Shown here in pieces: positions 1 through 64,000 of a stretch of 64,000 nucleotides of DNA. The notes below the pieces were generated by a model. That model was not told where the DNA came from and did not search any database. It was given only the letters and a program-made list of their open reading frames with translations. The position numbers and the translations under genes are program-made. Origin of the DNA: Virgibacillus doumboii (GTDB taxonomy: Bacteria > Bacillota > Bacilli > Bacillales > Amphibacillaceae). Every line of letters starts with the position of its first letter. Position 1 is the stretch's first letter. The DNA lies in assembly GCF_902806455.1 (NCBI RefSeq), contig NZ_CADCWQ010000002.1, forward strand, positions 1-64,000, given 5' to 3'.

Positions 1-138
1 GCGTTGTTGGCTCAAACGAAATTGTTCTTGGTACCATTTTAATTCCGCCTCCAACGCTTCATTTTCCATCTCAAGCTTTTCCGTACGCGCTTTAAAATAT
101 TCAATTGATTCGTTTGATGTATGCGCTCTATTTTCCAT
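1..138 (-). CDS. tnpC: IS66 transposase TnpC, N-terminal fragment (cut by window edge)
   Basis: Forty-six codons are visible from the ATG at 138. The peptide begins MENRAHTSNESIEYFKARTE and continues as a charged, heptad-rich helix ending RLSQQR, as in the N-terminal leucine-zipper-like region of IS66 transposases. The DDE catalytic domain would lie beyond base 1. It is the third gene of the element, 67 bp after tnpB. Identity rests mainly on gene order plus the coiled-coil start. Confidence 0.75.
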   Translation of the reverse strand, partial: MENRAHTSNESIEYFKARTEKLEMENEALEAELKWYQEQFRLSQQR

Positions 139-205
139 ACGACAAGTATACGAAAAAGAATCCGACTTGCCTAGTCGAATTCCCATATTTCCATATTTCA
201 AATTT

Positions 206-556
206 TTATAGAATGGTTCGTGCTTTGACTTCCCGGTGTGCTTGCTTTTGTTCAATGGATAAACCATCTAGCAGCCAACGGAGTTGGCGCGGGCTAATGT
301 TCATTGGCGCCGTCTCCTTTTCGGATGGCCAATGGAACGTGCCTCTTTCCAAACGCCGGTAATGCAACCAAAACCCATTATTCTCCCATTGCAGGATCTT
401 TAGCTTATCGCGTTTTCGGTTACAAAACACGAACAGGCTGGGGGAAAAGGGGTCAAGGTCAAAGCATTCTTTTACAATCACTGCCAACCCATCAATGGAT
501 TTACGTAGATCCGTGCTGCCTCGGGCCAGATATACACGATCAAATTGAAAGTTCAT
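206..556 (-). CDS. tnpB: IS66 accessory protein TnpB
   Basis: A 116-residue protein matching the IS66 Orf2/TnpB family, required with TnpA for IS66 transposition although its biochemical role is not settled. Recognisable family landmarks are the start FDRVYLARGSTDLRKSIDGL, the central LFVFCNRKRDKLKILQWENNGFWLHYRRLE block and the FHWP segment. Length is normal for the family. It overlaps the tnpA stop by 4 bp (ATGA), so translation is probably coupled. No disruption is visible. Confidence 0.95.
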   Translation of the reverse strand: MNFQFDRVYLARGSTDLRKSIDGLAVIVKECFDLDPFSPSLFVFCNRKRDKLKILQWENNGFWLHYRRLERGTFHWPSEKETAPMNISPRQLRWLLDGLSIEQKQAHREVKARTIL

Positions 557-888
557 CCGTTTTGGTTCTGCAGGATATGTATGACATCGGACAGTAATTG
601 GATATTGGCTTCCGGTCGCACTTCAACGGAAATGGTATCAACATGAATAAAGATGGGTCCCTGGTCTTCGGCGTAAATTGGTTTATCGTCCACTTGAACA
701 GTAAGCCACTGCGTTTCCGTTGCCTCCGGTTCTGGAGAAATCATATCTTTTTCAAACCGCTGAACCCAATAATACATTTGATGGACTTTGATTTCTTGAT
801 CCCGGCACCATCCGGCAATGCTTTGCCCGCTTTCTTTCCAGTCATCATATCGCGCTTTCCATTCTATTCTTTTGTCTTTCAGGGTCAT
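553..888 (-). CDS. tnpA: IS66 accessory protein TnpA
   Basis: A 111-residue protein of the IS66 TnpA type. Residues about 5-50 form the helix-turn-helix-like region (WKARYDDWKESGQSIAGWCR, then YYWVQRFEK), which probably binds the element ends. The C-terminal half (IFIHVDTISVEVRPEANIQLLSDVIHIL) is the usual beta-strand plus helix segment. First gene of the element; the GGGAGG ribosome site before the ATG at 888 supports the start. Confidence 0.92.
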   Translation of the reverse strand: MTLKDKRIEWKARYDDWKESGQSIAGWCRDQEIKVHQMYYWVQRFEKDMISPEPEATETQWLTVQVDDKPIYAEDQGPIFIHVDTISVEVRPEANIQLLSDVIHILQNQNG

Positions 889-1102
889 TGCATAACCTCC
901 CGAATTAATTTCTAAGAAGATTATCGCATGGTAACCCTGTGATTAAAACGTGTATTCTATTTGTCGCTTACTCATAATGCCCCCCTAAAATTATGTATTA
1001 AATTAAATATATTTGCTTTTTGCCATTATCCTAAAAGATACAAACAAATTCTAAAATATTATATCACATTGATTTGCTTTTTTACTGAAATATTTACCAA
1101 TA

Positions 1103-1137
1103 AAATAGCTCTAGACTTTTACAATCTAGAGCTATTT
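1103..1137 (-). terminator. Symmetric hairpin, probable bidirectional terminator
   Basis: A perfect 13-bp stem (AAATAGCTCTAGA at 1103-1115 against 1125-1137) with a 9-base loop; A/T runs flank both sides. It lies just downstream of the minus-strand gene remnant ending at 1142. Confidence 0.6.
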
Positions 1138-1141
1138 CCTA

Positions 1142-1331
1142 CTACCTTTTAAATTTACAATTAGTATCATTCATCTGTTTTCCAATTTGAGTTTCCAAAA
1201 CATCTATACTTCCCTGTATTTGGTCAAGTGTCCCTATCCTATTTCCTGATCGTATTTCATCTTTAAGGTTATTCACTCGATAGATATCCTTTGTTTCTAT
1301 GTTGCGGAACCCTCCAACTTGTATGAGTATC
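1142..1331 (-). pseudogene. C-terminal remnant of an unrecognised gene
   Basis: Reading leftward from an in-frame stop at 1332-1334, the frame is open for about 62 codons and ends at a TAG at 1142-1144, five bases before a strong hairpin. The peptide (…VGGFRNIETKDIYRVNNLKD…DQIQGSIDVLETQIGKQMND…) looks like real protein: polar, helical at the end and coding-like in composition. No start codon with a ribosome site is visible. Just upstream, a 75-codon open frame (1297-1524) overlaps in another frame, which could mean a frameshifted longer gene. Family not recognised. Confidence 0.35.
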
Positions 1332-1646
1332 TAGCTGAGTCATGTCGAAATACAGGAGCCAACTCGCCTTTGCTTGTATTCCATCTTATCAATCTTGGAA
1401 ACCAACAGAATCCAGCTTGAACTAATTCTTTAAAAGCTAATAGTAGTTGGCCTAAGGTGGTCAGAATACCTCTAAAAGGATTTCCTGATTCTAATAGAAA
1501 CGGACTTCTACTTAACTGGGACATATCCCTAGATCCTTTTTATTTTTCTATGGGTTTATCGTTAAAATAATTCCAATTTTATATTCGCCTTTTATATATC
1601 TTATTTAGAATAGATTTATCAAATAAATATTACCTCTACTTGCTAC
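1332..1646. other. AT-rich stretch without a supported gene
   Basis: Only a 75-codon minus-strand open frame (1297-1524) lies here. Its start has no convincing ribosome site and its composition is unlike the neighbours. It may be part of the decayed gene ending at 1142. No RNA gene seen. Confidence 0.4.
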
Positions 1647-1674
1647 TTTACCATCACTTATGATAAGGCTCACT
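1647..1674 (-). repeat. Second copy of the rlmH 3' end (SCC-type att site)
   Basis: Over 28 bases this matches 4468-4495, the 3' end of rlmH, at 21 positions; all seven differences are transitions. Read on the minus strand in the rlmH frame it gives S-E-P-Y-H-K-stop against N-E-P-Y-H-K-stop in rlmH, so the differences are nearly all synonymous. The core TTATCATAAGTGA also closely resembles the staphylococcal SCC attachment site at the end of orfX/rlmH, recalled from general knowledge. Most likely the displaced original end of rlmH. Confidence 0.75.
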
Positions 1675-1720
1675 AAAACCTGTGCTAAGGGTTTTATAAA
1701 ATGATAGCCCCGAAAATTAA

Positions 1721-2122
1721 TTATTGAATATTCACCTTCTTATTTTTCTCCAGCAGATATTCAATTTTATTATCTGCTCTTAACAGTACTTGTTTTATTT
1801 CTTTAATTTGTTCTTCCTTTTGAATCATTTGCTTGTGCTTATTTCGGAAAACCTCTTTTATTTGTTTAAGATTTTGAATCTCCTCATTTGTCATCTCTTT
1901 ATTTTCATCAGTATATTTTGACCAATCCAAGAGCATTTTGATTTCTTTGAGGGAAAAACCGGTATTTTTTAGTTTGACAATTATTTCAACTACTTCGATG
2001 TCTTGTTCATTATAGTCCCGGTGATGTTTTTCTATCTTTGGATGTAGCAGGCCAATCTTTTCATAATAACGTATGGTGTCTTTACTTAGACCTGTGCATG
2101 ATGCAATCTCGCTGATCTTCAT
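1721..2122 (-). CDS. MerR-family transcriptional regulator
   Basis: A 133-residue regulator. Residues 1-70 are the winged helix typical of MerR (KISEIASCTGLSKDTIRYYEKIGLL, then the wing and the VEIIVKLKNTGFSLKEIKMLL helix). Residues 80-125 form the long dimerisation coiled coil. There is no cysteine-rich metal site, so the effector is unknown. It is the second gene of an operon, 13 bp after a small membrane protein. The promoter of that operon (2483-2513) has the 19-bp spacer and central dyad expected for control by a MerR protein, so autoregulation is likely. Confidence 0.9.
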   Translation of the reverse strand: MKISEIASCTGLSKDTIRYYEKIGLLHPKIEKHHRDYNEQDIEVVEIIVKLKNTGFSLKEIKMLLDWSKYTDENKEMTNEEIQNLKQIKEVFRNKHKQMIQKEEQIKEIKQVLLRADNKIEYLLEKNKKVNIQ

Positions 2123-2135
2123 GACAATTCACCTT

Positions 2136-2453
2136 CTATACAATATAGTTATAAACCAGCAATACTAGTATGACATGGAATATAAATCGAATAATATGAT
2201 GACTGTATGTAAGTTTCCTCTTAGTCAATATCCCTTCTGCAATCGATAATAGATGCATTATTATAAATGCTACGATTAGCATAATGAACATACTATTCTT
2301 ATTTGGAATAAATAAAATTACTAACATGCTAATAGATACAACCACAAAGAATATTGAACGAACCTGAAATTCATTTTCTTTCAATTGAAAAATTCCTGCC
2401 ATTCCAGTTAATATAGCGTATAAACCAATCAACACATAGATAATAATAATCAT
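2136..2453 (-). CDS. Small four-helix membrane protein, function unknown
   Basis: A 105-residue, very hydrophobic protein with four predicted membrane helices (about residues 1-20, 33-47, 52-70 and 85-104). The ATG at 2453 (MIIIIYVLIG) is chosen over an upstream ATG at 2468 because a GGAGGTG ribosome site sits 8 bases before it and would lie inside the longer reading. It is first in an operon with the MerR gene and is presumably the regulator's target. Possibly a drug or stress-linked integral membrane protein, but I recognise no named family. Confidence 0.75.
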   Translation of the reverse strand: MIIIIYVLIGLYAILTGMAGIFQLKENEFQVRSIFFVVVSISMLVILFIPNKNSMFIMLIVAFIIMHLLSIAEGILTKRKLTYSHHIIRFIFHVILVLLVYNYIV

Positions 2454-2482
2454 TTCCGACACCTCCATCTTATATTACTAAC

Positions 2483-2513
2483 ACTTTAAAAGATGGAGTT
2501 AACTCCATGTCAA
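2483..2513 (-). promoter_or_regulatory. MerR-type promoter with 19-bp spacer and dyad
   Basis: On the minus strand, TTGACA (2508-2513) and TAAAGT (2483-2488) are separated by exactly 19 bp, the over-long spacer typical of MerR-activated promoters. A perfect 16-bp palindrome ATGGAGTTAACTCCAT (2493-2508) fills the upstream part of the spacer. It drives the membrane protein and merR genes. Confidence 0.8.
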
Positions 2514-2535
2514 TATTTTTTTATAATAAGAAGTT

Positions 2536-3581
2536 TCAAAGTTTCAAGAGTGAGGACCTTTTTTTAGATAGCGTGAAGTGATCGCTTCTTAAATCCTTGC
2601 TCTCGATAAATTTTTCAAAGTCATCATTTGAATTTTGTTGAATCCAATTTTGATTAAATTTTTCGTATTCTTGAGTGGCAATGGCAATCTTATCTGCAAT
2701 GGTTTTTGAAATCTTTCCAGCGTTTTCTAGAATCTCACGTTCATTAAATTGCAGAAAGGCGTTCATTTTACTAATCCAATCTTTCATATACATTGGCCGT
2801 TGTCTTTCTGCTTGATCTTCAGCATAATCCAAATACATCGTAACTATTCGATTAAGTGACTTTAATTCCTTTTCAGACAAGTAGTTTTTAGCAACTGTTA
2901 TGTCCTGTTTGCGTACTTTATCACCTCTCCATGACGTAAGACCCATATTTTCTTTCTCTGCCTTTGCTCTATTTGCTATGAGTTCTGCAGCCGTTTGACC
3001 GTGTATAGCAAATGGAGTTTATTTTGTACAGTGGCAAAAAACTCTTGGGTAACTTTTGCCTCTGGATCATAGTCAACGGAGGTAGCATAAATGTCTGTAA
3101 TTTTTTGATAGAACCTTTTCTCAGAAGTTCGAATATCACAAATTCGTTCAAGTAATTCATCAAAATAATCTTGTCCAAAATTGCGCATTTCTTTCAGACA
3201 ATCATCATCCATTGTAAAACCTTTGACAAGATACTCATTTAAACGTTCTGTCGCCCACTGGCGGAATTGTGTGCCCCGGTGGGAGCGTACACGGTAGCCG
3301 ATTGCTAAAATCATTTCGAGGTTGTAGTGTTTTGCTTTATAATTCTTACCATCATTAGCAGTTGTCAAGTAAAACTTGACAACTGCATCCTCATCCAATT
3401 CTTCATCTTCAAAGATGTTTTTTATATGCAGACTTATATTCTGCTTTGTTGATTGATACAATTCCGAAATAGCTTTCTGCGTCATCCAAACGGTTTCATT
3501 TTCTAATCTGACGTCTATTTTTGTGTTGCCTTCTTCTGTTTGGTAGATTAGTATATTGGTTTCATTCTGCACCCTATTCAC
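2536..3581 (-). pseudogene. RhuM-family protein, broken by a one-base frameshift
   Basis: The first 190 codons (start GTG 3581, or the GTG at 3572 that fits the AGGGG ribosome site better) encode a clear RhuM N-terminus (TKIDVRLENETVWMTQKAIS, then GYRVRSHRGTQFRQWATERL). At 3010-3012 the run AAA is one base short; restoring it joins KLH to FAIHGQTAAELIANRAKAEK and continues through the remaining 150 codons to 2536. The whole would be a normal-length RhuM of about 347 residues. RhuM proteins occur on genomic islands and have been linked to phage defence or Fic-like modules; the activity is unproven. The frameshift is either real decay or a sequencing error. Confidence 0.85.
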
Positions 3582-3583
3582 CC

Positions 3584-4252
3584 CTACTTGATTTTTGTAA
3601 TCCTTTTACTCATTAAAAACTTAATAATACGGTTTAGGCCATAAAGTTCCTCGCCTTCATTAACCCTTATAAATTCAACCCCTAATTTTTCCTCAATAAA
3701 TTTTTGTCGCATTCGATCATTAACAATTTGTTTTTTATGATGTTTTTCATCATATTCAATTACTAATCGCACTTCTGGTATGTAAAAATCAATGATATAT
3801 TTTTCCACTTTAAATTGTGTATAAATATCCACAACACCATCAAAGGTACTCTTTAACATTTTTCCAAATTTCCGTTCTTTAATTGGTATAAACACTAAAA
3901 ATTCCTTGCTCACACCATTTGCGTTTGTGAAATTTATCAAATTATTAAATTCCTCAAAATACTGACCCCTGATAGCAATATTAAAGATAACATCTAGATT
4001 ATAATGTAAAATTTCCCTTTTAATTTTTCTACTACCTTCTTTTTTTATTATAGTATAATATTTTAAACAATTTTGTTCTTCTAAGTGTTTAAGGATATTC
4101 TTAATATGTTCATTAATCGTATTTACTCCCTTTTGAAATAACTCTGCTATTGCTTTCTGTGTCATCCAAACTGTTTCACTTGCTAACCTAACATCTATTT
4201 TTGTGTCGCAATACTCTGGTTGATAGATCAAAGTTTTTGTTTTATTTACCAT
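3584..4252 (-). CDS. RhuM N-terminal domain fused to a DUF559/Vsr-like nuclease domain
   Basis: Residues about 10-100 are paralogous to the neighbouring RhuM (TKIDVRLASETVWMTQKAIA against TKIDVRLENETVWMTQKAIS). The central 'YRVRSHRG' core is replaced by a different module. Residues about 150-222 carry VEKYIIDFYIPEVRLVIEYD, then RMRQKFIEEKLGVEFIRV, the D-x(n)-E-x-D pattern of DUF559/very-short-patch-repair-like PD-(D/E)XK nucleases. The ATG at 4252 lies 11 bases after GGAG; a GTG at 4264 overlaps that site. The stop is adjacent to the next RhuM start, so the two are probably co-transcribed. Possible defence effector; function inferred. Confidence 0.75.
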   Translation of the reverse strand: MVNKTKTLIYQPEYCDTKIDVRLASETVWMTQKAIAELFQKGVNTINEHIKNILKHLEEQNCLKYYTIIKKEGSRKIKREILHYNLDVIFNIAIRGQYFEEFNNLINFTNANGVSKEFLVFIPIKERKFGKMLKSTFDGVVDIYTQFKVEKYIIDFYIPEVRLVIEYDEKHHKKQIVNDRMRQKFIEEKLGVEFIRVNEGEELYGLNRIIKFLMSKRITKIK

Positions 4253-4375
4253 TTCATCTATCACTCCTTTTGGGCTCTCTATTACCTATTATTATACCAT
4301 TAATTCAATGAATAATTGCATTAAAAGGGAATGTTTGTTCTGTATCCGCAAATTTTTTTCAGACAAAAACTAAAC

Positions 4376-4405
4376 CCCTTCAAACTTGTTAAAGAGTTCA
4401 AAGGG
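4376..4405 (-). terminator. Imperfect hairpin downstream of rlmH
   Basis: CCCTT...AAGGG arms with two mismatches around a GTTAAAG loop, followed on the minus strand by GTTTAGTTTTTGT. A plausible but weak rlmH terminator; it lies within the inserted segment. Confidence 0.4.
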
Positions 4406-4467
4406 CTGTATTTTATTATTTAATTTGTTCTAATAAAGTTTTATTTAATTCTATTTCCACCCTTTGT

Positions 4468-4495
4468 TTTACCGCTATTTATGGTAAGGTTCATT
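4468..4495 (-). repeat. rlmH 3' end, att copy adjoining the gene
   Basis: Covers the codons for E-P-Y-H-K, the TAG stop and seven bases beyond. It pairs with the degenerate copy at 1647-1674 and marks the gene-proximal junction of the inserted segment. Confidence 0.7.
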
Positions 4496-4954
4496 CTTGG
4501 TAATCCGAAATCCCCGATAAACCTGCTCCAGCAACACCAGCCGCATCAACTGATGAGGAAACGTCATCCTGGAGAACGACAATGCTAAATCACTCCGCTT
4601 CTGCACTTCCTCACTGATTCCGAGCGAGCCGCCGATCACAAACGCTACTTTACTTTTCCCATACGTTGCAAGTTCGTCCAGTTTGGCTGCCAGTTGCTCG
4701 GAACTTAGCATTTTGCCTTCAATTTCGAGTGTTACGAGGTATGTGTCTGGAGTCACATTGGACAGGATCCGCTCGCCTTCTTTTCGCTTTACGTCCTGCA
4801 TTTCGGCGTCACTCATGTTTTCCGGTGCTTTTTCGTCGGCGACTTCGACGATTTGGACTTTCGCGTACGGCCCGAGCCGCTTCAGATATTCCGCGATGCC
4901 CTGCTTCAGATATTTTTCCTTTATTTTTCCGACGGTGATGATGGTTATTTTCAT
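4475..4954 (-). CDS. rlmH: 23S rRNA (pseudouridine-1915-N3) methyltransferase RlmH
   Basis: A 159-residue SPOUT methyltransferase, the same length as the B. subtilis protein. It methylates pseudouridine 1915 in helix 69 of 23S rRNA using S-adenosylmethionine. Visible landmarks are [20 protein letters not shown] at the start, the knot motif [13 protein letters not shown] and the invariant C-terminus [11 protein letters not shown]. The start at 4954 follows AAGGA by about 10 bases; an upstream ATG at 4981 would add nine residues not found in the family. rlmH is the SCC integration site in staphylococci, and the inserted segment begins at its stop codon. Confidence 0.97.
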
Positions 4955-5061
4955 CGGTTGAACATCCTTTTCTCGTTGCATTCTTTTATCGTTATTTTAC
5001 CAAAAAACATGTGCAAAAACATGTCCACAAATTAAAGATTTGTAAAATTTTCAAAATATTA

Positions 5062-5090
5062 TTGTCATTTATGAAGTTTTACTGTATAAT
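5062..5090 (+). promoter_or_regulatory. Sigma-A promoter for the PadR operon
   Basis: TTGTCA (5062-5067), 17-bp spacer, TATAAT (5085-5090), 40 bp before the padR start. Partly symmetrical sequence directly downstream (TATATC...GATACA, then ATCATGAT) could hold the PadR operator. Confidence 0.75.
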
Positions 5091-5129
5091 ATATCAAAAA
5101 GATACATATCATGATGATAGGTGGTTATT

Positions 5130-5687
5130 ATGACAAAACATAATCATACAACATACGCGATACTGGGGCTGCTCACGATTGGGTGCAATTCGGGGTATGC
5201 GATCAAGCAGATGATGGACCAGAGCCTGAATCATTTTTGGAAGATCAGCTACGGACAGATTTATCCGACGCTGAAGAAGCTTGTTGCTGACGGGCTGACT
5301 ACGGTTGAGGAAACGCAGCAGGAAGGCAAACCGGCCAAGAAGGAATATTTTATAACACCTGAAGGGAAAGCGGCATTGCTGGAGTGGGTGCAAAGCCCTG
5401 TTGATGCCGTTCCTGTTGAGAAAAATGATGTACTGCTGAAGGTTTTTTTCAGTCGGCATCAAACCCATGACAAGACGATAGCCCAGCTGGAAACGTACAA
5501 ACAAAAACTCCAGGAGCGCTATCAGACATATGAGGCGATTGAAGAAATGATTCAGACGAATTTACACGATGAAAAGGACGCGCCGTATTGGCTGTTTACC
5601 CTGAACTATGGAAAACGGGTGACAGCGGCTGCGATGGAATGGTGCGTGGATACAGTCCGTACCATTAACAATTGGGAGGGATCGTGA
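5130..5687 (+). CDS. PadR-family transcriptional regulator
   Basis: A 185-residue regulator. Residues about 8-80 are the PadR winged helix (YAILGLLTIGCNSGYAIKQM, GQIYPTLKKLVADGLT, then the wing KPAKKEYFITPEGKAALLEW). The C-terminal half is the helical dimerisation domain of the larger PadR/Vir subclass. The ATG at 5130 lies 5 bases after AGGTGG; the GTG at 5121 overlaps that site. It overlaps the DUF4188 gene by one base (TGATG). PadR proteins are usually repressors of the gene next to them, so DUF4188 is the likely target. Confidence 0.93.
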   Translation: MTKHNHTTYAILGLLTIGCNSGYAIKQMMDQSLNHFWKISYGQIYPTLKKLVADGLTTVEETQQEGKPAKKEYFITPEGKAALLEWVQSPVDAVPVEKNDVLLKVFFSRHQTHDKTIAQLETYKQKLQERYQTYEAIEEMIQTNLHDEKDAPYWLFTLNYGKRVTAAAMEWCVDTVRTINNWEGS

Positions 5688-6187
5688 TGGGAAAGAAGAT
5701 TTTTGAAGGGCGGTATACGACGGAAAATGACCGGGATATGGTGGTATTCCTGATTGGCATGCGGATTAATAAGCGGCTTGCCGTGCGGAAATGGCTGCCG
5801 GTGTTCACCGCGATGCCGGGGATGATCCGGGAGTTGTATGAAAATCAGGAGAAGCTCGGTTTTCTGTCGATGGAAAATTACTTCGGGCTTCGGACAACGG
5901 TGATGATTACCTACTGGCGGTCGGAGGAGGATCTGCTTGCCTACTCAAGGGGGCAGAAGCATTTGACGGCGTGGAAGAATTTTAACCGGAAAATTGGTGA
6001 TACGGATGCAATTGGGATTTATCATGAAACGTATGTCTTGCCGAGTGGCAGTTATGAAGCGATTTATGGGAATATGCCGGTTTATGGGCTGGGTAAGGCG
6101 GCTAGGCATATGCCGGTGACAAGGGAGACGAGGACTGCTAAGAAGAGATTGAATCAGGTTGATACTTCATCACAAAGCCTTGGTTGA
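5687..6187 (+). CDS. DUF4188 domain-containing protein
   Basis: A 166-residue protein with the DUF4188 pattern: KKIFEGRYTTENDRDMVVFLIGMRIN, then LGFLSMENYFGLRTTVMITYWRSEEDLLAYSR and AWKNFNRKIGDTDAIGIYHETY. The fold is probably a dimeric alpha/beta barrel like monooxygenase/ABM proteins, but no activity is established. It is translationally coupled to the PadR gene, a pairing common in Bacilli. The start at 5687 is fixed by the GGGAGGGATCG ribosome site. The last codons overlap the terminator. Confidence 0.88.
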   Translation: MGKKIFEGRYTTENDRDMVVFLIGMRINKRLAVRKWLPVFTAMPGMIRELYENQEKLGFLSMENYFGLRTTVMITYWRSEEDLLAYSRGQKHLTAWKNFNRKIGDTDAIGIYHETYVLPSGSYEAIYGNMPVYGLGKAARHMPVTRETRTAKKRLNQVDTSSQSLG

Positions 6188-6203
6188 TAGAAGGCTTTTT
6201 CTT
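6174..6203 (+). terminator. Terminator of the padR-DUF4188 operon
   Basis: AAAGCCTT (6174-6181) pairs with AAGGCTTT (6191-6198), followed by T-rich sequence. The left arm lies inside the final codons of the DUF4188 gene. Confidence 0.75.
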
Positions 6204-6212
6204 TTGCCTTTT

Positions 6213-6297
6213 GGTCCAAGGGGACAGTTCCTTGGACCATTTTTAGGTATGTATTAATGAATGGTGGAGTGGACCGGGGTGCCTGTCCCCATGGTCC
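6213..6297. repeat. GGGGACAGG intergenic element, copy 1 (both hairpins)
   Basis: Two hairpins: GGTCCAAGG...CCTTGGACC (6213-6239) and GGACC-GGGG...CCCC-GGTCC (6271-6297), separated by ATTTTTAGGTATGTATTAAT. The second stem carries GTGCCTGTCCCC, the complement-like partner of GGGGACAGG. Related copies occur at 8144, 10776, 13575, 22629, 26198 and 29050. Such sequences recall the REP elements mobilised by RAYT transposases (established knowledge; no RAYT is in this window). Confidence 0.8.
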
Positions 6298-6313
6298 CTG
6301 GGCGGATCTCAAC

Positions 6314-6348
6314 AAAAAGGAAGCAAAAGGGCAGGTCCCTTTGCTTCC
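6314..6348 (-). terminator. Terminator of the betaine-binding protein gene
   Basis: On the minus strand GGAAGCAAA-GGG pairs with CCC-TTTTGCTTCC, followed by TTTTTG. It begins 13 bases after the stop codon. Confidence 0.85.
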
Positions 6349-6360
6349 ACTTGCTTCTCC

Positions 6361-7296
6361 TTATTTAATACCTTCCAGCCATTTTTCTACCAGGTCTGGA
6401 TTATTGTCAACGAATTTTTGTGCGGCCTCTTCTTCATCCATGCCATCTTTAACATCAGACATCATCGTTTGTGTTTGTTTCTTTGTAAGTGAGAATTTTT
6501 CAAGGAACTTATATGCTGCTGGTGATTGTTCTTGAAAGTCTTTCCCGGCGAGTGATATTATATCATCCGGTTTGCCAAATGTTCCTTTCGGGTCATCCAG
6601 GAACTTTATATCAAATTCATTGAATGTCCAGTGTGGTGTCCATAACGTGACAACAATCGGTTCATTTTTATCGATTGCACCTGATAAAGCTGAGGACATA
6701 GCTGCGCCGGAGCTTTCAAGCAGTTCCCAATCTTCATTTAACTTGTATCCAGGCATGACGTCACTTTCCATTAGTTTCATTTCACCTGCTCCGGGACTGA
6801 TACCTGTAATTGTCCATTCCAGCTTTTCTCCAACATTATTCGTGTTATTTGCCAAATCTTCAATCGAATTAATATTCTCCATATATGACGGAACAGCTAA
6901 ACCAAGTTTCACGGTTTCCGTAACCGTGTTGATTTTTTGAAGGCTATCTTTATATTGTTCCCAGTAACTTCCATGTGTTGTTGGGAGCCACGCGCCAACA
7001 ATTGCATCTGATGATCCATCAGCCAGACCGGCATATTGAACACCAACGTCTGTTTGATTTACTGTGACGTCATAACCGACCTGCTCCAGCACTAGTTTTG
7101 CTACGTAAGTATTTGTTGTGTTGGACACATAACTATCTGTTCCTAATGTAAGGCTTGTTTCTCCAAGATTTCCGTTGTCACTCGAATCATCGGTATTGCC
7201 AGATTCATTCTCCTGATTACCGTTACCACATGCAGCTAATATCATGGCCGCCATGACAATAACAGTGATACTTAAAAAGCGATATTTTTTCCACAT
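6361..7296 (-). CDS. Glycine betaine-type ABC transporter substrate-binding lipoprotein
   Basis: A 311-residue extracytoplasmic binding protein. A lipoprotein signal peptide ends in ILAAC (Cys 23), followed by a Ser/Asp/Asn-rich linker. The mature part is an OpuAC-type domain with tryptophan motifs typical of betaine aromatic cages (GAWLPTTHGSYW and VVTLWTPHW). It would capture glycine betaine, proline betaine or a related osmolyte. It stands alone: no permease or ATPase gene flanks it, and it has its own terminator, so it must work with a transporter encoded elsewhere. The C-terminal helix (QKFVDNNPDLVEKWL) is complete. Confidence 0.92.
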   Translation of the reverse strand: MWKKYRFLSITVIVMAAMILAACGNGNQENESGNTDDSSDNGNLGETSLTLGTDSYVSNTTNTYVAKLVLEQVGYDVTVNQTDVGVQYAGLADGSSDAIVGAWLPTTHGSYWEQYKDSLQKINTVTETVKLGLAVPSYMENINSIEDLANNTNNVGEKLEWTITGISPGAGEMKLMESDVMPGYKLNEDWELLESSGAAMSSALSGAIDKNEPIVVTLWTPHWTFNEFDIKFLDDPKGTFGKPDDIISLAGKDFQEQSPAAYKFLEKFSLTKKQTQTMMSDVKDGMDEEEAAQKFVDNNPDLVEKWLEGIK

Positions 7297-7637
7297 ATAT
7301 AAGTCGAACTCTCCTTTTTTTTATAATCGACAAATAAAATTGTAATAAAAAAATTCAAGAAACCCAAATCCCATTTTCCTCCGTATTTTAGTAAATATGA
7401 ATGTCAGACCATTTCTATCCGTATTTAGATTACTTGTTCTTTGAATTTATTTATATTATGCATATATGAAGCGGTTTCATACATATGCAAGTGGGTGCCT
7501 GGTCAATTATTAATCAGTTTATCTTGCAAGAAGCAGGAAGGCAGACTAACAACGTGATACAATGATGTTAATCGGGCAATAGAACGGGGAAGCTGCTTTT
7601 TTAAAAAGGAAATTTCAAAAGAAGGGAGTATTTTAAT
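7297..7637. promoter_or_regulatory. Divergent intergenic region with a 31-bp imperfect dyad
   Basis: This 341-bp gap separates the divergent betaine-binding and deaminase genes. At 7459-7489, TGCATATATGAA faces TTTCATACATATGCA around GCGG; the centre loosely resembles a cre/LacI-type half pattern but misses the consensus. A TGATACAAT extended -10-like sequence occurs at 7559-7567 ahead of the deaminase. No gene in either strand is supported. Confidence 0.4.
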
Positions 7638-8114
7638 ATGATAAACGATACCGATTTTAAACATTTGCAACGTTGTGTTGAACTTGCGAAACAAGCCTTG
7701 GATATCGGTGATGAGCCATTTGGGTCCGTTCTTGTCTCAGCCGATGGAAAGGTGCTGGCAGAAGACCATAACCGCGTATCCGGCGGCGACCAGACCCAGC
7801 ACCCGGAGTTTGCTTTAGCGCGCTGGTCAGCGGAAAACATGACACCCGAAGAACGAAACAAAGCGACCGTATATACCTCTGGTGAACATTGCCCTATGTG
7901 CGCCGCAGCCCACGGTTGGGTTGGATTAGGCCGTATTGTTTATGCCAGTTCATCCAAGCAGCTGGCACAATGGATGAGTGAAATGGGTGTTCCTGCATCA
8001 CGTGTCCGTAATCTTCCCATTCAGGACGTTATACGTGATACCCCGATAGATGGGCCTGTTCCTGAACTTTCAGAGCAAGTCAGGGATCTTCATCGTCAGC
8101 TTCATGCGAAGTGA
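7638..8114 (+). CDS. Cytidine/guanine deaminase-family nucleoside deaminase
   Basis: A 158-residue zinc deaminase. The zinc and catalytic signature is split as usual: H-P-E-F-A-L (about residue 54, with Glu as proton shuttle) and C-P-M-C-A-A-A (about residues 86-92). HPE replaces the common HAE and EHCPMC the common EPCPMC, as in some guanine deaminase-like members. A role in purine or pyrimidine salvage is inferred; the exact base is not predictable. The GGGAG site 9 bases before the ATG supports the start. It appears monocistronic and is followed by repeat DNA. Confidence 0.85.
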   Translation: MINDTDFKHLQRCVELAKQALDIGDEPFGSVLVSADGKVLAEDHNRVSGGDQTQHPEFALARWSAENMTPEERNKATVYTSGEHCPMCAAAHGWVGLGRIVYASSSKQLAQWMSEMGVPASRVRNLPIQDVIRDTPIDGPVPELSEQVRDLHRQLHAK

Positions 8115-8143
8115 CGCTAAGTGTGGGCAGAGAAAGGGTCCGA

Positions 8144-8302
8144 GGTCCAAGGGGACAGGTTCCTGGGACCATTTTTAGGTATGTATTAATGAGTGTAAAA
8201 AATTATGTGAAACATTAAATAACGTGCCCATTGGAAGTTGGGCAGAATTACTAAAAAGCTTGGTGGCCCAGGGTGCCTGTCCCCACGGTCCAAGCTTTTT
8301 TT
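8144..8302. repeat. GGGGACAGG element, copy 2, halves separated; second half inside a terminator
   Basis: First hairpin GGTCCAAGG...CCTGGGACC at 8144-8170, with the same ATTTTTAGGTATGTATTAAT tail as copy 1. The second half (GGCCCAGGGTGCCTGTCCCC...) lies at 8264-8291 inside an AAAAAGCTTGG/CCAAGCTTTTTTT stem (8253-8302) that should act as a terminator in both directions. About 90 bp separate the halves. Confidence 0.75.
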
Positions 8303-8311
8303 AATTTTCCC

Positions 8312-8342
8312 TTGAACCGCACGTTACGTGTTGTTTTATACT
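8312..8342 (+). promoter_or_regulatory. MerR-type promoter with 19-bp spacer and dyad
   Basis: TTGAAC (8312-8317), 19-bp spacer, TATACT (8337-8342). The palindrome CACGTTACGTG (8320-8330) occupies the spacer. It drives the merR-ABC operon that starts 28 bp downstream, implying autoregulation. Confidence 0.75.
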
Positions 8343-8369
8343 TAAAGAGCGAAAAGAAGGGATGATGCC

Positions 8370-9107
8370 ATGTACACGATTGGAAAGCTGTCAAAGAATA
8401 CAGGAGTTACAGTGAGGACATTGGATTATTATGATGAAATTGGTTTGATTAAACCTTCATCAAAGACGGAGGGAGGGCATCGTTTATACAGTGAGGATGA
8501 CGTCATGCGGCTGGAACGTGTTTTAGCTTTAAAATATATGGGATTTTCACTGGAGCAGGTTAAAAATATCCTGGAAAATTCCACTTCGACCTGGAAGGAG
8601 TCGATTCAGCAGCAGCAGGAACTGATTAAACGGGAACAGGAACGCCTGCAGAAGTTGGAACATGCGCTGCTCGGTGTCTCTTATTCCATTGAAATGGAGG
8701 GGGAGATTAACTGGCAAATTATTTTCGGAATTATTCAGTTGTATCAGCAGGGTCCTGAAGATGCCTTAAAGCAATATGAGGATTACTTGAACGAAGATGA
8801 AATGAGAAAAATCATGGAAATGAATCCGCAAAATATGAGTGAGGAAGACATCAGGGCATGGATGAGGGTCATTCAGGATATCAAAATCAACCTGGACATC
8901 GACCCGGCTTCAGAAAAGGCACAGCAGCTGGTGGAAAGCTGGGCAAATCAGTCAGATAAAATGTTTGGAAATGATGAAGAATTAATGGGGAATATGTGGG
9001 AAGCGTTGCAAAATTTAAAGGAGGGGATTGCCTTTTATCCAATGAATAAAGATGTCATCCATTTCATTGAAAGGGTTTATATGGCAAAGGAGGGGCTGGA
9101 AAAATGA
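8370..9107 (+). CDS. MerR-family regulator of an ABC exporter
   Basis: A 245-residue regulator. Residues 1-70 form the MerR winged helix (YTIGKLSKNTGVTVRTLDYY, then GGHRLYSEDDVMRLERVLAL). Residues 75-110 are the dimer coiled coil. The C-terminal 130 residues resemble the TipAS-like effector-binding helical domain (AWMRVIQDIKINLDIDPASE, HFIERVYM), which binds antibiotics in related proteins. It overlaps the downstream ATPase gene by 4 bp. It probably activates this three-gene operon from the 19-bp-spacer promoter on sensing a drug-like ligand (inference). Confidence 0.9.
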   Translation: MYTIGKLSKNTGVTVRTLDYYDEIGLIKPSSKTEGGHRLYSEDDVMRLERVLALKYMGFSLEQVKNILENSTSTWKESIQQQQELIKREQERLQKLEHALLGVSYSIEMEGEINWQIIFGIIQLYQQGPEDALKQYEDYLNEDEMRKIMEMNPQNMSEEDIRAWMRVIQDIKINLDIDPASEKAQQLVESWANQSDKMFGNDEELMGNMWEALQNLKEGIAFYPMNKDVIHFIERVYMAKEGLEK

Positions 9108-10039
9108 TTCTCGATGTAAAAGGGGTAACGAAAGTTTTTCGTGGTAAAGGAACATCCAAAAATGTAGCCAATGACAATCTCTCATTTACGATTAATAAAG
9201 GGGAAATATTTGGGCTTCTTGGACAGAATGGTGCTGGCAAAACAACATTGGTCAATCAAATATTAGGACTGTTAACGCCTGACGATGGTGATATGGAACT
9301 GTTGGGTGAATCGGTAACGGCCTCACCTGAGCGTGCCAGGTCGATTTGTTCCGTGCAGCCGCAATCCCAGGTGCCATTGGGTCTTCTTACGCCAAAGCAG
9401 GCAGTTACTCTGATGGGAAAAATGCGGGCAGGGAAAAACTTTGATCCAAAGCGGGTGGAAGAGCTTTTTGAGGCATTGGATATGGGGGAATGGGCAAATA
9501 CAGTAGGTGAAAAGCTCTCAGGTGGTGCAAAACGGCTGACAACATTTTGTATGGCGGTAATTGCTCCCGGTGATCTGGTTATCCTTGATGAGCCTACCAA
9601 CGATGTTGATCCGGTTCGCAGGCGTTATCTCTGGCAGGTGATACGTGACCTGACGAAGAATGGAAACGCCGTTATTTTAGTAACACACAATGTCCTGGAA
9701 GCGGAAAAGGCAGTGGATCGGGTGGCTATTATGGATAAAGGAAAAATCCTGACTCAAGGAGACCCATCAGAAGTAAAAAGTTCCGTGGGCGATCGGATGC
9801 GAATTGAGCTCAGTTTAGAAAAGGATTTAAAAAATATAGCGGTTCCCGATTGGGCACTTTCCTCGCACCAGAATGGATCCCGTTTAATTTTCTCTCTGGA
9901 TCCGTCAAACGTATCGCCTACAATCGATTGGGCAAAGGACCAGGCAGATAAAGGGCTGGTTATCGACTATTCCTTATCTCCAACTACAATTGAGGATGCG
10001 TATATTGAATTAACTTCAAAAAAAGGAGCGGTCTCGTAA
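9104..10039 (+). CDS. ABC transporter ATP-binding protein
   Basis: A 311-residue ATPase. Walker A is GQNGAGKTT (about residues 40-48), the Q-loop region QPQSQVPLG, the signature LSGGAKRL (a variant of LSGGQ), Walker B LVILDEPTND and the switch histidine in VTHN. The C-terminal 80 residues form the accessory domain common in drug/lantibiotic ABC-2 exporters. It is coupled to both neighbours (4-bp overlap upstream, 1-bp downstream). With the next gene it should form an efflux pump controlled by the MerR protein. Confidence 0.93.
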   Translation: MILDVKGVTKVFRGKGTSKNVANDNLSFTINKGEIFGLLGQNGAGKTTLVNQILGLLTPDDGDMELLGESVTASPERARSICSVQPQSQVPLGLLTPKQAVTLMGKMRAGKNFDPKRVEELFEALDMGEWANTVGEKLSGGAKRLTTFCMAVIAPGDLVILDEPTNDVDPVRRRYLWQVIRDLTKNGNAVILVTHNVLEAEKAVDRVAIMDKGKILTQGDPSEVKSSVGDRMRIELSLEKDLKNIAVPDWALSSHQNGSRLIFSLDPSNVSPTIDWAKDQADKGLVIDYSLSPTTIEDAYIELTSKKGAVS

Positions 10040-10770
10040 TGAATACATTCAGTCATTATAAGTATGTTTTTCAGATGCAGCTTCTCAGAAATGCCGGTTT
10101 TTTCATGTTTATCGCTTTAATACAAATATTGATATCGATTGGAATTGTTATCGGATTTACCTATCTCATACCAAATCCGGATACGGAAACGATTCTATTC
10201 TTAGCAACAGGCGCCCCAACCATTATTCTAATTTTTACAGGGCTGGTTATCCTGCCGCAACAGATTGGTACTGCAAAGACAGATGGCTATATGGAGTATA
10301 TGCGTACATGGCCTGTTAACCGCTCCGTCATACTTGGTGCTGATACAACCATATGGTTAATCATTACGTTACCGGCTATTATCGTTTCTACTATCGTTGC
10401 ACACCTCATGTTCAGCCCGGGATACGATATTTCTTGGACAGTGGCTCCGGCTTTACTTATGATTGCATTAACTTCCATTGGTGTTGGCTATGGGTTTTCC
10501 TATCTGTTATCACCAACAGCGTCACTGGGCATTTCTCAAGTTGTTATATTTGGAGCGCTTATGTTTTCACCGGTAAACTTTCCAATGGACCGGCTGCCGG
10601 AATGGCTTCAGGCACTTCATGAAATATTGCCCCTCTACTCCATGGCAGAGGTTATGCGTGCATCCCTGGCTTCATCCACCTTTGAAGCAACTGCAGGAAA
10701 TTATGTTAATTTAATGGTTTGGTGCATTTTAGGATTTGGCGGGGCTATTTATATTTTGAACAGGAAGTAG
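10039..10770 (+). CDS. ABC-2 type transporter permease
   Basis: A 243-residue integral membrane protein with six predicted helices (about residues 20-42, 52-75, 100-123, 133-157, 165-185 and 222-240). The order and the FSPVNFPMDRLPEWLQALHEILPLYSMAE segment before the last helix are typical of ABC-2 drug or antibiotic exporters. Start overlaps the ATPase stop (TAATG). It is the membrane partner of the preceding ATPase. Substrate unknown. Confidence 0.9.
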   Translation: MNTFSHYKYVFQMQLLRNAGFFMFIALIQILISIGIVIGFTYLIPNPDTETILFLATGAPTIILIFTGLVILPQQIGTAKTDGYMEYMRTWPVNRSVILGADTTIWLIITLPAIIVSTIVAHLMFSPGYDISWTVAPALLMIALTSIGVGYGFSYLLSPTASLGISQVVIFGALMFSPVNFPMDRLPEWLQALHEILPLYSMAEVMRASLASSTFEATAGNYVNLMVWCILGFGGAIYILNRK

Positions 10771-10775
10771 ATGTA

Positions 10776-10804
10776 GGGCCAGGGGGACAGGGCACCCTCC
10801 GGCC
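10776..10804. repeat. GGGGACAGG element, copy 3 (single hairpin)
   Basis: GGGCC...GGCC with the internal GGGGGACAGGGCACC. It lies between the convergent ABC permease and proA genes and could serve both as terminator. Confidence 0.65.
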
Positions 10805-10810
10805 AAAACT

Positions 10811-12082
10811 CTACTTCATTTGCCCGTTACCGCTGACTGTGTATTTAGTTGACGTTAATGCGGACAACCCCATTGGTCCGCGGGCATGGAGTTTTTGTGT
10901 ACTGATTCCGATTTCGGCGCCAAATCCGAATTCAAATCCATCTGTGAAGCGGGTTGAAGCGTTGTGATAGACGGCAGCGGCATCAACTTCTGTGAAAAAT
11001 TGGTCGACATGATCCATGGAAGAAGAAATAATAGCTTCGGAATGTTTTGTTCCGTATTGATTAATGTGGTGAATGGCCTCTTGCACGTTTTCAACAACTT
11101 TTACGGCAACTTCCAGCCCTAAGTATTCGGTGCCGTAATCTTCTGTTGTTACTGGAATGATATCCTTTCCTGCCTGCTGGACCGTTTCATCGCCGTGAAT
11201 TTGAACGTCTTTCTCCTGCAGGGCAGTTATTAAATCGGCTAAATGACTAGATGCCCAATCACGCTGTACGAGTATGGATTCACAAGCATTACATACAGAC
11301 GGACGCTGTGTTTTGGCATTAACGGCAATAGCAGCGGCCATTGTTGGGTCTGCTGTTTCATCAATATAAACATGACAATTGCCTGCACCTGTTTCCAAAA
11401 CAGGGACGGTTGCGTTTTCGACTACCGTCTGAATCAATGCTGCGCCACCGCGCGGTATTAAAACATCGAGATATTCTTTCAGTTTGAACATTTGCGATGT
11501 CGTTTCCCGCCTTGTGTCTTCCAGCAGCTGCACAGACCCCACCGGCAGATCACTTACTTCAAGCGCATTCCGGATGACGCTGACAATCGCTTTGTTGGAA
11601 TAAATAGCTGATGAACTTCCGCGAAGCAATACGGCATTCCCGGTTTTTAAACAAAGGCTTGCTGCATCAACCGTTACATTGGGTCTGGCTTCATAAATCA
11701 TTCCTGCCACCCCCAGCGGAACCCGGATTTCCGTGATTTCAAGGCCATTTGGACGTGTCCACTTTTCAAGCACTTCCCCGATTGGATCATCAAGGTTTGT
11801 TAACTGTATCAGGGCATCTGCCATGGCTTTTATACGTGCCTTATCCAACATTAAGCGGTCAAGGTACGATTCGCTCATCCCTTTTTCTTTACCCGCCAGT
11901 AAATCTTTTTTATTTTCCGCAATGATAAATGCTTGTTCATTGATCAGCTGTTCTGCAATCGCATAAAGCGCGTTATTTTTCTGCTCGGTTGCTGCTTTTG
12001 CTAATGTGGAGGCGGCATCCTTTGCTTTTGCCGCTTTCTGCAATAACTCACTGCTCTTATTTTCGTGAATAATTTCAGTCAT
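10811..12082 (-). CDS. proA: Glutamate-5-semialdehyde dehydrogenase (gamma-glutamyl phosphate reductase)
   Basis: A 423-residue ProA, second enzyme of proline synthesis, reducing gamma-glutamyl phosphate to glutamate semialdehyde with NADPH. Family landmarks include [35 protein letters not shown], the catalytic-cysteine segment [12 protein letters not shown] (about residues 265-275) and the C-terminal [20 protein letters not shown]. It overlaps proB by 4 bp. Both genes sit behind a proline T-box, so the operon serves anabolic or osmoprotective proline synthesis. Confidence 0.97.
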
Positions 12083-13203
12083 ACTTCATTCTCCTTTCGT
12101 TTTTGACGCACCCAATTATCCCTGTGAATTACTACGCGATGAGTACTGTTTATCTTCATCATCGCTTCTGCGCTTGACAGTCCTTTAATCTTCAAAAGTT
12201 GATCCGATGAAAAATTCACCATTCCGATGCCGACTATTTCGCCTTTGACGTTGGCAACCTTTACGGCATCATTGGGCCGGAATTCACCGAATACGTTTGT
12301 TACGCCGGCTGGCAGCAGACTTTTTCCATGGTCCAAAATAGCAGCTGCAGCACCCTGATCAACTTCAATTTTTCCATTTGGTACAGAATGCAGGGCGAGC
12401 CACTGCTTTGACGTGTTCATACTTGCCGCGGCGGTGTCTCCGATATAGGTTCCATCCCCTTTACCCGCAAGAATATGAGTAAATGTTTCTTCACCGGAAG
12501 GAAATCCGATAAACACTTTAACTCCTAAATCCAATGCAGTTTGCGCTGCTTCGATTTTTGACTTCATTCCGCCGGTACCCACCTTTGTGCCTGTTCCGGA
12601 AGCACGGCTTAGTAAGCTGTCATCAATCGTATGAAGAAAATTAAACCTTTTTGCATTAGGGTGTGTTCGCGGATTTTGATCATATATGCCATTGATATCG
12701 GTTATGATCATTAAATAATCCGCATGAACGAAACCGCCTACTAATGCTGATAACATGTCATTATCGCCAAAGGTCAATTCTTCGACTGCCACGGAGTCAT
12801 TTTCATTTATAATCGGCAGTACATTACGTTTTAAGAGCTCAGATAATGTTGCATTCGCATTGTTGTACTGCTCTTTATGGAGTAAGTTCTGCCTGGTTAA
12901 CAGTAATTGCGCTGCAACAATACCGTGTTTTTTCAATTGCTCTGTATATCCTTTTAATAGTAATCCTTGACCTACTGCTGCAGCTGCCTGTTTGCCGGCA
13001 ATCGTTTCAGGACGCGAAGGATAGCCCAAATCAGCAAAGCCGGCTGCAACCGCTCCGGATGAAATGAGAATAACCTCATGCCCAAACTGCTTTAATCGTG
13101 CAAGTGCATCTGTATGCGCACACAGCTTCTCAGTGCTCAGATTGCCATTTTTATTTGTCAGAGAACTGCTGCCTATTTTGATAACAATACGTTGCTTTTT
13201 CAT
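12079..13203 (-). CDS. proB: Glutamate 5-kinase with PUA domain
   Basis: A 374-residue ProB that phosphorylates glutamate to start proline synthesis. The amino-acid kinase domain spans residues 1-260 ([71 protein letters not shown]). A PUA domain fills residues 275-360. The start at 13203 follows AAGGAG by about 10 bases; the frame stays open upstream into the T-box leader, giving a false 38-residue extension. Expression is governed by the T-box at 13224-13470. Confidence 0.96.
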
Positions 13204-13223
13204 GACCTTGACGCTCCTTCCGT

Positions 13224-13267
13224 TAAAAAAATGCGCTTCCATCCTTGTAAAAGGACGAAAGCGCATT
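13224..13267 (-). terminator. T-box-controlled terminator of proBA
   Basis: On the minus strand AATGCGCTTTC...GAAGCGCATT forms a strong stem followed by TTTTTTT, 20 bases before proB. The left arm directly follows the T-box sequence, allowing the alternative antiterminator. Confidence 0.9.
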
Positions 13268-13470
13268 GTCTCCGTGGTACCACCTTGATTGATTCTGGAA
13301 TAGTTTCCAGAATCCACTCATAAACCCGTTAACGAAGGGGTTCCGGCTGGGATTTGCCCAACAGTTCAGGGGATAGGTTCAATAGCATTGCAGGTTGTAA
13401 AATCTTTCAGCCGATGAATTCTACTCTCTTTCACCCGAGGACTATTTACTGATTCCCAATCATTACTTTT
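13224..13470 (-). ncRNA. T-box riboswitch, probably proline-specific
   Basis: The minus strand contains the hallmark AAGGTGGTACCACGG (about 13271-13285), which pairs with the CCA end of uncharged tRNA and forms the antiterminator. Upstream are a GAGAGTAG-type stem I base and a run GAACCTATCC, in which CCU (13375-13377) followed by A is a plausible proline specifier codon. The downstream proBA operon supports the proline reading. The 5' end near 13470 is approximate. Low charged tRNA-Pro would permit read-through. Confidence 0.9.
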
Positions 13471-13574
13471 CCCTGTATAAAATTGCAAATTATTGTTTAA
13501 TTATAAATTAGAAAACATTATGAACCAATTTCAGTATTATGTCAATGGGGGACGAGGACTTTTTTTCAGGGGCA

Positions 13575-13643
13575 GGTCCAGGGGGACAAGTTCCTTGGGC
13601 CATTAAAAGCAGCGTGGCCCGGGGTGCCTGTCCCCACGGTCCA
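13575..13643. repeat. GGGGACAGG element, copy 4 (both halves)
   Basis: GGTCCAGGGGGACAAG...CTTGGGCC (13575-13601) and GTGGCCCGGGGTGCCTG...GGTCCAC (13614-13643). It directly abuts the lrgB stop codon and may end that transcript. Confidence 0.75.
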
Positions 13644-14333
13644 CTACATCAAAACAGCAACCAGCCCCGGCGTAATAACCGATACAACTACCGCACTGAC
13701 AACCATCGCAATCGTACTGACCGACCCTGCAAGCTGGTCTTGTTCCATGATGGTTGCCGTTCCGATGGCATGTGAGGCACTGCCCATTCCGACACCGCGT
13801 CCGATAGGGTGTTGAATCCGGAAGTATTTCATGACGGTGGAACCGATCAACACACCACCAATTCCAGCTGTCATTACAAAAACCGCCGCCAAAGGGGTTA
13901 CTCCACCAAGCGAGTCCGCGATGGCCATAGCTACCGGGGTCGTGACGGATTTTGGCGCAAGTGAATGGATAATTAACTGATCAAATCCGGCCCATTTTGC
14001 AAGTATTACACCCGTGGACACGCCCACTGCTGAGCCAATCATCGTTCCGCAAAGGATGGGTACCAGCAATTTTTTCAATATTTCCCGCCGCTGATAAACC
14101 GGATAGGCGAGCGCCACAATTGCCGGTCCCAGCAAATGGTTTATCCATTCACCGCCAAGCATGTAAGCCTCATAGGGAATGTGAAACGCCAGTAATATAA
14201 CAATGATGATCAACGATGATATAATGACAGGTATAGTAAATGGGGAATTGATTTTTTTGTATGTATACACTGCCGCTAAATAAATACCTACCGTACCCGC
14301 TATAGCGGCAATGGCAATCAGGATGTCAGTCAT
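13644..14333 (-). CDS. LrgB/CidB-family membrane protein
   Basis: A 229-residue polytopic membrane protein of the LrgB family. Conserved features are the GEWINHLLGPAIVALAYPVY segment, KSVTTPVAMAIADSLGG and the C-terminal PIGRGVGMGSASHAIGTA motif. With its LrgA-like partner it belongs to the CidA/LrgA holin-antiholin-like systems that affect murein hydrolase activity, lysis and pyruvate or metabolite transport. It overlaps the upstream gene by 8 bp, with AAAGGATG as ribosome site. Confidence 0.93.
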   Translation of the reverse strand: MTDILIAIAAIAGTVGIYLAAVYTYKKINSPFTIPVIISSLIIIVILLAFHIPYEAYMLGGEWINHLLGPAIVALAYPVYQRREILKKLLVPILCGTMIGSAVGVSTGVILAKWAGFDQLIIHSLAPKSVTTPVAMAIADSLGGVTPLAAVFVMTAGIGGVLIGSTVMKYFRIQHPIGRGVGMGSASHAIGTATIMEQDQLAGSVSTIAMVVSAVVVSVITPGLVAVLM

Positions 14334-14676
14334 GTTCTACATCCTTTCCGCGCATCATCCACTGGCTCACAAGTCCTGATCCTGCCATGACGAATACCGT
14401 ACTCATGAGAACAATCACAATCAGGAGCAATCCCTTCCCGGAAAAGACCCCGAAATAATTGATAATCCCGACCGTGGCAGGAATATAAAACAGGGTTAAA
14501 TGTTTTACAAAAAAGTTAGCACCCTTTTCTACCCACACTTCCTTCACAACATTTGTTGAGAGCAGGATAAACAGAATAATCAATCCGATGACACTTCCGG
14601 GCACAAATAGATTCAGTGCTTCCTGAATCCAATGTCCGATTAGATAGATTCCATATAAAAAAGCTATTTGAATCAT
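14326..14676 (-). CDS. CidA/LrgA-family holin-like protein
   Basis: A 116-residue protein with four predicted membrane helices and the family signature LNLFVPGSVIGLIILFILL followed by FFVKHLTLFYIPATVGIINY. I chose the ATG at 14676, preceded by GAAGG, over the TTG at 14697. It is the first gene of a two-gene lrgAB/cidAB-type operon. No LytTR or LysR regulator lies nearby, so its control is not evident. Which of the Cid or Lrg roles applies cannot be told from sequence. Confidence 0.9.
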   Translation of the reverse strand: MIQIAFLYGIYLIGHWIQEALNLFVPGSVIGLIILFILLSTNVVKEVWVEKGANFFVKHLTLFYIPATVGIINYFGVFSGKGLLLIVIVLMSTVFVMAGSGLVSQWMMRGKDVEHD

Positions 14677-14779
14677 GATTTTACATACCTTCAGCAATGG
14701 ATGACACTTCTTTCGGGAAATTTATAAATAAAGTCTATCATAGATTGATTGCGGACTATTGCGTTTCGAATTATAAATA

Positions 14780-14827
14780 AAAAATAACCCCTCATGCACG
14801 TTATCGGACTTGTGAAGGGTTATTTTT
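14780..14827. terminator. Bidirectional-looking terminator
   Basis: AAAAATAACCC (14780-14790) pairs with GGGTTATTTTT (14817-14827). It terminates the DUF2200 gene on the minus strand. Confidence 0.85.
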
Positions 14828-14862
14828 GCACGCTTTCTTTACTTCGTATTCCTTAATCATTA

Positions 14863-15213
14863 TTATTTCCGCAAAATCTTCTCCATCGCTTTTCCCTTTG
14901 CCAATTCATCGATCAGCTTGTCCAAATAGCGAATTTCCTGCATCGTTGGTTCTTCTATTGTCTCCACCCGGACACCGCAGATTACTCCTTTGATCAATGT
15001 CCGTGAAGCATTCATTTGGGGGGCTTCCGCAAAGAAGGTTTCAAAGTCTGTCTTTTTTTCCAGTTGGGCTTCCAATTCTTCCTGGCTATACCCTGTCAAC
15101 CAGCGAATAATTTCATCGACTTCCTCTTTTGTACGTCCTTTTTTCTCCGCCTTCGTAACATAATGGGGATAGACACTTGCAACACTCATTGTATAGATTT
15201 TATGTTTAGCCAT
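14863..15213 (-). CDS. DUF2200 domain-containing protein
   Basis: A 116-residue cytosolic protein with the DUF2200 pattern: [40 protein letters not shown], then [21 protein letters not shown] and the closing [20 protein letters not shown]. Family members are about 115 residues, so it is full length. The start at 15213 follows AAAGGCAGG; an ATG at 15231 overlaps it. Function is not established in the family. Own terminator; apparently monocistronic. Confidence 0.9.
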
Positions 15214-15341
15214 GTTCAACCTGCCTTTCATGTATTTTGGATTGATTGTTCTTCTATTATATCATTAAAACGTTATTTTAAATTCGCATGGATTTGATGC
15301 ACATTTCGAGGATATCGTGAAGCCTGATAATGGAAGTCCAC

Positions 15342-15689
15342 TCAAATACGATTTAGGTGAGTATCTTGAAACGCAGTCGGATATTTCAATCCATAGCCAA
15401 GCATTCGATCCATACCGATATGAGCTGTCCAAATTAAGCTTATCATTAAAGAAAAATGGTTATTCACCAAAACACTAAATATTATAATTGCCAGCGGAAT
15501 ACTGTACGTGTGAAATAAGTTATACAATATCGAGCCAACCTTGACATTTTTTAAGTATCCCAGTGCTGACAAATCCGGTGCCAGCAATAAAATGACAAAC
15601 ACAAGCCAATTAAAATGAAGATAGAAGTAAAAATACGTACTTAATGCCAGAATTGCTAATCCCTCCATGTGCAATAAGAATTTATTCAC
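15342..15689 (-). CDS. DUF4260 domain-containing membrane protein
   Basis: A 115-residue membrane protein with about four hydrophobic helices. The DUF4260 pattern is visible: LHMEGLAILALSTYFYF, LAPDLSALGYLKN, YNLFHTYSIPLAI and the C-terminal WTAHIGMDRMLGYGLKYPTAFQDTHL. Start codon is GTG with a GGTGAAG ribosome site. Function unknown; the HIGMDR motif near the membrane suggests a metal or substrate site. No operon partner. Confidence 0.88.
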   Translation of the reverse strand: MNKFLLHMEGLAILALSTYFYFYLHFNWLVFVILLLAPDLSALGYLKNVKVGSILYNLFHTYSIPLAIIIFSVLVNNHFSLMISLIWTAHIGMDRMLGYGLKYPTAFQDTHLNRI

Positions 15690-15824
15690 GAATCTTCACC
15701 ACTTTCAGGTATTTATTCTTATATATAGGTTATCGAATTTAAGTTTATCACAATTCAATTAACAATCTGACTCTTATATGCGATATAAGTCCATACTCCT
15801 TATTAGAGAAAAGCACCCGGTTAC

Positions 15825-16262
15825 TTAACCTAAGGGTTTCTTAAATACATAACTCACCTTGCTGTAATCCATTTTTTCTTCATAAAAACGATGAGCATCC
15901 GTTCGTTTTAATCCAGATGACAAAGCGACACTTTCATAACCGTTTTCTTCAGCCCATTCTTGTACGTAAGAAAGAAGTCTCTCACCATATCCTTTTGAAC
16001 GATGATTGCTATCCGTAACTAAATCACATACCCAAACAAAACGCCCATAATAAAGAGTTATCATAGGTTTAAAACCGGTGACTGCCACAACTTCTCCGTC
16101 GTTATACAAAGCAACCAGTTTGTACATATCTTTTTCTTTGGCTTCAGCTACCAGATCAAGATAAGTCGTTTCATCCAGATGAGTGCGTAATTGATTCATT
16201 ACAGGAAATGCTTCAAGTATTTCCTTCTGTGATTGAAGTTCCTTGATGGTTACAGTGTCCAT
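15825..16262 (-). CDS. GNAT-family N-acetyltransferase
   Basis: A 145-residue single-domain GNAT enzyme. The acetyl-CoA pyrophosphate loop is [13 protein letters not shown] (about residues 86-98, R/Q-x-x-G-x-G/A type). Strands before it (VCDLVTDS) and after it ([20 protein letters not shown]) complete the core. The C-terminal [10 protein letters not shown] is typical of small Bacillus GNATs. Substrate cannot be inferred. AAAGGAG lies 9 bases before the ATG. Monocistronic. Confidence 0.9.
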
Positions 16263-16440
16263 TAATAAACTCCTTTTTTAACTACTTTCTAAATTAAAAC
16301 AATTTTCTTTGTTGCCATTTTAACATATGTTACATGTCTTCAGTCGTAAAGTTCCTTTTAGTTTGATCTAAGATTTAAGCGTGCGCTTTAACCAATTTAT
16401 TTTATTTCCCTGTTTATAACTATAATCGAATGTGCTCTTA

Positions 16441-16492
16441 AAAAAGTGGCAGATTTCCCTTAAAAATTTTTCTGATTCTTATGCCACTTTTT
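16441..16492. terminator. Hairpin, probable terminator
   Basis: AAAAAGTGGCA (16441-16451) pairs with TGCCACTTTTT (16482-16492). It lies 130 bp past the hairpin that ends the coiled-coil gene, so the two act in tandem on the minus strand. The remaining gap (16263-16440) holds nothing I can support beyond the likely GNAT promoter. Confidence 0.6.
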
Positions 16493-16590
16493 ACAGAGCT
16501 GTAACGATTATAGTATTGAATAGATATGAAGCAAGAGGACTGCCCCTTTGATTCAACGATCAGGGGCTTATCAGAAAAATAGATTCTTTA

Positions 16591-16625
16591 GTAAATATCC
16601 GCCGGTAGAACCGGCGGATATTTAC
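16591..16625 (-). terminator. Strong hairpin at the end of the coiled-coil gene
   Basis: A perfect 15-bp stem GTAAATATCCGCCGG (16591-16605 against 16611-16625) with a 5-base loop, starting 1 base after the stop codon. There is no clean T-run, so it may protect the 3' end as much as terminate. Confidence 0.65.
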
Positions 16626-16626
16626 T

Positions 16627-17382
16627 TCAATCAGAAGGCTTCTTGTTTTCCACCTTTTTCTGATCCATATACAATGTCAGCGGTCGGTCTGACCCGGTCA
16701 TTAGCTTATAAACGTATGAGGAAGTCAGGTCGTAGCTGCTTTCAATTTTTTCGGAAAGGTGGCTGGTTCTCTCAAACAGAATCGACCGGAAATGATCGAG
16801 CTGCCGCAATGTTTTTTCCATCAGGGCTTCCTGGTTTTCCAGCCGGTCGAGTACGTTCTTCTGCTGGTGATCCTGTCCGTCAATCCGCTCGGTTAATTGC
16901 TTATTGAAATCAATCAGTTCGTTTACCTGTTCGGTCAGCTGCTCGCCTGTAGACTCATATTCCTCCAGCTTCGAAAACACTTCCCCGTTTGATTGTTGCA
17001 ATGCATTTATTTCGTTCATGATTCTCTGATTAGTCTGGTCTTCATTTTCCGCGATTTGCTGGAGTTTGCGATTATTTTTATCCAATGTTTGCAGCCATTC
17101 GATTGCCTGATTTTCAAATTGCTCATGCTTTACTTTTGTTTCATTCAGACTGTGTAATTGCCTGCTGACATCTCTCCATCTGTTTGCCTGCGTGTTGTTT
17201 TGCTTATGTTGCAACGCTTTCAGATTATGAAAAGAATCAGACAGGGCACGGTTTATTTTCTTCTGTTCGTTTATCATTTCGGAAAAGTGATCATATCGGA
17301 AATACCCCTGATTCGGCTCCAGGATTTCGCCGTCATTCCTGAAAACGTCAGGGTGTTTATTTTTGTTGATAAAGAGTCCCAT
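16627..17382 (-). CDS. Coiled-coil protein of unknown function
   Basis: A 251-residue soluble protein. After a short N-terminal segment (MGLFINKNKHPDVFRNDGEI), residues about 35-200 are almost continuous heptad-like helix rich in Q, N, E and K, predicted to be a long parallel or antiparallel coiled coil. The last 45 residues (SSYDLTSSYVYKLMTGSDRPLTLYM) form a small basic tail. No signal peptide or membrane segment. It sits alone between regulators. Similar proteins occur in Bacillaceae without known roles; a structural or chromosome/septum-associated role is only a guess. Confidence 0.7.
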   Translation of the reverse strand: MGLFINKNKHPDVFRNDGEILEPNQGYFRYDHFSEMINEQKKINRALSDSFHNLKALQHKQNNTQANRWRDVSRQLHSLNETKVKHEQFENQAIEWLQTLDKNNRKLQQIAENEDQTNQRIMNEINALQQSNGEVFSKLEEYESTGEQLTEQVNELIDFNKQLTERIDGQDHQQKNVLDRLENQEALMEKTLRQLDHFRSILFERTSHLSEKIESSYDLTSSYVYKLMTGSDRPLTLYMDQKKVENKKPSD

Positions 17383-17481
17383 TTTTTGCTCACATCCCGT
17401 TATTGTAGTTTCGTATTATCCTATGCAAAGGAGTGCAATACGGGACAATGAACTATTTGAATGGTTTCCCAAAATTTATGA

Positions 17482-17529
17482 TTGACCACTATGGTCTATG
17501 GTGTTATTCTGAAATCGACCACCTTGGTC
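17482..17529 (+). promoter_or_regulatory. TetR promoter with two palindromic operators
   Basis: TTGACC (17482-17487), 17-bp spacer, TATTCT (17505-17510). Two palindromes GACCACTATGGTC (17484-17496) and GACCACCTTGGTC (17517-17529) are centred 33 bp apart, one over the -35 element and one just downstream of the start site. This is an ideal layout for repression by the adjacent TetR protein. Confidence 0.85.
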
Positions 17530-17556
17530 TTAAACTAAAAAGGAGTGGTTATAAAA

Positions 17557-18192
17557 ATGAACGAAACATTTAATAACCTTGATGAAACGAAGCAAAAAAG
17601 AATATTAAATGCCGCACTTAAAGAGTTCTCGGAAAATGGATATGAGCAAGCTTCCACAAATAAAATCATAAAAACAGCTGGAATAGGAAAGGGGATGCTC
17701 TTTTACTATTTCAACAATAAAAAGGATCTTTATGAATACCTTGTTGAGTATGCACTTCATGTTATGAATAACGAATTTTTGCAACTCATTGACCTCGATG
17801 AACCTGATTTTATTGAAAGATTGAAGCAAATAGCTCAGATTAAAGCAACTTATCTTGATCATCATCCGTACGTCAGTAATTTTATCGGAACGGTATTTCT
17901 GAGTGATGAAGAGGAGTTACCGGAGGAACTGCAAACCCGTTTAATGGATGCTCAAAAAACCGGACATTCATTGTTATATAAGAATATTGACAAAAATTTG
18001 TTCCGCAATGATGTCGATGTGGAGAAAGCATTCAAGCTTATTCGATGGGCGATTGAAGGCTATCAGAATGAGTTAATGCAGCAATTTAAAGGTACAAAGA
18101 TGGCATCTGTAGATTTAAAACCTTACTGGGACGAATTTTACGAATACCTGGATGTATTAAAGACAACTTTTTATGGAAAGGAGGGTCACTAA
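17557..18192 (+). CDS. TetR/AcrR-family transcriptional regulator
   Basis: A 211-residue regulator. Residues about 8-55 are the TetR helix-turn-helix (KRILNAALKEFSENGYEQAS, then IGKGMLFYYFNNKKDLYEYL). The helical ligand domain follows, with no recognisable ligand signature. ATG 17557 is preferred over GTG 17545, which overlaps the AAAGGAG ribosome site. It leads an operon with a 16-codon reading frame and a two-gene ABC exporter. Self-repression through GACCAC-n-TGGTC sites is inferred from the promoter. Confidence 0.93.
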   Translation: MNETFNNLDETKQKRILNAALKEFSENGYEQASTNKIIKTAGIGKGMLFYYFNNKKDLYEYLVEYALHVMNNEFLQLIDLDEPDFIERLKQIAQIKATYLDHHPYVSNFIGTVFLSDEEELPEELQTRLMDAQKTGHSLLYKNIDKNLFRNDVDVEKAFKLIRWAIEGYQNELMQQFKGTKMASVDLKPYWDEFYEYLDVLKTTFYGKEGH

Positions 18193-18242
18193 TGAACGCT
18201 GGTTTAAAGCTACGTTCAAAGGCCGATGTGTTTGATAAGTGA
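18192..18242 (+). CDS. Possible 16-residue peptide coupled to the tetR stop codon
   Basis: The tetR stop overlaps an ATG (TAATG) that has an excellent AAGGAGG ribosome site at 7-8 bases. The frame encodes MNAGLKLRSKADVFDK and stops at 18240-18242. It could be a leader peptide, a coupling device, or the stump of a longer gene deleted between tetR and the ATPase. No family recognised. Confidence 0.4.
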   Translation: MNAGLKLRSKADVFDK

Positions 18243-18291
18243 AGCACCATGTAAATTGGTGTCCAAAATTTTAAATAAAGGAGTTAGAGCT

Positions 18292-19173
18292 ATGACAAAA
18301 ATTGTAGAAGTGCAAGGTTTACAAAAAAATTTCGGTAAGTTTCAAGCGTTAAGCGATGTGTCGTTTTCGGTAAATGCCGGAGAGGTTATCGGTTTTATTG
18401 GACCTAATGGTGCCGGCAAATCTACAACTATCCGTATTTTACTGGGAATAATCAAGCGGGATGCTGGGAGTGCAGAAATATTCGGTAAAGATGTTTGGAA
18501 AGACAGCCTCGACATTCATAAACGCATTTCGTATGTCCCGGGAGATGTCTCTCTGTGGGGAAACCTAACCGGCGGTGAAATTATTGATTTGTTCATTAAA
18601 TTGCATGGCGGCGGAGACAAGCAAAAACGCGATTATTTAATTAAGCGTTTTGAATTGGATCCTAAGAAAAAAGCCAAAGGATATTCGAAAGGGAATCGGC
18701 AAAAGGTGGGATTAATTGCTGCATTATCAGTTGATTCGGATTTATACATTTTTGATGAGCCCACTTCTGGTCTTGACCCTTTAATGGAAGCAGTGTTCCA
18801 GGAAGAAGTTGAAAAAATCAAGGAATCAGGTAAATCCATCCTGTTGTCCTCTCATATCTTGAGTGAAGTAGAGCGCTTGGCTGACAAAGTTGTCATCATT
18901 CGTCAAGGTGAGATTGTGGAATCCGGCAGCCTTGATGAATTGCGTCATTTGACTCGTTCTACCGTAACTTTGGCAACAGAGGGTGATGTGGCTGAAATGG
19001 CCGCTGTAAATGGCGTTTTTGATTTCGAACAAAAAGATAATCAAGCAACATTCTCTGCGGATAATAAACACCTTGATGCTATTTTAATGGAAGCAAGCAA
19101 ACTAGGCGTCAAGAAATTTGAATCTGTACCGCCAACGCTTGAAGATTTGTTCTTGCGCCACTATGAAGGCTAA
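18292..19173 (+). CDS. ABC transporter ATP-binding protein
   Basis: A 293-residue ATPase. Walker A GPNGAGKST (about residues 38-46), signature YSKGNRQKVGL (the S-K-G-N variant of this exporter subfamily), Walker B DLYIFDEPTSGLDP and switch histidine LLSSHILSE. A C-terminal regulatory domain follows. ATG 18292 follows AAAGGAG; an upstream start at 18226 would add a family-unlike extension. With the next gene it forms a two-component exporter of the type annotated as polyketide or multidrug efflux, controlled by the TetR protein. Confidence 0.93.
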   Translation: MTKIVEVQGLQKNFGKFQALSDVSFSVNAGEVIGFIGPNGAGKSTTIRILLGIIKRDAGSAEIFGKDVWKDSLDIHKRISYVPGDVSLWGNLTGGEIIDLFIKLHGGGDKQKRDYLIKRFELDPKKKAKGYSKGNRQKVGLIAALSVDSDLYIFDEPTSGLDPLMEAVFQEEVEKIKESGKSILLSSHILSEVERLADKVVIIRQGEIVESGSLDELRHLTRSTVTLATEGDVAEMAAVNGVFDFEQKDNQATFSADNKHLDAILMEASKLGVKKFESVPPTLEDLFLRHYEG

Positions 19174-19198
19174 CCGCTGAAAAGGAGGATGAGATCCA

Positions 19199-20812
19199 AT
19201 GAAGGAAAAATTTGCCCGTTGGGATACACTGTTTCTGCTATATCTGAAACGTGATTGGAAAAAAATAATTGTTTGGATTTTAGGAATTGGTTTGTTTTCA
19301 GCTGCTTACGTTCCAGCCTTTCAAGAGATAGCAAAAGGACAGGGGTTGCAGGGAATGTTCGAAACCTTGCAAAATCCTGCTATGATAGCCATGGTAGGTC
19401 CTACGCCGATTGAAACTGCAAGCGAGTACACGTTAGGGGCTATGTATGCACACGAAATGTTACTATTCTGTGGTTTATTTGCAATGATCATTTCCGTTTT
19501 ACATGTGGTGAGTCATACCCGTAAAGAAGAGGATCTTGGTCTTACGGAGCTTGTACGCTCATTTCAAATAGGTCGTCAGGCAAACTCGCTTGCTGCAATT
19601 AGTGAGACAGTTGTTATTAATGTCATATTAGCACTTTTTATCAGTGGCGTAATGATGAGTTTCGGTGCCGATACGATTACTGCTGAAGGTTCCTTTTTAT
19701 TTGGACTGTCAATCGGAATTGCCGGTGTTATCGGTGCTGCAATTGCTCTTGTTATGGCACAAATTATGTCAACGTCAGCTGGTGCAACAGGTTCAGCACT
19801 TGGAATTATCGGATTACTATATATTGTTCGAGCCGGAACAGATGTCTCCAATGTTGACTTATCAATGCTCAATCCCATGGGGTGGACATATTTAACGTAT
19901 CCCTTTACGGAAAATAACTGGATGCCGCTTATTTTCGCACTGATTTTCTGTGTAATCGCGGTGATCGTTGCCTTTGCCCTTGAGGGTGGTCGCGATATGG
20001 GGGCCGGCTATCTTCCTGAAAGAGTAGGCCGGGAAAGCGCAAAGAAATCGTTGCTGTCTACCCGCGGTCTATTTATCAAGCTTAACAAAGGCGTGATGAT
20101 TAGCTGGTTCGTCGCCTTTGCTATTATGGGGGCAGCCTATGGTTCCATTTATGGAGATATGCAAGCCTTCCTTGAAAGCAACGAAATGATAAAGCAAATG
20201 TTTAGTCATTCAGGCGTTTCCATTGAAGAATCATTCACTGGTACGATTATGATGGTCATGATTGTTTTGGTTTCGATTTTACCAATTGTCCTTGTGAATA
20301 AACTTTTCGCTGAAGAAAGAAGATCACACTTAAGTCAGCTTTATGCGACAAAAGTGACGCGCACCCAATTATATTGGACCAGTGTTGGCCTAGCAATTTT
20401 TGCAGGTTTAGCAGGAATTTTATTAGCTGCAGGCAGTCTGGGTGGTACGGCTATCGCAGCCATGGAGAATAGCCCAACAATGGGTATATCTGATTTTCTT
20501 GCTGCCGGATACAACTTCCTGCCATCCGTACTATTCTTTATTGGTCTGTCGGCTCTAGTTCTTGGCTGGGCACCGAAATTGGGTAAAGTGATTTATGTTT
20601 ACCTTGGCTATTCCTTTGCACTAAACTACTTTGGCGGTATGCTGGATTTACCGGAATGGTTTTCCAAAACAGCTATTCAAAGTTGGATCCCGCGCATGCC
20701 AATGGAAGATTTTGATGCCCCGATTTTCATAACAATCACTGTGATTAGTATTGTTTTGATGGTAATAGGTTATCTTGGTTATTGCAGACGGGATATGATT
20801 GAAGGTGCTTGA
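19199..20812 (+). CDS. ABC exporter permease, 12-helix TnrB-like type
   Basis: A 537-residue permease with about twelve membrane helices in two similar halves: residues 1-250, and 290-535 starting LNKGVMISWFVAFAIMGAAY. This duplicated layout, and the RRSHLSQLYATKVTRTQLYW cytoplasmic loop echoing RKEEDLGLTELVRSFQIGRQ in the first half, is typical of the 'exporter of polyketide antibiotics' group. AAAAGGAGGATG precedes the ATG. Third structural gene of the tetR operon. Substrate unknown. Confidence 0.88.
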   Translation: MKEKFARWDTLFLLYLKRDWKKIIVWILGIGLFSAAYVPAFQEIAKGQGLQGMFETLQNPAMIAMVGPTPIETASEYTLGAMYAHEMLLFCGLFAMIISVLHVVSHTRKEEDLGLTELVRSFQIGRQANSLAAISETVVINVILALFISGVMMSFGADTITAEGSFLFGLSIGIAGVIGAAIALVMAQIMSTSAGATGSALGIIGLLYIVRAGTDVSNVDLSMLNPMGWTYLTYPFTENNWMPLIFALIFCVIAVIVAFALEGGRDMGAGYLPERVGRESAKKSLLSTRGLFIKLNKGVMISWFVAFAIMGAAYGSIYGDMQAFLESNEMIKQMFSHSGVSIEESFTGTIMMVMIVLVSILPIVLVNKLFAEERRSHLSQLYATKVTRTQLYWTSVGLAIFAGLAGILLAAGSLGGTAIAAMENSPTMGISDFLAAGYNFLPSVLFFIGLSALVLGWAPKLGKVIYVYLGYSFALNYFGGMLDLPEWFSKTAIQSWIPRMPMEDFDAPIFITITVISIVLMVIGYLGYCRRDMIEGA

Positions 20813-20872
20813 TGTTGGCCGGGAAATAGTTAGTTAAAAACGAAACCTGATGCTTTTTTCAACGGAGGGAAA

Positions 20873-21259
20873 ATGGTGGATATTATTGTTACGAGTATAT
20901 TTGTAGAAGATCAATCAAAGGCACTGGAATTTTATACAGAGAAGCTTGGATTTGTGAAAAAGCATGACATTCCCGCTGGAGAACACAGGTGGATAACGTT
21001 AGTTTCTCCTAATATTCAGGATGGCACCGAGCTTTTGCTTGAACCGAATCAACATCCGGCTGCTAAGGAGTATCAAAAAAGGCTATTTGACGAAGAAATT
21101 CCGGTAACAATGTTTGGCGTTGCAGATATTCACAAAGAATATGAACGATTAAAAGAAAAAGACGTAACGTTTACGATGGAACCAACAAAAATGGACCAAG
21201 TCACCATAGCCGTTTTCGATAATACTTGCGGCAATCTTATTCAGATTATACAGCAGTAA
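20873..21259 (+). CDS. VOC (glyoxalase/dioxygenase-fold) family protein
   Basis: A 128-residue single VOC domain with two beta-alpha-beta-beta-beta modules: DIIVTSIFVEDQSKALEFYTEKLGF and IPVTMFGVADIHKEYERLKEKD. The closing VTIAVFDNTCGNLIQIIQ is typical of small bleomycin-resistance/glyoxalase-like proteins. Metal ligand positions are only partly conserved, so catalysis is uncertain. GGAGGG precedes the ATG. It is 60 bp after the ABC permease and could be read with it; a resistance role would fit but is inference. Confidence 0.88.
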   Translation: MVDIIVTSIFVEDQSKALEFYTEKLGFVKKHDIPAGEHRWITLVSPNIQDGTELLLEPNQHPAAKEYQKRLFDEEIPVTMFGVADIHKEYERLKEKDVTFTMEPTKMDQVTIAVFDNTCGNLIQIIQQ

Positions 21260-21291
21260 TGATCGGGATCTGTTGAAGAAACATTGTTCTA

Positions 21292-21377
21292 ATGATCGCT
21301 ATCGCAACACTTGTTGTGGCGATTATAATCCATAAAAAATAGACCTCCCTGCGTTTAACAGCCGGGTGAGGTCTATT
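21292..21377 (+). pseudogene. Remnant of a holin-like type I toxin with its hairpin
   Basis: A 16-codon frame at 21292-21342 encodes MIAIATLVVAIIIHKK, matching the membrane helix plus KK tail of the short 'putative holin-like toxin' (TxpA/BsrG-type) peptides. It is followed, as in those loci, by a GACCTCCC...GGTGAGGTC hairpin (AATAGACCTC 21338-21347 against 21368-21377) overlapping the stop. The usual N-terminal MxxYExLxLM is missing: an in-frame TGA lies seven codons upstream. An antitoxin RNA would be expected from the minus strand across 21340-21430. Confidence 0.5.
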
Positions 21378-21486
21378 CCTTGCTTGCGCTGACCCTCTTG
21401 AAGGGGAGCGATTCATTGCTGACCGGAGATATTCACGTTTGCAAACTATAAATACGCGATGGGGGAAGCATAGGGCAGCTTTTTTG

Positions 21487-21664
21487 GCGGATTCTCATTC
21501 CGTTATTTGCCAAAAACTCTTCGTTTTTCGCATAGTTATGAATCCTCATTCCGCTATTTACCATTTTCGACTCCAAATTCCGCTGATTATGATAAATAAC
21601 GGACACGATCCGCGTCACCCCTTTTGGAACCGATTTATTGCCATTTAGCGGAATGTGGATCCGC
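21487..21664. repeat. Four-part inverted element, type B, copy 1
   Basis: Four ~22-base units in forward-forward-reverse-reverse order: 21487-21508 (GCGGATTCTCATTCCGTTAT), 21538-21559 (ATGAATCCTCATTCCGCTAT), 21594-21613 (AAATAACGGACACGATCCGC) and 21643-21664 (TTTAGCGGAATGTGGATCCG). Unit 1 can pair with 4 and 2 with 3, forming one long two-stem hairpin. The end context TCGTTGAACCAAT recurs in copy 2. See copy 2 at 22773 and type A copies at 32761, 37261, 48295 and 61529. Confidence 0.85.
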
Positions 21665-21892
21665 ATCGTTGAACCAATACGACTTTTGGAAATTGCGTCT
21701 TCTCCCTTCTTTTGTAGTTGGGTAAAGATTTCTATGTTAATTATTGGGAAATCTTGTCAGCAGTTTTTTGATATGTATTATCCTTTATCTGCTTGATTCA
21801 TATTGTGTTACCATGAAATTAAGATTGTCCGGGTTATCCCATGATATCTTTTTTTTTCAAATTAATAAAATATCAAAAAGGTCGTGAGGAGA

Positions 21893-22615
21893 ATGGAGAA
21901 TAAATTAAAAATAAAAAAGGAAATAAATCAACAAGAAGTTATTTTAGATCTTATTGTAAATGGTACGAATGACTATATATTAAAAACAAAAGAATCTGGT
22001 GAGAAAATAGTTGTCAGGGAACTGGCAAGGAAACGTAAAGCTATTATTCTTTATAAACCTCTTAAGATTGCTGGAGTTATGGTTAAAGAAATTGAAATTA
22101 CAGATGAACAGCTAAACGTAATTGAAGAAATAGAAAAGGAATTTAAGCAAAAAGCAATTGATAGGGATAAACAATCAAAAGAGGATTTAATAAATGGCGT
22201 TACAACAATCAAAGTCAATTATCGCAGTGGAAAGGCGTTAAGCGGGTATATAATTTTTGGGCATGAAGCTGATTTGCTAAAGAGTTTGGGTGTAGCAAAA
22301 GAAATAGGCGGCTGGCGGACGATAGTTGATGAAGAATTGATTGAAGCGTTGGGTGAAGAATTTACATATCAGCAAGCATCCGATTATGCAAAACCGGTAG
22401 TGGAGGAGAGAGAGAAAGAAAAGGCGAAAAAGGAAGCGAAAATAAAAGCAAAAATGGAGGAAGCAAAACGGACCGGTGAAAAGGTTGCCATCAGACGCTG
22501 GCAAGAGAATTGTAACAATTCGAGAAAAGACTGTGATTTGGATAATATGACTGAATACGCATTGCCTGATGGAAAAACAAAAATCGAAAGACGGCATACA
22601 GGATTAAAGGTCTAG
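21893..22615 (+). CDS. Hypothetical protein, lysine-rich, unknown family
   Basis: A 240-residue soluble protein. Residues 1-85 are beta-rich with a regular pattern (VILDLIVNGTNDYILKTKES, then KAIILYKPLKIAGVMVKEIE). Residues 100-165 contain KVNYRSGKALSGYIIFGHEA and EIGGWRTIVDEELIEALGE. Residues 168-205 are a highly charged helix (EEREKEKAKKEAKIKAKM). The tail has two cysteines (NCNNSRKDC). Start is uncertain: ATG 21893 has AAGG 11 bases upstream; GTG 21884 is possible. Lower GC than neighbours, and flanked on both sides by type B four-part repeats, which suggests mobility. I do not recognise it. Confidence 0.7.
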   Translation: MENKLKIKKEINQQEVILDLIVNGTNDYILKTKESGEKIVVRELARKRKAIILYKPLKIAGVMVKEIEITDEQLNVIEEIEKEFKQKAIDRDKQSKEDLINGVTTIKVNYRSGKALSGYIIFGHEADLLKSLGVAKEIGGWRTIVDEELIEALGEEFTYQQASDYAKPVVEEREKEKAKKEAKIKAKMEEAKRTGEKVAIRRWQENCNNSRKDCDLDNMTEYALPDGKTKIERRHTGLKV

Positions 22616-22628
22616 GGACAGTTTGACG

Positions 22629-22654
22629 GGCCAATGGGGGCAGGTTTCTTGGCC
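22629..22654. repeat. GGGGACAGG element, copy 5 (degenerate half)
   Basis: GGCCAATGGGGGCAGG...TTGGCC forms one hairpin 14 bases after the stop of the preceding gene. Confidence 0.6.
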
Positions 22655-22676
22655 CATTACATATCGATAGCACGCC

Positions 22677-22709
22677 AAAAACGACGACATTAAAAGTATC
22701 GTCGTTTTT
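22677..22709 (+). terminator. Rho-independent terminator
   Basis: AAAAACGACGA (22677-22687) pairs with TCGTCGTTTTT (22699-22709). Ends the transcript of the hypothetical gene at 21893. Confidence 0.85.
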
Positions 22710-22772
22710 CCATTGTTCGGCTATTATTATAGTGGAAATATACAAGCGTGATATTCCAGTTTAAATCGTTTG

Positions 22773-22953
22773 GCGGATTCTCATTCCGTTATTTGCCTAA
22801 ATACCTTCGTTTTTCGCATCGATATGAATCCCCATTCCGCTATTTACTACTATACCCCTCATATTAACCCAAACTAGCAGGAATAACGGAACCACGATCC
22901 GCTTAACCCGCTTTGGAACGGCTTTTTGTCCTTTTAGCAGACTGAGGATCCGT
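22773..22953. repeat. Four-part inverted element, type B, copy 2
   Basis: Units at 22773-22794 (GCGGATTCTCATTCCGTTAT), 22824-22845 (ATGAATCCCCATTCCGCTAT), 22881-22902 (AATAACGGAACCACGATCCG) and 22932-22953 (TTTAGCAGACTGAGGATCCG). Same order and almost the same spacing as copy 1, also followed by TCGTTGAACCAAT. Spacers TTCGTTTTTCGCAT and the CCCGCTTTGGAACG-like block are also shared with copy 1. Confidence 0.85.
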
Positions 22954-23058
22954 ATCGTTGAACCAATGAATCATCATTCCTATATTATTCGCCTTCCCGT
23001 TTTAATTCGTTCCGTATGCATTTACTTAGGAAGCAGCAGAACCGTCATAGTACTTCTT

Positions 23059-23262
23059 TTGCGCGACTTTTCTCTGATTTCGCGCGACTGTCTCTTGGTT
23101 TCGCGCGACCTTACTCTGGTTTCGCGCGACCTTACTCTGGTTTCGCGCGACCTTACTCTGGTTTTGCGCGACTTTCCCTTGGTTTTGCGCGACCTCTCTC
23201 TGGTTTCGCGCGGCTGCACCATGATATCGCGCGACCTTCTCCCAATTTCGCGCGAGTTATAG
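23059..23262. repeat. 21-bp tandem array with TCGCGCGA core
   Basis: Ten units of exactly 21 bp beginning T(C/T)GCGCGAC; three adjacent units are identical and the others differ mainly in the spacer (consensus CTTACTCTGGTT). The core TCGCGCGA is a perfect palindrome. The 21-bp period keeps all frames open and makes false repetitive ORFs on both strands. It lies between repeat copy B2 and plsC in non-coding DNA. A relative is at 38669-38810. Confidence 0.9.
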
Positions 23263-23373
23263 CTAGCTTTAAACAGATAAGAATTAATGGGCTTTGGAGC
23301 GGGTCAATTGGCCAAAAAATATGATATTATTATAGGTATCTGATTTCATTTTTATGTACTGGGACGTGAAGTA

Positions 23374-24591
23374 ATGAGTATCGAAAAAAAGCCGAGCAGG
23401 TTCATGCAGAAAACCCTGTTAGCACCGATTCGGGCGTTTATCAAAAGCCGCTCCAACATTGTCATTGAACGCAATGACACACGGAATATGGAACCACCCT
23501 ACCTGATCCTCTCCAACCATGTGAATAATTGGGATCCCTTGTTCCTTAATTGTTATGTGAATGAGCCGATTTGTTTTATCGCTGCCGACCCGTTATTCCG
23601 TAACCCATTTTTAAAACACGTGCTGAATTATACCGGTGCCATCCCGAAAATGAAGTTTAAAAACGACGTTGGGACAATCCGCAGTGTACTGAAGGCAAAA
23701 AAGCATAATCGTGTGATCGGGATTTTTCCGGAGGGTAACCGGAATTGGGATGGGGAAACAGAACCGCTAATCTATTCGACAGCTAAACTTGCCAAACTGT
23801 TGGACATACCTGTTGTGGTGGCAACCATCCGGGGCGGATACATGACACATCCACGGTGGGCTGACAACCATCGAAAAGGAGTTATTTCGATTTCTTTTGA
23901 AAAAAAGTGGGACAAAGGTGCATTCAAGGATGACTCGCCGGAAACAGTTCACCAGAAGCTGACTGATGCGCTTTATCATAATGAGGTGGACTGGCAATCC
24001 GGCCAGGAGATTGCTTACAACGGAAAGCAACTGGCGCATTATCTCGAACGGCTGCTTTTTGTCTGCCCACATTGCAATATGCCGGGAAAGCTCCATTCAC
24101 ATGATGATCTGTTTGAATGCCGGAACTGCAATTATACCGTTCGTTATACACCTTCAGGGACTTTTGAAGAAGTCAAACTGCCAGTCTATTTTTCTACTCC
24201 ACGTGACTGGAATAAATGGCAGCTGGAATTTCTGGAGGTAACCGTTTCTGATCCTGGCTGGGTAGCGCACTGGAATGAAGCGATGCAGGATCATGTAAAG
24301 CTTTATTTATCTGAAGAGGATCAACCATTTAAACTTGTTTCAGGCGGGAACTTAATGTGGAGCGGTCATTCCATTCATTTTCAAGCGGATAATGGGGGCA
24401 ACTATTATTTTCCGTTTGAAGATGTGGAAGGGATCAATATTCAATTTCACCACAAGCTTGATTTTTTTGTTGGTGAAAAAATGTACCGGATCGTTTTTTA
24501 CCAGCCGCGAACGTCAGCATACAAATGGCTGCAGGTTATCAAGGCAGTAAAGAAAGCGAATATCGGCAATGACGGGGAGGTAATATCGTGA
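23374..24591 (+). CDS. PlsC-type lysophospholipid acyltransferase with zinc-ribbon extension
   Basis: A 405-residue protein. Residues about 20-215 are a PlsC acyltransferase: NHVNNWDP (the NHx4D catalytic motif, residues 49-56) and GIFPEGNRNWDG (FPEGxR, about residues 118-129). This would acylate lysophosphatidate or a related lysolipid at the membrane. The remaining 190 residues are unusual: a C-P-H-C...C-R-N-C zinc ribbon at about 231-252, then a beta-rich domain (SGGNLMWSGHSIHFQ, FPFEDVEGINIQFHHKLDFF). It overlaps the GltS-like gene by 4 bp, so the two are co-translated. The ribosome site is weak. Confidence 0.88.
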   Translation: MSIEKKPSRFMQKTLLAPIRAFIKSRSNIVIERNDTRNMEPPYLILSNHVNNWDPLFLNCYVNEPICFIAADPLFRNPFLKHVLNYTGAIPKMKFKNDVGTIRSVLKAKKHNRVIGIFPEGNRNWDGETEPLIYSTAKLAKLLDIPVVVATIRGGYMTHPRWADNHRKGVISISFEKKWDKGAFKDDSPETVHQKLTDALYHNEVDWQSGQEIAYNGKQLAHYLERLLFVCPHCNMPGKLHSHDDLFECRNCNYTVRYTPSGTFEEVKLPVYFSTPRDWNKWQLEFLEVTVSDPGWVAHWNEAMQDHVKLYLSEEDQPFKLVSGGNLMWSGHSIHFQADNGGNYYFPFEDVEGINIQFHHKLDFFVGEKMYRIVFYQPRTSAYKWLQVIKAVKKANIGNDGEVIS

Positions 24592-25958
24592 GTAATTCAT
24601 GGGCGATGGTTCTAGATTTTATTTTGCTATCATTCTTAATTGTTTTATCTGCAGTATTAAAAGCCCGGATTCCTGTCTTACGGAAACTGATTATCCCCAC
24701 TTCCATGATTGCCGGTTTCCTCGGATTGATTGTTGGACCGGAACTGTTGGGCTGGATTGAATTTGATAAAGATATGCTGGGGAATCTTGTATATCACCTG
24801 ATGGCAATCGGCTTTATTGCTTTATCGCTGAAGGAGCGCGACATGAAAACCAGCCCCGCTGTCCTGAATTCCGGCATGCTGATTGTGTCCACTTATTTGG
24901 TGCAGGGAATCATTGGATTTGGTCTGTTCATGATTCTTGTCGAAAGCCTTTATCCGGATTTTTTCCCGGGAATTGGCTTATTATTGCCGCTTGGCTTTGG
25001 TCAGGGACCCGGCCAGGCTTATTCGATCGGCACTCAGTGGGAAGAGCTCGGGCTCGTCGGCGGCGGGAATCTTGGGCTGACAATTGCCGGAATCGGATTT
25101 ATCTGGGCAACTGTTGTTGGGATTATTTTAATGAATATACTTGCTCGGAGCAAAAAGTTCCAATCAGCCGGACAGGAACCGGCGAAACAGCATGAGCAGG
25201 TTGTAGAAAAATCAGAACCGGATGAAATTCCATTGAGTGATGCAATTGACAAATTAACCTATCAAATCGCATTAATTGGATTTATTTATCTTGTCACATA
25301 CGTAACGATTTTTGGATTGGAAAGCATTTTAACCCCGCTTGGAACATTCGGGGCAACATTTGCACAGCTGCTGATTGGATTCCATTTCCTGATTGGAAGT
25401 CTCTATGCTATGCTGTTCCGGGTTATTTTAAATAAAGTAACGGCTGCCGGGCTGAAGGTTGAACATTCACCGAATAACTTTTTGCTGCAGCGGATATCCG
25501 GCTTTTCATTTGATTACATGATTACCGCTTCAATTGCCGCCATTTCGATTTATGCGTTAAAAGAATACGCGGTGTCTGTTTTATTATTGACAACACTTGG
25601 CGGGCTGGTAACGATTTTATTTTTACTTTGGATTGGACCGCGTGTCTTTCCTGCTGATAAGCTATCGAATATATTGGGATTTTACGGAATGCAGACCGGT
25701 ACGATTTCAACCGGAATGGCACTGTTGAAGGCAGTTGATCCCAAGTTCCAGTCAAGCACGGCGGAAAATATGGTGATGGGCAGTGCAACTGCATTGATGT
25801 TCGGGTTTCCTTTGTTGCTGCTATTAAACGTTCCCATCGTTGGGTATGTACAGAACGAGCCGGTTATGTATGTATGGACGATGCTGGGTTTAGTTGTTTA
25901 TTTTGCCGTATTAATTGGGGCTTTGTTGTATCGGACACGGGAAGCGAAGACAAAATGA
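24588..25958 (+). CDS. GltS-like sodium/solute (glutamate) symporter family protein
   Basis: A 456-residue membrane protein with 10-12 helices. Two re-entrant glycine-rich segments (LLLPLGFGQGPGQAYSIGTQ and GFYGMQTGTISTGMALLK) mark the inverted-repeat transport core of the GltS family. A charged cytoplasmic loop at residues 180-220 separates the halves. The natural substrate may be glutamate, but this branch is distant from E. coli GltS. Starts at GTG inside the plsC stop region with GGGGAGGTAATATC upstream. The coupling with an acyltransferase is unexplained. Confidence 0.85.
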   Translation: MSNSWAMVLDFILLSFLIVLSAVLKARIPVLRKLIIPTSMIAGFLGLIVGPELLGWIEFDKDMLGNLVYHLMAIGFIALSLKERDMKTSPAVLNSGMLIVSTYLVQGIIGFGLFMILVESLYPDFFPGIGLLLPLGFGQGPGQAYSIGTQWEELGLVGGGNLGLTIAGIGFIWATVVGIILMNILARSKKFQSAGQEPAKQHEQVVEKSEPDEIPLSDAIDKLTYQIALIGFIYLVTYVTIFGLESILTPLGTFGATFAQLLIGFHFLIGSLYAMLFRVILNKVTAAGLKVEHSPNNFLLQRISGFSFDYMITASIAAISIYALKEYAVSVLLLTTLGGLVTILFLLWIGPRVFPADKLSNILGFYGMQTGTISTGMALLKAVDPKFQSSTAENMVMGSATALMFGFPLLLLLNVPIVGYVQNEPVMYVWTMLGLVVYFAVLIGALLYRTREAKTK

Positions 25959-25970
25959 GTCCTATATCCT

Positions 25971-26003
25971 GAAGCAGTATTCCATTGAGAGTACTGCTTT
26001 TTT
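25971..26003 (+). terminator. Terminator of the plsC-gltS operon
   Basis: AGCAGTA (25973-25979) pairs with TACTGCT (25992-25998), followed by a run of T. Confidence 0.85.
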
Positions 26004-26055
26004 TATTGGACGGGATTGCGAAGCGTGCTGCTCCCCGGTGTTACTACCGATATAA

Positions 26056-26160
26056 TTGTGAACTTTAGCGAATAATTTGTGAACTTCGAGCAACCTAATT
26101 TTGAACTTTAGAGTTTTAGTCGTATACTTTAGCGAATTCATTGTGAACTTTAGCATTTTC
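26056..26160. repeat. ~21-bp tandem array with TGTGAACTTTAGCGAA core
   Basis: Five units (26056, 26077, 26099, 26121, 26141) of 20-22 bp based on TTGTGAACTTTAGCGAATAA, with degenerate spacers. Non-coding gap between gltS and the antitoxin gene. A related array lies at 29131-29236. Confidence 0.8.
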
Positions 26161-26197
26161 GCCGTCTTGTTGGTATCATTTGCTATTCACAGAGCTT

Positions 26198-26233
26198 GGA
26201 CCTGGTGAGACATGGAGACAGAGTGACAGGTCC
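26198..26233. repeat. Degenerate GGGGACAGG-type hairpin, copy 6
   Basis: GGACCTG (26198-26204) pairs with CAGGTCC; the interior GAGACATGGAGACAGAGTGA diverges from the other copies. The rest of the 25959-26436 gap has one further T-rich hairpin-like segment near 26330 and no gene. Confidence 0.5.
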
Positions 26234-26436
26234 ATTGTCTCATGGAAGCGTGGCGCTTTTAATGGAACACAGTGGCAATCAGGCGAACAGATGAAAGAAT
26301 AATGAAAAATATAGATCCTGCAAAATTTTTGAGAGCCTGGTTTTGATTAGATTTTTTCAGAGCCAGGCTTTTATTTTTGGTTGGCGAAATAGAACTTATT
26401 TTTGATTCATGATAAAAATGCTATAATTATAGTAAA

Positions 26437-26685
26437 ATGCCTGTAATTCGTTCAATAAAAGATTTAAGAAATACAACGGAAATCTCTGAACTGTGCCATC
26501 AAATAAAGGAACCACTATTCATCACAAAGAATGGATATGGGGATATGGTTGTTATGAGCATGGAAACCTATGAGAATACTTTAGCCAGGCTGGAGTTATA
26601 TCAAAAGTTAGTCCAAGCAGAAGCCCAAATTAAGAATGAGGATGACCTTTTAGATGGGGGAAAAGTCTTTAAAGAAAAAATATGA
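26437..26685 (+). CDS. Phd/YefM-family type II antitoxin
   Basis: An 82-residue antitoxin. The N-terminal DNA-binding Phd/YefM fold is clear (IRSIKDLRNTTEISELCHQIKEPLFITKNGYGDMVVMSMETYE); residues 50-82 are the flexible toxin-neutralising tail. TATAAT at 26422-26427 lies only 9 bases before the ATG and there is no ribosome site, so the mRNA appears leaderless or nearly so. The toxin frame overlaps its 3' end but is broken, so the antitoxin is an orphan or in decay. Confidence 0.85.
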   Translation: MPVIRSIKDLRNTTEISELCHQIKEPLFITKNGYGDMVVMSMETYENTLARLELYQKLVQAEAQIKNEDDLLDGGKVFKEKI

Positions 26686-26885
26686 CAACGAATAATATAA
26701 AATTAAAATTACACCTATTGCTTATAAAGATTTAGATGAAATTTATAGCTACATTTCTGATGAACTTTACAATAAAGGAGCAGCGAATAACCTTTTGAAT
26801 AAGATAGAAAAGCGTATCATGTGGCTAAAGGAATCCCCTTTTTCCAGTAATTTGGTAACAGATGAAACTTTAAAAAATATAGTGC
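26654..26885 (+). pseudogene. RelE/ParE-type toxin, decayed
   Basis: A frame starting ATG 26654 inside the antitoxin gene reads MGEKSLKKKYDNE, then an in-frame TAA (26693-26695), then YKIKITPIAYKDLDEIYSYI and SDELYNKGAANNLLNKIEKR, a clear ParE/RelE toxin N-terminus. After about residue 75 (SNLVTDETLKN) the match ends and the catalytic C-terminal strands are not recognisable. A nonsense mutation and 3' loss explain why the toxin is dead. The frame runs into the sigma-factor leader. Confidence 0.75.
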
Positions 26886-26995
26886 AGTTGGAGCTAAGAA
26901 GGCTTCCTGCTTTTTTTTATGAATTTTTGGGACTTTTTTATTCTAGAATCGTCTTTACTAATACAATCGATTGTTACAGAAATAGAGGTGGCTTT

Positions 26996-27544
26996 ATGGA
27001 CAATACTCCGGAATTTCCAGATAAGATCCTGGAAAATGGCCGCGAACCATTCATTGAATGGGTGATGGAGGAACATGGGGAAAGTTTAAAGCGATTTATT
27101 TTTACTTATGTGAAAAACAGAGCACAAACTGATGATATTTTCCAGGATGTTTTATTTACTGTTTATCGAAGGGTTCATACATTCAGGCAACAATCATCTT
27201 TCAAGACCTGGCTTTATCGGATTACGGCGAATAGATGCAGAGATTATTTACGTTCACCATTAACCCGGCTTTTCATATGGAAAGATCAGGTGACAGAAAA
27301 AGTAAACGAAGAGACACCAGAGCAATCACTGATTATGAATGAACGGAAAAATGAAACCATTAAGGCAATAATGAATCTCCCAGTTAAATATCGCGAAGTA
27401 TTAATTCTACAGTACTACCAGGAATTCAGTATTCAGGAAATCAGTAATCTATTGAAAGTAAATCTGTCAACTGTGAAGACACGAATTATGCGTGCGAAGG
27501 AAAGGCTCAAACAAGAGCTTAAGGAGGAATTTCTGAATGAGTAA
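26996..27544 (+). CDS. ECF-type RNA polymerase sigma factor
   Basis: A 182-residue sigma-70 family factor. Region 2 spans residues about 30-95 (FIFTYVKNRAQTDDIFQDVL, FKTWLYRITANRCRDYLR) and region 4 about 120-175 (LPVKYREVLILQYYQEFSIQ, LLKVNLSTVKTRIMRAKERL). The true start is ATG 26996 after AGAGGTGG; the open frame extends 67 codons upstream into the toxin remnant. It overlaps the DUF4179 anti-sigma gene by 8 bp. Sigma and anti-sigma together form a cell-envelope-stress-type switch (inference). Confidence 0.9.
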   Translation: MDNTPEFPDKILENGREPFIEWVMEEHGESLKRFIFTYVKNRAQTDDIFQDVLFTVYRRVHTFRQQSSFKTWLYRITANRCRDYLRSPLTRLFIWKDQVTEKVNEETPEQSLIMNERKNETIKAIMNLPVKYREVLILQYYQEFSIQEISNLLKVNLSTVKTRIMRAKERLKQELKEEFLNE

Positions 27545-29039
27545 ATTATCCAGGAAAGATTTTGATGACTATATCGGAAAAGACTCTTTTTATTCAGAAC
27601 AGGATAAGGAACGCTTTTTCAAACGGTTGCGACAGTCTGAAAGAAAGAAGAAAAACTGGTTTCCACAATTGATGACTGCTGCCATAGCATTGTTAATTCT
27701 TTTTGCCGGTATGCAATTTATTCAAAACGGACTTCCTTTCCAGTCTGCAGGGGACAAGGACTACGGCGCGTGGAAAGTGGCAGATTCCAAAGAAGAAGTG
27801 ACTGCCTATTTTAAATCGAGAACTCCGGGACTGGAACTGGCTGAGGAAAAGGGGCTTGTCTCTGAAATTAACAAATCCATTCCGCTCGAAGGTAAATCAG
27901 ATCTTAAGATAGAAAAAATCTGGTATAACTCGGAAGAAATATTTGTTTTTTACAGTATTGGGATACCGAACCCGGAGATTATGAAAAACCAGGAGACTGC
28001 ACCACATATAACGCAATTCTATGTGCAGTCAGACGAAAATGGACAATACCCTAACCAGAACCTTAGTGTATACGCTAAACAAACCGGGCCACAGGATGGC
28101 ATCATATATAACGACCGATTTTATCACCGGGCAACCATGATGCCTATTAGAGATCAATCCCATAACGTAATCAGCCAAATTGATGATATTATAACAGCCA
28201 TTATCACGGTTAATCTTTTTAATGAAAGTCAGGATACACAAGAGGTAAAACTGCCGATTAACTTCGATCAAAGCGAAGAAACAGTAGCATCCAGCAGTAT
28301 TGATAAAACCATTCATGCGGGAAATGCCTCGCTGACAATTGACCGGATTGAAATGAGAGTGTCCCAGACAGTTCTCTATGGAAGTATCGATACTCCAAAC
28401 GGGAATGCTTTGCAACGAATTAATGGTTCGGTTATAACAAAGGATGCCAAAGGTAATGAAGACCCAACTAGTTTTAGTATGCCCGCCAGCAGTCCAACAT
28501 CCTTTAAACTGGAATTTCGGCCAATGAATTCAATGCCTGAAAATATTACTGTTAAGATTGATTCCGTTGTCCTGAGCAGTGATGATTCATTTAATTTTTC
28601 ATTGGATGCTTCTGATTATAATGGCGACCTTTCCAGTTCTGGTTCAAAAAATGCACACAGACAAGTTGGAGAAATAAAGAATACGAAAATTTATCTGGAA
28701 GAACTTGTTTACAATGACCGAGGTCTTAATGTCAATATTCTTTATGAACCAGAAGAACCTGATCAAACCATTCAGCTGGCATCAGCAATTCCAAAACAAC
28801 ATGGTTTAAATGATGATTTACCATTACTAGTATCTGCCGTTAATGAGGATGGGGAGGTTGGAGAGCTTCTTCAAAGCGGCTCGGGACCTGGTAAACTTGA
28901 TGAAGGATATGGTTTCACACTGAACAAATCATTTATACAATCATCTGAGCAGATTGATATAACGATTGAAAATTTGCCATATAAAATACTAATTAATGAT
29001 TCCATCGAGGCTCCTATTTCGGTAGAAGGTGGCAAGTAA
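27537..29039 (+). CDS. DUF4179 domain protein, probable membrane anti-sigma factor
   Basis: A 500-residue single-pass membrane protein. Residues 1-40 are cytoplasmic and basic, a helix spans about 43-61 (LMTAAIALLILFAGMQFI), and about 430 residues lie outside with beta-sandwich-like repeats typical of DUF4179/DUF5643 proteins. The short cytoplasmic segment presumably binds the sigma factor encoded just upstream; overlap of 8 bp couples their synthesis. No lipoprotein or cell-wall anchor. What the outer domain senses is unknown. Confidence 0.85.
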   Translation: MSKLSRKDFDDYIGKDSFYSEQDKERFFKRLRQSERKKKNWFPQLMTAAIALLILFAGMQFIQNGLPFQSAGDKDYGAWKVADSKEEVTAYFKSRTPGLELAEEKGLVSEINKSIPLEGKSDLKIEKIWYNSEEIFVFYSIGIPNPEIMKNQETAPHITQFYVQSDENGQYPNQNLSVYAKQTGPQDGIIYNDRFYHRATMMPIRDQSHNVISQIDDIITAIITVNLFNESQDTQEVKLPINFDQSEETVASSSIDKTIHAGNASLTIDRIEMRVSQTVLYGSIDTPNGNALQRINGSVITKDAKGNEDPTSFSMPASSPTSFKLEFRPMNSMPENITVKIDSVVLSSDDSFNFSLDASDYNGDLSSSGSKNAHRQVGEIKNTKIYLEELVYNDRGLNVNILYEPEEPDQTIQLASAIPKQHGLNDDLPLLVSAVNEDGEVGELLQSGSGPGKLDEGYGFTLNKSFIQSSEQIDITIENLPYKILINDSIEAPISVEGGK

Positions 29040-29049
29040 TAATAATAAT

Positions 29050-29119
29050 GGCCCAAGGGGACAGGTTACTTGGACCGTTTTTCAGTATTAAGTGGACCAA
29101 GGGGCCTAGTCCCCTTGGT
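29050..29119. repeat. GGGGACAGG element, copy 7 (both halves)
   Basis: GGCCCAAGGGGACAGG...CTTGGACC (29050-29076) and GTGGACCAAGGGGCC...CCCCTTGGTG (29092-29119), starting 11 bases after the DUF4179 stop. Confidence 0.75.
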
Positions 29120-29130
29120 GAAACCGAAAT

Positions 29131-29236
29131 TTGTGAACACTTCAGCGGAAAAATTGTGAACTTCGGCGGATTCTGTGACAACTTAAGCGAAAACTGTGAA
29201 CACTTCGGCGGATTCTGTGACAGCTTCAGCGAAAAG
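29131..29236. repeat. ~21-bp tandem array with TGTGAAC...AGCG core, copy 2
   Basis: Five units of 20-23 bp alternating CACTTCAGCGGAAAAA and CTTCGGCGGATTC after TGTGA(A/C). Same building plan as 26056-26160 but with drifted spacers. Confidence 0.8.
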
Positions 29237-29284
29237 CCGCCCAGCGTACTGTAATAGAGTTAGTCCGAAGCACATATCCCAAAT

Positions 29285-29317
29285 AAAGGGTTCGTCAAAT
29301 AATTTGACGAACCCTTT
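29285..29317 (-). terminator. Strong terminator-like hairpin
   Basis: AAAGGGTTCGTCAAAT (29285-29300) pairs with 29302-29317 almost perfectly. It lies 4 bases after the DUF4349 gene stop. Confidence 0.8.
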
Positions 29318-29321
29318 CCGC

Positions 29322-30245
29322 TTATTTATCCTTCTTCCTGCTTTTTCTGACAATCAAAAATGCACCCAACGCTATAGCCCCCAACAATATAAGCACCGGC
29401 AAATTACCAATCAAGAAAACAAATATCCCTGAAAACGCTGAGATAAGGAAGTTAATACTCCGCATGAACTGCTGCTTGGTTTTTTCCCAGGTGTTTAAAT
29501 CCTTGCTTCCCGAGATAGTTACATTATTCTCCTGAATGTGAATCGTGACCGTTGCCAGATTGACCTTGTTCTCCAGATAATTCATCCGGCCGGTGATTTG
29601 CTCAATTTCTTCCTGGACTTTTGCCAAATCCTCAGAAATTTTAAGGAGATCCTCCGTTTTTTCCGCCTGCTCCATAAAATTAAGCAGTCGTTTTTCCACA
29701 ACACGCTTCGATTCCAGACGCGACTCCAAATCAACATACTCCTCTGTCACGTCCTGACCGGAAATGTTGCTTTCCAGAACCTTGCTGCTGCCGTCTTCCA
29801 CAAATTGAACAAATTCCCGAAACTGCCCCTGTGGGACCCGGGCTTTTACCGTGCCATTGGTCGACCCATCTTCAGACCCTTCGCTCATATGTGATTCCAC
29901 GATATACCCGCCATGTTCTGAGACCTGACTCTGAATATCCTTTACTGCTTTCTGGTAATCTTTTACCTCGATACGGAGGTTAGCTGTGTAAATAATTTTC
30001 CGGTCGGCCTGTGCGGATTCATCCGCTTGTGACCCTGTGTTTCCTTCCTGCGATTCACCATCTGCACTGTCGCCTGCACCTGTTCCGGAAGAGGCATTTT
30101 TCCTGTCTTGTTGTACTGCACTTTCTTCCGTGTTCATCTGAGCTGAATCACTGCTCGACTCACTATTTCCCCCATCGCTGCTGCAGGCTGCTAAGAGGAG
30201 GATATAACCAAGAAAAACAATTAATAATACAAATTTTTTCACCAT
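29322..30245 (-). CDS. DUF4349 domain-containing lipoprotein
   Basis: A 307-residue envelope protein. Lipobox LLLAAC ends the signal peptide (Cys about 21), followed by a Ser/Gly/Asp/Glu-rich linker to residue 80. The DUF4349 domain (IIYTANLRIEVKDYQKAVKD, IVESHMSEG, ESRLESKRVVEKRLLNFMEQ with a coiled coil to about 240) comes next, then a C-terminal membrane helix (VLILLGAIALGAFLIV) and a basic RKSRKK tail. ATG 30245 follows AAAGGGTGG; an upstream ATG at 30269 overlaps it. Function unproven in the family. Confidence 0.9.
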   Translation of the reverse strand: MVKKFVLLIVFLGYILLLAACSSDGGNSESSSDSAQMNTEESAVQQDRKNASSGTGAGDSADGESQEGNTGSQADESAQADRKIIYTANLRIEVKDYQKAVKDIQSQVSEHGGYIVESHMSEGSEDGSTNGTVKARVPQGQFREFVQFVEDGSSKVLESNISGQDVTEEYVDLESRLESKRVVEKRLLNFMEQAEKTEDLLKISEDLAKVQEEIEQITGRMNYLENKVNLATVTIHIQENNVTISGSKDLNTWEKTKQQFMRSINFLISAFSGIFVFLIGNLPVLILLGAIALGAFLIVRKSRKKDK

Positions 30246-30367
30246 GACCACCCTTTTTCTCTTTTCCATACAGACGGAATTTAGTGGAAAAAGTTACAAC
30301 AACCTTCAAGAACATGTATAAAACATGTCTCTCTTGTTCAAGGTGATTAACAATAAGGAGGTAAAAA

Positions 30368-30970
30368 ATGCTAACGTTAATTGTGGTTCAGGCCTTCGTA
30401 ATCATCGGCTTACTGTGGTTTATGAGAAAACAAAATGAGCGGGAAGCTGCGTTACTTTCACAAAAAATCAATTCAAGTATGGAGTTAAAGAAAACAATGG
30501 CAATGGGGCTTTATTATCGCTTTAATTTTCCCCATAAGAAGGATGAAAATGGTGACATTTCCTTTGACAAAGCATCAGATCTTTTTATTAAACAGCTTGA
30601 TTTTGAACTTGAAGATTTTTGTGCAAGCGTAATAGAGGAAAAACACGGAGGAAATGCTGTCACGACAGCCAGAAGTGGAGATTTTGGTGTGGATTTTGAG
30701 CATACCAGAGATGACGGTCTATATTTAGGCCAGGTCAAAGCGTATAAAAATGACTTGGGATATGAACCGATTGCGCTTATACATTCGAACATGATAAAGC
30801 GAAATGCGGAAGGCGGTTATGTCATATCAACAAGCGGATTCTCAAAAAGCGCGAAAGAATATGCAAAAGGGCTAAATATTGAGCTGATTGATGGTGTGGA
30901 ATTGGTTCAATACTGGCTGGAAACGATGGAATCGACTGTCTATTCACCGGCTGCAAACGAATATGTATGA
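30368..30970 (+). CDS. Membrane-anchored Mrr-like restriction endonuclease-fold protein
   Basis: A 200-residue protein. Residues 1-19 are a membrane helix (LTLIVVQAFVIIGLLWFM). Residues about 75-185 resemble the Mrr_cat PD-(D/E)XK nuclease fold: LEDFCASVIEEKHGG, ARSGDFGVDFE (catalytic Asp), LGQVKAYKND (the Q/E-x-K motif) and GGYVISTSGFSKSAKEYA. Mrr-like enzymes cut modified foreign DNA; anchoring to the membrane is a twist seen in some Firmicutes proteins. GGAGG precedes the ATG by 8 bases. Monocistronic. Confidence 0.8.
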   Translation: MLTLIVVQAFVIIGLLWFMRKQNEREAALLSQKINSSMELKKTMAMGLYYRFNFPHKKDENGDISFDKASDLFIKQLDFELEDFCASVIEEKHGGNAVTTARSGDFGVDFEHTRDDGLYLGQVKAYKNDLGYEPIALIHSNMIKRNAEGGYVISTSGFSKSAKEYAKGLNIELIDGVELVQYWLETMESTVYSPAANEYV

Positions 30971-30980
30971 TTAAATAATA

Positions 30981-31017
30981 AAGGCAACTCCCATAGTCGA
31001 CACTGGGCAGTTGCCTA
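30981..31017 (+). terminator. Terminator of the Mrr-like gene
   Basis: AGGCAACT and AGTTGCCT arms, extended by CCCA/TGGG, followed by AATTATTTC. Confidence 0.75.
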
Positions 31018-31028
31018 ATTATTTCTGA

Positions 31029-31130
31029 TTAAATTCGCTCATTCCGAATCATTTCTCGCATTTCTTCTGAAGTATAATAATTCTTAACCTTATCAAAATA
31101 AACTACAAAAGCAGATGTAATAAAACTCAC
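31029..31130 (-). pseudogene. Possible 33-codon gene fragment
   Basis: A minus-strand frame from GTG 31130 to TAA 31029 encodes VSFITSAFVVYFDKVKNYYT and SEEMREMIRNERI, protein-like in composition. Its start is inside a perfect hairpin (AAAAGCAGATGT 31107-31118 against 31129-31140) and lacks a good ribosome site. Either a tiny gene, a remnant, or spoVR trailer. Not recognised. Confidence 0.3.
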
Positions 31131-31246
31131 ATCTGCTTTTGCATATCATCCTCACTAATATTTATAAGATTGCCCACCGTCGCATTTCCACTTTATGCAA
31201 CTCAAAAGAAAAGCTCGGAATTAATCTTCCAAGCTTTTTCCCTTCA

Positions 31247-32653
31247 CTAGATAAACTTCCGATGCACCTTATCCTCCTCACACGAAAATACAGCCAACTT
31301 ATCCTCGACATACGTTTCCATATGAACATCGCGCCCCCACAATTGATAAATATATGGAAGTACATGTTCCAAATACTTGATATCAAGCTCTGTTCCTTCA
31401 TAGCTATGAACCAGATACAGTTCTCCGTTCCGCATATAGTCGGCATTTTCCACGGTGATATATGGGAATCCTCCATTCACCCGCATTGAAACAAGCTGGT
31501 CCCGGACATTCTCATAATCCTTATCGGTGATTGTGTAATCTCTGCCCTGTTTCTCAAATAAATACATATCTTCTCGCTGGACGAGTTCTTTAGTTAAATA
31601 ATTTCGTATAAAAGAAATGTCCGATTCAATTTCCCGGACTTCAAAAATCTTTTCACGTCCTGTGTCGGCTTCCACCCCTCGCTCTTTCATTTCGTCAGTC
31701 GGATTATTGTAACGTTCTTCAATATCCTCATACATTTTCAGACCAAGATAGTACGGGTTAATTTGCTGTCTGGATGGCTGTACGACACCGGCATTCAATG
31801 TCGCAAACTCAACGACTTCATCGGTGGTCAGGTCCATTTCCCGCAAAATCCGCTGATGCCAGTAGGAAGCCCAGCCTTCGTTCATGATTTTCGTCTCCAG
31901 CTGTGGCCAAAAGTAGAGCATCTCCTCGCGCATCACTGTTAAAATATCACGCTGCCAGTCCTCCAGCTCGCGACTGTGTTCCTGGATAAATAACAAAAGG
32001 TCCTTTTCCGGCTTCGGCGGGAATTTTTTTCTTTTTTTGCTTACGGCGGGTTTCTTTTCGGGCTGATCAAGATTCCACAAATCATCATAAGGTGTTGGTG
32101 CCTTCGTTAATTCCGCTTCTTCCTCATCATCCAAGTCATACGACGGCAGCTGCGGTCTTACAATCGACGGATCAATATGCTCCTGAATGGATAAAACCGC
32201 ATCCAAAAACTTTTCGACTTCATCCTTGCCATGAATCATTTCGTAATTGGCAATTCGCTCCGCTGTTGCAGTCATGCTCTCTACCATATCCCGTCTCGTG
32301 TTCGAAAATCGGACATTATTTTTGAAAAAATCACAGTGGGCAAGCACGTGCGCGACAATCAATTTATTTTGGATAAGGCTGTTGGTATCAAGCAAAAAGG
32401 CATAGCATGGGTTGGAATTGATAACAAGCTCGTAAATCTGACTCAGTCCGAGGTCATAATGCAGCTTCATTTTGTGAAACTGTTTGCCGAAACTCCAATG
32501 GCTGAACCGTGTCGGCATACCATATGCACCAAATGTATAAATAATATCAGCGGGACAAATTTCATAACGCATCGGATAAAAATCAAGGCCAAATCCGGAT
32601 GCAATTTCCGTAATTTCATCAATCGCACGATCAAGCGTCTTTGTTTCTGTCAA
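31247..32653 (-). CDS. spoVR: SpoVR family protein
   Basis: A 468-residue protein, the same length as B. subtilis SpoVR, involved in spore cortex formation. Highly conserved blocks: [43 protein letters not shown] (start), [33 protein letters not shown], and [19 protein letters not shown]. The TTG at 32653 follows GGAGG by 7 bases; the frame stays open upstream to 32782 through repeat DNA. A sigma-E-like promoter lies at 32681. Functionally linked to prkA and yhbH (6 kb away), the Gram-positive counterparts of YeaG-YeaH-YcgB. Confidence 0.96.
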
Positions 32654-32680
32654 AACAATCCCTCCAAGTGTTCTTTTTAC

Positions 32681-32708
32681 AGTGTATGACAGAGAGAGGC
32701 AATTTTGA
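32681..32708 (-). promoter_or_regulatory. Sigma-E-like sporulation promoter for spoVR
   Basis: On the minus strand TCAAAAT (32702-32708), 13-bp spacer, CATACACT (32681-32688). The -10 fits the sigma-E consensus CATACA-H-T exactly; the -35 fits KMATATT at five of seven positions. It lies about 28 bp before the TTG start. Confidence 0.65.
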
Positions 32709-32760
32709 CCAGAGGATATTATTTTTATAATAATGCCTCGCATGGCGGACGAGGCTGCCC

Positions 32761-32939
32761 GGACATATTTTCCGTTATTCATTAAAAAACATGTCTTATG
32801 GGGCGGTTCGCGGACATATTTTCCGTTATTACTCTAAGTTCAACGTAAAAACTGCCTATTTGTGCCGGATAGCGGAACAAATGTCCGCAAGCACCGGTGA
32901 ATCAGCGTTTTAGAACCAAATAGCGGTAAATGTGTCCGC
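32761..32939. repeat. Four-part inverted element, type A, copy 1
   Basis: Units at 32761-32779 (GGACATATTTTCCGTTATT), 32810-32830 (CGGACATATTTTCCGTTATT), 32869-32888 (ATAGCGGAACAAATGTCCGC) and 32918-32939 (AATAGCGGTAAATGTGTCCG): two forward then two reverse copies. It occupies most of the gap between the divergent spoVR and gdhA genes; the rest (32940-33091) holds the gdhA leader with AAGGAGATGACC. Confidence 0.88.
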
Positions 32940-33088
32940 AAAAATTTCCGGCAGAGCCGATCACTGAACAAAACAAAAGAGAAGCCTACACTATTCTGTT
33001 TCTTGAATTCATCCGTGATTTCATGTAAAATTGTAATATTAACTTTAAATGGTTGATGTATTTTTTAGAATTTTACATAAGGAGATGA

Positions 33089-34474
<1,386 letters not shown>

Positions 34475-34500
34475 GCATTACCACCTAATATCAGATGGGA

Positions 34501-35520
34501 TTATTTTCCCTCTGGTATTTTTATGTCCACTCGCTCACGCTTATCTCCTTCCAGACTAATCTGCCAATAATGATATTCAGGATTACGCTGAGCAAATTGT
34601 GTATTCACTGTTACGATTAACTTTTTGCCGTTGCTTAAAAAGACTGGGCTGGAAACATGCTCATGAAATGATGTAATCTGCTCCGCTTGTGCTGTATCAC
34701 GATCCATCAAGAAACCTTCATATATAAATGTACCATTCTTATCCTTCGTTGCTACATCAGAAAAAACGATTTTATTGCCATCCGGGGACAGTTCAGGGGA
34801 TGAAATAATCGGCGCATTTGAAGCGAAATCACCATTTGGTACCATTGACTTTTCTGTTGTCCCGTCTTCCAATGAATGAAAAATAATCTGATCGGTATTT
34901 CGATAAGTCCGGTACATCAGCTGCTTACCGTCCGGTGTCACAGTCAAATCTGACATATGGTAGGCATTTTTATATGTTATTTGTTCGGTTGCTCCTGTTT
35001 TCAAATTATAATGATATACATCATAATCATGCGGTCTTTTTGAAGCAATGCTGGAATAGTTTTTATAAACCGAAGCCTTCAGGAAAAAGAGCGATTGTCC
35101 ATCAGGTGAAAAAGCAGCATCCGTGACCAGGCCATCAGAATCGGTTAACGCTGTTATTTGTCCCGTTTTCCGGTCCACTATCATTAACTGCCCATAGCGC
35201 TGCTCTTCTTCCGTCCACTCTTTAACAAAGGCGACATTTTGATCATCCGGTGAGAATTTCGGATTGATAAAGGATTTTCCCTCTTCAGGTACTGCCAATG
35301 GCTCCGCTGTTCCACCTGTGACCGGTACCGTATATAGTGAGGCATCATCACCATGATAGTAGGAGAACGCGAGAGTTTCATCATCTCCCGATAAATCTGT
35401 CGTCTGACCGAAGCCGGTAAAACCGCCGGAACCTTCGACAAACATACTAGATCCCCACAGCACGAAAAACAACAATACGATTCCGGTGATAAAACTGCTA
35501 TTTTTCTTTTTTAATGTCAT
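34501..35520 (-). CDS. TolB-like beta-propeller protein with N-terminal anchor
   Basis: A 339-residue protein with an N-terminal membrane helix (ITGIVLLFFVLWGSSMFV) and an outer beta-propeller made of WD40-like PD40 repeats, visible as recurring 'kFSPDdqnVAFv', 'aFSPDGQSLFFLK', 'TVTPDGKQLMYRT' and 'ELSPDGNKIVFS'. It shares an operon with a PadR regulator and a DUF1700-like membrane protein (18-bp gap upstream). Probably a sensor or carbohydrate/peptide-binding envelope protein; ligand unknown. GGGGGTAAGGAA precedes the ATG. Confidence 0.85.
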   Translation of the reverse strand: MTLKKKNSSFITGIVLLFFVLWGSSMFVEGSGGFTGFGQTTDLSGDDETLAFSYYHGDDASLYTVPVTGGTAEPLAVPEEGKSFINPKFSPDDQNVAFVKEWTEEEQRYGQLMIVDRKTGQITALTDSDGLVTDAAFSPDGQSLFFLKASVYKNYSSIASKRPHDYDVYHYNLKTGATEQITYKNAYHMSDLTVTPDGKQLMYRTYRNTDQIIFHSLEDGTTEKSMVPNGDFASNAPIISSPELSPDGNKIVFSDVATKDKNGTFIYEGFLMDRDTAQAEQITSFHEHVSSPVFLSNGKKLIVTVNTQFAQRNPEYHYWQISLEGDKRERVDIKIPEGK

Positions 35521-35538
35521 TTCCTTACCCCCACTGCA

Positions 35539-36405
35539 TTATGCGAAAATAAAAAACACGCTAAACGTCAAAACAACTGAAGCAACGGAGAACAAAAGCC
35601 CGGTTCCCATTGATAACAGTGGTTTTTTTGCGATATAGGCCATTTGATACCGGTAAAAAATCACCCAGGCGACAACAGGAATAAACGGCATGGCAACCGG
35701 CCAGCCTACCCCGACAAAGGCGAGAAATCCCCATGCGTAAAACAAACCGAGACAAATGATAACAACGCCGTATAACAAATTGACGATATAGCCGAGTTTA
35801 ATCGTCAGCTGATTTTTTTGATCATGTTTAACCTGATCGGTGGAATAGTACGAGTTTCGAAAAACAAAAACCAGCCCCATTCCGACCAGGATTACTAAGT
35901 ACAGACTGAATAATATAGCCTGCCACTGGGTTGCGCTTTGGGTCAGCGCCAAATTAATACCATTCCAGATTACATTGGCGAATACGATTAAATTTACCAG
36001 ATAAAAGTGACTGCCCACTTTTGAAATATTAATCGCGGCCAAACTTACGATAGTTCCCGACAGAAGTTGAATCACGAGCCAGACCGGCAGTGACTCATTA
36101 AAATTAATCAGTGAACTTAGATAAAAAATAACACCAAATAAAATGGTCGCGATGCCGATTGCATACAGCAGGCCGCGTTGAAACGGATACATCGATTCCT
36201 GTAATTCGCGTCCGATAAAATAAGCATTCCCGAAATCGTCCAATGCCCGTTCCTCTGCCTGTTTTTCCGATAAACCGTCGCTTATGTATTTATTTTTAGC
36301 CTCGTGTAAATGGCTGAGCAGCTCTTCTCTTAAGGATTTGCGTTCATCAGACGGACTTTGCATTTGTTCAAGTGCCTGCTGAACATACTTCTCCATCCGT
36401 TTCAT
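35539..36405 (-). CDS. Permease-prefix/DUF1700-like membrane protein
   Basis: A 288-residue protein. Residues 1-75 are the 'permease prefix domain 1' helix bundle (YVQQALEQMQSPSDERKSLR, then AEERALDDFGNAYFIGRELQ), a cytoplasmic module typically encoded after PadR regulators. Seven or so membrane helices follow. ATG 36405 overlaps the padR stop by 4 bp (ATGA) with a GGGGGAT ribosome site; the ORF's longer upstream start is not needed. PadR plus such proteins often govern envelope functions. Confidence 0.85.
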   Translation of the reverse strand: MKRMEKYVQQALEQMQSPSDERKSLREELLSHLHEAKNKYISDGLSEKQAEERALDDFGNAYFIGRELQESMYPFQRGLLYAIGIATILFGVIFYLSSLINFNESLPVWLVIQLLSGTIVSLAAINISKVGSHFYLVNLIVFANVIWNGINLALTQSATQWQAILFSLYLVILVGMGLVFVFRNSYYSTDQVKHDQKNQLTIKLGYIVNLLYGVVIICLGLFYAWGFLAFVGVGWPVAMPFIPVVAWVIFYRYQMAYIAKKPLLSMGTGLLFSVASVVLTFSVFFIFA

Positions 36406-36725
36406 GAGATATCCCCCGACGTTTTCGAAATCAGATGATGAATGGCATTCCATTCTCTCCGTTTCTTTTCCAGAATTGCTGTCCCTTCATCGGTTATTTG
36501 ATAATACTTCCTTCTGCCATTTGCTGTTTCGGTCCAGTAAGAGCTCAGCCATTTCTTCTTTTCCATTCGTTTTAAAGCGGGATACAGTGTTCCTTCCCCC
36601 ATGTTGTACAACTGGTCACTTTTCTCCTTCAATACTTTTACCATCTCGTAACCGTACATATCTTTTCCCGCAAGCAGGTTCAGCAATAATATATCAATGC
36701 TTCCCTTCATAATTTCACGATCCAT
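36402..36725 (-). CDS. PadR-family transcriptional regulator (small type)
   Basis: A 107-residue PadR of the one-domain subclass: MKGSIDILLLNLLAGKDMYG, EGTLYPALKRMEKKKWLSSY, then the wing GRRKYYQITDEGTAILEKKR. ATG 36725 follows AAAGAGGTG by 7 bases; the upstream open frame is spurious. First gene of a three-gene operon. A candidate operator with TACGA/TCGTA arms overlaps its promoter region at 36751-36766, implying self-repression. Confidence 0.93.
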   Translation of the reverse strand: MDREIMKGSIDILLLNLLAGKDMYGYEMVKVLKEKSDQLYNMGEGTLYPALKRMEKKKWLSSYWTETANGRRKYYQITDEGTAILEKKRREWNAIHHLISKTSGDIS

Positions 36726-36750
36726 TATGATCACCTCTTTAATATTGTAA

Positions 36751-36766
36751 TACGATGCACGTCGTA
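36751..36766 (-). promoter_or_regulatory. Candidate PadR operator
   Basis: TACGATGCACGTCGTA, near-palindromic, embedded in a longer pattern where GTATTACGA repeats on both sides (36743-36773). It lies 25-40 bp upstream of the padR start. Confidence 0.5.
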
Positions 36767-36853
36767 ATACAAGGTATGGCGAGAATTTTTTCCACTGATT
36801 ATTCTGTATGATTGAACGCATTAAGGAGAATCTAAATGAAGGAGGGATTGATC

Positions 36854-37201
36854 TTGGATGTGCAATTTTTATCAATTGAGGAGTTTAATGAGCTGTTAAA
36901 TCAGTGGAGCGGGCAGACGATTAAAATTACAAAATTTGAACTTGATGATCTTGACGAAACATTAATGGATTTACAACATATTTCTTATGAAACAAACACA
37001 AGAAGACTTGATGATTATGAACCGATGCATGAATTACAGCTGAACGGCTTCGGAAATATGCAGACGGATGCAAATGACCCGCAGCCGCTCCCTTCGCAAT
37101 TATACGAAATACCGCTCGAGGACTCGTCATTATATGAATTTGATGGAACGCGCTTTTTGCTGAGTACATCAAGGGGAGTTTATAAGATTGAACTGGTATA
37201 A
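36854..37201 (+). CDS. Small protein of unknown function
   Basis: A 115-residue acidic cytosolic protein (MDVQFLSIEEFNELLNQWSG, SSLYEFDGTRFLLSTSRGVY). The TTG at 36854 is 8 bases after a perfect GAAGGAGG; the ATG at 36836 lies immediately before that site and is unlikely. Divergent from the padR operon and ended by its own terminator. No family recognised; the size and the final beta-strands suggest a compact regulator or adaptor, but nothing supports a specific role. Confidence 0.65.
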   Translation: MDVQFLSIEEFNELLNQWSGQTIKITKFELDDLDETLMDLQHISYETNTRRLDDYEPMHELQLNGFGNMQTDANDPQPLPSQLYEIPLEDSSLYEFDGTRFLLSTSRGVYKIELV

Positions 37202-37210
37202 TCCGGGCAT

Positions 37211-37241
37211 ATAAAAACGCTTGAACTTCAAGCGTTTTTAT
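37211..37241 (+). terminator. Terminator
   Basis: TAAAAACGCTTGAA pairs with TTCAAGCGTTTTTA around a two-base loop, then TAGTAC. Nearly the same stem (AAAAACGCTTGA) recurs at 48499. Confidence 0.85.
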
Positions 37242-37260
37242 AGTACTTCCCGTTTAGGCT

Positions 37261-37439
37261 GGACATATTTTCCGCTATTTGTCTGAAATAACCCTTATTT
37301 CATGTTTTGGAGGACATATTTTCCTTTAATTGATTAAATCTGCAGCAAATTGATTCACTTTTTGATTGATAACGGAACAGATGTCTGCGAACAGCCTGAA
37401 AATAGTGTTTTATCATTGGATAGCGGAATATATGTCCGC
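37261..37439. repeat. Four-part inverted element, type A, copy 2
   Basis: Units 37261-37280 (GGACATATTTTCCGCTATTT), 37312-37331 (GGACATATTTTCCTTTAATT), 37369-37388 (ATAACGGAACAGATGTCTGC) and 37420-37439 (ATAGCGGAATATATGTCCGC). Same length (179 bp) and order as copy 1. It lies between convergent genes, ending 14 bases before the yhbH stop. Confidence 0.88.
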
Positions 37440-37453
37440 CTGATTTGAACGAT

Positions 37454-38623
37454 TCAAACTGCCGCGGTCTCTTTTGCAAAAAATCGCTTCAACGCGTGGT
37501 ACACATCTTGCTTCCCTTTCAAAATATAATGCCGGAACTTTTCGTTTTCAAGCTCCCTGTATGCCCGCATCAATGTGGACTGCCGGTTATACATATTTAC
37601 CTCGGCATAGCCAAACATATTGGAGACATCCATAATCTCATTAACCAGTTTGATGCATCTCGGATTATCTGATGTAATATTTTCGCCGTCTGAAAAATGA
37701 AAAGGATAAATATTATAACGAACGGGATCGTATTTTCCTTCGATAAGCTCCAACGCCTGGTTATATGCCGATGAACAAATTGTACCGCCGCTTTCTCCTT
37801 TTGAAAAAAACTCCTCCTCGGTGACGACTTTCGCTTCGGTATGATGTGCGATAAAAGCAATTTCGACTGATTCATATTTGGAACGTAAAAATCGCATCAT
37901 CCAGAAGAAAAAACTTCTGGCCAGATATTTTTCAAAGGTTCCCATCGACGCGCTCGTATCCATCATGGCAAGAATAACTGCCTTGGAATCCGGCTTGATG
38001 ATATCATTCCACGTTTTGAAGCGCAGATCATCATTATAGATGGGTGTAATGCCAGGGTTCCCTTCAGTTGCATTTCGTTTCAGGGCTGTTAAGATGGTTC
38101 GCTTTTTATCAATGTTGCCCATAAGCCCTTTTTTGCGGACATCATTGAACTCCACTTTTTCTGTTGTAATCTCAGCCTGCTCTTTTTGTTCCAGGTTGGG
38201 CAGTTCCAGTTCTCTGAAAAGTGCTTCCTCCAGCTCAGCAAGTGAAACCTCTTTTTCAAAGTAATCCTCACCTGCCTGATCTCCGGCCTGCTTTCCTTCA
38301 CCCTGGCCGCTCTTACCTTGCTCTCCTCCACTCGGGTCACGTGCAATCACGTCACCAACCTCACTGTCACCATCACCCTGCCCGACATGTTTTGATTTAT
38401 TGTAATTGTAGCGGATTTTGTATTCATCCAGCGAACGGATAGGGATTTTAATAACATCCCGGCCGTTCGACATGATAATATTTTCTTCACTGATTAAATC
38501 GGGCAGGTTATTTTTAATTGCTTCCTTTATTTTGTCCATGTGACGCTTTTGATCTTGATATCCTTTACGATGGAGGGACCAATTTTCCTTTGAGACAACA
38601 AAGTTTTCTTTCGCTTCCTTCAT
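37454..38623 (-). CDS. yhbH: Sporulation protein YhbH (DUF444 family)
   Basis: A 389-residue cytosolic protein of the YeaH/YhbH family. Residues 1-80 include [20 protein letters not shown] and [20 protein letters not shown], a Gly/Glu/Gln-rich linker (about 90-115) follows, and the C-terminal half is a von Willebrand A-like domain with [20 protein letters not shown] and [16 protein letters not shown]. subtilis yhbH is sporulation-controlled. It follows prkA on the same strand, 270 bp away, separated by a terminator and a 21-bp array, so it has its own promoter. GGAGGGGAAGCGC precedes the ATG. Confidence 0.96.
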
Positions 38624-38668
38624 GCGCTTCCCCTCCTGTATGGTTTTATCGAGCGTGCTATCGCTGTA

Positions 38669-38810
38669 TTGCGCGAGTCAGCGGTTGTGTTGCGCGAGTT
38701 TGCCGCCTTATTGCGCGAGCTAACGACGATATTGCGCGAGTTTTGATAATATCGCGCAGGTTAACTGCCGTGTTGCGCGACTCATGCATTATTGCACGTT
38801 TCACGCGATT
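38669..38810. repeat. 21-bp tandem array with TTGCGCGAG core
   Basis: Six to seven units (38669, 38690, 38711, 38732, 38752, 38773, 38792) of 19-21 bp. Only the nine-base core TTGCGCGAG is conserved; the 12-base spacers are all different. Same plan as 23059-23262. It fills the gap between yhbH and prkA. Confidence 0.88.
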
Positions 38811-38849
38811 TATTTATCATATGCAATCGTAATAAAACAAGTTCTGTTT

Positions 38850-38884
38850 TAAAAAAACAAGACCGTAATCAGTCTTGTTTTTTT
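38850..38884 (-). terminator. Terminator of prkA
   Basis: AAAAAAACAAGAC (38851-38863) pairs with GTCTTGTTTTTTT (38872-38884); on the minus strand it ends in a T-run 10 bases after the prkA stop. Confidence 0.9.
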
Positions 38885-38893
38885 ACCCTTATT

Positions 38894-40789
38894 TTACCGA
38901 TTCAACAGACTTCCCACATACCGCAGCAATTCATTGGCTGAAACGGAGTTGTAGCCATATTCATCAATCAGCCTGGCGATCACTTCGTTAATTTTCTTAA
39001 GCTGTGATTCGTCCGGCGTTTTTGATGTGGTTGTTATTTTGACGACATCTTTTAAGTCGGCAAACAGCTTTTTCTGAATTGCTTCCCTTAGCCGTTCGTG
39101 TGAATTATAGTCAAACCGTTTTCCTTTCCTGGCGTAAGCGGAAATACGAATCAGGATTTCCTCCCTGAACGCTTTCTTGGCATTTTCCGAGATGCCGATC
39201 TGTTCCTCAATAGAACGCATCAGCTTTTCATCCGGATGCATTTCTTCACCTGTTAGCGGGTCTTTCAATTTATTTTTGTTGCAAAACGCTTCCACATTAT
39301 CAAGATAGTTATCCATTAATGTTTTCGCTGATTCCTCATACGAGTACACGAATGCCTTTTGAACTTCTTTCTTAGCGATTTCATCGTATTCTTTTCGCGC
39401 GACAGAGATATAATTCATATAGTCCTCTTTGTCTTCCTCTGAAATGGATGGATGCTGGTCAAGCCCATCCTTCAATGACCGCAGTACATCAAGGGCATTA
39501 ATTGACGGAACTTCCTTGCGAATGATTGTGGATGAAATCCGGTTGATGACATACCGCGGGTCAATTCCGTTCATCCCTTCTTCAGGGAATTCATTTCTTA
39601 ATTCATCAACGTCAACCTGATTATATCCTTCCACACTGTCACCGTCATACAGTCGCATCTTTTTAACGATGTCGACGCTTTGTTTTTTGGATTCCTTTAG
39701 CCGTGTCAGAATGGAAAAAATCGCTGCAACTCTCAGTGCATGCGGGGCGATATGGACATGTGCCATATCACTTTCCTTAATCATCTTTTGATAAATTCGT
39801 TCTTCCTCACTGACTTTCAGGTTATACGGAATTGGCATGACGATAATTCGTGAATGGAGTGCCTCATTTTTTTGATTGGAAATAAATGAACGGTACTCCG
39901 CCTCGTTCGTGTGCGCGACGATCAGCTCATCAGCACTGATTAACGCAAACCTTCCAGCTTTGAAGTTGCCCTCCTGTGTTAACGACAGAAGATGCCATAA
40001 AAACTTCTCATCACATTTCAGCATTTCCTGAAATTCCATCATCCCGCGATTTGCCTTGTTCAGTTCACCATCAAAGCGGTATGCGCGCGGATCCGACTCC
40101 GAACCGTATTCAGCGATTGTTGAGAAGTCGATACTTCCTGTTAAGTCAGCAATATCCTGTGACTTTGGATCAGATGGACTGAACGTTCCAATGCCGACTC
40201 GTTTATCTTCATTGAGAAAAATCCGTTCGACTTTTACATCTTCAATCCTTCCGTCATATTCCTTCTCAAGCCGCATTGAATTTAGCGGTGATAAGTTCCC
40301 TTCAATCCGAATGCCGTATTCATTATAAAAGTCCTCACGCAAATGCTGTGGAATCAAGTGCAGTGGATCCTCATGCATTGGACAGCCTTTAATAGCATAA
40401 ACCGCACCTTCATCGGTTCTGGAAAATTTCTCGAGCCCACGCTTCAGCATGGTGACAATTGTTGATTTCCCGCCACTGACAGGCCCCATCAACAATAAAA
40501 TTCGTTTACGGACATCAAGCCGCTTTGCTGCAGGATGAAAATACTCCTCAATCAGCCGCTCGATTGCATCTTCAAGCCCAAATATTTCTTCGCCAAAGAA
40601 ATCATACATTTTTTTTCCGTCTTTTTCCGATAATCCGGAGCTCTTAATCATATTATAAACGCGAGAATGGGCTGTTTGGGCAACTTCGGGGCGCTCTTTC
40701 ACAATTTCCAAATACTCGTCAAACGTACCTTCCCATTTCAGACGCTGTTCTTCCTCACGATGATGCTTCACTTTGTTGAGAATATCCAT
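38894..40789 (-). CDS. prkA: PrkA AAA-type ATPase/serine protein kinase-like protein
   Basis: A 631-residue protein, the same length as B. subtilis PrkA (YeaG family). Walker A is MGPVSGGKST (residues 101-110); the AAA+ core continues through RGMMEFQEMLKCDEKFLWHL. The C-terminal 200 residues form the PrkA kinase-like domain (YEEIAKK... FVYSYEESAKTLMDNYLDNV). In B. subtilis it promotes sporulation, where protease or kinase activity is debated. A CATAGGCTA (-10 type CATANNNTA for sigma-E/K) lies at 40820-40828 on the minus strand, without a convincing -35. GGAGGAATGAC precedes the ATG. Confidence 0.96.
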   Translation of the reverse strand: MDILNKVKHHREEEQRLKWEGTFDEYLEIVKERPEVAQTAHSRVYNMIKSSGLSEKDGKKMYDFFGEEIFGLEDAIERLIEEYFHPAAKRLDVRKRILLLMGPVSGGKSTIVTMLKRGLEKFSRTDEGAVYAIKGCPMHEDPLHLIPQHLREDFYNEYGIRIEGNLSPLNSMRLEKEYDGRIEDVKVERIFLNEDKRVGIGTFSPSDPKSQDIADLTGSIDFSTIAEYGSESDPRAYRFDGELNKANRGMMEFQEMLKCDEKFLWHLLSLTQEGNFKAGRFALISADELIVAHTNEAEYRSFISNQKNEALHSRIIVMPIPYNLKVSEEERIYQKMIKESDMAHVHIAPHALRVAAIFSILTRLKESKKQSVDIVKKMRLYDGDSVEGYNQVDVDELRNEFPEEGMNGIDPRYVINRISSTIIRKEVPSINALDVLRSLKDGLDQHPSISEEDKEDYMNYISVARKEYDEIAKKEVQKAFVYSYEESAKTLMDNYLDNVEAFCNKNKLKDPLTGEEMHPDEKLMRSIEEQIGISENAKKAFREEILIRISAYARKGKRFDYNSHERLREAIQKKLFADLKDVVKITTTSKTPDESQLKKINEVIARLIDEYGYNSVSANELLRYVGSLLNR

Positions 40790-41098
40790 GTCATTCCTCC
40801 ATCCAGTGCCTGATTAATATAGCCTATGCACCAGTACGTTTTATGATGCCGAGAAGTTTACCTCTTCTTTGATTCATTAACGTGTTAAAAATTGAAATGC
40901 ACGTGGATTAGAACGAAAACCTTCTTTCGTTTAATTCGATATATTTTAATTCAACTTTCGCAGCGTAAAAATGAACACATATGCCTTATAGGAATTAGGG
41001 AGGTCAAAGATACACTACTAAGGTTGACTTTGAATTAACGGTAAAATATTTTAGTGAGGTTTCCGTTTTTTTCCTTTCGTATCCCTAATGAAGGACAT
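40790..41098. other. Non-coding gap upstream of prkA
   Basis: Holds the presumed prkA promoter (minus strand, CATAGGCTA at 40820-40828). From 40900 to 41098 it is AT-rich with no ORF, hairpin or known motif that I can support. Confidence 0.5.
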
Positions 41099-41239
41099 TT
41101 CATTGATGTTTTCGCTTCCTTTTGTCCTTCATAACCCCGATGAACCACTTTTCATCAATGTTTTCACTTCCTTTTGTCCTTCATAACCCCGATGAACCAC
41201 TTTTCATCAATGTTTTCGCACTCTTTTGTCCTTTACACC
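41099..41239. repeat. 52-bp direct repeat, 2.7 copies
   Basis: Units at 41099-41150, 41151-41202 and (partial) 41203-41239, each TTCAT(T/C)(G/A)ATGTTTTC(G/A), CTTCCTTTTGTCCTTCATAA, CCCCGATGAACCACTT. The first two are over 90% identical. Each unit begins and ends with partially complementary GATGAA/TTCATC pieces, so it can form small hairpins. Confidence 0.85.
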
Positions 41240-41258
41240 AGCCTCGTATATATAACAG

Positions 41259-41747
41259 CTCAAGGAGGATATTTTCACTCAAACTGTTTAGCCGGCATAA
41301 GCAGACGTGTTCCCATGCAATTTGAAGGTGTTAATAACGAAATTGTAAAACTTGCAGAAAGCATAACGGACGAAGAAAAAAGAAGAAATGCATGCTCTTC
41401 AAAATATAGAGCCAAAGAAAATCGTTAATGCTTCTTATGATGCTGACGCTAACTTCTTAAAAGAGGAAAGAGATTTAACTCACTTGATTGGTGTTTTGAC
41501 AACTGCAAATGAAGTAAATGACCGATTAGATAAAGTGCCGGTCGAAGCCTGTACCTGGGCAGTATTTCCAAATGAAGGACCATTTCCATCTACGTTACAA
41601 GAAACAATGGCAAAAACATATTCAGAATGGCTACCTTCTTCCGATTATGAGGTAATCAATGCTCCTAGTTTTTCTTTTACTGAAATGGATGAGAATAATA
41701 AAGATTACGCTTATAGTGAAGTTTGGATTCCTGTACGGAAGAAATAA
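41259..41747 (+). pseudogene. AraC-type effector-binding domain, truncated and frameshifted
   Basis: Only the C-terminal effector-binding (GyrI-like) part of an AraC-family regulator remains: QGGYFHSNCLAGISRRVPMQ then FEGVNNEIVKLAESITDEEK in one frame, and MHALQNIEP… VEACTWAVFPNEGPFPSTLQ … YAYSEVWIPVRKK in the next. The switch occurs in the A-run near 41376-41381 (GAAGAAAAAAGAAG), one A too many. The DNA-binding helix-turn-helix part is gone, replaced by the 52-bp repeats. A clear pseudogene. Confidence 0.8.
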
Positions 41748-41756
41748 AAATGAAAA

Positions 41757-41920
41757 GGGGCTGGGACAAAAGTGTTTTACCAAAATTAAAATCCGAACAT
41801 ATTGGAAAGGGTGTATAAAACCGCTTCGGGAATATACTTCGCTTTCACACCTCCGGGTACCAATTCGGGGACGGCTGGTGAGCCTTTTGGCAACACTTTT
41901 TGTTTTGTCCCAGCCTCTTT
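41757..41920. repeat. GAGGCTGGGAC-type intergenic element, copy 1
   Basis: GGGGCTGGGACAAAA at the left and TTTTGTCCCAGCCTC at the right form terminal inverted repeats about 150 bp apart. The interior includes TTCGCTTTCACACCTCCGGG, shared with 52200 and 63240. It may terminate transcription on both sides. Similar sequences are widespread in Bacillales (from memory). Confidence 0.8.
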
Positions 41921-41970
41921 GTCATGTTATTAAAACTGAACTACTTACTATCAGATGGGCAGTTTTCCAC

Positions 41971-43095
41971 TTACTCATCAAAATAATTCTTCAAACCCTG
42001 CACAATGCCATCCGCCACATTGTCTTGATAGGAGTTTGTTTGTGCCGCTGCCAGATCATTTGGGTTTGTAATAAATCCTAATTCGACCAGTACGGCAGGT
42101 TCACTGTTCTCACGAAGTACGTGATAATCGCTTTGCATGATGCCACGACTGTACAGTGAAATATTTTGTTCCAGTGCAGCCTGAAGGTTTGTTGCCAGCT
42201 GGCGATCTTCCCCGCCTGTGTGAAAATGTGTGCTTACACCGTTAATTCCCATAATTGGGCAGGCGTTGTAGTGGAGACTGACAAATGCATGTGTATTGTA
42301 TACATTACTCAATTCCACCCTTTCTTCAAGTGTAAGAAAATAATCGCTGTCACGGGTTAAGATTACCGTTGCACCTGCTGCACGCAAATTTTGGGCAACG
42401 TTATCTACTGTATTCATGATAACGTTTTTTTCAAAAACACCTCCGATGCCGATTGCGCCTGGATCCATTCCGCCATGTCCAGGGTCAAGGACAATGTTAT
42501 ACCCCTCCAATGCTCCATTGGCACTTGTGGTTTGCGGCTGCGCATCGTTATTGCTGCCGGAATTTGTGTTGGCTTCAGGCGGATTACTTTTCCCGGTGCT
42601 GTAACCTGTAAGCCATCCGGCAATCCAGCCGGTCGACCCATTACCAAGCACTACATTATTCCAATTGTTTGTTGACTTTACCAAGTTGTATGTATCTCCT
42701 TTGGAAGTGTAGCCGATGATTTCATGATTGGTTCCCGGGCCAGTACGTATTCGGACTTCGGTTGCGGTTACCGTGATTTTTTCCGGTGTTGACTTGGAAA
42801 TAGTCGATGAACCGGTGTTTTTTTGACTAGTATCTGCCGGGTACAGGAACTGTGATGCTACCCATGCTTCCTGTCCGCCATAATAGGTCTGCACCCATCC
42901 AAAAGCCTTCTGAAATACTTCAATTTTATCACCATCGTTCAACTGTCCAATAATCGCTGCACTGTGTGACGGTGCTGTTCTGACATTCAGATGATTCGCT
43001 CCTACTTCATAGGTCTTACCGTTATCTGCTTGTACAACAGGGATAAAAACGAAGAATAATAACATCAAACTGATACCAAATGTTAACGAACGCAT
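41971..43095 (-). CDS. N-acetylmuramoyl-L-alanine amidase with two SH3 domains
   Basis: A 374-residue secreted cell-wall hydrolase. Signal peptide residues 1-23 (LMLLFFVFIPVVQA|DN). Two bacterial SH3 domains follow (about 26-85: YEVGANHLNVRTAPSHSAAI; and 105-165: TATEVRIRTGPGTNHEIIGY). A Ser/Asn linker leads to the zinc amidase_3 domain (about 197-370): NIVLDPGHGGMDPGAIG (zinc His), FVSLHYNA (second zinc His) and VLVELGFITNPND (catalytic Glu). It cleaves the lactyl-Ala bond of peptidoglycan. AAAGGAGG precedes the ATG. Monocistronic. Confidence 0.95.
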   Translation of the reverse strand: MRSLTFGISLMLLFFVFIPVVQADNGKTYEVGANHLNVRTAPSHSAAIIGQLNDGDKIEVFQKAFGWVQTYYGGQEAWVASQFLYPADTSQKNTGSSTISKSTPEKITVTATEVRIRTGPGTNHEIIGYTSKGDTYNLVKSTNNWNNVVLGNGSTGWIAGWLTGYSTGKSNPPEANTNSGSNNDAQPQTTSANGALEGYNIVLDPGHGGMDPGAIGIGGVFEKNVIMNTVDNVAQNLRAAGATVILTRDSDYFLTLEERVELSNVYNTHAFVSLHYNACPIMGINGVSTHFHTGGEDRQLATNLQAALEQNISLYSRGIMQSDYHVLRENSEPAVLVELGFITNPNDLAAAQTNSYQDNVADGIVQGLKNYFDE

Positions 43096-43144
43096 TTTCA
43101 GGTACCTCCTTTAACAGTTGATATCCACTATTTGCCCTTATGAC

Positions 43145-43165
43145 CAGATACTAAACTGGTATCTG
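43145..43165. promoter_or_regulatory. Small inverted repeat in the amidase/acetolactate gap
   Basis: CAGATAC (43145-43151) and GTATCTG (43159-43165) around TAAACTG: perfect 7-bp arms, in the 218-bp divergent region. Could be a regulator site; no owner can be named. Confidence 0.35.
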
Positions 43166-43313
43166 CAAAATTAGAACAAAATAACTATGTGAAAATAAGC
43201 AGATATAATCATCCGCTCAAAACTGCTTAGCGTCTAAAAATCTTTTTTTGTACTAATAATAAATCACCTCTTAACAAAAACTAGAACAAATGAAATAAAA
43301 AGGGTGGATGTTA

Positions 43314-44945
43314 ATGAATGTAGCGGAATTACTCGTGAAATGCATGGAAAATGAAGGGGTTGAATATATTTTCGGGGTTCCCGGTGAGGAAAATATCGAT
43401 ATGATCGATGCCCTCTATGATTCATCTATTGATTTTATCGTAACAAGACATGAAACAAGCGCCGCATTTATGGCTGGAACTTACGGAAAATTAACCGGCA
43501 AACCCGGCGTCTGTTTGGCTACATTGGGTCCCGGGGCAACAAACCTCATGACTGGTGTTGCCAATGCCAATATGGACCACTGCCCACTCGTGGCAATTAC
43601 CGGACAGGCCGGCTTGGAACGTCAGCATAAAACGTCACATCAATACTATGACTTGGTCAATATGTATGAACCTGTAACAAAATGGAATGCACAAATCAAA
43701 AACGGCAAAATCACCCCGGAAGTTGTCAGAAAGGCATTTCAGGTAGCCGGACAGGCCAAATGGGGGGCAACACATATTGATTTGCCGGAAGACGTAGCCG
43801 GCATGGAAGTTGACGGGAGTCCGTTAAAGGTGGCTGAAAGACCGCATACCGAGGCAAAAAAAGAAATCATCAGTAAGGCGGCCGAGTTGATCAAAAATGC
43901 CAAGCACCCCATCGTTCTCGCCGGTGATGGTATTACTAGACAAGGGGCATTACAGGAAATGCGATCCTTTATCGATAAAAGCAAACTTCCTATTGTGCAT
44001 TCATTTATGGGAAAAGGAGCCATTTCCTGGAAAAATGAGCTGAGTCTATTGACAGCAGGGATAGGTGGTCAGGACTACATTACGTGTGGTTTTGACAGCT
44101 CCGATTTGATTATTACGATCGGATTTGATATGGCGGAATATTCACCAAAAGATTGGAATCCTGACAGCAAAACGCCGATTCTTCACATTGACACGGAAGA
44201 AGCTGAAACGGATGCACATTATCCTGTCGCACTAAATGTTCTCGGTGATCTTAAAGCAAACCTTCAGCAATTAAGTGAAGCCGTGGAATCCCGGGACAAT
44301 ACCAAGGACTGGATTGCCGGTGTCAGAAAACAGGCATTGGACGAATTTAATGAATTTAAGGATGATGCCAGTTTTCCAATCAAACCGCAAAAAATTGTTG
44401 CAGATTTGCGGTCTGTCCTTGGTGAGAAAGATATTGCCATTTCCGACGTTGGGGCGCATAAAATGTGGATGGCGAGGATGTATCATTGTTATGAACCGGA
44501 TACGTGCCTGATTTCCAATGGTCTTGCCTCGATGGGGGTTGCGGTTCCAAGTGCAATCGCAGCAAAAATGGCCCATCCGGACCGTAATGTCGTTGCTGTT
44601 TGCGGGGATGGTTCTTTTCAAATGACCGGAGCTGAACTCGAAACAGCAGTGAGGATGAACCTGCCCATCATTGTTTTAATGTGGCGAGACGATGGCTATG
44701 GACTGATTGAATGGCATCAATTAAAGAAGTTTGACCGTGCTTCGTATATCAAGTTTGGTAACCCTGACTTCAAGCAGCTTGCCACGTCATATGGATTTGA
44801 AGCAATGCAGCTGACGGCGGCTGAAGAATTAAAGCCTGCTCTTGAAAAAGCAATTGAGATGAACAAACCGGTATTCATTGATTGTCCGGTTGACTACAGC
44901 GAGAACATGAAACTGACCGAAAAACTGGGAGAAATTATTTGTTAG
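43314..44945 (+). CDS. Acetolactate synthase large-subunit-like TPP enzyme
   Basis: A 543-residue thiamine-diphosphate enzyme with the three-domain layout of acetolactate synthases. Catalytic Glu in TRHETSAAFMA (about residue 49), the GPGATNLMTG loop, and the TPP/Mg motif CGDGSFQMTGAELETAV … WRDDGYG at about 433-470. No IlvN small subunit follows, as in catabolic AlsS-type enzymes. ATG 43314 follows GGGTGG; ATG 43308 overlaps it. It is co-transcribed with an aldehyde dehydrogenase 18 bp downstream, so the real substrate could be another 2-oxo acid or aldehyde donor. AlsS identity is not certain. Confidence 0.85.
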   Translation: MNVAELLVKCMENEGVEYIFGVPGEENIDMIDALYDSSIDFIVTRHETSAAFMAGTYGKLTGKPGVCLATLGPGATNLMTGVANANMDHCPLVAITGQAGLERQHKTSHQYYDLVNMYEPVTKWNAQIKNGKITPEVVRKAFQVAGQAKWGATHIDLPEDVAGMEVDGSPLKVAERPHTEAKKEIISKAAELIKNAKHPIVLAGDGITRQGALQEMRSFIDKSKLPIVHSFMGKGAISWKNELSLLTAGIGGQDYITCGFDSSDLIITIGFDMAEYSPKDWNPDSKTPILHIDTEEAETDAHYPVALNVLGDLKANLQQLSEAVESRDNTKDWIAGVRKQALDEFNEFKDDASFPIKPQKIVADLRSVLGEKDIAISDVGAHKMWMARMYHCYEPDTCLISNGLASMGVAVPSAIAAKMAHPDRNVVAVCGDGSFQMTGAELETAVRMNLPIIVLMWRDDGYGLIEWHQLKKFDRASYIKFGNPDFKQLATSYGFEAMQLTAAEELKPALEKAIEMNKPVFIDCPVDYSENMKLTEKLGEIIC

Positions 44946-44963
44946 CGGAAAGGAGTATAAAAC

Positions 44964-46406
44964 ATGTTAGGATCCATCATTAATGGCCAGGAACGCACCG
45001 ACAGCCAGGATACTATGGATGTCAGTAATCCATACAACGGAGAACGAGTAGCCGAAATTGCACTCGCTTCTCAGGATGTTCTCGAGGAGGCTATCGATAA
45101 TTCGTTTTCAGCTTACCATGATACAATGAAAGAGATGACAGCTCACGAGCGTTCGGATATTCTGCGCAAAACGGCGGATTTACTGGAGGAACGGACCGAA
45201 GACTTTGCCCAGGCAATTATGCAAGAGGCCGGAAAACCAATTTCTTTCAGCCGGGGTGAAGTCGGACGAGCCATTCAGGTGCTCCGCTTCGCATCAGAAC
45301 AAGCAAAACACATATCAGGCGAAGTAGTACCAATGGATGCAGCAATCGGCGGTGAAGGACGACTGGGCTTGGTGAAAAGAGTTTCCTTGGGTGTAGTAGG
45401 AGCCATTACCCCATTTAATTTTCCTTTAAATCTGTCACTGCACAAACTCGCACCGGCGATTGCCGCGGGAAATACAGTTATTTTCAAACCGGCCGAAAAA
45501 ACTCCGGTTTCCGCTCACATGCTGACAAAGCTGTTCACCGAAGCAGGTCTTCCTGATGGTGTGCTGAACCTTGTTATGGGCACCGGCGAAATCGGGGAGG
45601 CGATGGTCACACATGATAAAATACACAAAATTTCTTTTACCGGCAGTTTACCGGTTGGCAAGTCCATCGTTAAAAATGCCGGGTTTAAAAAAGTCACACT
45701 TGAGCTTGGTTCCAACTCACCAAATATTTTATTTGACGATGCTAACGTTGAACAGGCGGTAAAACTATTAGTGAAAGGCGCTTTTGCGTTTTCCGGACAG
45801 GTTTGTATTTCCGCTCAGCGAATTTATGTTCAAAAAAGCATCTATGATGAATTTTTGAAACTCTATATTAAACAGACAAATGAACTTAAGGTCGGAAACC
45901 CGGCAGACGAGGACACTGACATCGGACCTATGATCAGCGAAAAAGAAGCAGAACGCGCCAAGGAATGGATTGATGATGCAGTGGAAAACGGTGCAAAAGT
46001 ATCCGCGGGAGGTGAACAGAAAGGAACGATCTTAACGCCGACCATTATGACGAACGTTGATAAAAACATGAAAATTATTGCTGACGAAGTATTTGCACCG
46101 ATTGTATCCGTCATCCCGTTTGAAACCGAGGATGAGGTAATCGGATATTCGAATGATTCCATTTACGGTCTGCAGGCAGGTGTATTTACGAAAAACCTGG
46201 ACCGGGCACTTCGCGTTGCGGATGAACTGGAGATGGGCGGCGTATGGATCAACGAAATTTCCACCTATCGCCAGGACAACCATCCGTATGGCGGTGTGAA
46301 ACAAAGCGGCATCGGAAAAGAAGGTGTAAAATATGCCGTTGAGGATATGACTGAAGAGAAGTTTATTGGAATGAAGTTAAAGGATGACGAAAGAGCTGAA
46401 AAGTGA
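44964..46406 (+). CDS. NAD(P)-dependent aldehyde dehydrogenase family protein
   Basis: A 480-residue ALDH. Catalytic residues are all in place: Asn152 (TPFNFPLN), Glu247 (TLELGSNSP) and Cys281 (SGQVCISAQR). The coenzyme loop FTGSLPVGKSI and the C-terminal GGVKQSGIGKEGVKYAVEDM are standard. It resembles the lactaldehyde/GAPN-like branch. Coupled to the TPP enzyme upstream (AAAGGAG ribosome site), suggesting a pathway in which an aldehyde formed or used by that enzyme is oxidised to acid. Substrate not predictable. Confidence 0.92.
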   Translation: MLGSIINGQERTDSQDTMDVSNPYNGERVAEIALASQDVLEEAIDNSFSAYHDTMKEMTAHERSDILRKTADLLEERTEDFAQAIMQEAGKPISFSRGEVGRAIQVLRFASEQAKHISGEVVPMDAAIGGEGRLGLVKRVSLGVVGAITPFNFPLNLSLHKLAPAIAAGNTVIFKPAEKTPVSAHMLTKLFTEAGLPDGVLNLVMGTGEIGEAMVTHDKIHKISFTGSLPVGKSIVKNAGFKKVTLELGSNSPNILFDDANVEQAVKLLVKGAFAFSGQVCISAQRIYVQKSIYDEFLKLYIKQTNELKVGNPADEDTDIGPMISEKEAERAKEWIDDAVENGAKVSAGGEQKGTILTPTIMTNVDKNMKIIADEVFAPIVSVIPFETEDEVIGYSNDSIYGLQAGVFTKNLDRALRVADELEMGGVWINEISTYRQDNHPYGGVKQSGIGKEGVKYAVEDMTEEKFIGMKLKDDERAEK

Positions 46407-46415
46407 CAAGTTGTG

Positions 46416-46448
46416 AAGCCGCAATTCTTTTGTTAGAAGTGCGGCTTT
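46416..46448. terminator. Bidirectional terminator between ALDH and rocB
   Basis: AAGCCGCA (46416-46423) pairs with TGCGGCTT (46440-46447), followed by TTCC. Confidence 0.75.
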
Positions 46449-46503
46449 TCCATTAGAAAAGTCTGATACTGTCACCAATCTTTGCAGATCATAGTTCAAA
46501 GCA

Positions 46504-48189
46504 TTATTTGTCTGACATTCCATGCAGCACCCTTTGAATTACCATATTCGTCATATTCGGCACAATTTCAAAGGAATAGGTCATTTCCACACGTTCCAGA
46601 CGCTTATGTCCATCCATCCCATATGGCCCAATATTAATCACCGGCACATCGATATCACGGATGTCCTGATAGTCCACATAATGCTTGGTGCCCCATCCAG
46701 GATTATTATTTTCAATCGCTGCAATTCCTGCATCATCATCACTTAACGCCATAAAACTGGCATCCGAAATATATGGGAAAAAGTTACGAACAGCAATTGG
46801 GTGTTCATAGTTCGGCTGAATATGTTTAACCGCATGTTCAAGAGCATCCATCAGAATCTGTTCATTCTCCGTCTCTCCGGATAATTCAATTCGTGGTGAA
46901 TACAAAGATGAATAGAACACAAAGATGGCCGGGCTTTTATCCTCCATCCATTTCCATGCTTCTTCGACAACCCGGGCTGCAAACATTCGGGTATCCAATG
47001 TGTCATCATTTAACAGATCCTGCTTAAATTCATCCATATGCTGAATAAATGAATCACCATGCGCTTCAATCAGCATTTGTTCCATTTCTTCATATAGGAA
47101 TACACGCGGCTGCCAAGGTATTTCTTTATAAGGCTGATTGCTAATGTCACAAAATGCCCGGTATCTTTCTTTAAATGTGGCAAGTGCATTTGTAAACGCA
47201 ATATGTGCATGAATCTTCAATTTTTCCAAAACCTCTTTCGGCGACCAGGAATGGATAAAGAAATTGTAATACACATATGCGGATAATGCCGTTTGGACTG
47301 TATAGGACGGCTTCAAATCTGCTTGCTTTAAAGCGACGGGAGGAACCGTTATTTCTCCGTGTGCTTCATTACAGAGTTCCGGATTATAACTGATTTGCCT
47401 GGTTAATTCAGCCGCAATAAAATTCGGATCAAGCCCGTCAAATGCATCCCCGACATGTGTTTCCTCACCGGTTATCAAAAAAGACGGGAGGAGTTTTCCG
47501 GCCGCTCCCTTATATACATAACGATTCTCATCTTCTTCGGACCTTGGTGCGACAAAATCACTGTTCACAGCAGCAACATAATCAAAATGGTGTTCCTCTT
47601 TCCATCTTTTCAATGTTTTTAGCGCGGACAGGATACCATGTGATCCGTCCTCTTCATCACACTCGGCGACAAGTACAAGATTACCCTCCAATTCCTCGGG
47701 ATGTTCCGCATAATATTTCAGCAGATAGATATTACTGGCAAGCCCGCTTTTCATATCGAGGGCACCCCTGCCGAAGAGCCAGTCACCGGATTGCAGCTGC
47801 TTGCTCACAGATGCAGGTATATCCTCCTCTTTCAACATATCCATCCATTCATCCGGCTTAAATGCATACTCATGCAATTGATTAAAATCATCAACCCCGA
47901 CCGTATCCATGTGCCCCATTAAGATAACGGTCCGATTACTCGCGGTCTTTGTCCCTTTGACAAAAGCCAGTACATTGTACCGCTCGCGTTCATCGTTTGT
48001 CGTTTGTTCAATGGTCACGTGTTCCGGATTCGATGTAAAATAAGGAAAAGATGCAAGCAATGTATACAACGAATGGGCAATTACCTTTTCACCTTCCGTA
48101 TTAACAATACTTTGGATACCGACAAGTCTTTTTGTTAAATCCAGTACTTCGTCACGACATTCCATCATGTCTCCTTGTAATGCCCCCAT
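46504..48189 (-). CDS. rocB: RocB-like M20-family peptidase/amidohydrolase
   Basis: A 561-residue M20 metalloprotein close in length and layout to B. subtilis RocB of arginine/ornithine catabolism, whose exact reaction is unknown. Metal-binding motifs: ILMGHMDTVGV (His-Asp), FGRGALDMKSGLA (bridging Asp) and VAECDEEDGSHG (catalytic and metal Glu). An inserted region (about 270-420) enlarges it relative to simple M20 enzymes. ATG 48189 follows AAGGAGG by 7 bases. No rocACDEF genes flank it; it stands alone. Confidence 0.88.
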   Translation of the reverse strand: MGALQGDMMECRDEVLDLTKRLVGIQSIVNTEGEKVIAHSLYTLLASFPYFTSNPEHVTIEQTTNDERERYNVLAFVKGTKTASNRTVILMGHMDTVGVDDFNQLHEYAFKPDEWMDMLKEEDIPASVSKQLQSGDWLFGRGALDMKSGLASNIYLLKYYAEHPEELEGNLVLVAECDEEDGSHGILSALKTLKRWKEEHHFDYVAAVNSDFVAPRSEEDENRYVYKGAAGKLLPSFLITGEETHVGDAFDGLDPNFIAAELTRQISYNPELCNEAHGEITVPPVALKQADLKPSYTVQTALSAYVYYNFFIHSWSPKEVLEKLKIHAHIAFTNALATFKERYRAFCDISNQPYKEIPWQPRVFLYEEMEQMLIEAHGDSFIQHMDEFKQDLLNDDTLDTRMFAARVVEEAWKWMEDKSPAIFVFYSSLYSPRIELSGETENEQILMDALEHAVKHIQPNYEHPIAVRNFFPYISDASFMALSDDDAGIAAIENNNPGWGTKHYVDYQDIRDIDVPVINIGPYGMDGHKRLERVEMTYSFEIVPNMTNMVIQRVLHGMSDK

Positions 48190-48294
48190 TTGATAACCTC
48201 CTTATTTTTACTCTAATACTATCATACTGATTTTTTTTGCACATGCATGAATGACGTTTTTTCATGGAACAAGGTGGATCCGGCCGTTTGAAGT

Positions 48295-48473
48295 GGACAT
48301 ATATTCCGTTATTTGCGGCAAATGGAGTGTTTTTTCGCTATTCGCGGACATTTGTTCCGCTAGTCATCCAAAAACCAATACTTTTCGAAGTGAATTATGA
48401 TAATAACGGAATACATGTCCGTGAAGCCATTAATTTCGGTGTGTTTTCAGTTAATAACGGAAAATAAGTCCGC
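48295..48473. repeat. Four-part inverted element, type A, copy 3
   Basis: Units 48295-48314 (GGACATATATTCCGTTATTT), 48344-48363 (GCGGACATTTGTTCCGCTAG), 48402-48421 (AATAACGGAATACATGTCCG) and 48452-48473 (TAATAACGGAAAATAAGTCC). Again 179 bp and forward-forward-reverse-reverse. It fills the rocB/PLA2 gap (48190-48561) with the terminator at 48499. Confidence 0.88.
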
Positions 48474-48498
48474 CAAAATGAGAAATGTCAGCTAATAC

Positions 48499-48545
48499 AA
48501 AAACGCTTGAATATGAATTGATATGCTAGGCCATCAAGCGTTTTT
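48499..48545 (-). terminator. Terminator of the PLA2-like gene
   Basis: AAAAACGCTTGA (48499-48510) pairs with TCAAGCGTTTTT (48534-48545). The same stem sequence as the terminator at 37211. Confidence 0.85.
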
Positions 48546-48561
48546 GGGTGACACCTTATTT

Positions 48562-48843
48562 TTAAAAATTGCAGGTAAAGAATGTCTGCATTTTCATATA
48601 GTTGTACATCAGTCTTGCCTTTCTTCCTTTTTTCGTATGTGGGTTGATCATTGGTCCAATACGTTGAAGAAATAGCTGGTCACATTCACATGATGGTCCA
48701 AATCTGCGATAACAATCATCATGCGCTTTACAGGCCGCGTCCAGATCGTCAATCGGTGCACCGGGACCACTGCATCCGGGGCCGCAATATTTATAGCCGG
48801 GAAATATACAAAATCGGGTTCCTCTGTTTCTTCGCTGTGGCAA
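48562..48843 (-). CDS. Phospholipase A2-like small protein
   Basis: A 93-residue basic, cysteine-rich protein. It has the PLA2 calcium-loop and active-site arrangement [12 protein letters not shown] … [14 protein letters not shown], with the catalytic His-Asp in AHDDCY. This is the short form also found in parvovirus capsid proteins and some Firmicutes. It would hydrolyse the sn-2 ester of phospholipids. No signal peptide is evident (RRNRGTRF start), so location is unclear. TTG start 7 bases after GAGGGGGG. Monocistronic. Confidence 0.85.
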
Positions 48844-49011
48844 TCTTATTCCCCCCTCTCATTTGACTATCTATACGATAAATTATTCTATCCTACACAA
48901 ATTTGCCTGAACTACTATCCCTAAAGATATGGAATAGGTGAAATTCGGGAAGGGATTGTCATCCATGAGAAGGTACATAAGATTTCTTTCCGCCGGTAGC
49001 TTTCCAGCAGA

Positions 49012-49144
49012 AAGAGGCTGGGACAAAAGTATTTTATCAATAACAAAATCCGAACATATTGAAAATGGAGCATAAAACCGCTCCGGGAATTCCGTTCATT
49101 GTTCGTCTTTTGGTAACACTTTTTTGTTATGTCCCAGCCCCTTT
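49012..49144. repeat. GAGGCTGGGAC-type intergenic element, copy 2
   Basis: AAGAGGCTGGGACAAAAGT at the left, TTTTTGTTATGTCCCAGCCC at the right; interior AATCCGAACATATTGAAAAT also occurs in copy 1 (41800). It lies 11 bases beyond the fadE stop and may be its terminator. The rest of the 48844-49155 gap shows nothing else. Confidence 0.8.
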
Positions 49145-49155
49145 ACTACGAAAAA

Positions 49156-50904
49156 CTAGCTGCTATACATACCTTTTTCATATACGTTAAGCGCAATATC
49201 CCTGTTCCTGTTTATGGAACCAGCGAACGAATGTGACATTAACTTCGTGTAAACCTGTTCTCTAATTGCCTCTTTCGTTTCAAACAGCTCCTGATCCAAC
49301 TGTCTCACAATAATAAGCACTTGGTTAAAAGCCTCCTCAAGCGAGGTTTCCATCAACATCGCTTTTAATGGGGCTTCACCTTGTGCGTCGATTTCCTTTT
49401 TAGTACGAAGCAATACAGACTCTGAAGCAAATAAATGAATTGCCAAATCTGATAGCTTCATTAGAATTTCCTGTTGTGCATCCAGTTGCTTTCCGAATTT
49501 TTTGCGGGCCAGTTCAACTAAAACAAGATAGATAGCCCGGAAATCCTTTACCAGTTCCAGTTGTTTGTCAGCCCCGTAGTTATTTTTTTCCAATCGTTGA
49601 AAGGCTTTCGTTACAGCTTCTTCATAAGACAATTCACCTTTCAGGGCCTTTTTCAAAAATTGACCTGTCAAAAGAAGGCGGTTTACTTCATTGGTTCCTT
49701 CAAATATACGATTGATTCTTGAATCCCGGTACATTTGTTCAACTCGATACTCGTTAATAAATCCAGCCCCACCATGAAGTTGAAGTCCTTCATCAACTAA
49801 GTAATCCAATGTCTCCGAACCGTATACTTTACACGCTGCACATTCAAGGGCGTATTCTGATAATCCAGCTGCAACAACACGTTTATCCGCTTCCTGATCA
49901 AGTCCGTTCAATGCCTCTTCCAATAAAGCAGACGTTCGATATTGCATGGATTCCGAAGCATAAATTCGTGCAGCCATCTTTGCTGCCTTCTCTTTGGATG
50001 CACCAAAATCAGCAAGTGCCTGTCCAAACTGTTTACGTTCCTTAATATGGTTAACTGTTTCCTTTAGTGCATATTTTGCTGCGCCAACACATGCAGAACC
50101 AAGGTTAAAACGCCCAAGATTCAATACAGTAAAAGCAATAATATGCCCTCTTCCAATTTCCCCCAGCAGGTTTTCAACAGGTACTTCACAATCCTCTAAA
50201 ATAACAGATCGTGTTGACGACCCTTTAATCCCCATTTTCTTTTCTTCCGGACCCAGTTTTAGTCCTGGAAAGTTTTTCTCAACAATAAATGCAGTGTAAT
50301 GTTCCCCGTCCACCTTTGCATAGACAATAAATGTATCAGAAAAGGTAGCGTTGGTAATATATATTTTCGTACCATTTAAAAGGTAGTGTGTTTTTTCGTT
50401 ATTTAAAACAGCAGTTGTTTTGCCGGACATTGCATCAGATCCTGCATCGGGTTCTGTTAAACAATACGCACCAATGTATTCTCCGCTCGCCAATTTAGGA
50501 AGGTATTTTTGTTTTTGCTCCGTTGTGCCGTAATACGTGATCGGAAGTGTTGCGATACATGTATGGTTGGAGTGTGCTACACCATAGCTTCCTGTTCGTC
50601 CAACCTGTTCCCCAACAATGCCTTTACTGATTTTATCAAGACCTAAGCCGCCAAATTCCTCTGGGATACTATGGGCAAGCAACCCAAGGTCTCCCGCTTG
50701 TTTCATTAAGTCAGCAACAACATCAAAGTGTTGTGCCTCAATCTCCTTGTGACGTGGTTCTACCTCTTTGGTGGAAAATTGCTGTGCTGTTTTTTGAATC
50801 ATTTTATGTTCTTCGGTCAAATCTTCCGGGAAAAATGCTTCGTCTGCAGTTATCTGATTAACCAGGTATGAACCGCCATAGTTTCCGGTCTTTATATGTG
50901 CCAA
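49156..50904 (-). CDS. fadE: Long-chain-type acyl-CoA dehydrogenase (FadE-like)
   Basis: A 582-residue flavoprotein with the acyl-CoA dehydrogenase core in residues 1-400 and the C-terminal extension typical of Bacillus FadE. Landmarks: GAYCLTEPDAGSDAMSGKTT, KMGIKGSSTRSVILEDCEVP and LHGGAGFINEYRVEQMYRDSRINRIFEGTNEVNRLLL. It catalyses the first oxidation of beta-oxidation. TTG 50904 follows GAAGGAG by 8 bases; the GTG at 50913 overlaps that site. It is last of the catabolic cluster in transcription order and lies 109 bp after the hydroxyacyl-CoA dehydrogenase gene. Confidence 0.93.
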   Translation of the reverse strand: MAHIKTGNYGGSYLVNQITADEAFFPEDLTEEHKMIQKTAQQFSTKEVEPRHKEIEAQHFDVVADLMKQAGDLGLLAHSIPEEFGGLGLDKISKGIVGEQVGRTGSYGVAHSNHTCIATLPITYYGTTEQKQKYLPKLASGEYIGAYCLTEPDAGSDAMSGKTTAVLNNEKTHYLLNGTKIYITNATFSDTFIVYAKVDGEHYTAFIVEKNFPGLKLGPEEKKMGIKGSSTRSVILEDCEVPVENLLGEIGRGHIIAFTVLNLGRFNLGSACVGAAKYALKETVNHIKERKQFGQALADFGASKEKAAKMAARIYASESMQYRTSALLEEALNGLDQEADKRVVAAGLSEYALECAACKVYGSETLDYLVDEGLQLHGGAGFINEYRVEQMYRDSRINRIFEGTNEVNRLLLTGQFLKKALKGELSYEEAVTKAFQRLEKNNYGADKQLELVKDFRAIYLVLVELARKKFGKQLDAQQEILMKLSDLAIHLFASESVLLRTKKEIDAQGEAPLKAMLMETSLEEAFNQVLIIVRQLDQELFETKEAIREQVYTKLMSHSFAGSINRNRDIALNVYEKGMYSS

Positions 50905-51013
50905 ACTTTTCACTCCTTCTCTATTATTAAGTCTATTTCGTATAGATTTTTCTTTCTGATCCCACAGCCATATTAATGCTCAAATCTTTATGCGATGAGT
51001 AAAATCATCGACC

Positions 51014-51880
51014 TTACGTATAGTCGTACCATCCCTTACCAGTTTTTCGTCCCAGGTGACCGGCCTTCACTTTTTCCTCAACCGATTTAGCAGGTTTATC
51101 TTTTGGATCACCTGTTTCCTGGTAAAGCTGGAGGTTTGCGTAATAGCCGACATCAATTCCGGACAGATCCATTAATTCAAATGGGCCAATCGGATGTCGT
51201 AATGCTTTCTTGGTAATTAAATCAATTGCCTCAAAATCCGCATATCCTTCTTCGTATAAGTGAAGTGCTTCTTCTGAAATCGCAAATAATAGTCGATTTG
51301 CAATAAAACCGTAAATCTCTTTTTCTAATAGCACCCCTGTACGACCAATCCGTTCACAAAAATCCATTGCGATTTGTGCTGTTTCTTCTGACGTTTGTTC
51401 ACTTTTCACTACTTCCACACAATCCATTACAAGTGGAGGAAAGAAAAAATGCATATTCAACACTTTGTCAGGTCTTGTAGTAACATCAGCAAGTTTTGAA
51501 TTGACAATGGTTGAGCTGTTTGTTGCCAAAATTGCCTTTCTGGGTGCAAGTTCCTCTAATTTGGAAAACACTTCCCGCTTTACATCCAGTTTTTCCACTA
51601 CAGCCTCAATGACTAAATCGGCATCCTTAACAGCTGCTTCCAGGCTGGTTGTCGTCTGCAGTCTGGCAAAAGCGGCATCTTTCTTTTCGGCAGCGATTTT
51701 TTCTTTTTTAACCCATTTAGCCATATGACCTTCCAATTGTTCCTTTGCCTTAGTCAGCGCATTTTCCTGAATATCCTGCAGGGTGGTTTCAAACCCGCCG
51801 ATTGCAGATAGCATTGCGATTTGATGACCCATCGAACCTGAGCCTATAACTGCAACTTTATGTATTTTTTCTATTGTCAT
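51014..51880 (-). CDS. 3-hydroxyacyl-CoA (3-hydroxybutyryl-CoA) dehydrogenase
   Basis: A 288-residue NAD-dependent enzyme. Rossmann motif KVAVIGSGSMGHQIAMLSAI at the N-terminus; catalytic His in NMHFFFPPLVMDCVEVVKSE; and C-terminal domain with NRLLFAISEEAL and RHPIGPFELMDLSGIDV. Closest in shape to single-domain 3-hydroxybutyryl-CoA dehydrogenases (PaaH/Hbd). It carries out the third step of beta-oxidation. AAGGAAGGAGATT precedes the ATG. A perfect palindrome ACCAACCGGTTGGT sits 24 bp upstream, a probable TetR-type operator. Confidence 0.93.
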   Translation of the reverse strand: MTIEKIHKVAVIGSGSMGHQIAMLSAIGGFETTLQDIQENALTKAKEQLEGHMAKWVKKEKIAAEKKDAAFARLQTTTSLEAAVKDADLVIEAVVEKLDVKREVFSKLEELAPRKAILATNSSTIVNSKLADVTTRPDKVLNMHFFFPPLVMDCVEVVKSEQTSEETAQIAMDFCERIGRTGVLLEKEIYGFIANRLLFAISEEALHLYEEGYADFEAIDLITKKALRHPIGPFELMDLSGIDVGYYANLQLYQETGDPKDKPAKSVEEKVKAGHLGRKTGKGWYDYT

Positions 51881-51903
51881 TTTGTAATCTCCTTCCTTAT
51901 CTA

Positions 51904-51917
51904 ACCAACCGGTTGGT
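51904..51917. promoter_or_regulatory. Perfect palindromic operator, TetR type
   Basis: ACCAACCGGTTGGT, perfectly symmetrical. It matches the imperfect site ACTAACCGGATAGT at 59868-59881, upstream of the other end of the cluster, at 11 of 14 positions, with the same CCGG core. Likely bound by the TetR at 57263-57826. Confidence 0.75.
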
Positions 51918-51936
51918 ATGTTTGTTTGATTTAGGA

Positions 51937-52294
51937 AGAGGCTGGGACAAAACGAATAACTTGTAACACAAAAGACGAAAATGCACGAATTGAGCGGAGG
52001 AAATATACGTAGACTTCTGCGGGAAGAGAGGCCTAGGTGAGACCACCGAGTGCGATAGCAATCTTTTTTGCAAGGAGTGCTACTACTCCGAAATCACTTG
52101 CAACACGACGAGCACGAGGAGGGCTCAACAGCCGCCCGCGGCTAAGAAGACACTGCGAAAACGTACTTCTTGAGCAGATGTCGCCTTGGTACCCGGAGGT
52201 GTGAAAGCGAAGTATATTTCCGGAGCGGTTATATGCACCCTTTTTCCGGTTACTTCGAATTTTCCTTTGATAAAACACTTTTCCCCCAGCCTCT
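51937..52294. repeat. GAGGCTGGGAC element, copy 3, carrying a nested inverted-repeat segment
   Basis: Ends AGAGGCTGGGACAAAA and CCCCCAGCCTCT. Inside, GCGGAGGAAATATAC (51994-52008) faces GTATATTTCCGGAGC (52212-52226), enclosing sequence shared in reverse orientation with the 179-bp element at 63223 (CCTTGGTACCCGGAGGTGTG; AAGACACTGCGAAAACGTAC). The 246-nt minus-strand ORF here is an artefact of the repeat. It occupies the hydroxyacyl-CoA dehydrogenase/ligase gap. Confidence 0.8.
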
Positions 52295-52302
52295 ATAACT
52301 AT

Positions 52303-53910
52303 TTACTTCTGTACACTTTCTTCCCTAATTGCCCGTCGCAGGATCTTTCCTACATTTGTTTTAGGGAGCTCTTCCCTGAATTGAACAACTCTTGGGACTT
52401 TGTAGGAAGCCATATTCTCCCGGCAATATGCAATTAGTTCTTCTTCATCACACTGCTTACCATCTTTTAGTACGACGACCGCTTTAACCGTTTCTCCACG
52501 ATATGGATCGGGAACTCCCACAACAACTGCTTCCTGAACGGCTGGATGTTCATAAATAACTTCTTCCACATCACGCGGGTAAACATTGTAACCACTCGCA
52601 ATAATCAGGTCCTTTTTGCGGTCAATAATATAGGCATATCCATCTTCATCCACCCGGGCAATGTCTCCAGTATAAAGCCAGCCATCCCTGAGAGCATGAG
52701 CTGTCTCTTCCGGCATATTCCAATAACCTTTCATAACCTGTGGGCCTTTGATGATCAGTTCACCTGTTTCTCCAGCAGGGAGTTCCCGCGTTCCTTCTTC
52801 CAGATCAACAACTTTGTATTCAGTTGATGGAATACCAATACCGATACTTCCAGGCTTTCTTTCTGCAAAAAATGGGTTGCAGTGTGTAACTGGTGCACTT
52901 TCAGAAAGCCCATAGCCCTCAAGAATTTTTGCACCGGTTTTTTGTTCAAACGAACGAAGCAATTCTCCAGGCATTGGTGCACTCCCGCTGTTACAAATGC
53001 GAATACTGTCAATCCCGTATTGTTCTGCTTTTGGATGGCTTGTTAATGCGACATACATTGTCGGTACTCCAGGGAATGAGGTAGGCTTCAAGTCTTTTAT
53101 CGTTTGCAGGACTTCCTCCAGCTCAAATTTCGGCAACATTATGCTTAATGATCCGGTGTAAATAGAGAGATTCATGCAGGATGTCATACCAAATACATGA
53201 AATAGTGGGATGACTGTTAGATAACGGTCTTTTCCGAGCTGTATTTCATCTTTAAAATATTCGTATACCTGCAACGTATTTGTAAGTATGTTTCGGTGTG
53301 TGAGCATAACCCCCTTGGAACGGCCGGTAGTTCCTCCGGTATACTGCAGCACTGCCACATCTTCATCAGGGTTTATATCAACGGGTTCAGGCGGTCTTTG
53401 AGCCTGTTTCATAAAGGCGGCAAATTCCGTAGCCAGGCCATCGTCCGTTCCACGCCCTTCCAGATTCACCTTAATGACACGTTTAACGGCCGTTTTATCA
53501 ATAATCTGATTTAATACAGGAAGTAACGGTTCATAAATGACAATTGTTTCTGCACCTGAATCGGTTAGGATATGTTCGAGTTCTTTCCCGACAAGCATCG
53601 GATTGACTTGGGTAACTGTTCCACCAGCCTGCAACGTTCCATGGTGGCTGATAACATATTGCGGGCAGTTCGGAAGCATGAGCGCTACTCGGTCTCCCTT
53701 ACTCAGTCCATCTTGTTGAAGTGAAGCAGCGAAAGCTCCTGTTTGTACACCAAGCTCCTTATAAGTAATTTCATGACCGTAAAAGTAAAGTGCTGGACGA
53801 TCCCCATACGTTGCAATTGATTTCCTTAACATATCTGGGACTGAATCGTTTGGTATTTCCAGTTCCGTCTTTATATGTTCCGGGTAATGCTTTAACCATG
53901 TTTTATTCAT
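52303..53910 (-). CDS. Long-chain fatty acid-CoA ligase
   Basis: A 535-residue AMP-forming acyl-CoA synthetase. A3 motif YTGGTTGRSKGVMLTH, A5 EGYGLSESAPVTHCNP, A7 GWLYTGDIARVDEDGY, A8 RKKDLIIASGYNVYPRDVE and A10 PKTNVGKILRRAIRE are all present. It activates fatty acids with ATP and CoA for beta-oxidation. GGGGAGGAAGAGAA precedes the ATG. A near-perfect CcpA cre site lies 20 bp upstream, indicating carbon catabolite repression. Transcribed in the same direction as the flanking acyl-CoA genes, between two repeats. Confidence 0.95.
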   Translation of the reverse strand: MNKTWLKHYPEHIKTELEIPNDSVPDMLRKSIATYGDRPALYFYGHEITYKELGVQTGAFAASLQQDGLSKGDRVALMLPNCPQYVISHHGTLQAGGTVTQVNPMLVGKELEHILTDSGAETIVIYEPLLPVLNQIIDKTAVKRVIKVNLEGRGTDDGLATEFAAFMKQAQRPPEPVDINPDEDVAVLQYTGGTTGRSKGVMLTHRNILTNTLQVYEYFKDEIQLGKDRYLTVIPLFHVFGMTSCMNLSIYTGSLSIMLPKFELEEVLQTIKDLKPTSFPGVPTMYVALTSHPKAEQYGIDSIRICNSGSAPMPGELLRSFEQKTGAKILEGYGLSESAPVTHCNPFFAERKPGSIGIGIPSTEYKVVDLEEGTRELPAGETGELIIKGPQVMKGYWNMPEETAHALRDGWLYTGDIARVDEDGYAYIIDRKKDLIIASGYNVYPRDVEEVIYEHPAVQEAVVVGVPDPYRGETVKAVVVLKDGKQCDEEELIAYCRENMASYKVPRVVQFREELPKTNVGKILRRAIREESVQK

Positions 53911-53930
53911 TTCTCTTCCTCCCCTTCGAT

Positions 53931-53944
53931 TGATAACGCTTACA
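53931..53944. promoter_or_regulatory. CcpA cre site upstream of the acyl-CoA ligase
   Basis: TGATAACGCTTACA; its complement TGTAAGCGTTATCA fits the cre consensus WTGNAANCGNWNNCW with flanks at every defined position. It lies 21 bp before the start codon, where CcpA binding would block transcription. Confidence 0.8.
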
Positions 53945-53976
53945 TCGGACGGTATTCATAACCTCCAAAAATAAAA

Positions 53977-54951
53977 CTACGGAATCAAAACAATCTTCCC
54001 TTTCGTTTTCCGTCCCTGCAACAATGCATGTACATCGGCAGCCTCAGTCAATGGGTACGTTCCGCCTACCGTGAGTTCGAGTTCTCCTTTTTCCACAAAC
54101 GCCAAAAGTTCACGTAAGCTGTTTTGGAAAAGGACGGGCTTTCGCATGATTTGCGGCAGGAAAAACCCAACAACGGATTGGTTGCGCTTCATTAATGATG
54201 ATGGGTAAAATTTCGTCTGTTCACCGCTCGCTGCCCCGTAAATAACCAAGCGGCCAAATGCTGCCAGACACTTAACTGTCTTATGAAATACATCTCCACC
54301 AACCATTTCCAGTGCGACATCAACCCCCTTTCCATCCGTCAATTCACGTATTTGTGCTTCCCAGCCATCTTCAGTGTAATTCACCGTATGATCGGCACCC
54401 ATTTCTTTAGCAAAAGTCAGTTTTTCCGAGGTGCTGGCGGTAGCAATTACTTTTCCTGCACCAAACAATTTTGCAAGCTGGACGGCCAGCAATCCAACAC
54501 CACCTGCAGCCGCATGGACCAGAACAGTCTCTCCTTTGTCCAATCGTCCCATCGTCTTTAAGATGTGATAGGCACTCAATCCCTGCAGCGGCAGTGCGAC
54601 TGCTTTTTCAAATGACACCTCATCCGGAACAGGAATTAAAGCTTTCACCGGAACTGCTGCATATTCGGCATAACCCCCAGATTCAATTAATGCAACAACA
54701 CGCATACCCTTCTTTACATCCTTTACATTTACACCAACTTCACTGATAACGCCGGCAACTTCTGCCCCCGGGGTAAATGGAAGTTCAGTCGGCACCACAT
54801 ATTGACCCTCCCTTCGTGCAGTGTCTGCATAATTTACACCAATAGCTTTCATTTCCATTAATACTTCGTCAGCTTTAACAACAGGGACGTCCGTATCAAT
54901 AACTTCCAGTACATCCGGACCGCCATATTCTTTAAATTGTACTGCCTTCAT
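53977..54951 (-). CDS. NADPH:quinone oxidoreductase, zinc-free MDR family
   Basis: A 324-residue medium-chain dehydrogenase/reductase without the zinc cysteines. Start pattern MKAVQFKEYGGPDVLEVIDT, cofactor loop VLVHAAAGGVGLLAVQLAKL and VIATASTSEKLTFAKEMGAD, C-terminus HALLQGRKTKGKIVLIP, all of the quinone oxidoreductase (QOR/crotonyl-CoA-like) type. The start ATG 54951 is inside the end of the ComB-family gene, a 20-base overlap. Its catalytic partner is probably an enoyl-CoA or quinone produced in this pathway (inference). Confidence 0.9.
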   Translation of the reverse strand: MKAVQFKEYGGPDVLEVIDTDVPVVKADEVLMEMKAIGVNYADTARREGQYVVPTELPFTPGAEVAGVISEVGVNVKDVKKGMRVVALIESGGYAEYAAVPVKALIPVPDEVSFEKAVALPLQGLSAYHILKTMGRLDKGETVLVHAAAGGVGLLAVQLAKLFGAGKVIATASTSEKLTFAKEMGADHTVNYTEDGWEAQIRELTDGKGVDVALEMVGGDVFHKTVKCLAAFGRLVIYGAASGEQTKFYPSSLMKRNQSVVGFFLPQIMRKPVLFQNSLRELLAFVEKGELELTVGGTYPLTEAADVHALLQGRKTKGKIVLIP

Positions 54952-55717
54952 TTGTTTCATCAGCCTCCTTAACGGGTTTTTTTGCTTCATCCATAACAAT
55001 TATTTTATTGTTAACTAAACGAGGAACAACGGAAAAAACACCTTTTCTTCCAACAAACTCCACATCTTTATCCAATCCATAATGCTCCATCATCTTACCT
55101 ACGCTTGAATGACTAAGCACATTCAATGCCTCTTCAGACATATTTTCATAAAACAATTTTGCAGCTAATGCACTATCGGTTAAGTCAACATCATCTCCAT
55201 AGGTATTCACCAGTTGTTCGATAAAGTAACCTGCTCCATAGAAATCCTCGATACAAAATTGATTTTTCGATCCGGAGCAAACGGCGACTATCGTTTCGCT
55301 GTCATATGTTTCAACAATCCTACCGGCTACAGCATCGCCATTTAACAGTGAAGCAATGTACACTTTTTTGGCAGATGCTGCTTTTCGAATTGCCACCGTA
55401 CCATTCGTTGTTGACAGGACTACCGGTCTATCAGCCACATGATTCTTAAGCGTTAATGGAAGGGGATCCAAAAACCCCTTTATCGTAATCCCGTCATATT
55501 CACCAACCAGACAAACATCTTCCTTTTCAAAATTGTCGGCTTCCCTTAATGCTTCTGCTTCATTAAGGACAGGAGTCACCTGTTTAGCCCCATATGCCAG
55601 GCACGCTGTAATCGTTGAAGATGCCAGAAGCACATCGAAAACTACAGCAATTTTATCCGCATCCATTTGCTCGTCATTTATTTCTTCCTTTTTCCAAAGG
55701 AGATGAACCTTCACCAT
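54932..55717 (-). CDS. ComB family (2-phosphosulfolactate phosphatase-like) protein
   Basis: A 261-residue protein with clear ComB features: AVVFDVLLASSTITACLAYG near the N-terminus, RPVVLSTTNGTVAIRKAASA, and CSGSKNQFCIEDFYGAGYFI. ComB removes phosphate from 2-phosphosulfolactate in coenzyme M or sulfolactate synthesis, with Mg. No ComA or other sulfolactate gene is here; instead it sits in the acyl-CoA cluster, 3 bp after the phosphotransferase gene and overlapping the oxidoreductase. Its real substrate may differ. AAAGGTG precedes the ATG. Confidence 0.85.
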   Translation of the reverse strand: MVKVHLLWKKEEINDEQMDADKIAVVFDVLLASSTITACLAYGAKQVTPVLNEAEALREADNFEKEDVCLVGEYDGITIKGFLDPLPLTLKNHVADRPVVLSTTNGTVAIRKAASAKKVYIASLLNGDAVAGRIVETYDSETIVAVCSGSKNQFCIEDFYGAGYFIEQLVNTYGDDVDLTDSALAAKLFYENMSEEALNVLSHSSVGKMMEHYGLDKDVEFVGRKGVFSVVPRLVNNKIIVMDEAKKPVKEADETNEGSTI

Positions 55718-55720
55718 CCA

Positions 55721-56788
55721 TCACACACCTTTGGCAGTATGCAATGCATAGTTAATTAAATTCGCAACAAATTTATTAAAGTGGGCAAATCTTGGATCAC
55801 TTGTCTGCCCTTTTTTATACCTGTAATAGATTTGCTGACAAATCACTGCAAGCTTAAAATACGCAAATGTCAGGTAAAAGTGAATCGTTGATACATCTCG
55901 GCCACTCTTCTTTGCGTAATCCTCGATGAATTCCGAGCGGGTAAAAAAACCATCCATCACGGTTACCGGTGGTTTGCCAAGTCCTTTTTTCAGCAGCTCC
56001 GGATCGTCCGCTTCAATCCAATAGCTCATAGCTGCCCCAAGATCTGCCAATGGGTCCCCGACGGTTGTCATTTCCCAATCAAACAATCCATTCATCTCAC
56101 TGAAATCTTCTGTAAACATGGCATTATTCAGTTTATAATCATAATGGATAATGGCAGGTGCCGGTGAATTGGGAATATTATTCACAAGCCACTTTGTTAA
56201 CTCATCAACACCCTGGACATCATCCGTTTTTGAATGATCGTACCGCTTAATCCAGCCTTTGACCTGCCGTTCCATAAACCCATCCGGCTTAGCGATGTTT
56301 ACAAGACTGGTTTTCGTGTAATCAATTTGATGCAGTTCCACTAATTTGTCCACCATGAGTTGCGAAATTTTGCGACCCAGCATCTTTTCATACGCTATTC
56401 CCTCTGGTAATTCCGTATCAAGCACAATACCTTTTCTTCGCTCCATAATAAAAAATGGACTCCCGACAATGCTTGTATCATCGGAAAAAATGTACGGCTT
56501 TGGTGCGGTTGGAAATGACGGGTTTAAACCTGATAAAACCGTATATTCCCGCTCCATATCATGTGCCTTTGGTGCAACAGGGCCAAGCGGCGGTCTGCGC
56601 AGTACAGCTTCCCACGCCTCAATCCGCAATAAATACGTTAAATTGGAATGGCCTGCACCGAATTGCTCGATTTCCAACTTGCCATCCGGAACCTCTGTGA
56701 TATTTTCCCGGATAAATGCTATCAAAGCATCATGATTAAGTTCTTCCCCTTTTCGAACATCAATCGTATCTTTAAAACCGGCTTCCAA
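55721..56788 (-). CDS. Aminoglycoside phosphotransferase-fold protein (ACAD10/11-like)
   Basis: A 355-residue APH/choline-kinase-fold protein of the type found next to acyl-CoA dehydrogenases (the N-terminal domain of eukaryotic ACAD10/11). Lysine-binding region EIEQFGAGHSNLTYLLRIEA, catalytic loop IIHYDYKLNNAMF (HxDxxxxN) and metal motif GLFDWEMTTVGDPLADLG. In ACAD10/11-type systems such kinases phosphorylate 4-hydroxy acids so they can be degraded. TTG start after GGGAGG. It lies 14 bp downstream of the thioesterase gene and 3 bp ahead of the ComB-like gene, and may pair with the latter as kinase and phosphatase (inference). Confidence 0.92.
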   Translation of the reverse strand: MEAGFKDTIDVRKGEELNHDALIAFIRENITEVPDGKLEIEQFGAGHSNLTYLLRIEAWEAVLRRPPLGPVAPKAHDMEREYTVLSGLNPSFPTAPKPYIFSDDTSIVGSPFFIMERRKGIVLDTELPEGIAYEKMLGRKISQLMVDKLVELHQIDYTKTSLVNIAKPDGFMERQVKGWIKRYDHSKTDDVQGVDELTKWLVNNIPNSPAPAIIHYDYKLNNAMFTEDFSEMNGLFDWEMTTVGDPLADLGAAMSYWIEADDPELLKKGLGKPPVTVMDGFFTRSEFIEDYAKKSGRDVSTIHFYLTFAYFKLAVICQQIYYRYKKGQTSDPRFAHFNKFVANLINYALHTAKGV

Positions 56789-56802
56789 GTAAACTACCTC
56801 CC

Positions 56803-57204
56803 TTACGCTGAACGTACATGTGCCTCCAGTTTTGTTTTAAACGAATCTGGAATAACTACTGATTGCTGTTTATCGACATCGAAATAAACAAGAACCGCTT
56901 CACCTTGAGCGATTACGTCACCTGATTCCTTTTCAACCATCAGACTTGACAGTGTTATACTTTTCGTGCCGATCCGTGATACTTCTGTAGAAATCTGCAG
57001 TGTCTGTCCAAAATATCCTTGCCTGATGAAATCGCACTTTGTGGAGACAAGCATAAATGCATAGTTACCATTCTCGATATCAATTCCAAGCTTCTGCAAA
57101 AAATCAATTCTGGTCTCTTCCATGTAAATAAAATAGCTTGTATTGTTGATATGACCTAAAGCATCCGTTTCACCAACTCGTACTTTAATATCCACCGCTC
57201 GCAT
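56803..57204 (-). CDS. Acyl-CoA thioesterase, hotdog fold (4HBT family)
   Basis: A 133-residue hotdog-fold thioesterase: IKVRVGETDALGHINNTSYF carries the catalytic Asp (residue about 13 in TDALGHINN), followed by RIDFLQKLGI and the strand KSITLSSLMVEK. It would hydrolyse acyl-CoA to acid and CoA, acting as a relief valve in the pathway. The ATG at 57204 is only 3 bases after GGGAGG; a GTG at 57195 is an alternative start. The gene follows the TetR gene and precedes the phosphotransferase. Confidence 0.9.
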   Translation of the reverse strand: MRAVDIKVRVGETDALGHINNTSYFIYMEETRIDFLQKLGIDIENGNYAFMLVSTKCDFIRQGYFGQTLQISTEVSRIGTKSITLSSLMVEKESGDVIAQGEAVLVYFDVDKQQSVVIPDSFKTKLEAHVRSA

Positions 57205-57262
57205 TCACCTCCCGGCTATGACATAGCAAATCTATTATTCTCTTACCTGTCTTTAAATCCTT

Positions 57263-57826
57263 CTACGTCTCAATCCCCTTCAGAATCATATTTACATAAA
57301 CCTCCACTAATTCCTCCGGTGCAACTTCACCATCCGGCTTATACCACTGATAGCTCCAATTTGTTACACCTAAAATGCCAAACGTAATCATATCTGTCCG
57401 CAGTCCTTTACGAAACTCCCCGGTGTTCACGCCATCCCGCACCGTTTTTTCGATATTCAGGCGAAACTGATCGCGTTTTTCTTTAATAATTTCAATGTTT
57501 TCGTCAGCTAAATTACGTACCTCCCGAAAAAAAACGCGTGCTCTGGGTCCTTTATCAGCAATATCCATAATTAATAAGCGGATTATTTTACTTAACTTTT
57601 GCTTTTGAGTAAGGTTCTCATCGTCCAGTATGCGCTGCTGCCGTTCTAACAGATTTGTAATATAATCCAAATGAATGTCCATCAGCAGTTGTTCTTTACT
57701 CGAAAAATAGTAGTAAAAGGTTCCCTTTGTTACTTCCAATGCATTTACAATGTCCTTGATGGAAGTCTCGCTGAAACCTTTTCTCTCAAATAGTTTTATA
57801 CTCTGTGCTGTGATTTGTTCTTTCAT
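57263..57826 (-). CDS. TetR/AcrR-family regulator of the acyl-CoA cluster
   Basis: A 187-residue regulator. Helix-turn-helix at residues 6-52 (QSIKLFERKGFSETSIKDIV then LEVTKGTFYYYFSSKEQLLM); the ligand domain resembles FadR/KstR-type TetR proteins that sense acyl-CoA. It is embedded in the operon between the SDR and thioesterase genes. ATG 57826 follows GAGG by 8 bases; the ATG at 57832 is too close. The palindromes ACCAACCGGTTGGT at 51904 and ACTAACCGGATAGT at 59868 are its likely operators. Derepression on acyl-CoA binding is inferred. Confidence 0.92.
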   Translation of the reverse strand: MKEQITAQSIKLFERKGFSETSIKDIVNALEVTKGTFYYYFSSKEQLLMDIHLDYITNLLERQQRILDDENLTQKQKLSKIIRLLIMDIADKGPRARVFFREVRNLADENIEIIKEKRDQFRLNIEKTVRDGVNTGEFRKGLRTDMITFGILGVTNWSYQWYKPDGEVAPEELVEVYVNMILKGIET

Positions 57827-57853
57827 ATTCATATCCTCACTAGTTTTATAGTT

Positions 57854-58627
57854 TTAAAGTGCATGTGCTCCACCATCAACCGTTAAAATATCACCGCTGA
57901 CATAATCAGACGCTTTAGAAGCCAGGAATAATGCTGCACCTTTCAAATCAGTGTCATTTCCCAAACGGTTCAAAGGGGTTGCTTCCAATATTTGATCTTT
58001 CCCCATATGAATTAAACCCTGTGACATCTTCGTTGGGAAAAAACCTGGGGCAAGTGCATTCACGTTAATATTATGCTGTCCCCATTTTGCTGCCAGATCC
58101 TTTGTGAAGGTCATGATTGCTCCTTTGCTTGTATTATAGCTGATTGTATCCATGAAACTGGGGTCAGTACCGCCAAAACCGGCAACAGAAGCAATGTTGA
58201 TGATTTTCCCGCTATTTTGTTCAATCATTACCTTGCCAACTTCCTGACTCATTAAAAATGTCCCTGTTACATTTACATTCATGACCTTCTGCCAGGCTTC
58301 AAATGGCATTTCCACAACAGGGGCACCCCAGGTAGCACCACTGTTATTAACCAGAATATCAATCGATCCAAAATGTTCACGCGTTTCTTCCACCACTTTT
58401 TTCACATCATCCGGATTCGTAACATTACAGCTGAATGCCAACGAATCAACACCGAATTTCTTTATCGCTTCACTCATTTCCTGACATGCCTTGAATTTGC
58501 GGGAACAAACAACCACATTCGCACCAGCTTCAGCAAATCCCTGTGCAATTTGTGCGCCGAGGCCACGTGCTCCCCCTGTAACAATTGCCGTTTTCCCTTC
58601 CAGTTTGAATAAATCCAAAACGTTCAT
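57854..58627 (-). CDS. Short-chain dehydrogenase/reductase
   Basis: A 257-residue classical SDR. Cofactor motif TGGARGLG (residues 17-24), structural NNSGA (about 92-96), catalytic Ser in ASVAGFGG with Y-x-x-x-K in YNTSKGA (about 163-169), and C-terminal DGGAHAL. It probably oxidises a hydroxyacyl-CoA or hydroxy-acid intermediate with NAD(P). Second gene of the operon, 16 bp after the acyl-CoA dehydrogenase gene (AAAGGAG ribosome site). Confidence 0.93.
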   Translation of the reverse strand: MNVLDLFKLEGKTAIVTGGARGLGAQIAQGFAEAGANVVVCSRKFKACQEMSEAIKKFGVDSLAFSCNVTNPDDVKKVVEETREHFGSIDILVNNSGATWGAPVVEMPFEAWQKVMNVNVTGTFLMSQEVGKVMIEQNSGKIINIASVAGFGGTDPSFMDTISYNTSKGAIMTFTKDLAAKWGQHNINVNALAPGFFPTKMSQGLIHMGKDQILEATPLNRLGNDTDLKGAALFLASKASDYVSGDILTVDGGAHAL

Positions 58628-58643
58628 AACGCAATCTCCTTTT

Positions 58644-59852
58644 CTATGAATATTTCCGAAGTTCCAGCTTTGCTATCTGCCGGCGGTGTACTTCATCCGG
58701 GCCATCCGCTAACCGGAGTGTGCGTGCGTTTGCCCAATGTGCAGCAAGCGTGACATCATCACTGACCCCTGCACCGCCAAACGCTTGAATTGCCCTGTCA
58801 ATCACACGCAGTGCCATACTTGGTGCGACAACTTTAATCATGGCTATTTCTGTTTTTGCTGCTTTGTTACCGACCGTATCCATCATGTAAGCTGCTTTCA
58901 GCGTTAATAGACGTGCTTGTTCAATATCAATCCGTGACTCTGCAATCCACTCCTGAACAACACCCTGTTCTGCTATTTTTTTACCAAAAGCAACCCGGCT
59001 TTGAACACGCTTACATAAATCTTCAAGTGCACGTTCTGCTGCTCCGATAAGTCGCATGCAATGATGAATGCGGCCAGGGCCAAGCCGGCCTTGTGCAATT
59101 GCGAAACCTTTCGCTTCCCCCCAGATCATATTCTCTGCAGGCACTCTAACATTGTCATAGGTAATTTCTGCATGTCCATGTGGTGCATGGTCGTAACCAA
59201 AAACAGGCAGCATTCGCTTAATCGTTACACCCGGCGTATCCAGCGGAACCAAAATCATGGACTGTTGTTCGTGCCGCGCAGCTTTTGGGTCATTTTTTCC
59301 CATGACAATAGCGATTTTACATCGTGGATCACCAGCACCGGATGACCACCACTTTCGGCCATTTATTACATACGCATCACCATCTCTGACAATGCTTGAT
59401 TCGATATTCGTCGCATCACTTGAGGCAACATCAGGCTCCGTCATTGAAAAACACGAGCGAATCTCACCATCCAGAAGCGGAATCAGCCATTTTTGTTTCT
59501 GCTCCTCCGTGCCATAGCGGTCAAGAACTTCCATATTACCGGTATCAGGCGCATTACAATTAAATACTTCCGGGCCTATCAGCGACCGTCCCATAATCTC
59601 ACATAATGGCGCATATTCCTGATTGGTTAACCCCGCACCATAATCACTATCCGGTAAAAATAAGTTCCATAACCCTTGTGATTTAGCTTTCTCCTTTAAC
59701 TCTTCCATGATTGGTGGTACCTCTGCCCAACGATTTCCCTGCTGATTCAGCTGTTCTTCATATACTTTTTCATTTGGGTAAACATGCTCTACCATAAAAT
59801 CCGTTACCTTCTTCTGCAATTCGATAACTTTATCCGAATATGAAAAATCCAT
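58644..59852 (-). CDS. Acyl-CoA dehydrogenase family protein (ACAD10/11-like)
   Basis: A 402-residue flavoprotein. Landmarks: [40 protein letters not shown], and the end [20 protein letters not shown] then [20 protein letters not shown]. The [11 protein letters not shown] motif marks the ACAD11-like bacterial branch usually found with the APH-fold protein three genes downstream. It is first in a seven-gene minus-strand run. A promoter TTGCAT-N17-TATAAT lies at 59903-59931. AGTAGGGGGAAAAAAGAA precedes the ATG. Confidence 0.95.
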
Positions 59853-59867
59853 TTCTTTTTTCCCCCT

Positions 59868-59931
59868 ACTAACCGGATAGTATGTTCAGAATATTTTAAT
59901 TTATTATAAATCAATAAGACTTAAAATGCAA
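59868..59931 (-). promoter_or_regulatory. Promoter and TetR-type operator of the acyl-CoA operon
   Basis: On the minus strand TTGCAT (59926-59931), 17-bp spacer, TATAAT (59903-59908). The near-palindrome ACTAACCGGATAGT (59868-59881) lies just downstream of the expected start site and 16 bp before the gene, where repressor binding would block elongation or initiation. Confidence 0.75.
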
Positions 59932-59988
59932 TATAGTTTCTAAAATTTCTGATGATAACGGAGCTTGCGGGAGTTGTTGACGACGCTG

Positions 59989-60279
59989 CTATGACTGCCT
60001 TTTTACATGCTCCTTAAAAGCATCAATAAAATGCTTTGGTGATGACTTTACGGTATACGTATATACACCTTTTACAGTGTGCAGATACAAAAGGCCACCT
60101 TCCGTACCAAACACTCGATATGACATATCAAGGACATCCGAAAGAGGAAATTCATGATATTTGGTTATAACCCTGTCGTTATACAGGTATATCAGACGTT
60201 CATACTCCACATCGATTTGCTCGATGCTGCTCACTTCGCGTTGAACTTTAAAATACGGATGCTCAGCTATCAAATACAT
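59989..60279 (-). CDS. Small protein of unknown function
   Basis: A 96-residue cytosolic protein (MYLIAEHPYFKVQREVSSIE, then YNDRVITKYHEFPLSDVLDM, YRVFGTEGGLLYLHTVKGVY and HFIDAFKEHVKRQS). The alternating strands and closing helix suggest a compact PH-like or YqgU-type fold, but no family is assured. ATG 60279 follows GGAGG by 6 bases; the upstream open frame to 60396 is spurious. Divergent from the LysM gene. Similar small proteins are common in Bacillaceae. Confidence 0.7.
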   Translation of the reverse strand: MYLIAEHPYFKVQREVSSIEQIDVEYERLIYLYNDRVITKYHEFPLSDVLDMSYRVFGTEGGLLYLHTVKGVYTYTVKSSPKHFIDAFKEHVKRQS

Positions 60280-60372
60280 GGTTAACCTCCATTTATTTTT
60301 AATTCCTTCTACACGATTACCCATATGGCACATATTATATAATTGAATTTTTAATTTTGGAAGGTGATATGT

Positions 60373-61182
60373 TTGAGTATTGTCAGACAAACCCACTTTA
60401 TTTATACGGTACAGCCAGGCGACACCCTTTATGGCATTGCTTCCCGATTTTCAAGCACTCCACAGGCAATTGCAAATGCCAATCACTTTTATCCTCCCGT
60501 AACTGCCGGCCCTGACTTAATTTATCCGGGTCAGTTGTTAATTGTACCATCCAACGCAACCGCTAATGCATCAACCTTTTTTGTAGTTAATCCAGGGAAC
60601 GAATTGTACTTCATCGCGTTACGCTTTTCAGCCAGTGTGGATTTGATTGCCGGAATCAATGAAAGTATTAATAATCCGGATATGATCTTTGCCGGGCAGC
60701 AATTACTTGTGCCTGCATTTATTTATAATGTGGAACAGGGTGATTCCATTTATAATATTGAACAGCGGTTTGGCATTCCAAGGGCAAATATCATCCGTGC
60801 TAACCTTGATCGGCCGGGTTTTTCACCAGATGTTATTTGGCCGGGATATTCATTGATTATTCCAATGCGGACTTCTGTGAACATTGCTGTTGCTCACCCT
60901 TTACCAGGAACTGTGATTCAAAGCGGACAAAGAATAGCGGGATGGGCACGGGCTTTTGAAGCTACCGTCCTTCATCAGGTAGTTGACAGTAATGGGGTAG
61001 TCGTCTCGGCTGAAAGGTCTGTTATGGCTTCGCAGGGAGCACCGGCTTATGGGTGGTTTGAAGCTTCATTGCCATTTGATCGACAGCCAACATCCAACAC
61101 CGGAGAAATACTTGTGTATACACGTAGTGCAGCAACAAATCAAATGCAGGATCTGGTGAGGGTCCAAGTGTATTTTAGTTAA
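60373..61182 (+). CDS. LysM-repeat protein with Gmad2 domain
   Basis: A 269-residue protein with three LysM repeats: about residues 10-55 (YTVQPGDTLYGIASRF), 63-107 (FVVNPGNELYFIALRF) and 109-155 (YNVEQGDSIYNIEQRF). A Gmad2 immunoglobulin-like domain (about 160-269: VAHPLPGTVIQSGQRIAGWA) follows; Gmad2 is associated with spore germination proteins. Probably binds peptidoglycan or chitin-like glycan on the cell or spore surface. There is no signal peptide, which fits delivery by the spore mother cell. TTG 60373 follows GGAAGG by 8 bases; GTG 60364 overlaps it. Confidence 0.88.
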   Translation: MSIVRQTHFIYTVQPGDTLYGIASRFSSTPQAIANANHFYPPVTAGPDLIYPGQLLIVPSNATANASTFFVVNPGNELYFIALRFSASVDLIAGINESINNPDMIFAGQQLLVPAFIYNVEQGDSIYNIEQRFGIPRANIIRANLDRPGFSPDVIWPGYSLIIPMRTSVNIAVAHPLPGTVIQSGQRIAGWARAFEATVLHQVVDSNGVVVSAERSVMASQGAPAYGWFEASLPFDRQPTSNTGEILVYTRSAATNQMQDLVRVQVYFS

Positions 61183-61528
61183 TAAATTTGTGTACCATTG
61201 CTTCACGGGATTGCGACTTCCGCTAATCAACTGCCTATATTATCTATCGATTAGTTGTTTTTGACACAAAAGACAGATAATGTACAGTAAACGCCGCGTA
61301 TGATTTCCGCTGCGGGCCGTACTGGAAGTTATTTCAGTGAAGAATCAGTCCTTGCAGAAAAAATACAGTAACACTGCGAGTTTTTCTCCCGTTAGAAGGC
61401 AGGTCGATTAAAAGCGGCCATTGCAGACAACACAGGTATATACGCCTGCAGGAACATCCCAAGCTTACTCCACCTCCGTACGATTAGTCCTTAGATCTTG
61501 TTATTGAGATAACCATAAGATGACGGTA
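61183..61528. other. Intergenic stretch, nothing recognised
   Basis: No ORF, tRNA, terminator or known motif that I can support; the start should contain the LysM gene trailer, but no clear terminator hairpin is seen. Confidence 0.5.
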
Positions 61529-61709
61529 GCAGACATATTTTCCGCTAATCACTCCAAAATCACTGTTTTAGCAGGATTTGCGGACATATTATCCTTTATC
61601 CAGCAATAATCATATGAAAACAGGTTGAACTTGGGGCAATAACGGAAAATATGTCCGCATGTAGGCTGAAATTCACTTGAATGTTAAAAATAAGGGAAAA
61701 TATGTCCGC
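61529..61709. repeat. Four-part inverted element, type A, copy 4
   Basis: Units 61529-61549 (GCAGACATATTTTCCGCTAA), 61580-61600 (GCGGACATATTATCCTTTAT), 61638-61658 (AATAACGGAAAATATGTCCG) and 61689-61709 (AATAAGGGAAAATATGTCCG). Same order and 181-bp span as the other copies. Confidence 0.88.
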
Positions 61710-61910
61710 CTGATTATTATCTAAGTACGGATCGGATGCTCCGCGTGGAGGTTGAAGCTCTGTCCATCCGCCCGCAGAAATTCTGGTTGGCATGGCGAGA
61801 AGTGCAAGTATTTATAAGTAATGTTCCGGTGTATACTTCGCATTTTCTATCAACAAAGAGGTTAAAAAACATCACAATTTACAAAAACTGCTATTAGTTA
61901 TAAAGCTAAA
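61710..61910. other. Intergenic stretch, nothing recognised
   Basis: AT-rich non-coding DNA between the four-part repeat and the terminator of the TraB-family gene. Confidence 0.45.
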
Positions 61911-61944
61911 AGGTCAAACCGCTCCATTCCAGGCGGTTTGACCT
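61911..61944 (-). terminator. Terminator of the TraB-family gene
   Basis: AGGTCAAACCGC (61911-61922) pairs with GCGGTTTGACCT (61933-61944); on the minus strand it is followed by TTTAGC. Confidence 0.85.
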
Positions 61945-61979
61945 AATTTCAACTGTAAAGACATGAATGATCCGCGCTT

Positions 61980-63146
61980 TTATATATTTTCAAAAAATAA
62001 CCGAAGGACATCGGCTCCACCAATAAATGTTCCTAACGAACTGCCCAGATTTGCCAGAACAACGACGAGCAGAATACGGCTTACCTTATTATTCCAAAAC
62101 CCTTTGACACTAAAAACATCTTCTGAAAGATTTTCAAAGTCCGCCACATTTGGCCGGCGGATATAGGCTTGTACTATCCCTGCAAACCAGCCTGCTGCAA
62201 TTAATGGATTCAGGGACGTTAATGGCGCTACAAGAAATGCTGTTACAATCGTTAATGGATGCCCTAAAGCAATCAGTGCTCCCAATGCTGAAAAGGACCC
62301 GTTCCACACGACCCAACTGATTGTCTGCTGAAAACCGGCAGAAGGATTCATATAGAATGTATAGGCAATTATAGCGAGAATAAGGATTGGAATTGACCAG
62401 CCAATTATTTTCGGAACTTTTGATTTAGGCGGGAGCTGTGATAACCGTTCCAGATCATGTTCCTTGTTTATCTCTTCCTTAATACCGGGGACATGAGCCG
62501 CTCCCAAAACAGCGACAATTTTATTGCCGGGGGCATCTTTGATTTTTTGGGACAAGTACTGGTCCCGTTCGTCTATTAATGGTTTCTTTAATTTTGGAAA
62601 GCTTTCGGTAAATTCCTGGAGCATAGAATTCAGCATATCCTGTGTTTTCATTTTCTCCAGTTCTTCTTCTGAAATCGTCTCTTTCGTGAAAATACTCCCA
62701 ATCACCTGCATGAGCAGGATTGCTTTCCCTTTTAGCCCTATATTTCCCCAAATACGAGAAAAGGTTGTTTGAATATTTCTATCAGCGAGGACGAGGTTGG
62801 CATCGATTTCTTCGGCTGATTCAATTCCTTGCATCATTTCCTGGCCTGCATTAATGCCAAACTGCTTTGCCATACGTTTTTGAAATGATGATATAGCAAG
62901 GTTCATTAATAGTAATGTTGCCTTCTTTTCTTTAATAACCTTGAAAATATCCATGTCTTTCCATTTGTTGCCTTCTTTAATCGAATTGTATCGTTGTTCA
63001 TCCAGTTCGATACAGACTGAATCAGGCTGTTCTGATTCGATGACTTCTTTTACCTGTTCCGCACTGTGTTTTGATACGTGGGCTGTGCCAATCAGTATAA
63101 ATTCTTTATCATCCAGATGTATTCTGGTAATGTTCTCTTCTGTCAT
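61980..63146 (-). CDS. TraB/GumN (TraB-PrgY) family membrane protein
   Basis: A 388-residue protein of the TraB-PrgY family. The N-terminal half is cytoplasmic with the conserved ILIGTAHVSKHSAEQVKEVI, DSVCIELDEQRY and VAVLGAAHVPGI motifs (GxxH pairs suggesting metal chemistry). The C-terminal half (about 250-385) has four or more membrane helices, including LGHPLTIVTAFLVAPLTSLN and the re-entrant GGADVLRLFF. Enterococcal TraB/PrgY shuts down or degrades peptide pheromone; function in other bacteria is unproven. AAGGAAGG precedes the ATG. Monocistronic. Confidence 0.88.
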   Translation of the reverse strand: MTEENITRIHLDDKEFILIGTAHVSKHSAEQVKEVIESEQPDSVCIELDEQRYNSIKEGNKWKDMDIFKVIKEKKATLLLMNLAISSFQKRMAKQFGINAGQEMMQGIESAEEIDANLVLADRNIQTTFSRIWGNIGLKGKAILLMQVIGSIFTKETISEEELEKMKTQDMLNSMLQEFTESFPKLKKPLIDERDQYLSQKIKDAPGNKIVAVLGAAHVPGIKEEINKEHDLERLSQLPPKSKVPKIIGWSIPILILAIIAYTFYMNPSAGFQQTISWVVWNGSFSALGALIALGHPLTIVTAFLVAPLTSLNPLIAAGWFAGIVQAYIRRPNVADFENLSEDVFSVKGFWNNKVSRILLVVVLANLGSSLGTFIGGADVLRLFFENI

Positions 63147-63222
63147 TTACGACCTTCCTTTTATGTACAATCTGCATTCAAAATGAATATTTCTTTTGTA
63201 TAGTTTGTTGCTATCTATACCC

Positions 63223-63401
63223 GCAGCCCGGATACACTTCGCTTTCACACCTCCGGGTACCAAGGCGACATCTGCTCAAAAAGTACGTTTTCGCAGTGTC
63301 TTCTTAGCCCGGGGCGGCTGGTGAGCCCTCTTCGTGCTTACGCACTCAGTGGTCTCACCGATGCCTTAGCTCCCCCAGGAGTCTACGTGTATCCGGGCTG
63401 C
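63223..63401. repeat. 179-bp element with perfect 15-bp terminal inverted repeats
   Basis: GCAGCCCGGATACAC at 63223-63237 and its exact complement GTGTATCCGGGCTGC at 63387-63401. The interior (TTCGCTTTCACACCTCCGGG, AGTACGTTTTCGCAGTGTCT) is shared, in reverse, with 52150-52220. This has the form of a MITE. It sits in the TraB/ypjP gap with no gene inside; the rest of that gap (63147-63222, 63402-63471) is blank. Confidence 0.85.
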
Positions 63402-63471
63402 TTGTATGAAACTGTAGTCACTATTACTTCTTCAAAAGCAACTAATCCTGAAAAAACTGTTTAAACGAAAT

Positions 63472-63498
63472 AAAAAGCCTGGTATACATCCAGGCTTA
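63472..63498 (-). terminator. Terminator of the YpjP-like gene
   Basis: AAGCCTGG (63475-63482) pairs with CCAGGCTT (63490-63497); on the minus strand it is followed by TTTTTATTT. Confidence 0.85.
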
Positions 63499-63503
63499 TC
63501 CTA

Positions 63504-64000
63504 TTATGCCATCCATTTCGGCGGAATATTTTTATCCCAGTAAATTTCTCCGATTTCGTGATGATTTTCAAATCCATCACTGCTCAAATGGTAATGAAAA
63601 TTAAACCAGTAACCTTCCAGTGGCCGGTTATCGCGGCGCACGTGGAACCGGGCGATATCTTTGTTTGTCCGATTGTCATAGATATTGAAAATCTTCTCAC
63701 CAAGACCGTCTGAAGGCCGCTCCGTTATACTGTAGTATGGAAGCACCTCTTCTTCCGATCCTGCCAGGATAACGTTAAGGGATTCTTCAATTTTAGGCAG
63801 AATTTCAGTCATAAAATCATCATCCACCTGTGTTGCAATTCTTGGACCCAGTTTTGTTATTGTCTGTTCTTTCGCCTTTTCCGTTAAATCATTTATATAT
63901 GTTTCAGTATAATCAATATTTTCAAGCGTTAAATCCGTTTCGCTATCATCTATAATCTGTGAATCAGCTACGGAAACTACATCATTAATATCCGATTCCG
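63504..64000 (-). CDS. ypjP: YpjP-like protein, C-terminal part (cut by window edge)
   Basis: The frame stays open from base 64000 to the stop at 63504, giving 164 residues; an internal GTG at 63827 is not the start. The C-terminus GYWFNFHYHLSSDGFENHHEIG, then GEIYWDKNIPPKWMA, is characteristic of the YpjP family of Bacillales. The visible N-side (LTEKAKEQTITKLGPRIATQ) is helical. Function is not established. The missing start lies to the right of the window. Confidence 0.8.
   Translation of the reverse strand, partial: ESDINDVVSVADSQIIDDSETDLTLENIDYTETYINDLTEKAKEQTITKLGPRIATQVDDDFMTEILPKIEESLNVILAGSEEEVLPYYSITERPSDGLGEKIFNIYDNRTNKDIARFHVRRDNRPLEGYWFNFHYHLSSDGFENHHEIGEIYWDKNIPPKWMA

What the first reader, a model, noticed from the sequence alone, without database searches (positions are those of the whole stretch)
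32761..32939. A ~180-bp four-part intergenic element (forward-forward-reverse-reverse) present six times
Six gaps hold an element of nearly constant length (178-181 bp) built from four ~20-base units. The first two read GCGGA-N(4-7)-TTCCG(T/C)TATT and the last two are their reverse complements. Type A (core GGACATATTTTCCG) occurs at 32761, 37261, 48295 and 61529; type B (core GGATTCTCATTCCG) at 21487 and 22773. The units are conserved and evenly placed (starts ~50 bp apart, then ~57, then ~50) while the spacers are not, so the geometry appears to be selected. Two types sharing one grammar with different cores suggests a family recognised by related proteins or RNAs. I know of no described element with this layout.
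Basis: seen in the sequence. Interest (0 to 1): 0.85.

Follow-up and report, generated by a model that had tools for sequence, protein, structure and literature searches.

The report
Four-site DNA repeat with nuclease-like partner
The six copies belong to a family of ~181-base repeats scattered between genes in a minority of Bacillus relatives, and a copy of the repeat usually sits beside one gene for a predicted nuclease-like DNA-binding protein that likely recognises its four sites, which would make this an apparently unreported repeat-and-partner system.

Summary
Six elements of four 21-bp units (GCGGA-N6-TTCCGYTATT, forward-forward-reverse-reverse) have unit centres 51/62/51 bp apart, about 5/6/5 helical turns. 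The family is larger: 187 complete elements in loci fetched, none in controls, all from Bacillus-like genera. Spacers carry A/T tracts in register. Tract flips are uncompensated, and units 1-4 and 2-3 are no more alike than 1-2 or 3-4, which points to double-stranded DNA rather than an RNA hairpin. At orthologous places in two species the outer units change about a third as fast as the spacers. The main new result is a partner gene, called 'transcriptional regulator' by source databases and without a Pfam match. Its predicted fold is an I-Bth0305I-like homing-endonuclease domain plus a winged helix. An element lies within 1.5 kb of the gene in 22 of 25 genomes with the close subfamily. In 16 of 21 distant-subfamily loci scanned, the best variant element lies 30-40 bp behind it. 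Unit type agrees between gene-adjacent and dispersed elements in 7 of 7 genomes checked, and the winged helix tracks it. The organisation resembles REP/TnpA-REP 'REPtrons', but defining features are missing. Binding, cleavage and the copying mechanism are untested.

The parts
32759..32939 (.). Element 1 (type A), 181 bp; units 32759-32779(+), 32810-32830(+), 32868-32888(-), 32919-32939(-)
   Evidence: no counterpart in the orthologous gap of the 6 congeners aligned
37259..37439 (.). Element 2 (type A), 181 bp; units 37259-37279(+), 37310-37330(+), 37368-37388(-), 37419-37439(-)
   Evidence: no counterpart in the orthologous gap of 11 of 11 congeners
48293..48473 (.). Element 3 (type A), 181 bp; units 48293-48313(+), 48344-48364(+), 48402-48422(-), 48453-48473(-)
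61529..61709 (.). Element 4 (type A), 181 bp; units 61529-61549(+), 61580-61600(+), 61638-61658(-), 61689-61709(-)
21487..21664 (.). Element 5 (type B), 178 bp; units 21487-21507(+), 21538-21558(+), 21595-21615(-), 21644-21664(-)
22773..22953 (.). Element 6 (type B), 181 bp; units 22773-22793(+), 22824-22844(+), 22882-22902(-), 22933-22953(-); direct-repeat partner of element 5
21884..22615 (+). 243-aa ORF lying between the two type-B direct repeats; no Pfam match; bystander or passenger, role unknown

Best explanation
The six copies are dispersed copies of a ~181-bp four-site DNA element that also lies beside one gene, elsewhere in the genome (G000:C1:731685-732326), for a predicted nuclease-fold, winged-helix protein, which likely binds the four sites and probably drives the element's spread, much as REP repeats are thought to depend on their own TnpA-REP. 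SHOWN: the geometry; its conservation across Bacillales; the A/T tracts in register; slower change in units than in spacers at orthologous places; the gene-element linkage and co-distribution; agreement of gene-adjacent and dispersed unit types; and the match between winged helix and unit type. INFERRED: one protein dimer sits on each palindromic unit; the four centres, 5, 6 and 5 turns apart and so on one face of a curved helix, are wrapped into one complex; the nuclease-type domain then nicks or breaks DNA, and repair or recombination occasionally copies the element or duplicates it in tandem. Once placed, copies are kept by selection as protein-binding sites.
Against: No binding or cleavage was tested. 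Foldseek alone gave no hit at E<=1e-3. Three close-subfamily genes have no element by the profile (G179, G341, G049). Five pattern-positive genomes have no homolog (G079, G104, G228, G240, G243), G104 with 13 pattern hits. Distant homologs alone correlate only weakly with the pattern (4 of 23 against 21 of 374, p 0.048). G000 holds five T-type elements in the regions examined but only one gene, C-type. In G040 and G151 the first gene's neighbouring element has a divergent right arm that does not match the dispersed units; the second gene's does. The R/K rule is not a universal code: A-type G096 also has K, and H. okhensis, inside a T clade, has E. No dispersal event of a bare element was caught: 30 of 31 orthologous places agree between G040 and G151, so mobility is rare and its mechanism unknown. 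Single distant-subfamily element scores (27-33 of 40) barely exceed controls (maximum 27); position and alignment carry that case.
Confidence: 0.62

Rival explanations
1. A domesticated chromosome-architecture or regulatory system: the protein wraps the four sites near gene ends to organise or insulate DNA, and its nuclease-like domain is now structural. Copies arose long ago by chance duplication and are kept for function.
For: Orthologous copies are stable (30 of 31) and their units change slowly. Elements avoid ORFs (inside a long ORF: 0 of 34, 0 of 44, 0 of 42 and 1 of 147 in four sets), are rare in divergent gaps and common at 3' ends. No homolog in phage records or viral contigs, one plasmid record.
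Against: Patchy presence within one genus, elements missing from the orthologous gaps of congeners at the two window sites compared, and the acidic/His residues of the nuclease domain invariant in 25 of 25 aligned rows favour a recombination role.
Confidence: 0.27
2. An ordinary MITE whose transposase is unrelated and unseen; the gene is a chance neighbour.
For: Dispersed, non-coding, short, with inverted-repeat ends. TA stands outside both ends in 27 of 161 elements against 12 expected if independent, which could be a TA duplication, although TA also belongs to the palindromic arm of some unit types. In Virgibacillus litoralis one copy rides inside a 399-bp MITE with 26-bp terminal repeats and is absent from the orthologous site of a sister species.
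Against: No target duplication longer than 2 bp stands out. Gene linkage in 22 of 25 genomes is not chance. The matches of unit type to gene and of winged helix to unit type are unexplained. The V. litoralis MITE flanks match none of the G000 loci held.
Confidence: 0.08
3. An RNA element (attenuator, stabiliser or guide RNA) folding by pairing units 1-4 and 2-3.
For: Overall dyad symmetry; position near 3' ends.
Against: Spacer pairing equals expectation (0.383 vs 0.378; centre 0.291 vs 0.338); 23 A/T-tract flips at three tract pairs among 66 elements, none compensated; all six unit-core pairs about equally similar; no Rfam match in the window.
Confidence: 0.03

Closest known systems
REP/BIME repeats with TnpA-REP (REPtron)
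   Same: Palindromic intergenic repeats in many copies, a mostly single-copy gene with repeats beside it, gene presence correlated with repeats, co-evolution of protein and repeat (PMC8266576, abstract and introduction read).
   Different: Linked protein is a predicted EDxHD/PD-(D/E)XK-like nuclease plus winged helix, not HuH/Y1. Four sites at fixed spacing with A/T tracts in register instead of ssDNA hairpins with GTAG.
EDxHD homing endonuclease I-Bth0305I
   Different: Free-standing gene, no match in phage or viral collections, tied to a dispersed repeat, C-terminal MarR/Zalpha-like winged helix.
MITEs (for example pneumococcal RUP, B. cereus bcr elements; recalled, no sequence compared)
   Same: Short, non-coding, dispersed, inverted symmetry.
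   Different: No clear target duplication found, four-site architecture, unit-specific constraint, linked protein of another class.
Chromosome-organising site systems (ParB/parS, MatP/matS, Noc; recalled, no sequence compared)
   Same: One DNA-binding protein, many dispersed palindromic sites.
   Different: Composite 181-bp four-site element, site code that differs between genomes, sporadic distribution, nuclease-type domain.

Membership tests
REP/REPtron | Conserved GTAG (or CGTC) tetranucleotide beside the palindrome | tested here: not met
   Column table of 70 elements shows no GTAG/CGTC consensus at unit edges; the flank is YTATT
REP/REPtron | Cognate Y1/HuH TnpA-REP (RAYT) gene beside repeats | tested here: not met
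   The linked protein has another predicted fold and no Y1 match in Pfam; no separate genome survey for Y1 genes was made
REP/REPtron | Recognised as single-strand hairpin | tested here: inconclusive
   Spacer pairing and 1-4/2-3 pairing not supported; single-unit hairpins not tested
REP/REPtron | Mostly single-copy gene with repeats adjacent | tested here: met
   One gene in each of G000, G009, G010; 1-4 matches per genome, some of them fragments; adjacency 22 of 25
MITE | Terminal inverted repeats | tested here: met
   Outer units 1 and 4 are inverted repeats
MITE | Target-site duplication | tested here: inconclusive
   Nothing longer than 2 bp stands out over 161 non-redundant elements. 13 of 161 have a 10-bp flank match of 8 or more, at least three of them in tandem arrays. 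TA on both sides in 27 of 161 could be a duplication or part of the palindromic arm
EDxHD/PD-(D/E)XK homing endonuclease | Catalytic-domain fold | tested here: met
EDxHD/PD-(D/E)XK homing endonuclease | Conserved catalytic residues | tested here: inconclusive
   E58, E60, D72, E85, H92, R107 invariant in 25 rows; the paper that defines the motif was not held
EDxHD/PD-(D/E)XK homing endonuclease | DNA cleavage and homing of its own gene | not testable with these tools
   needs biochemistry
Known RNA family | Match to an Rfam model | tested here: not met
   At gathering scores the window holds only a T-box, 13248-13472

The most novel reading that the evidence does not exclude
A new class of repeat-plus-enzyme system: an EDxHD-like nuclease with a winged helix assembles on four phased palindromes of a curved 181-bp DNA scaffold, seeds copies of that scaffold through the chromosome, and by exchanging or changing its winged helix rewrites the repeat code of a whole genome. 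It would be a dsDNA, nuclease-based counterpart of REPtrons that evolved independently in Bacillales.
Probability: 0.48. Interest if true: 0.9.

Novelty: categorically new. Interest (0 to 1): 0.82.

Why it matters
How short palindromic repeats disperse and stay in bacterial chromosomes is open even for REPs (PMC8266576, introduction). Here the repeat, its candidate enzyme, their matched variation across genomes and a short list of candidate specificity residues are in hand, so the question becomes directly testable in harmless Bacillales. It would also give a large protein family (1,071 homologs at E<=1e-3), whose named members are mostly called 'transcriptional regulator', a candidate target and enzyme class, and add a case of four-site nucleoprotein architecture on curved DNA.

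Tried and rejected
An autonomous copy: a forward pair and a reverse pair 1.46 kb apart in G000 (C1:935189-936775) looked like a gene-bearing version; the insert looks like an IS3/IS150-type element (two ORFs; family name recalled, not searched) inside the centre of an ordinary copy. RNA hairpin with covarying arms: rejected. Target-site duplications: nothing clear. Plasmid source: no blastn match of the element; the protein on one 2.7-Mb plasmid record at 31% identity, none in phage records. Viral contigs: one element hit, not studied, and no protein relative among 93 pattern matches. The other recurrent neighbours scanned with Pfam were ABC transporters, short-chain dehydrogenases, sigma factors, subtilases, chemotaxis receptors and an aldehyde dehydrogenase, set aside as generic; the 217-aa protein stood out by its 35-61 bp distance in four genomes of three genera. 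A single two-group test of protein identity against unit letter was negative (same minus different -0.019, 1930 of 2000 permutations as high), because C-type proteins are diverse; the informative contrast came from splitting the domains. Spectral test: the peak over 8-14 bp is shared by 10.3 (685) and 12.6 (691), rotation null at most 230, so '10-bp phasing' rests on tract positions as well as on the spectrum.

Limits: many loci were fetched by an exact centre pattern, which biases the central spacing and the inner half-sites but not the outer units or outer spacing. The element status of nine congeners was checked for type A only, except G001, also checked with the core-free pattern. G043/B. 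litorisediminis and G235/P. caeni were counted as separate rows. The bootstrap of the tree had not settled. The T/C/A label is the base at position -6. Element totals differ between scans because thresholds and de-duplication differ. The empty gaps were read by eye from alignments. Of the 158 papers holding a unit 10-mer, 20 were listed.

Full report
THE OBSERVATION. The six elements were read directly. A unit profile chained by geometry recovers exactly six elements in the window, all with four units, and none in the reversed window or 40 Markov resamples. In 1.42 Mb of fetched loci the same procedure gives 220 non-duplicate elements, 187 with all four units, and none in reversed sequence. 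Outer steps are 50-52 bp in 185 and 183 of 187. Each unit is a partial palindrome, CGGA-N6/7-TCCG. In several Paenibacillus and Cohnella loci it is a full one, AATARCGGAA-N5-TTCCGYTATT. Between unit centres the spacing is 51/62/51 in five of the six window copies, that is 5, 6 and 5 turns of about 10.2-10.4 bp, which puts all four sites on one face (inference).

DISTRIBUTION. It hits one viral contig; blastn of one element finds no plasmid match. The window's genome has tens of copies: 34 in the regions fetched. The window's site at 37259 is empty in 11 of 11 congeners and that at 32759 in the 6 aligned.

NATURE OF THE ELEMENT. In 70 non-redundant elements the spacers carry A- or T-runs at fixed places (about +17, +28, +68, +79, +90, +130, +141 from the first unit). 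A rotation null never reaches the spectral power (0 of 300; peaks at 10.3 and 12.6 bp), and the phased A4/T4 vector exceeds the shuffled mean in 47 of 52 elements. Runs switch strand freely: among 66 elements 23 such flips at three tract pairs, none compensated by the partner run. All six pairings of the four unit cores are about equally similar (z 7.9-11.0), and spacer pairing equals expectation. This fits curved double-stranded DNA read by one protein and argues against an RNA or single-strand hairpin.

SELECTION AND STABILITY. At 19 orthologous pairs the outer units differ at 35 of 834 sites against 199 of 1756 in spacers (p 4e-10) and 603 of 7363 in flanks (p 2e-5). Within units GGAC (positions -9 to -6) differs at 1 of 304 sites and TTCCGYTA at 6 of 608 (inner half-sites were part of the fetching pattern), while the core N differs at 33 of 380. 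Thirteen of the 32 G040 elements lacked paired flanks in that first set. The one disagreement is a G040 locus with two direct-repeat elements around a 236-aa ORF where G151 has a single element that looks chimeric. Tandem arrays of period ~192-213 bp and element-gene-element direct repeats recur, one of the latter in the window. Elements avoid ORFs and prefer 3' ends and convergent gaps. The map is therefore mostly inherited, with local duplication and deletion, and the units are under constraint.

THE PARTNER. Clustering 1,448 ORFs near elements in 35 genome groups showed one short protein 35-61 bp from an element in four genomes of three genera. It has no Pfam match above cut-off; sources mostly call it 'transcriptional regulator', and 1,071 homologs exist at E<=1e-3. 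Across the same 397 genomes 50 have a homolog. Of 23 pattern-positive genomes 18 have one (G031, G300, G215 and G242 only partial or broken), against 32 of 374 others (Fisher 6e-14; close subfamily alone 14 of 23 against 11 of 374; distant alone p 0.048). Of 25 genomes with a close-subfamily gene, 22 have an element within 1.5 kb: 21 at 9-120 bp, one at 312 bp. Eight of these 22 were negative by the exact pattern. From the strands, 18 of the 22 have one on the 3' side and four only on the 5' side. None was found at G179, G341 and G049. In the distant subfamily the best arrangement lies 30-40 bp behind the gene in 16 of 21 loci. The consensus of 20 aligned 3' flanks shows four palindromes with variant arms; one of them (L386) has another repeat there first. 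In the window's genus the gene occurs in G000, G009 and G010 only, of 12 genomes, the three in which elements were seen. The own gene is G000:C1:731685-732326, with a type-A element starting 36 bp behind it.

WHAT IT IS LIKE. The organisation (dispersed palindromic repeats, one mostly single-copy gene beside a copy, matched variation) is that of a REPtron (PMC8266576, abstract and introduction read; PMC3733652, passages read), but the protein class and the missing GTAG exclude membership, and the DNA-level evidence points away from hairpins. I-Bth0305I is described as dimerising on a target of nearly 60 bp (PMC3943268, passages read); the fold match is a prediction and cleavage is untested. 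MITE membership is not excluded: the ends are inverted, and a TA outside both ends in 27 of 161 elements could be a duplication. The linkage and the matched codes are what an ordinary MITE would not explain. Searches for the unit strings and for related terms showed no description in the listings seen, within the open library available.

Noticed in passing
window 13248-13472 (-): T-box leader RNA (Rfam RF00230, 96.2 bits), the only Rfam match in the window.
   Followed up: no
L229-L231, L235 (gap orthologous to window 37202-37453): Four congeners that lack the element carry a different repeat in the same gap, with CGCTATAG-like units every ~21 bp and a GTTTCACGTGAAAC palindrome in two of them.
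   Followed up: no
L156 5180-6776 (G000:C1:935189-936775): An IS3/IS150-like insertion sequence (family name recalled) sits in the central spacer of one element.
   Followed up: partly
L184 1340-1738 (V. litoralis G010): A 399-bp MITE with 26-bp terminal inverted repeats encloses a T-type four-part element; the orthologous V. subterraneus site lacks it, and related copies exist in that genome.
   Followed up: partly
L317 6703-7934 versus L309 11900-12080: Two direct-repeat elements flank a 236-aa ORF in one species; the sister species has one element that looks recombinant between the two.
   Followed up: partly
L076, L038, L141, L360, L357: Head-to-tail arrays of whole elements with period ~192-213 bp.
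   Followed up: partly
L080, L136: Overlapping four-unit calls: arrays of five or more near-palindromic units, so four units is the commonest but not the only length (read by eye).
   Followed up: no
G031, G215, G209: Fragmented or stop-containing copies of the partner gene; G031 still keeps elements beside the broken gene.
   Followed up: no
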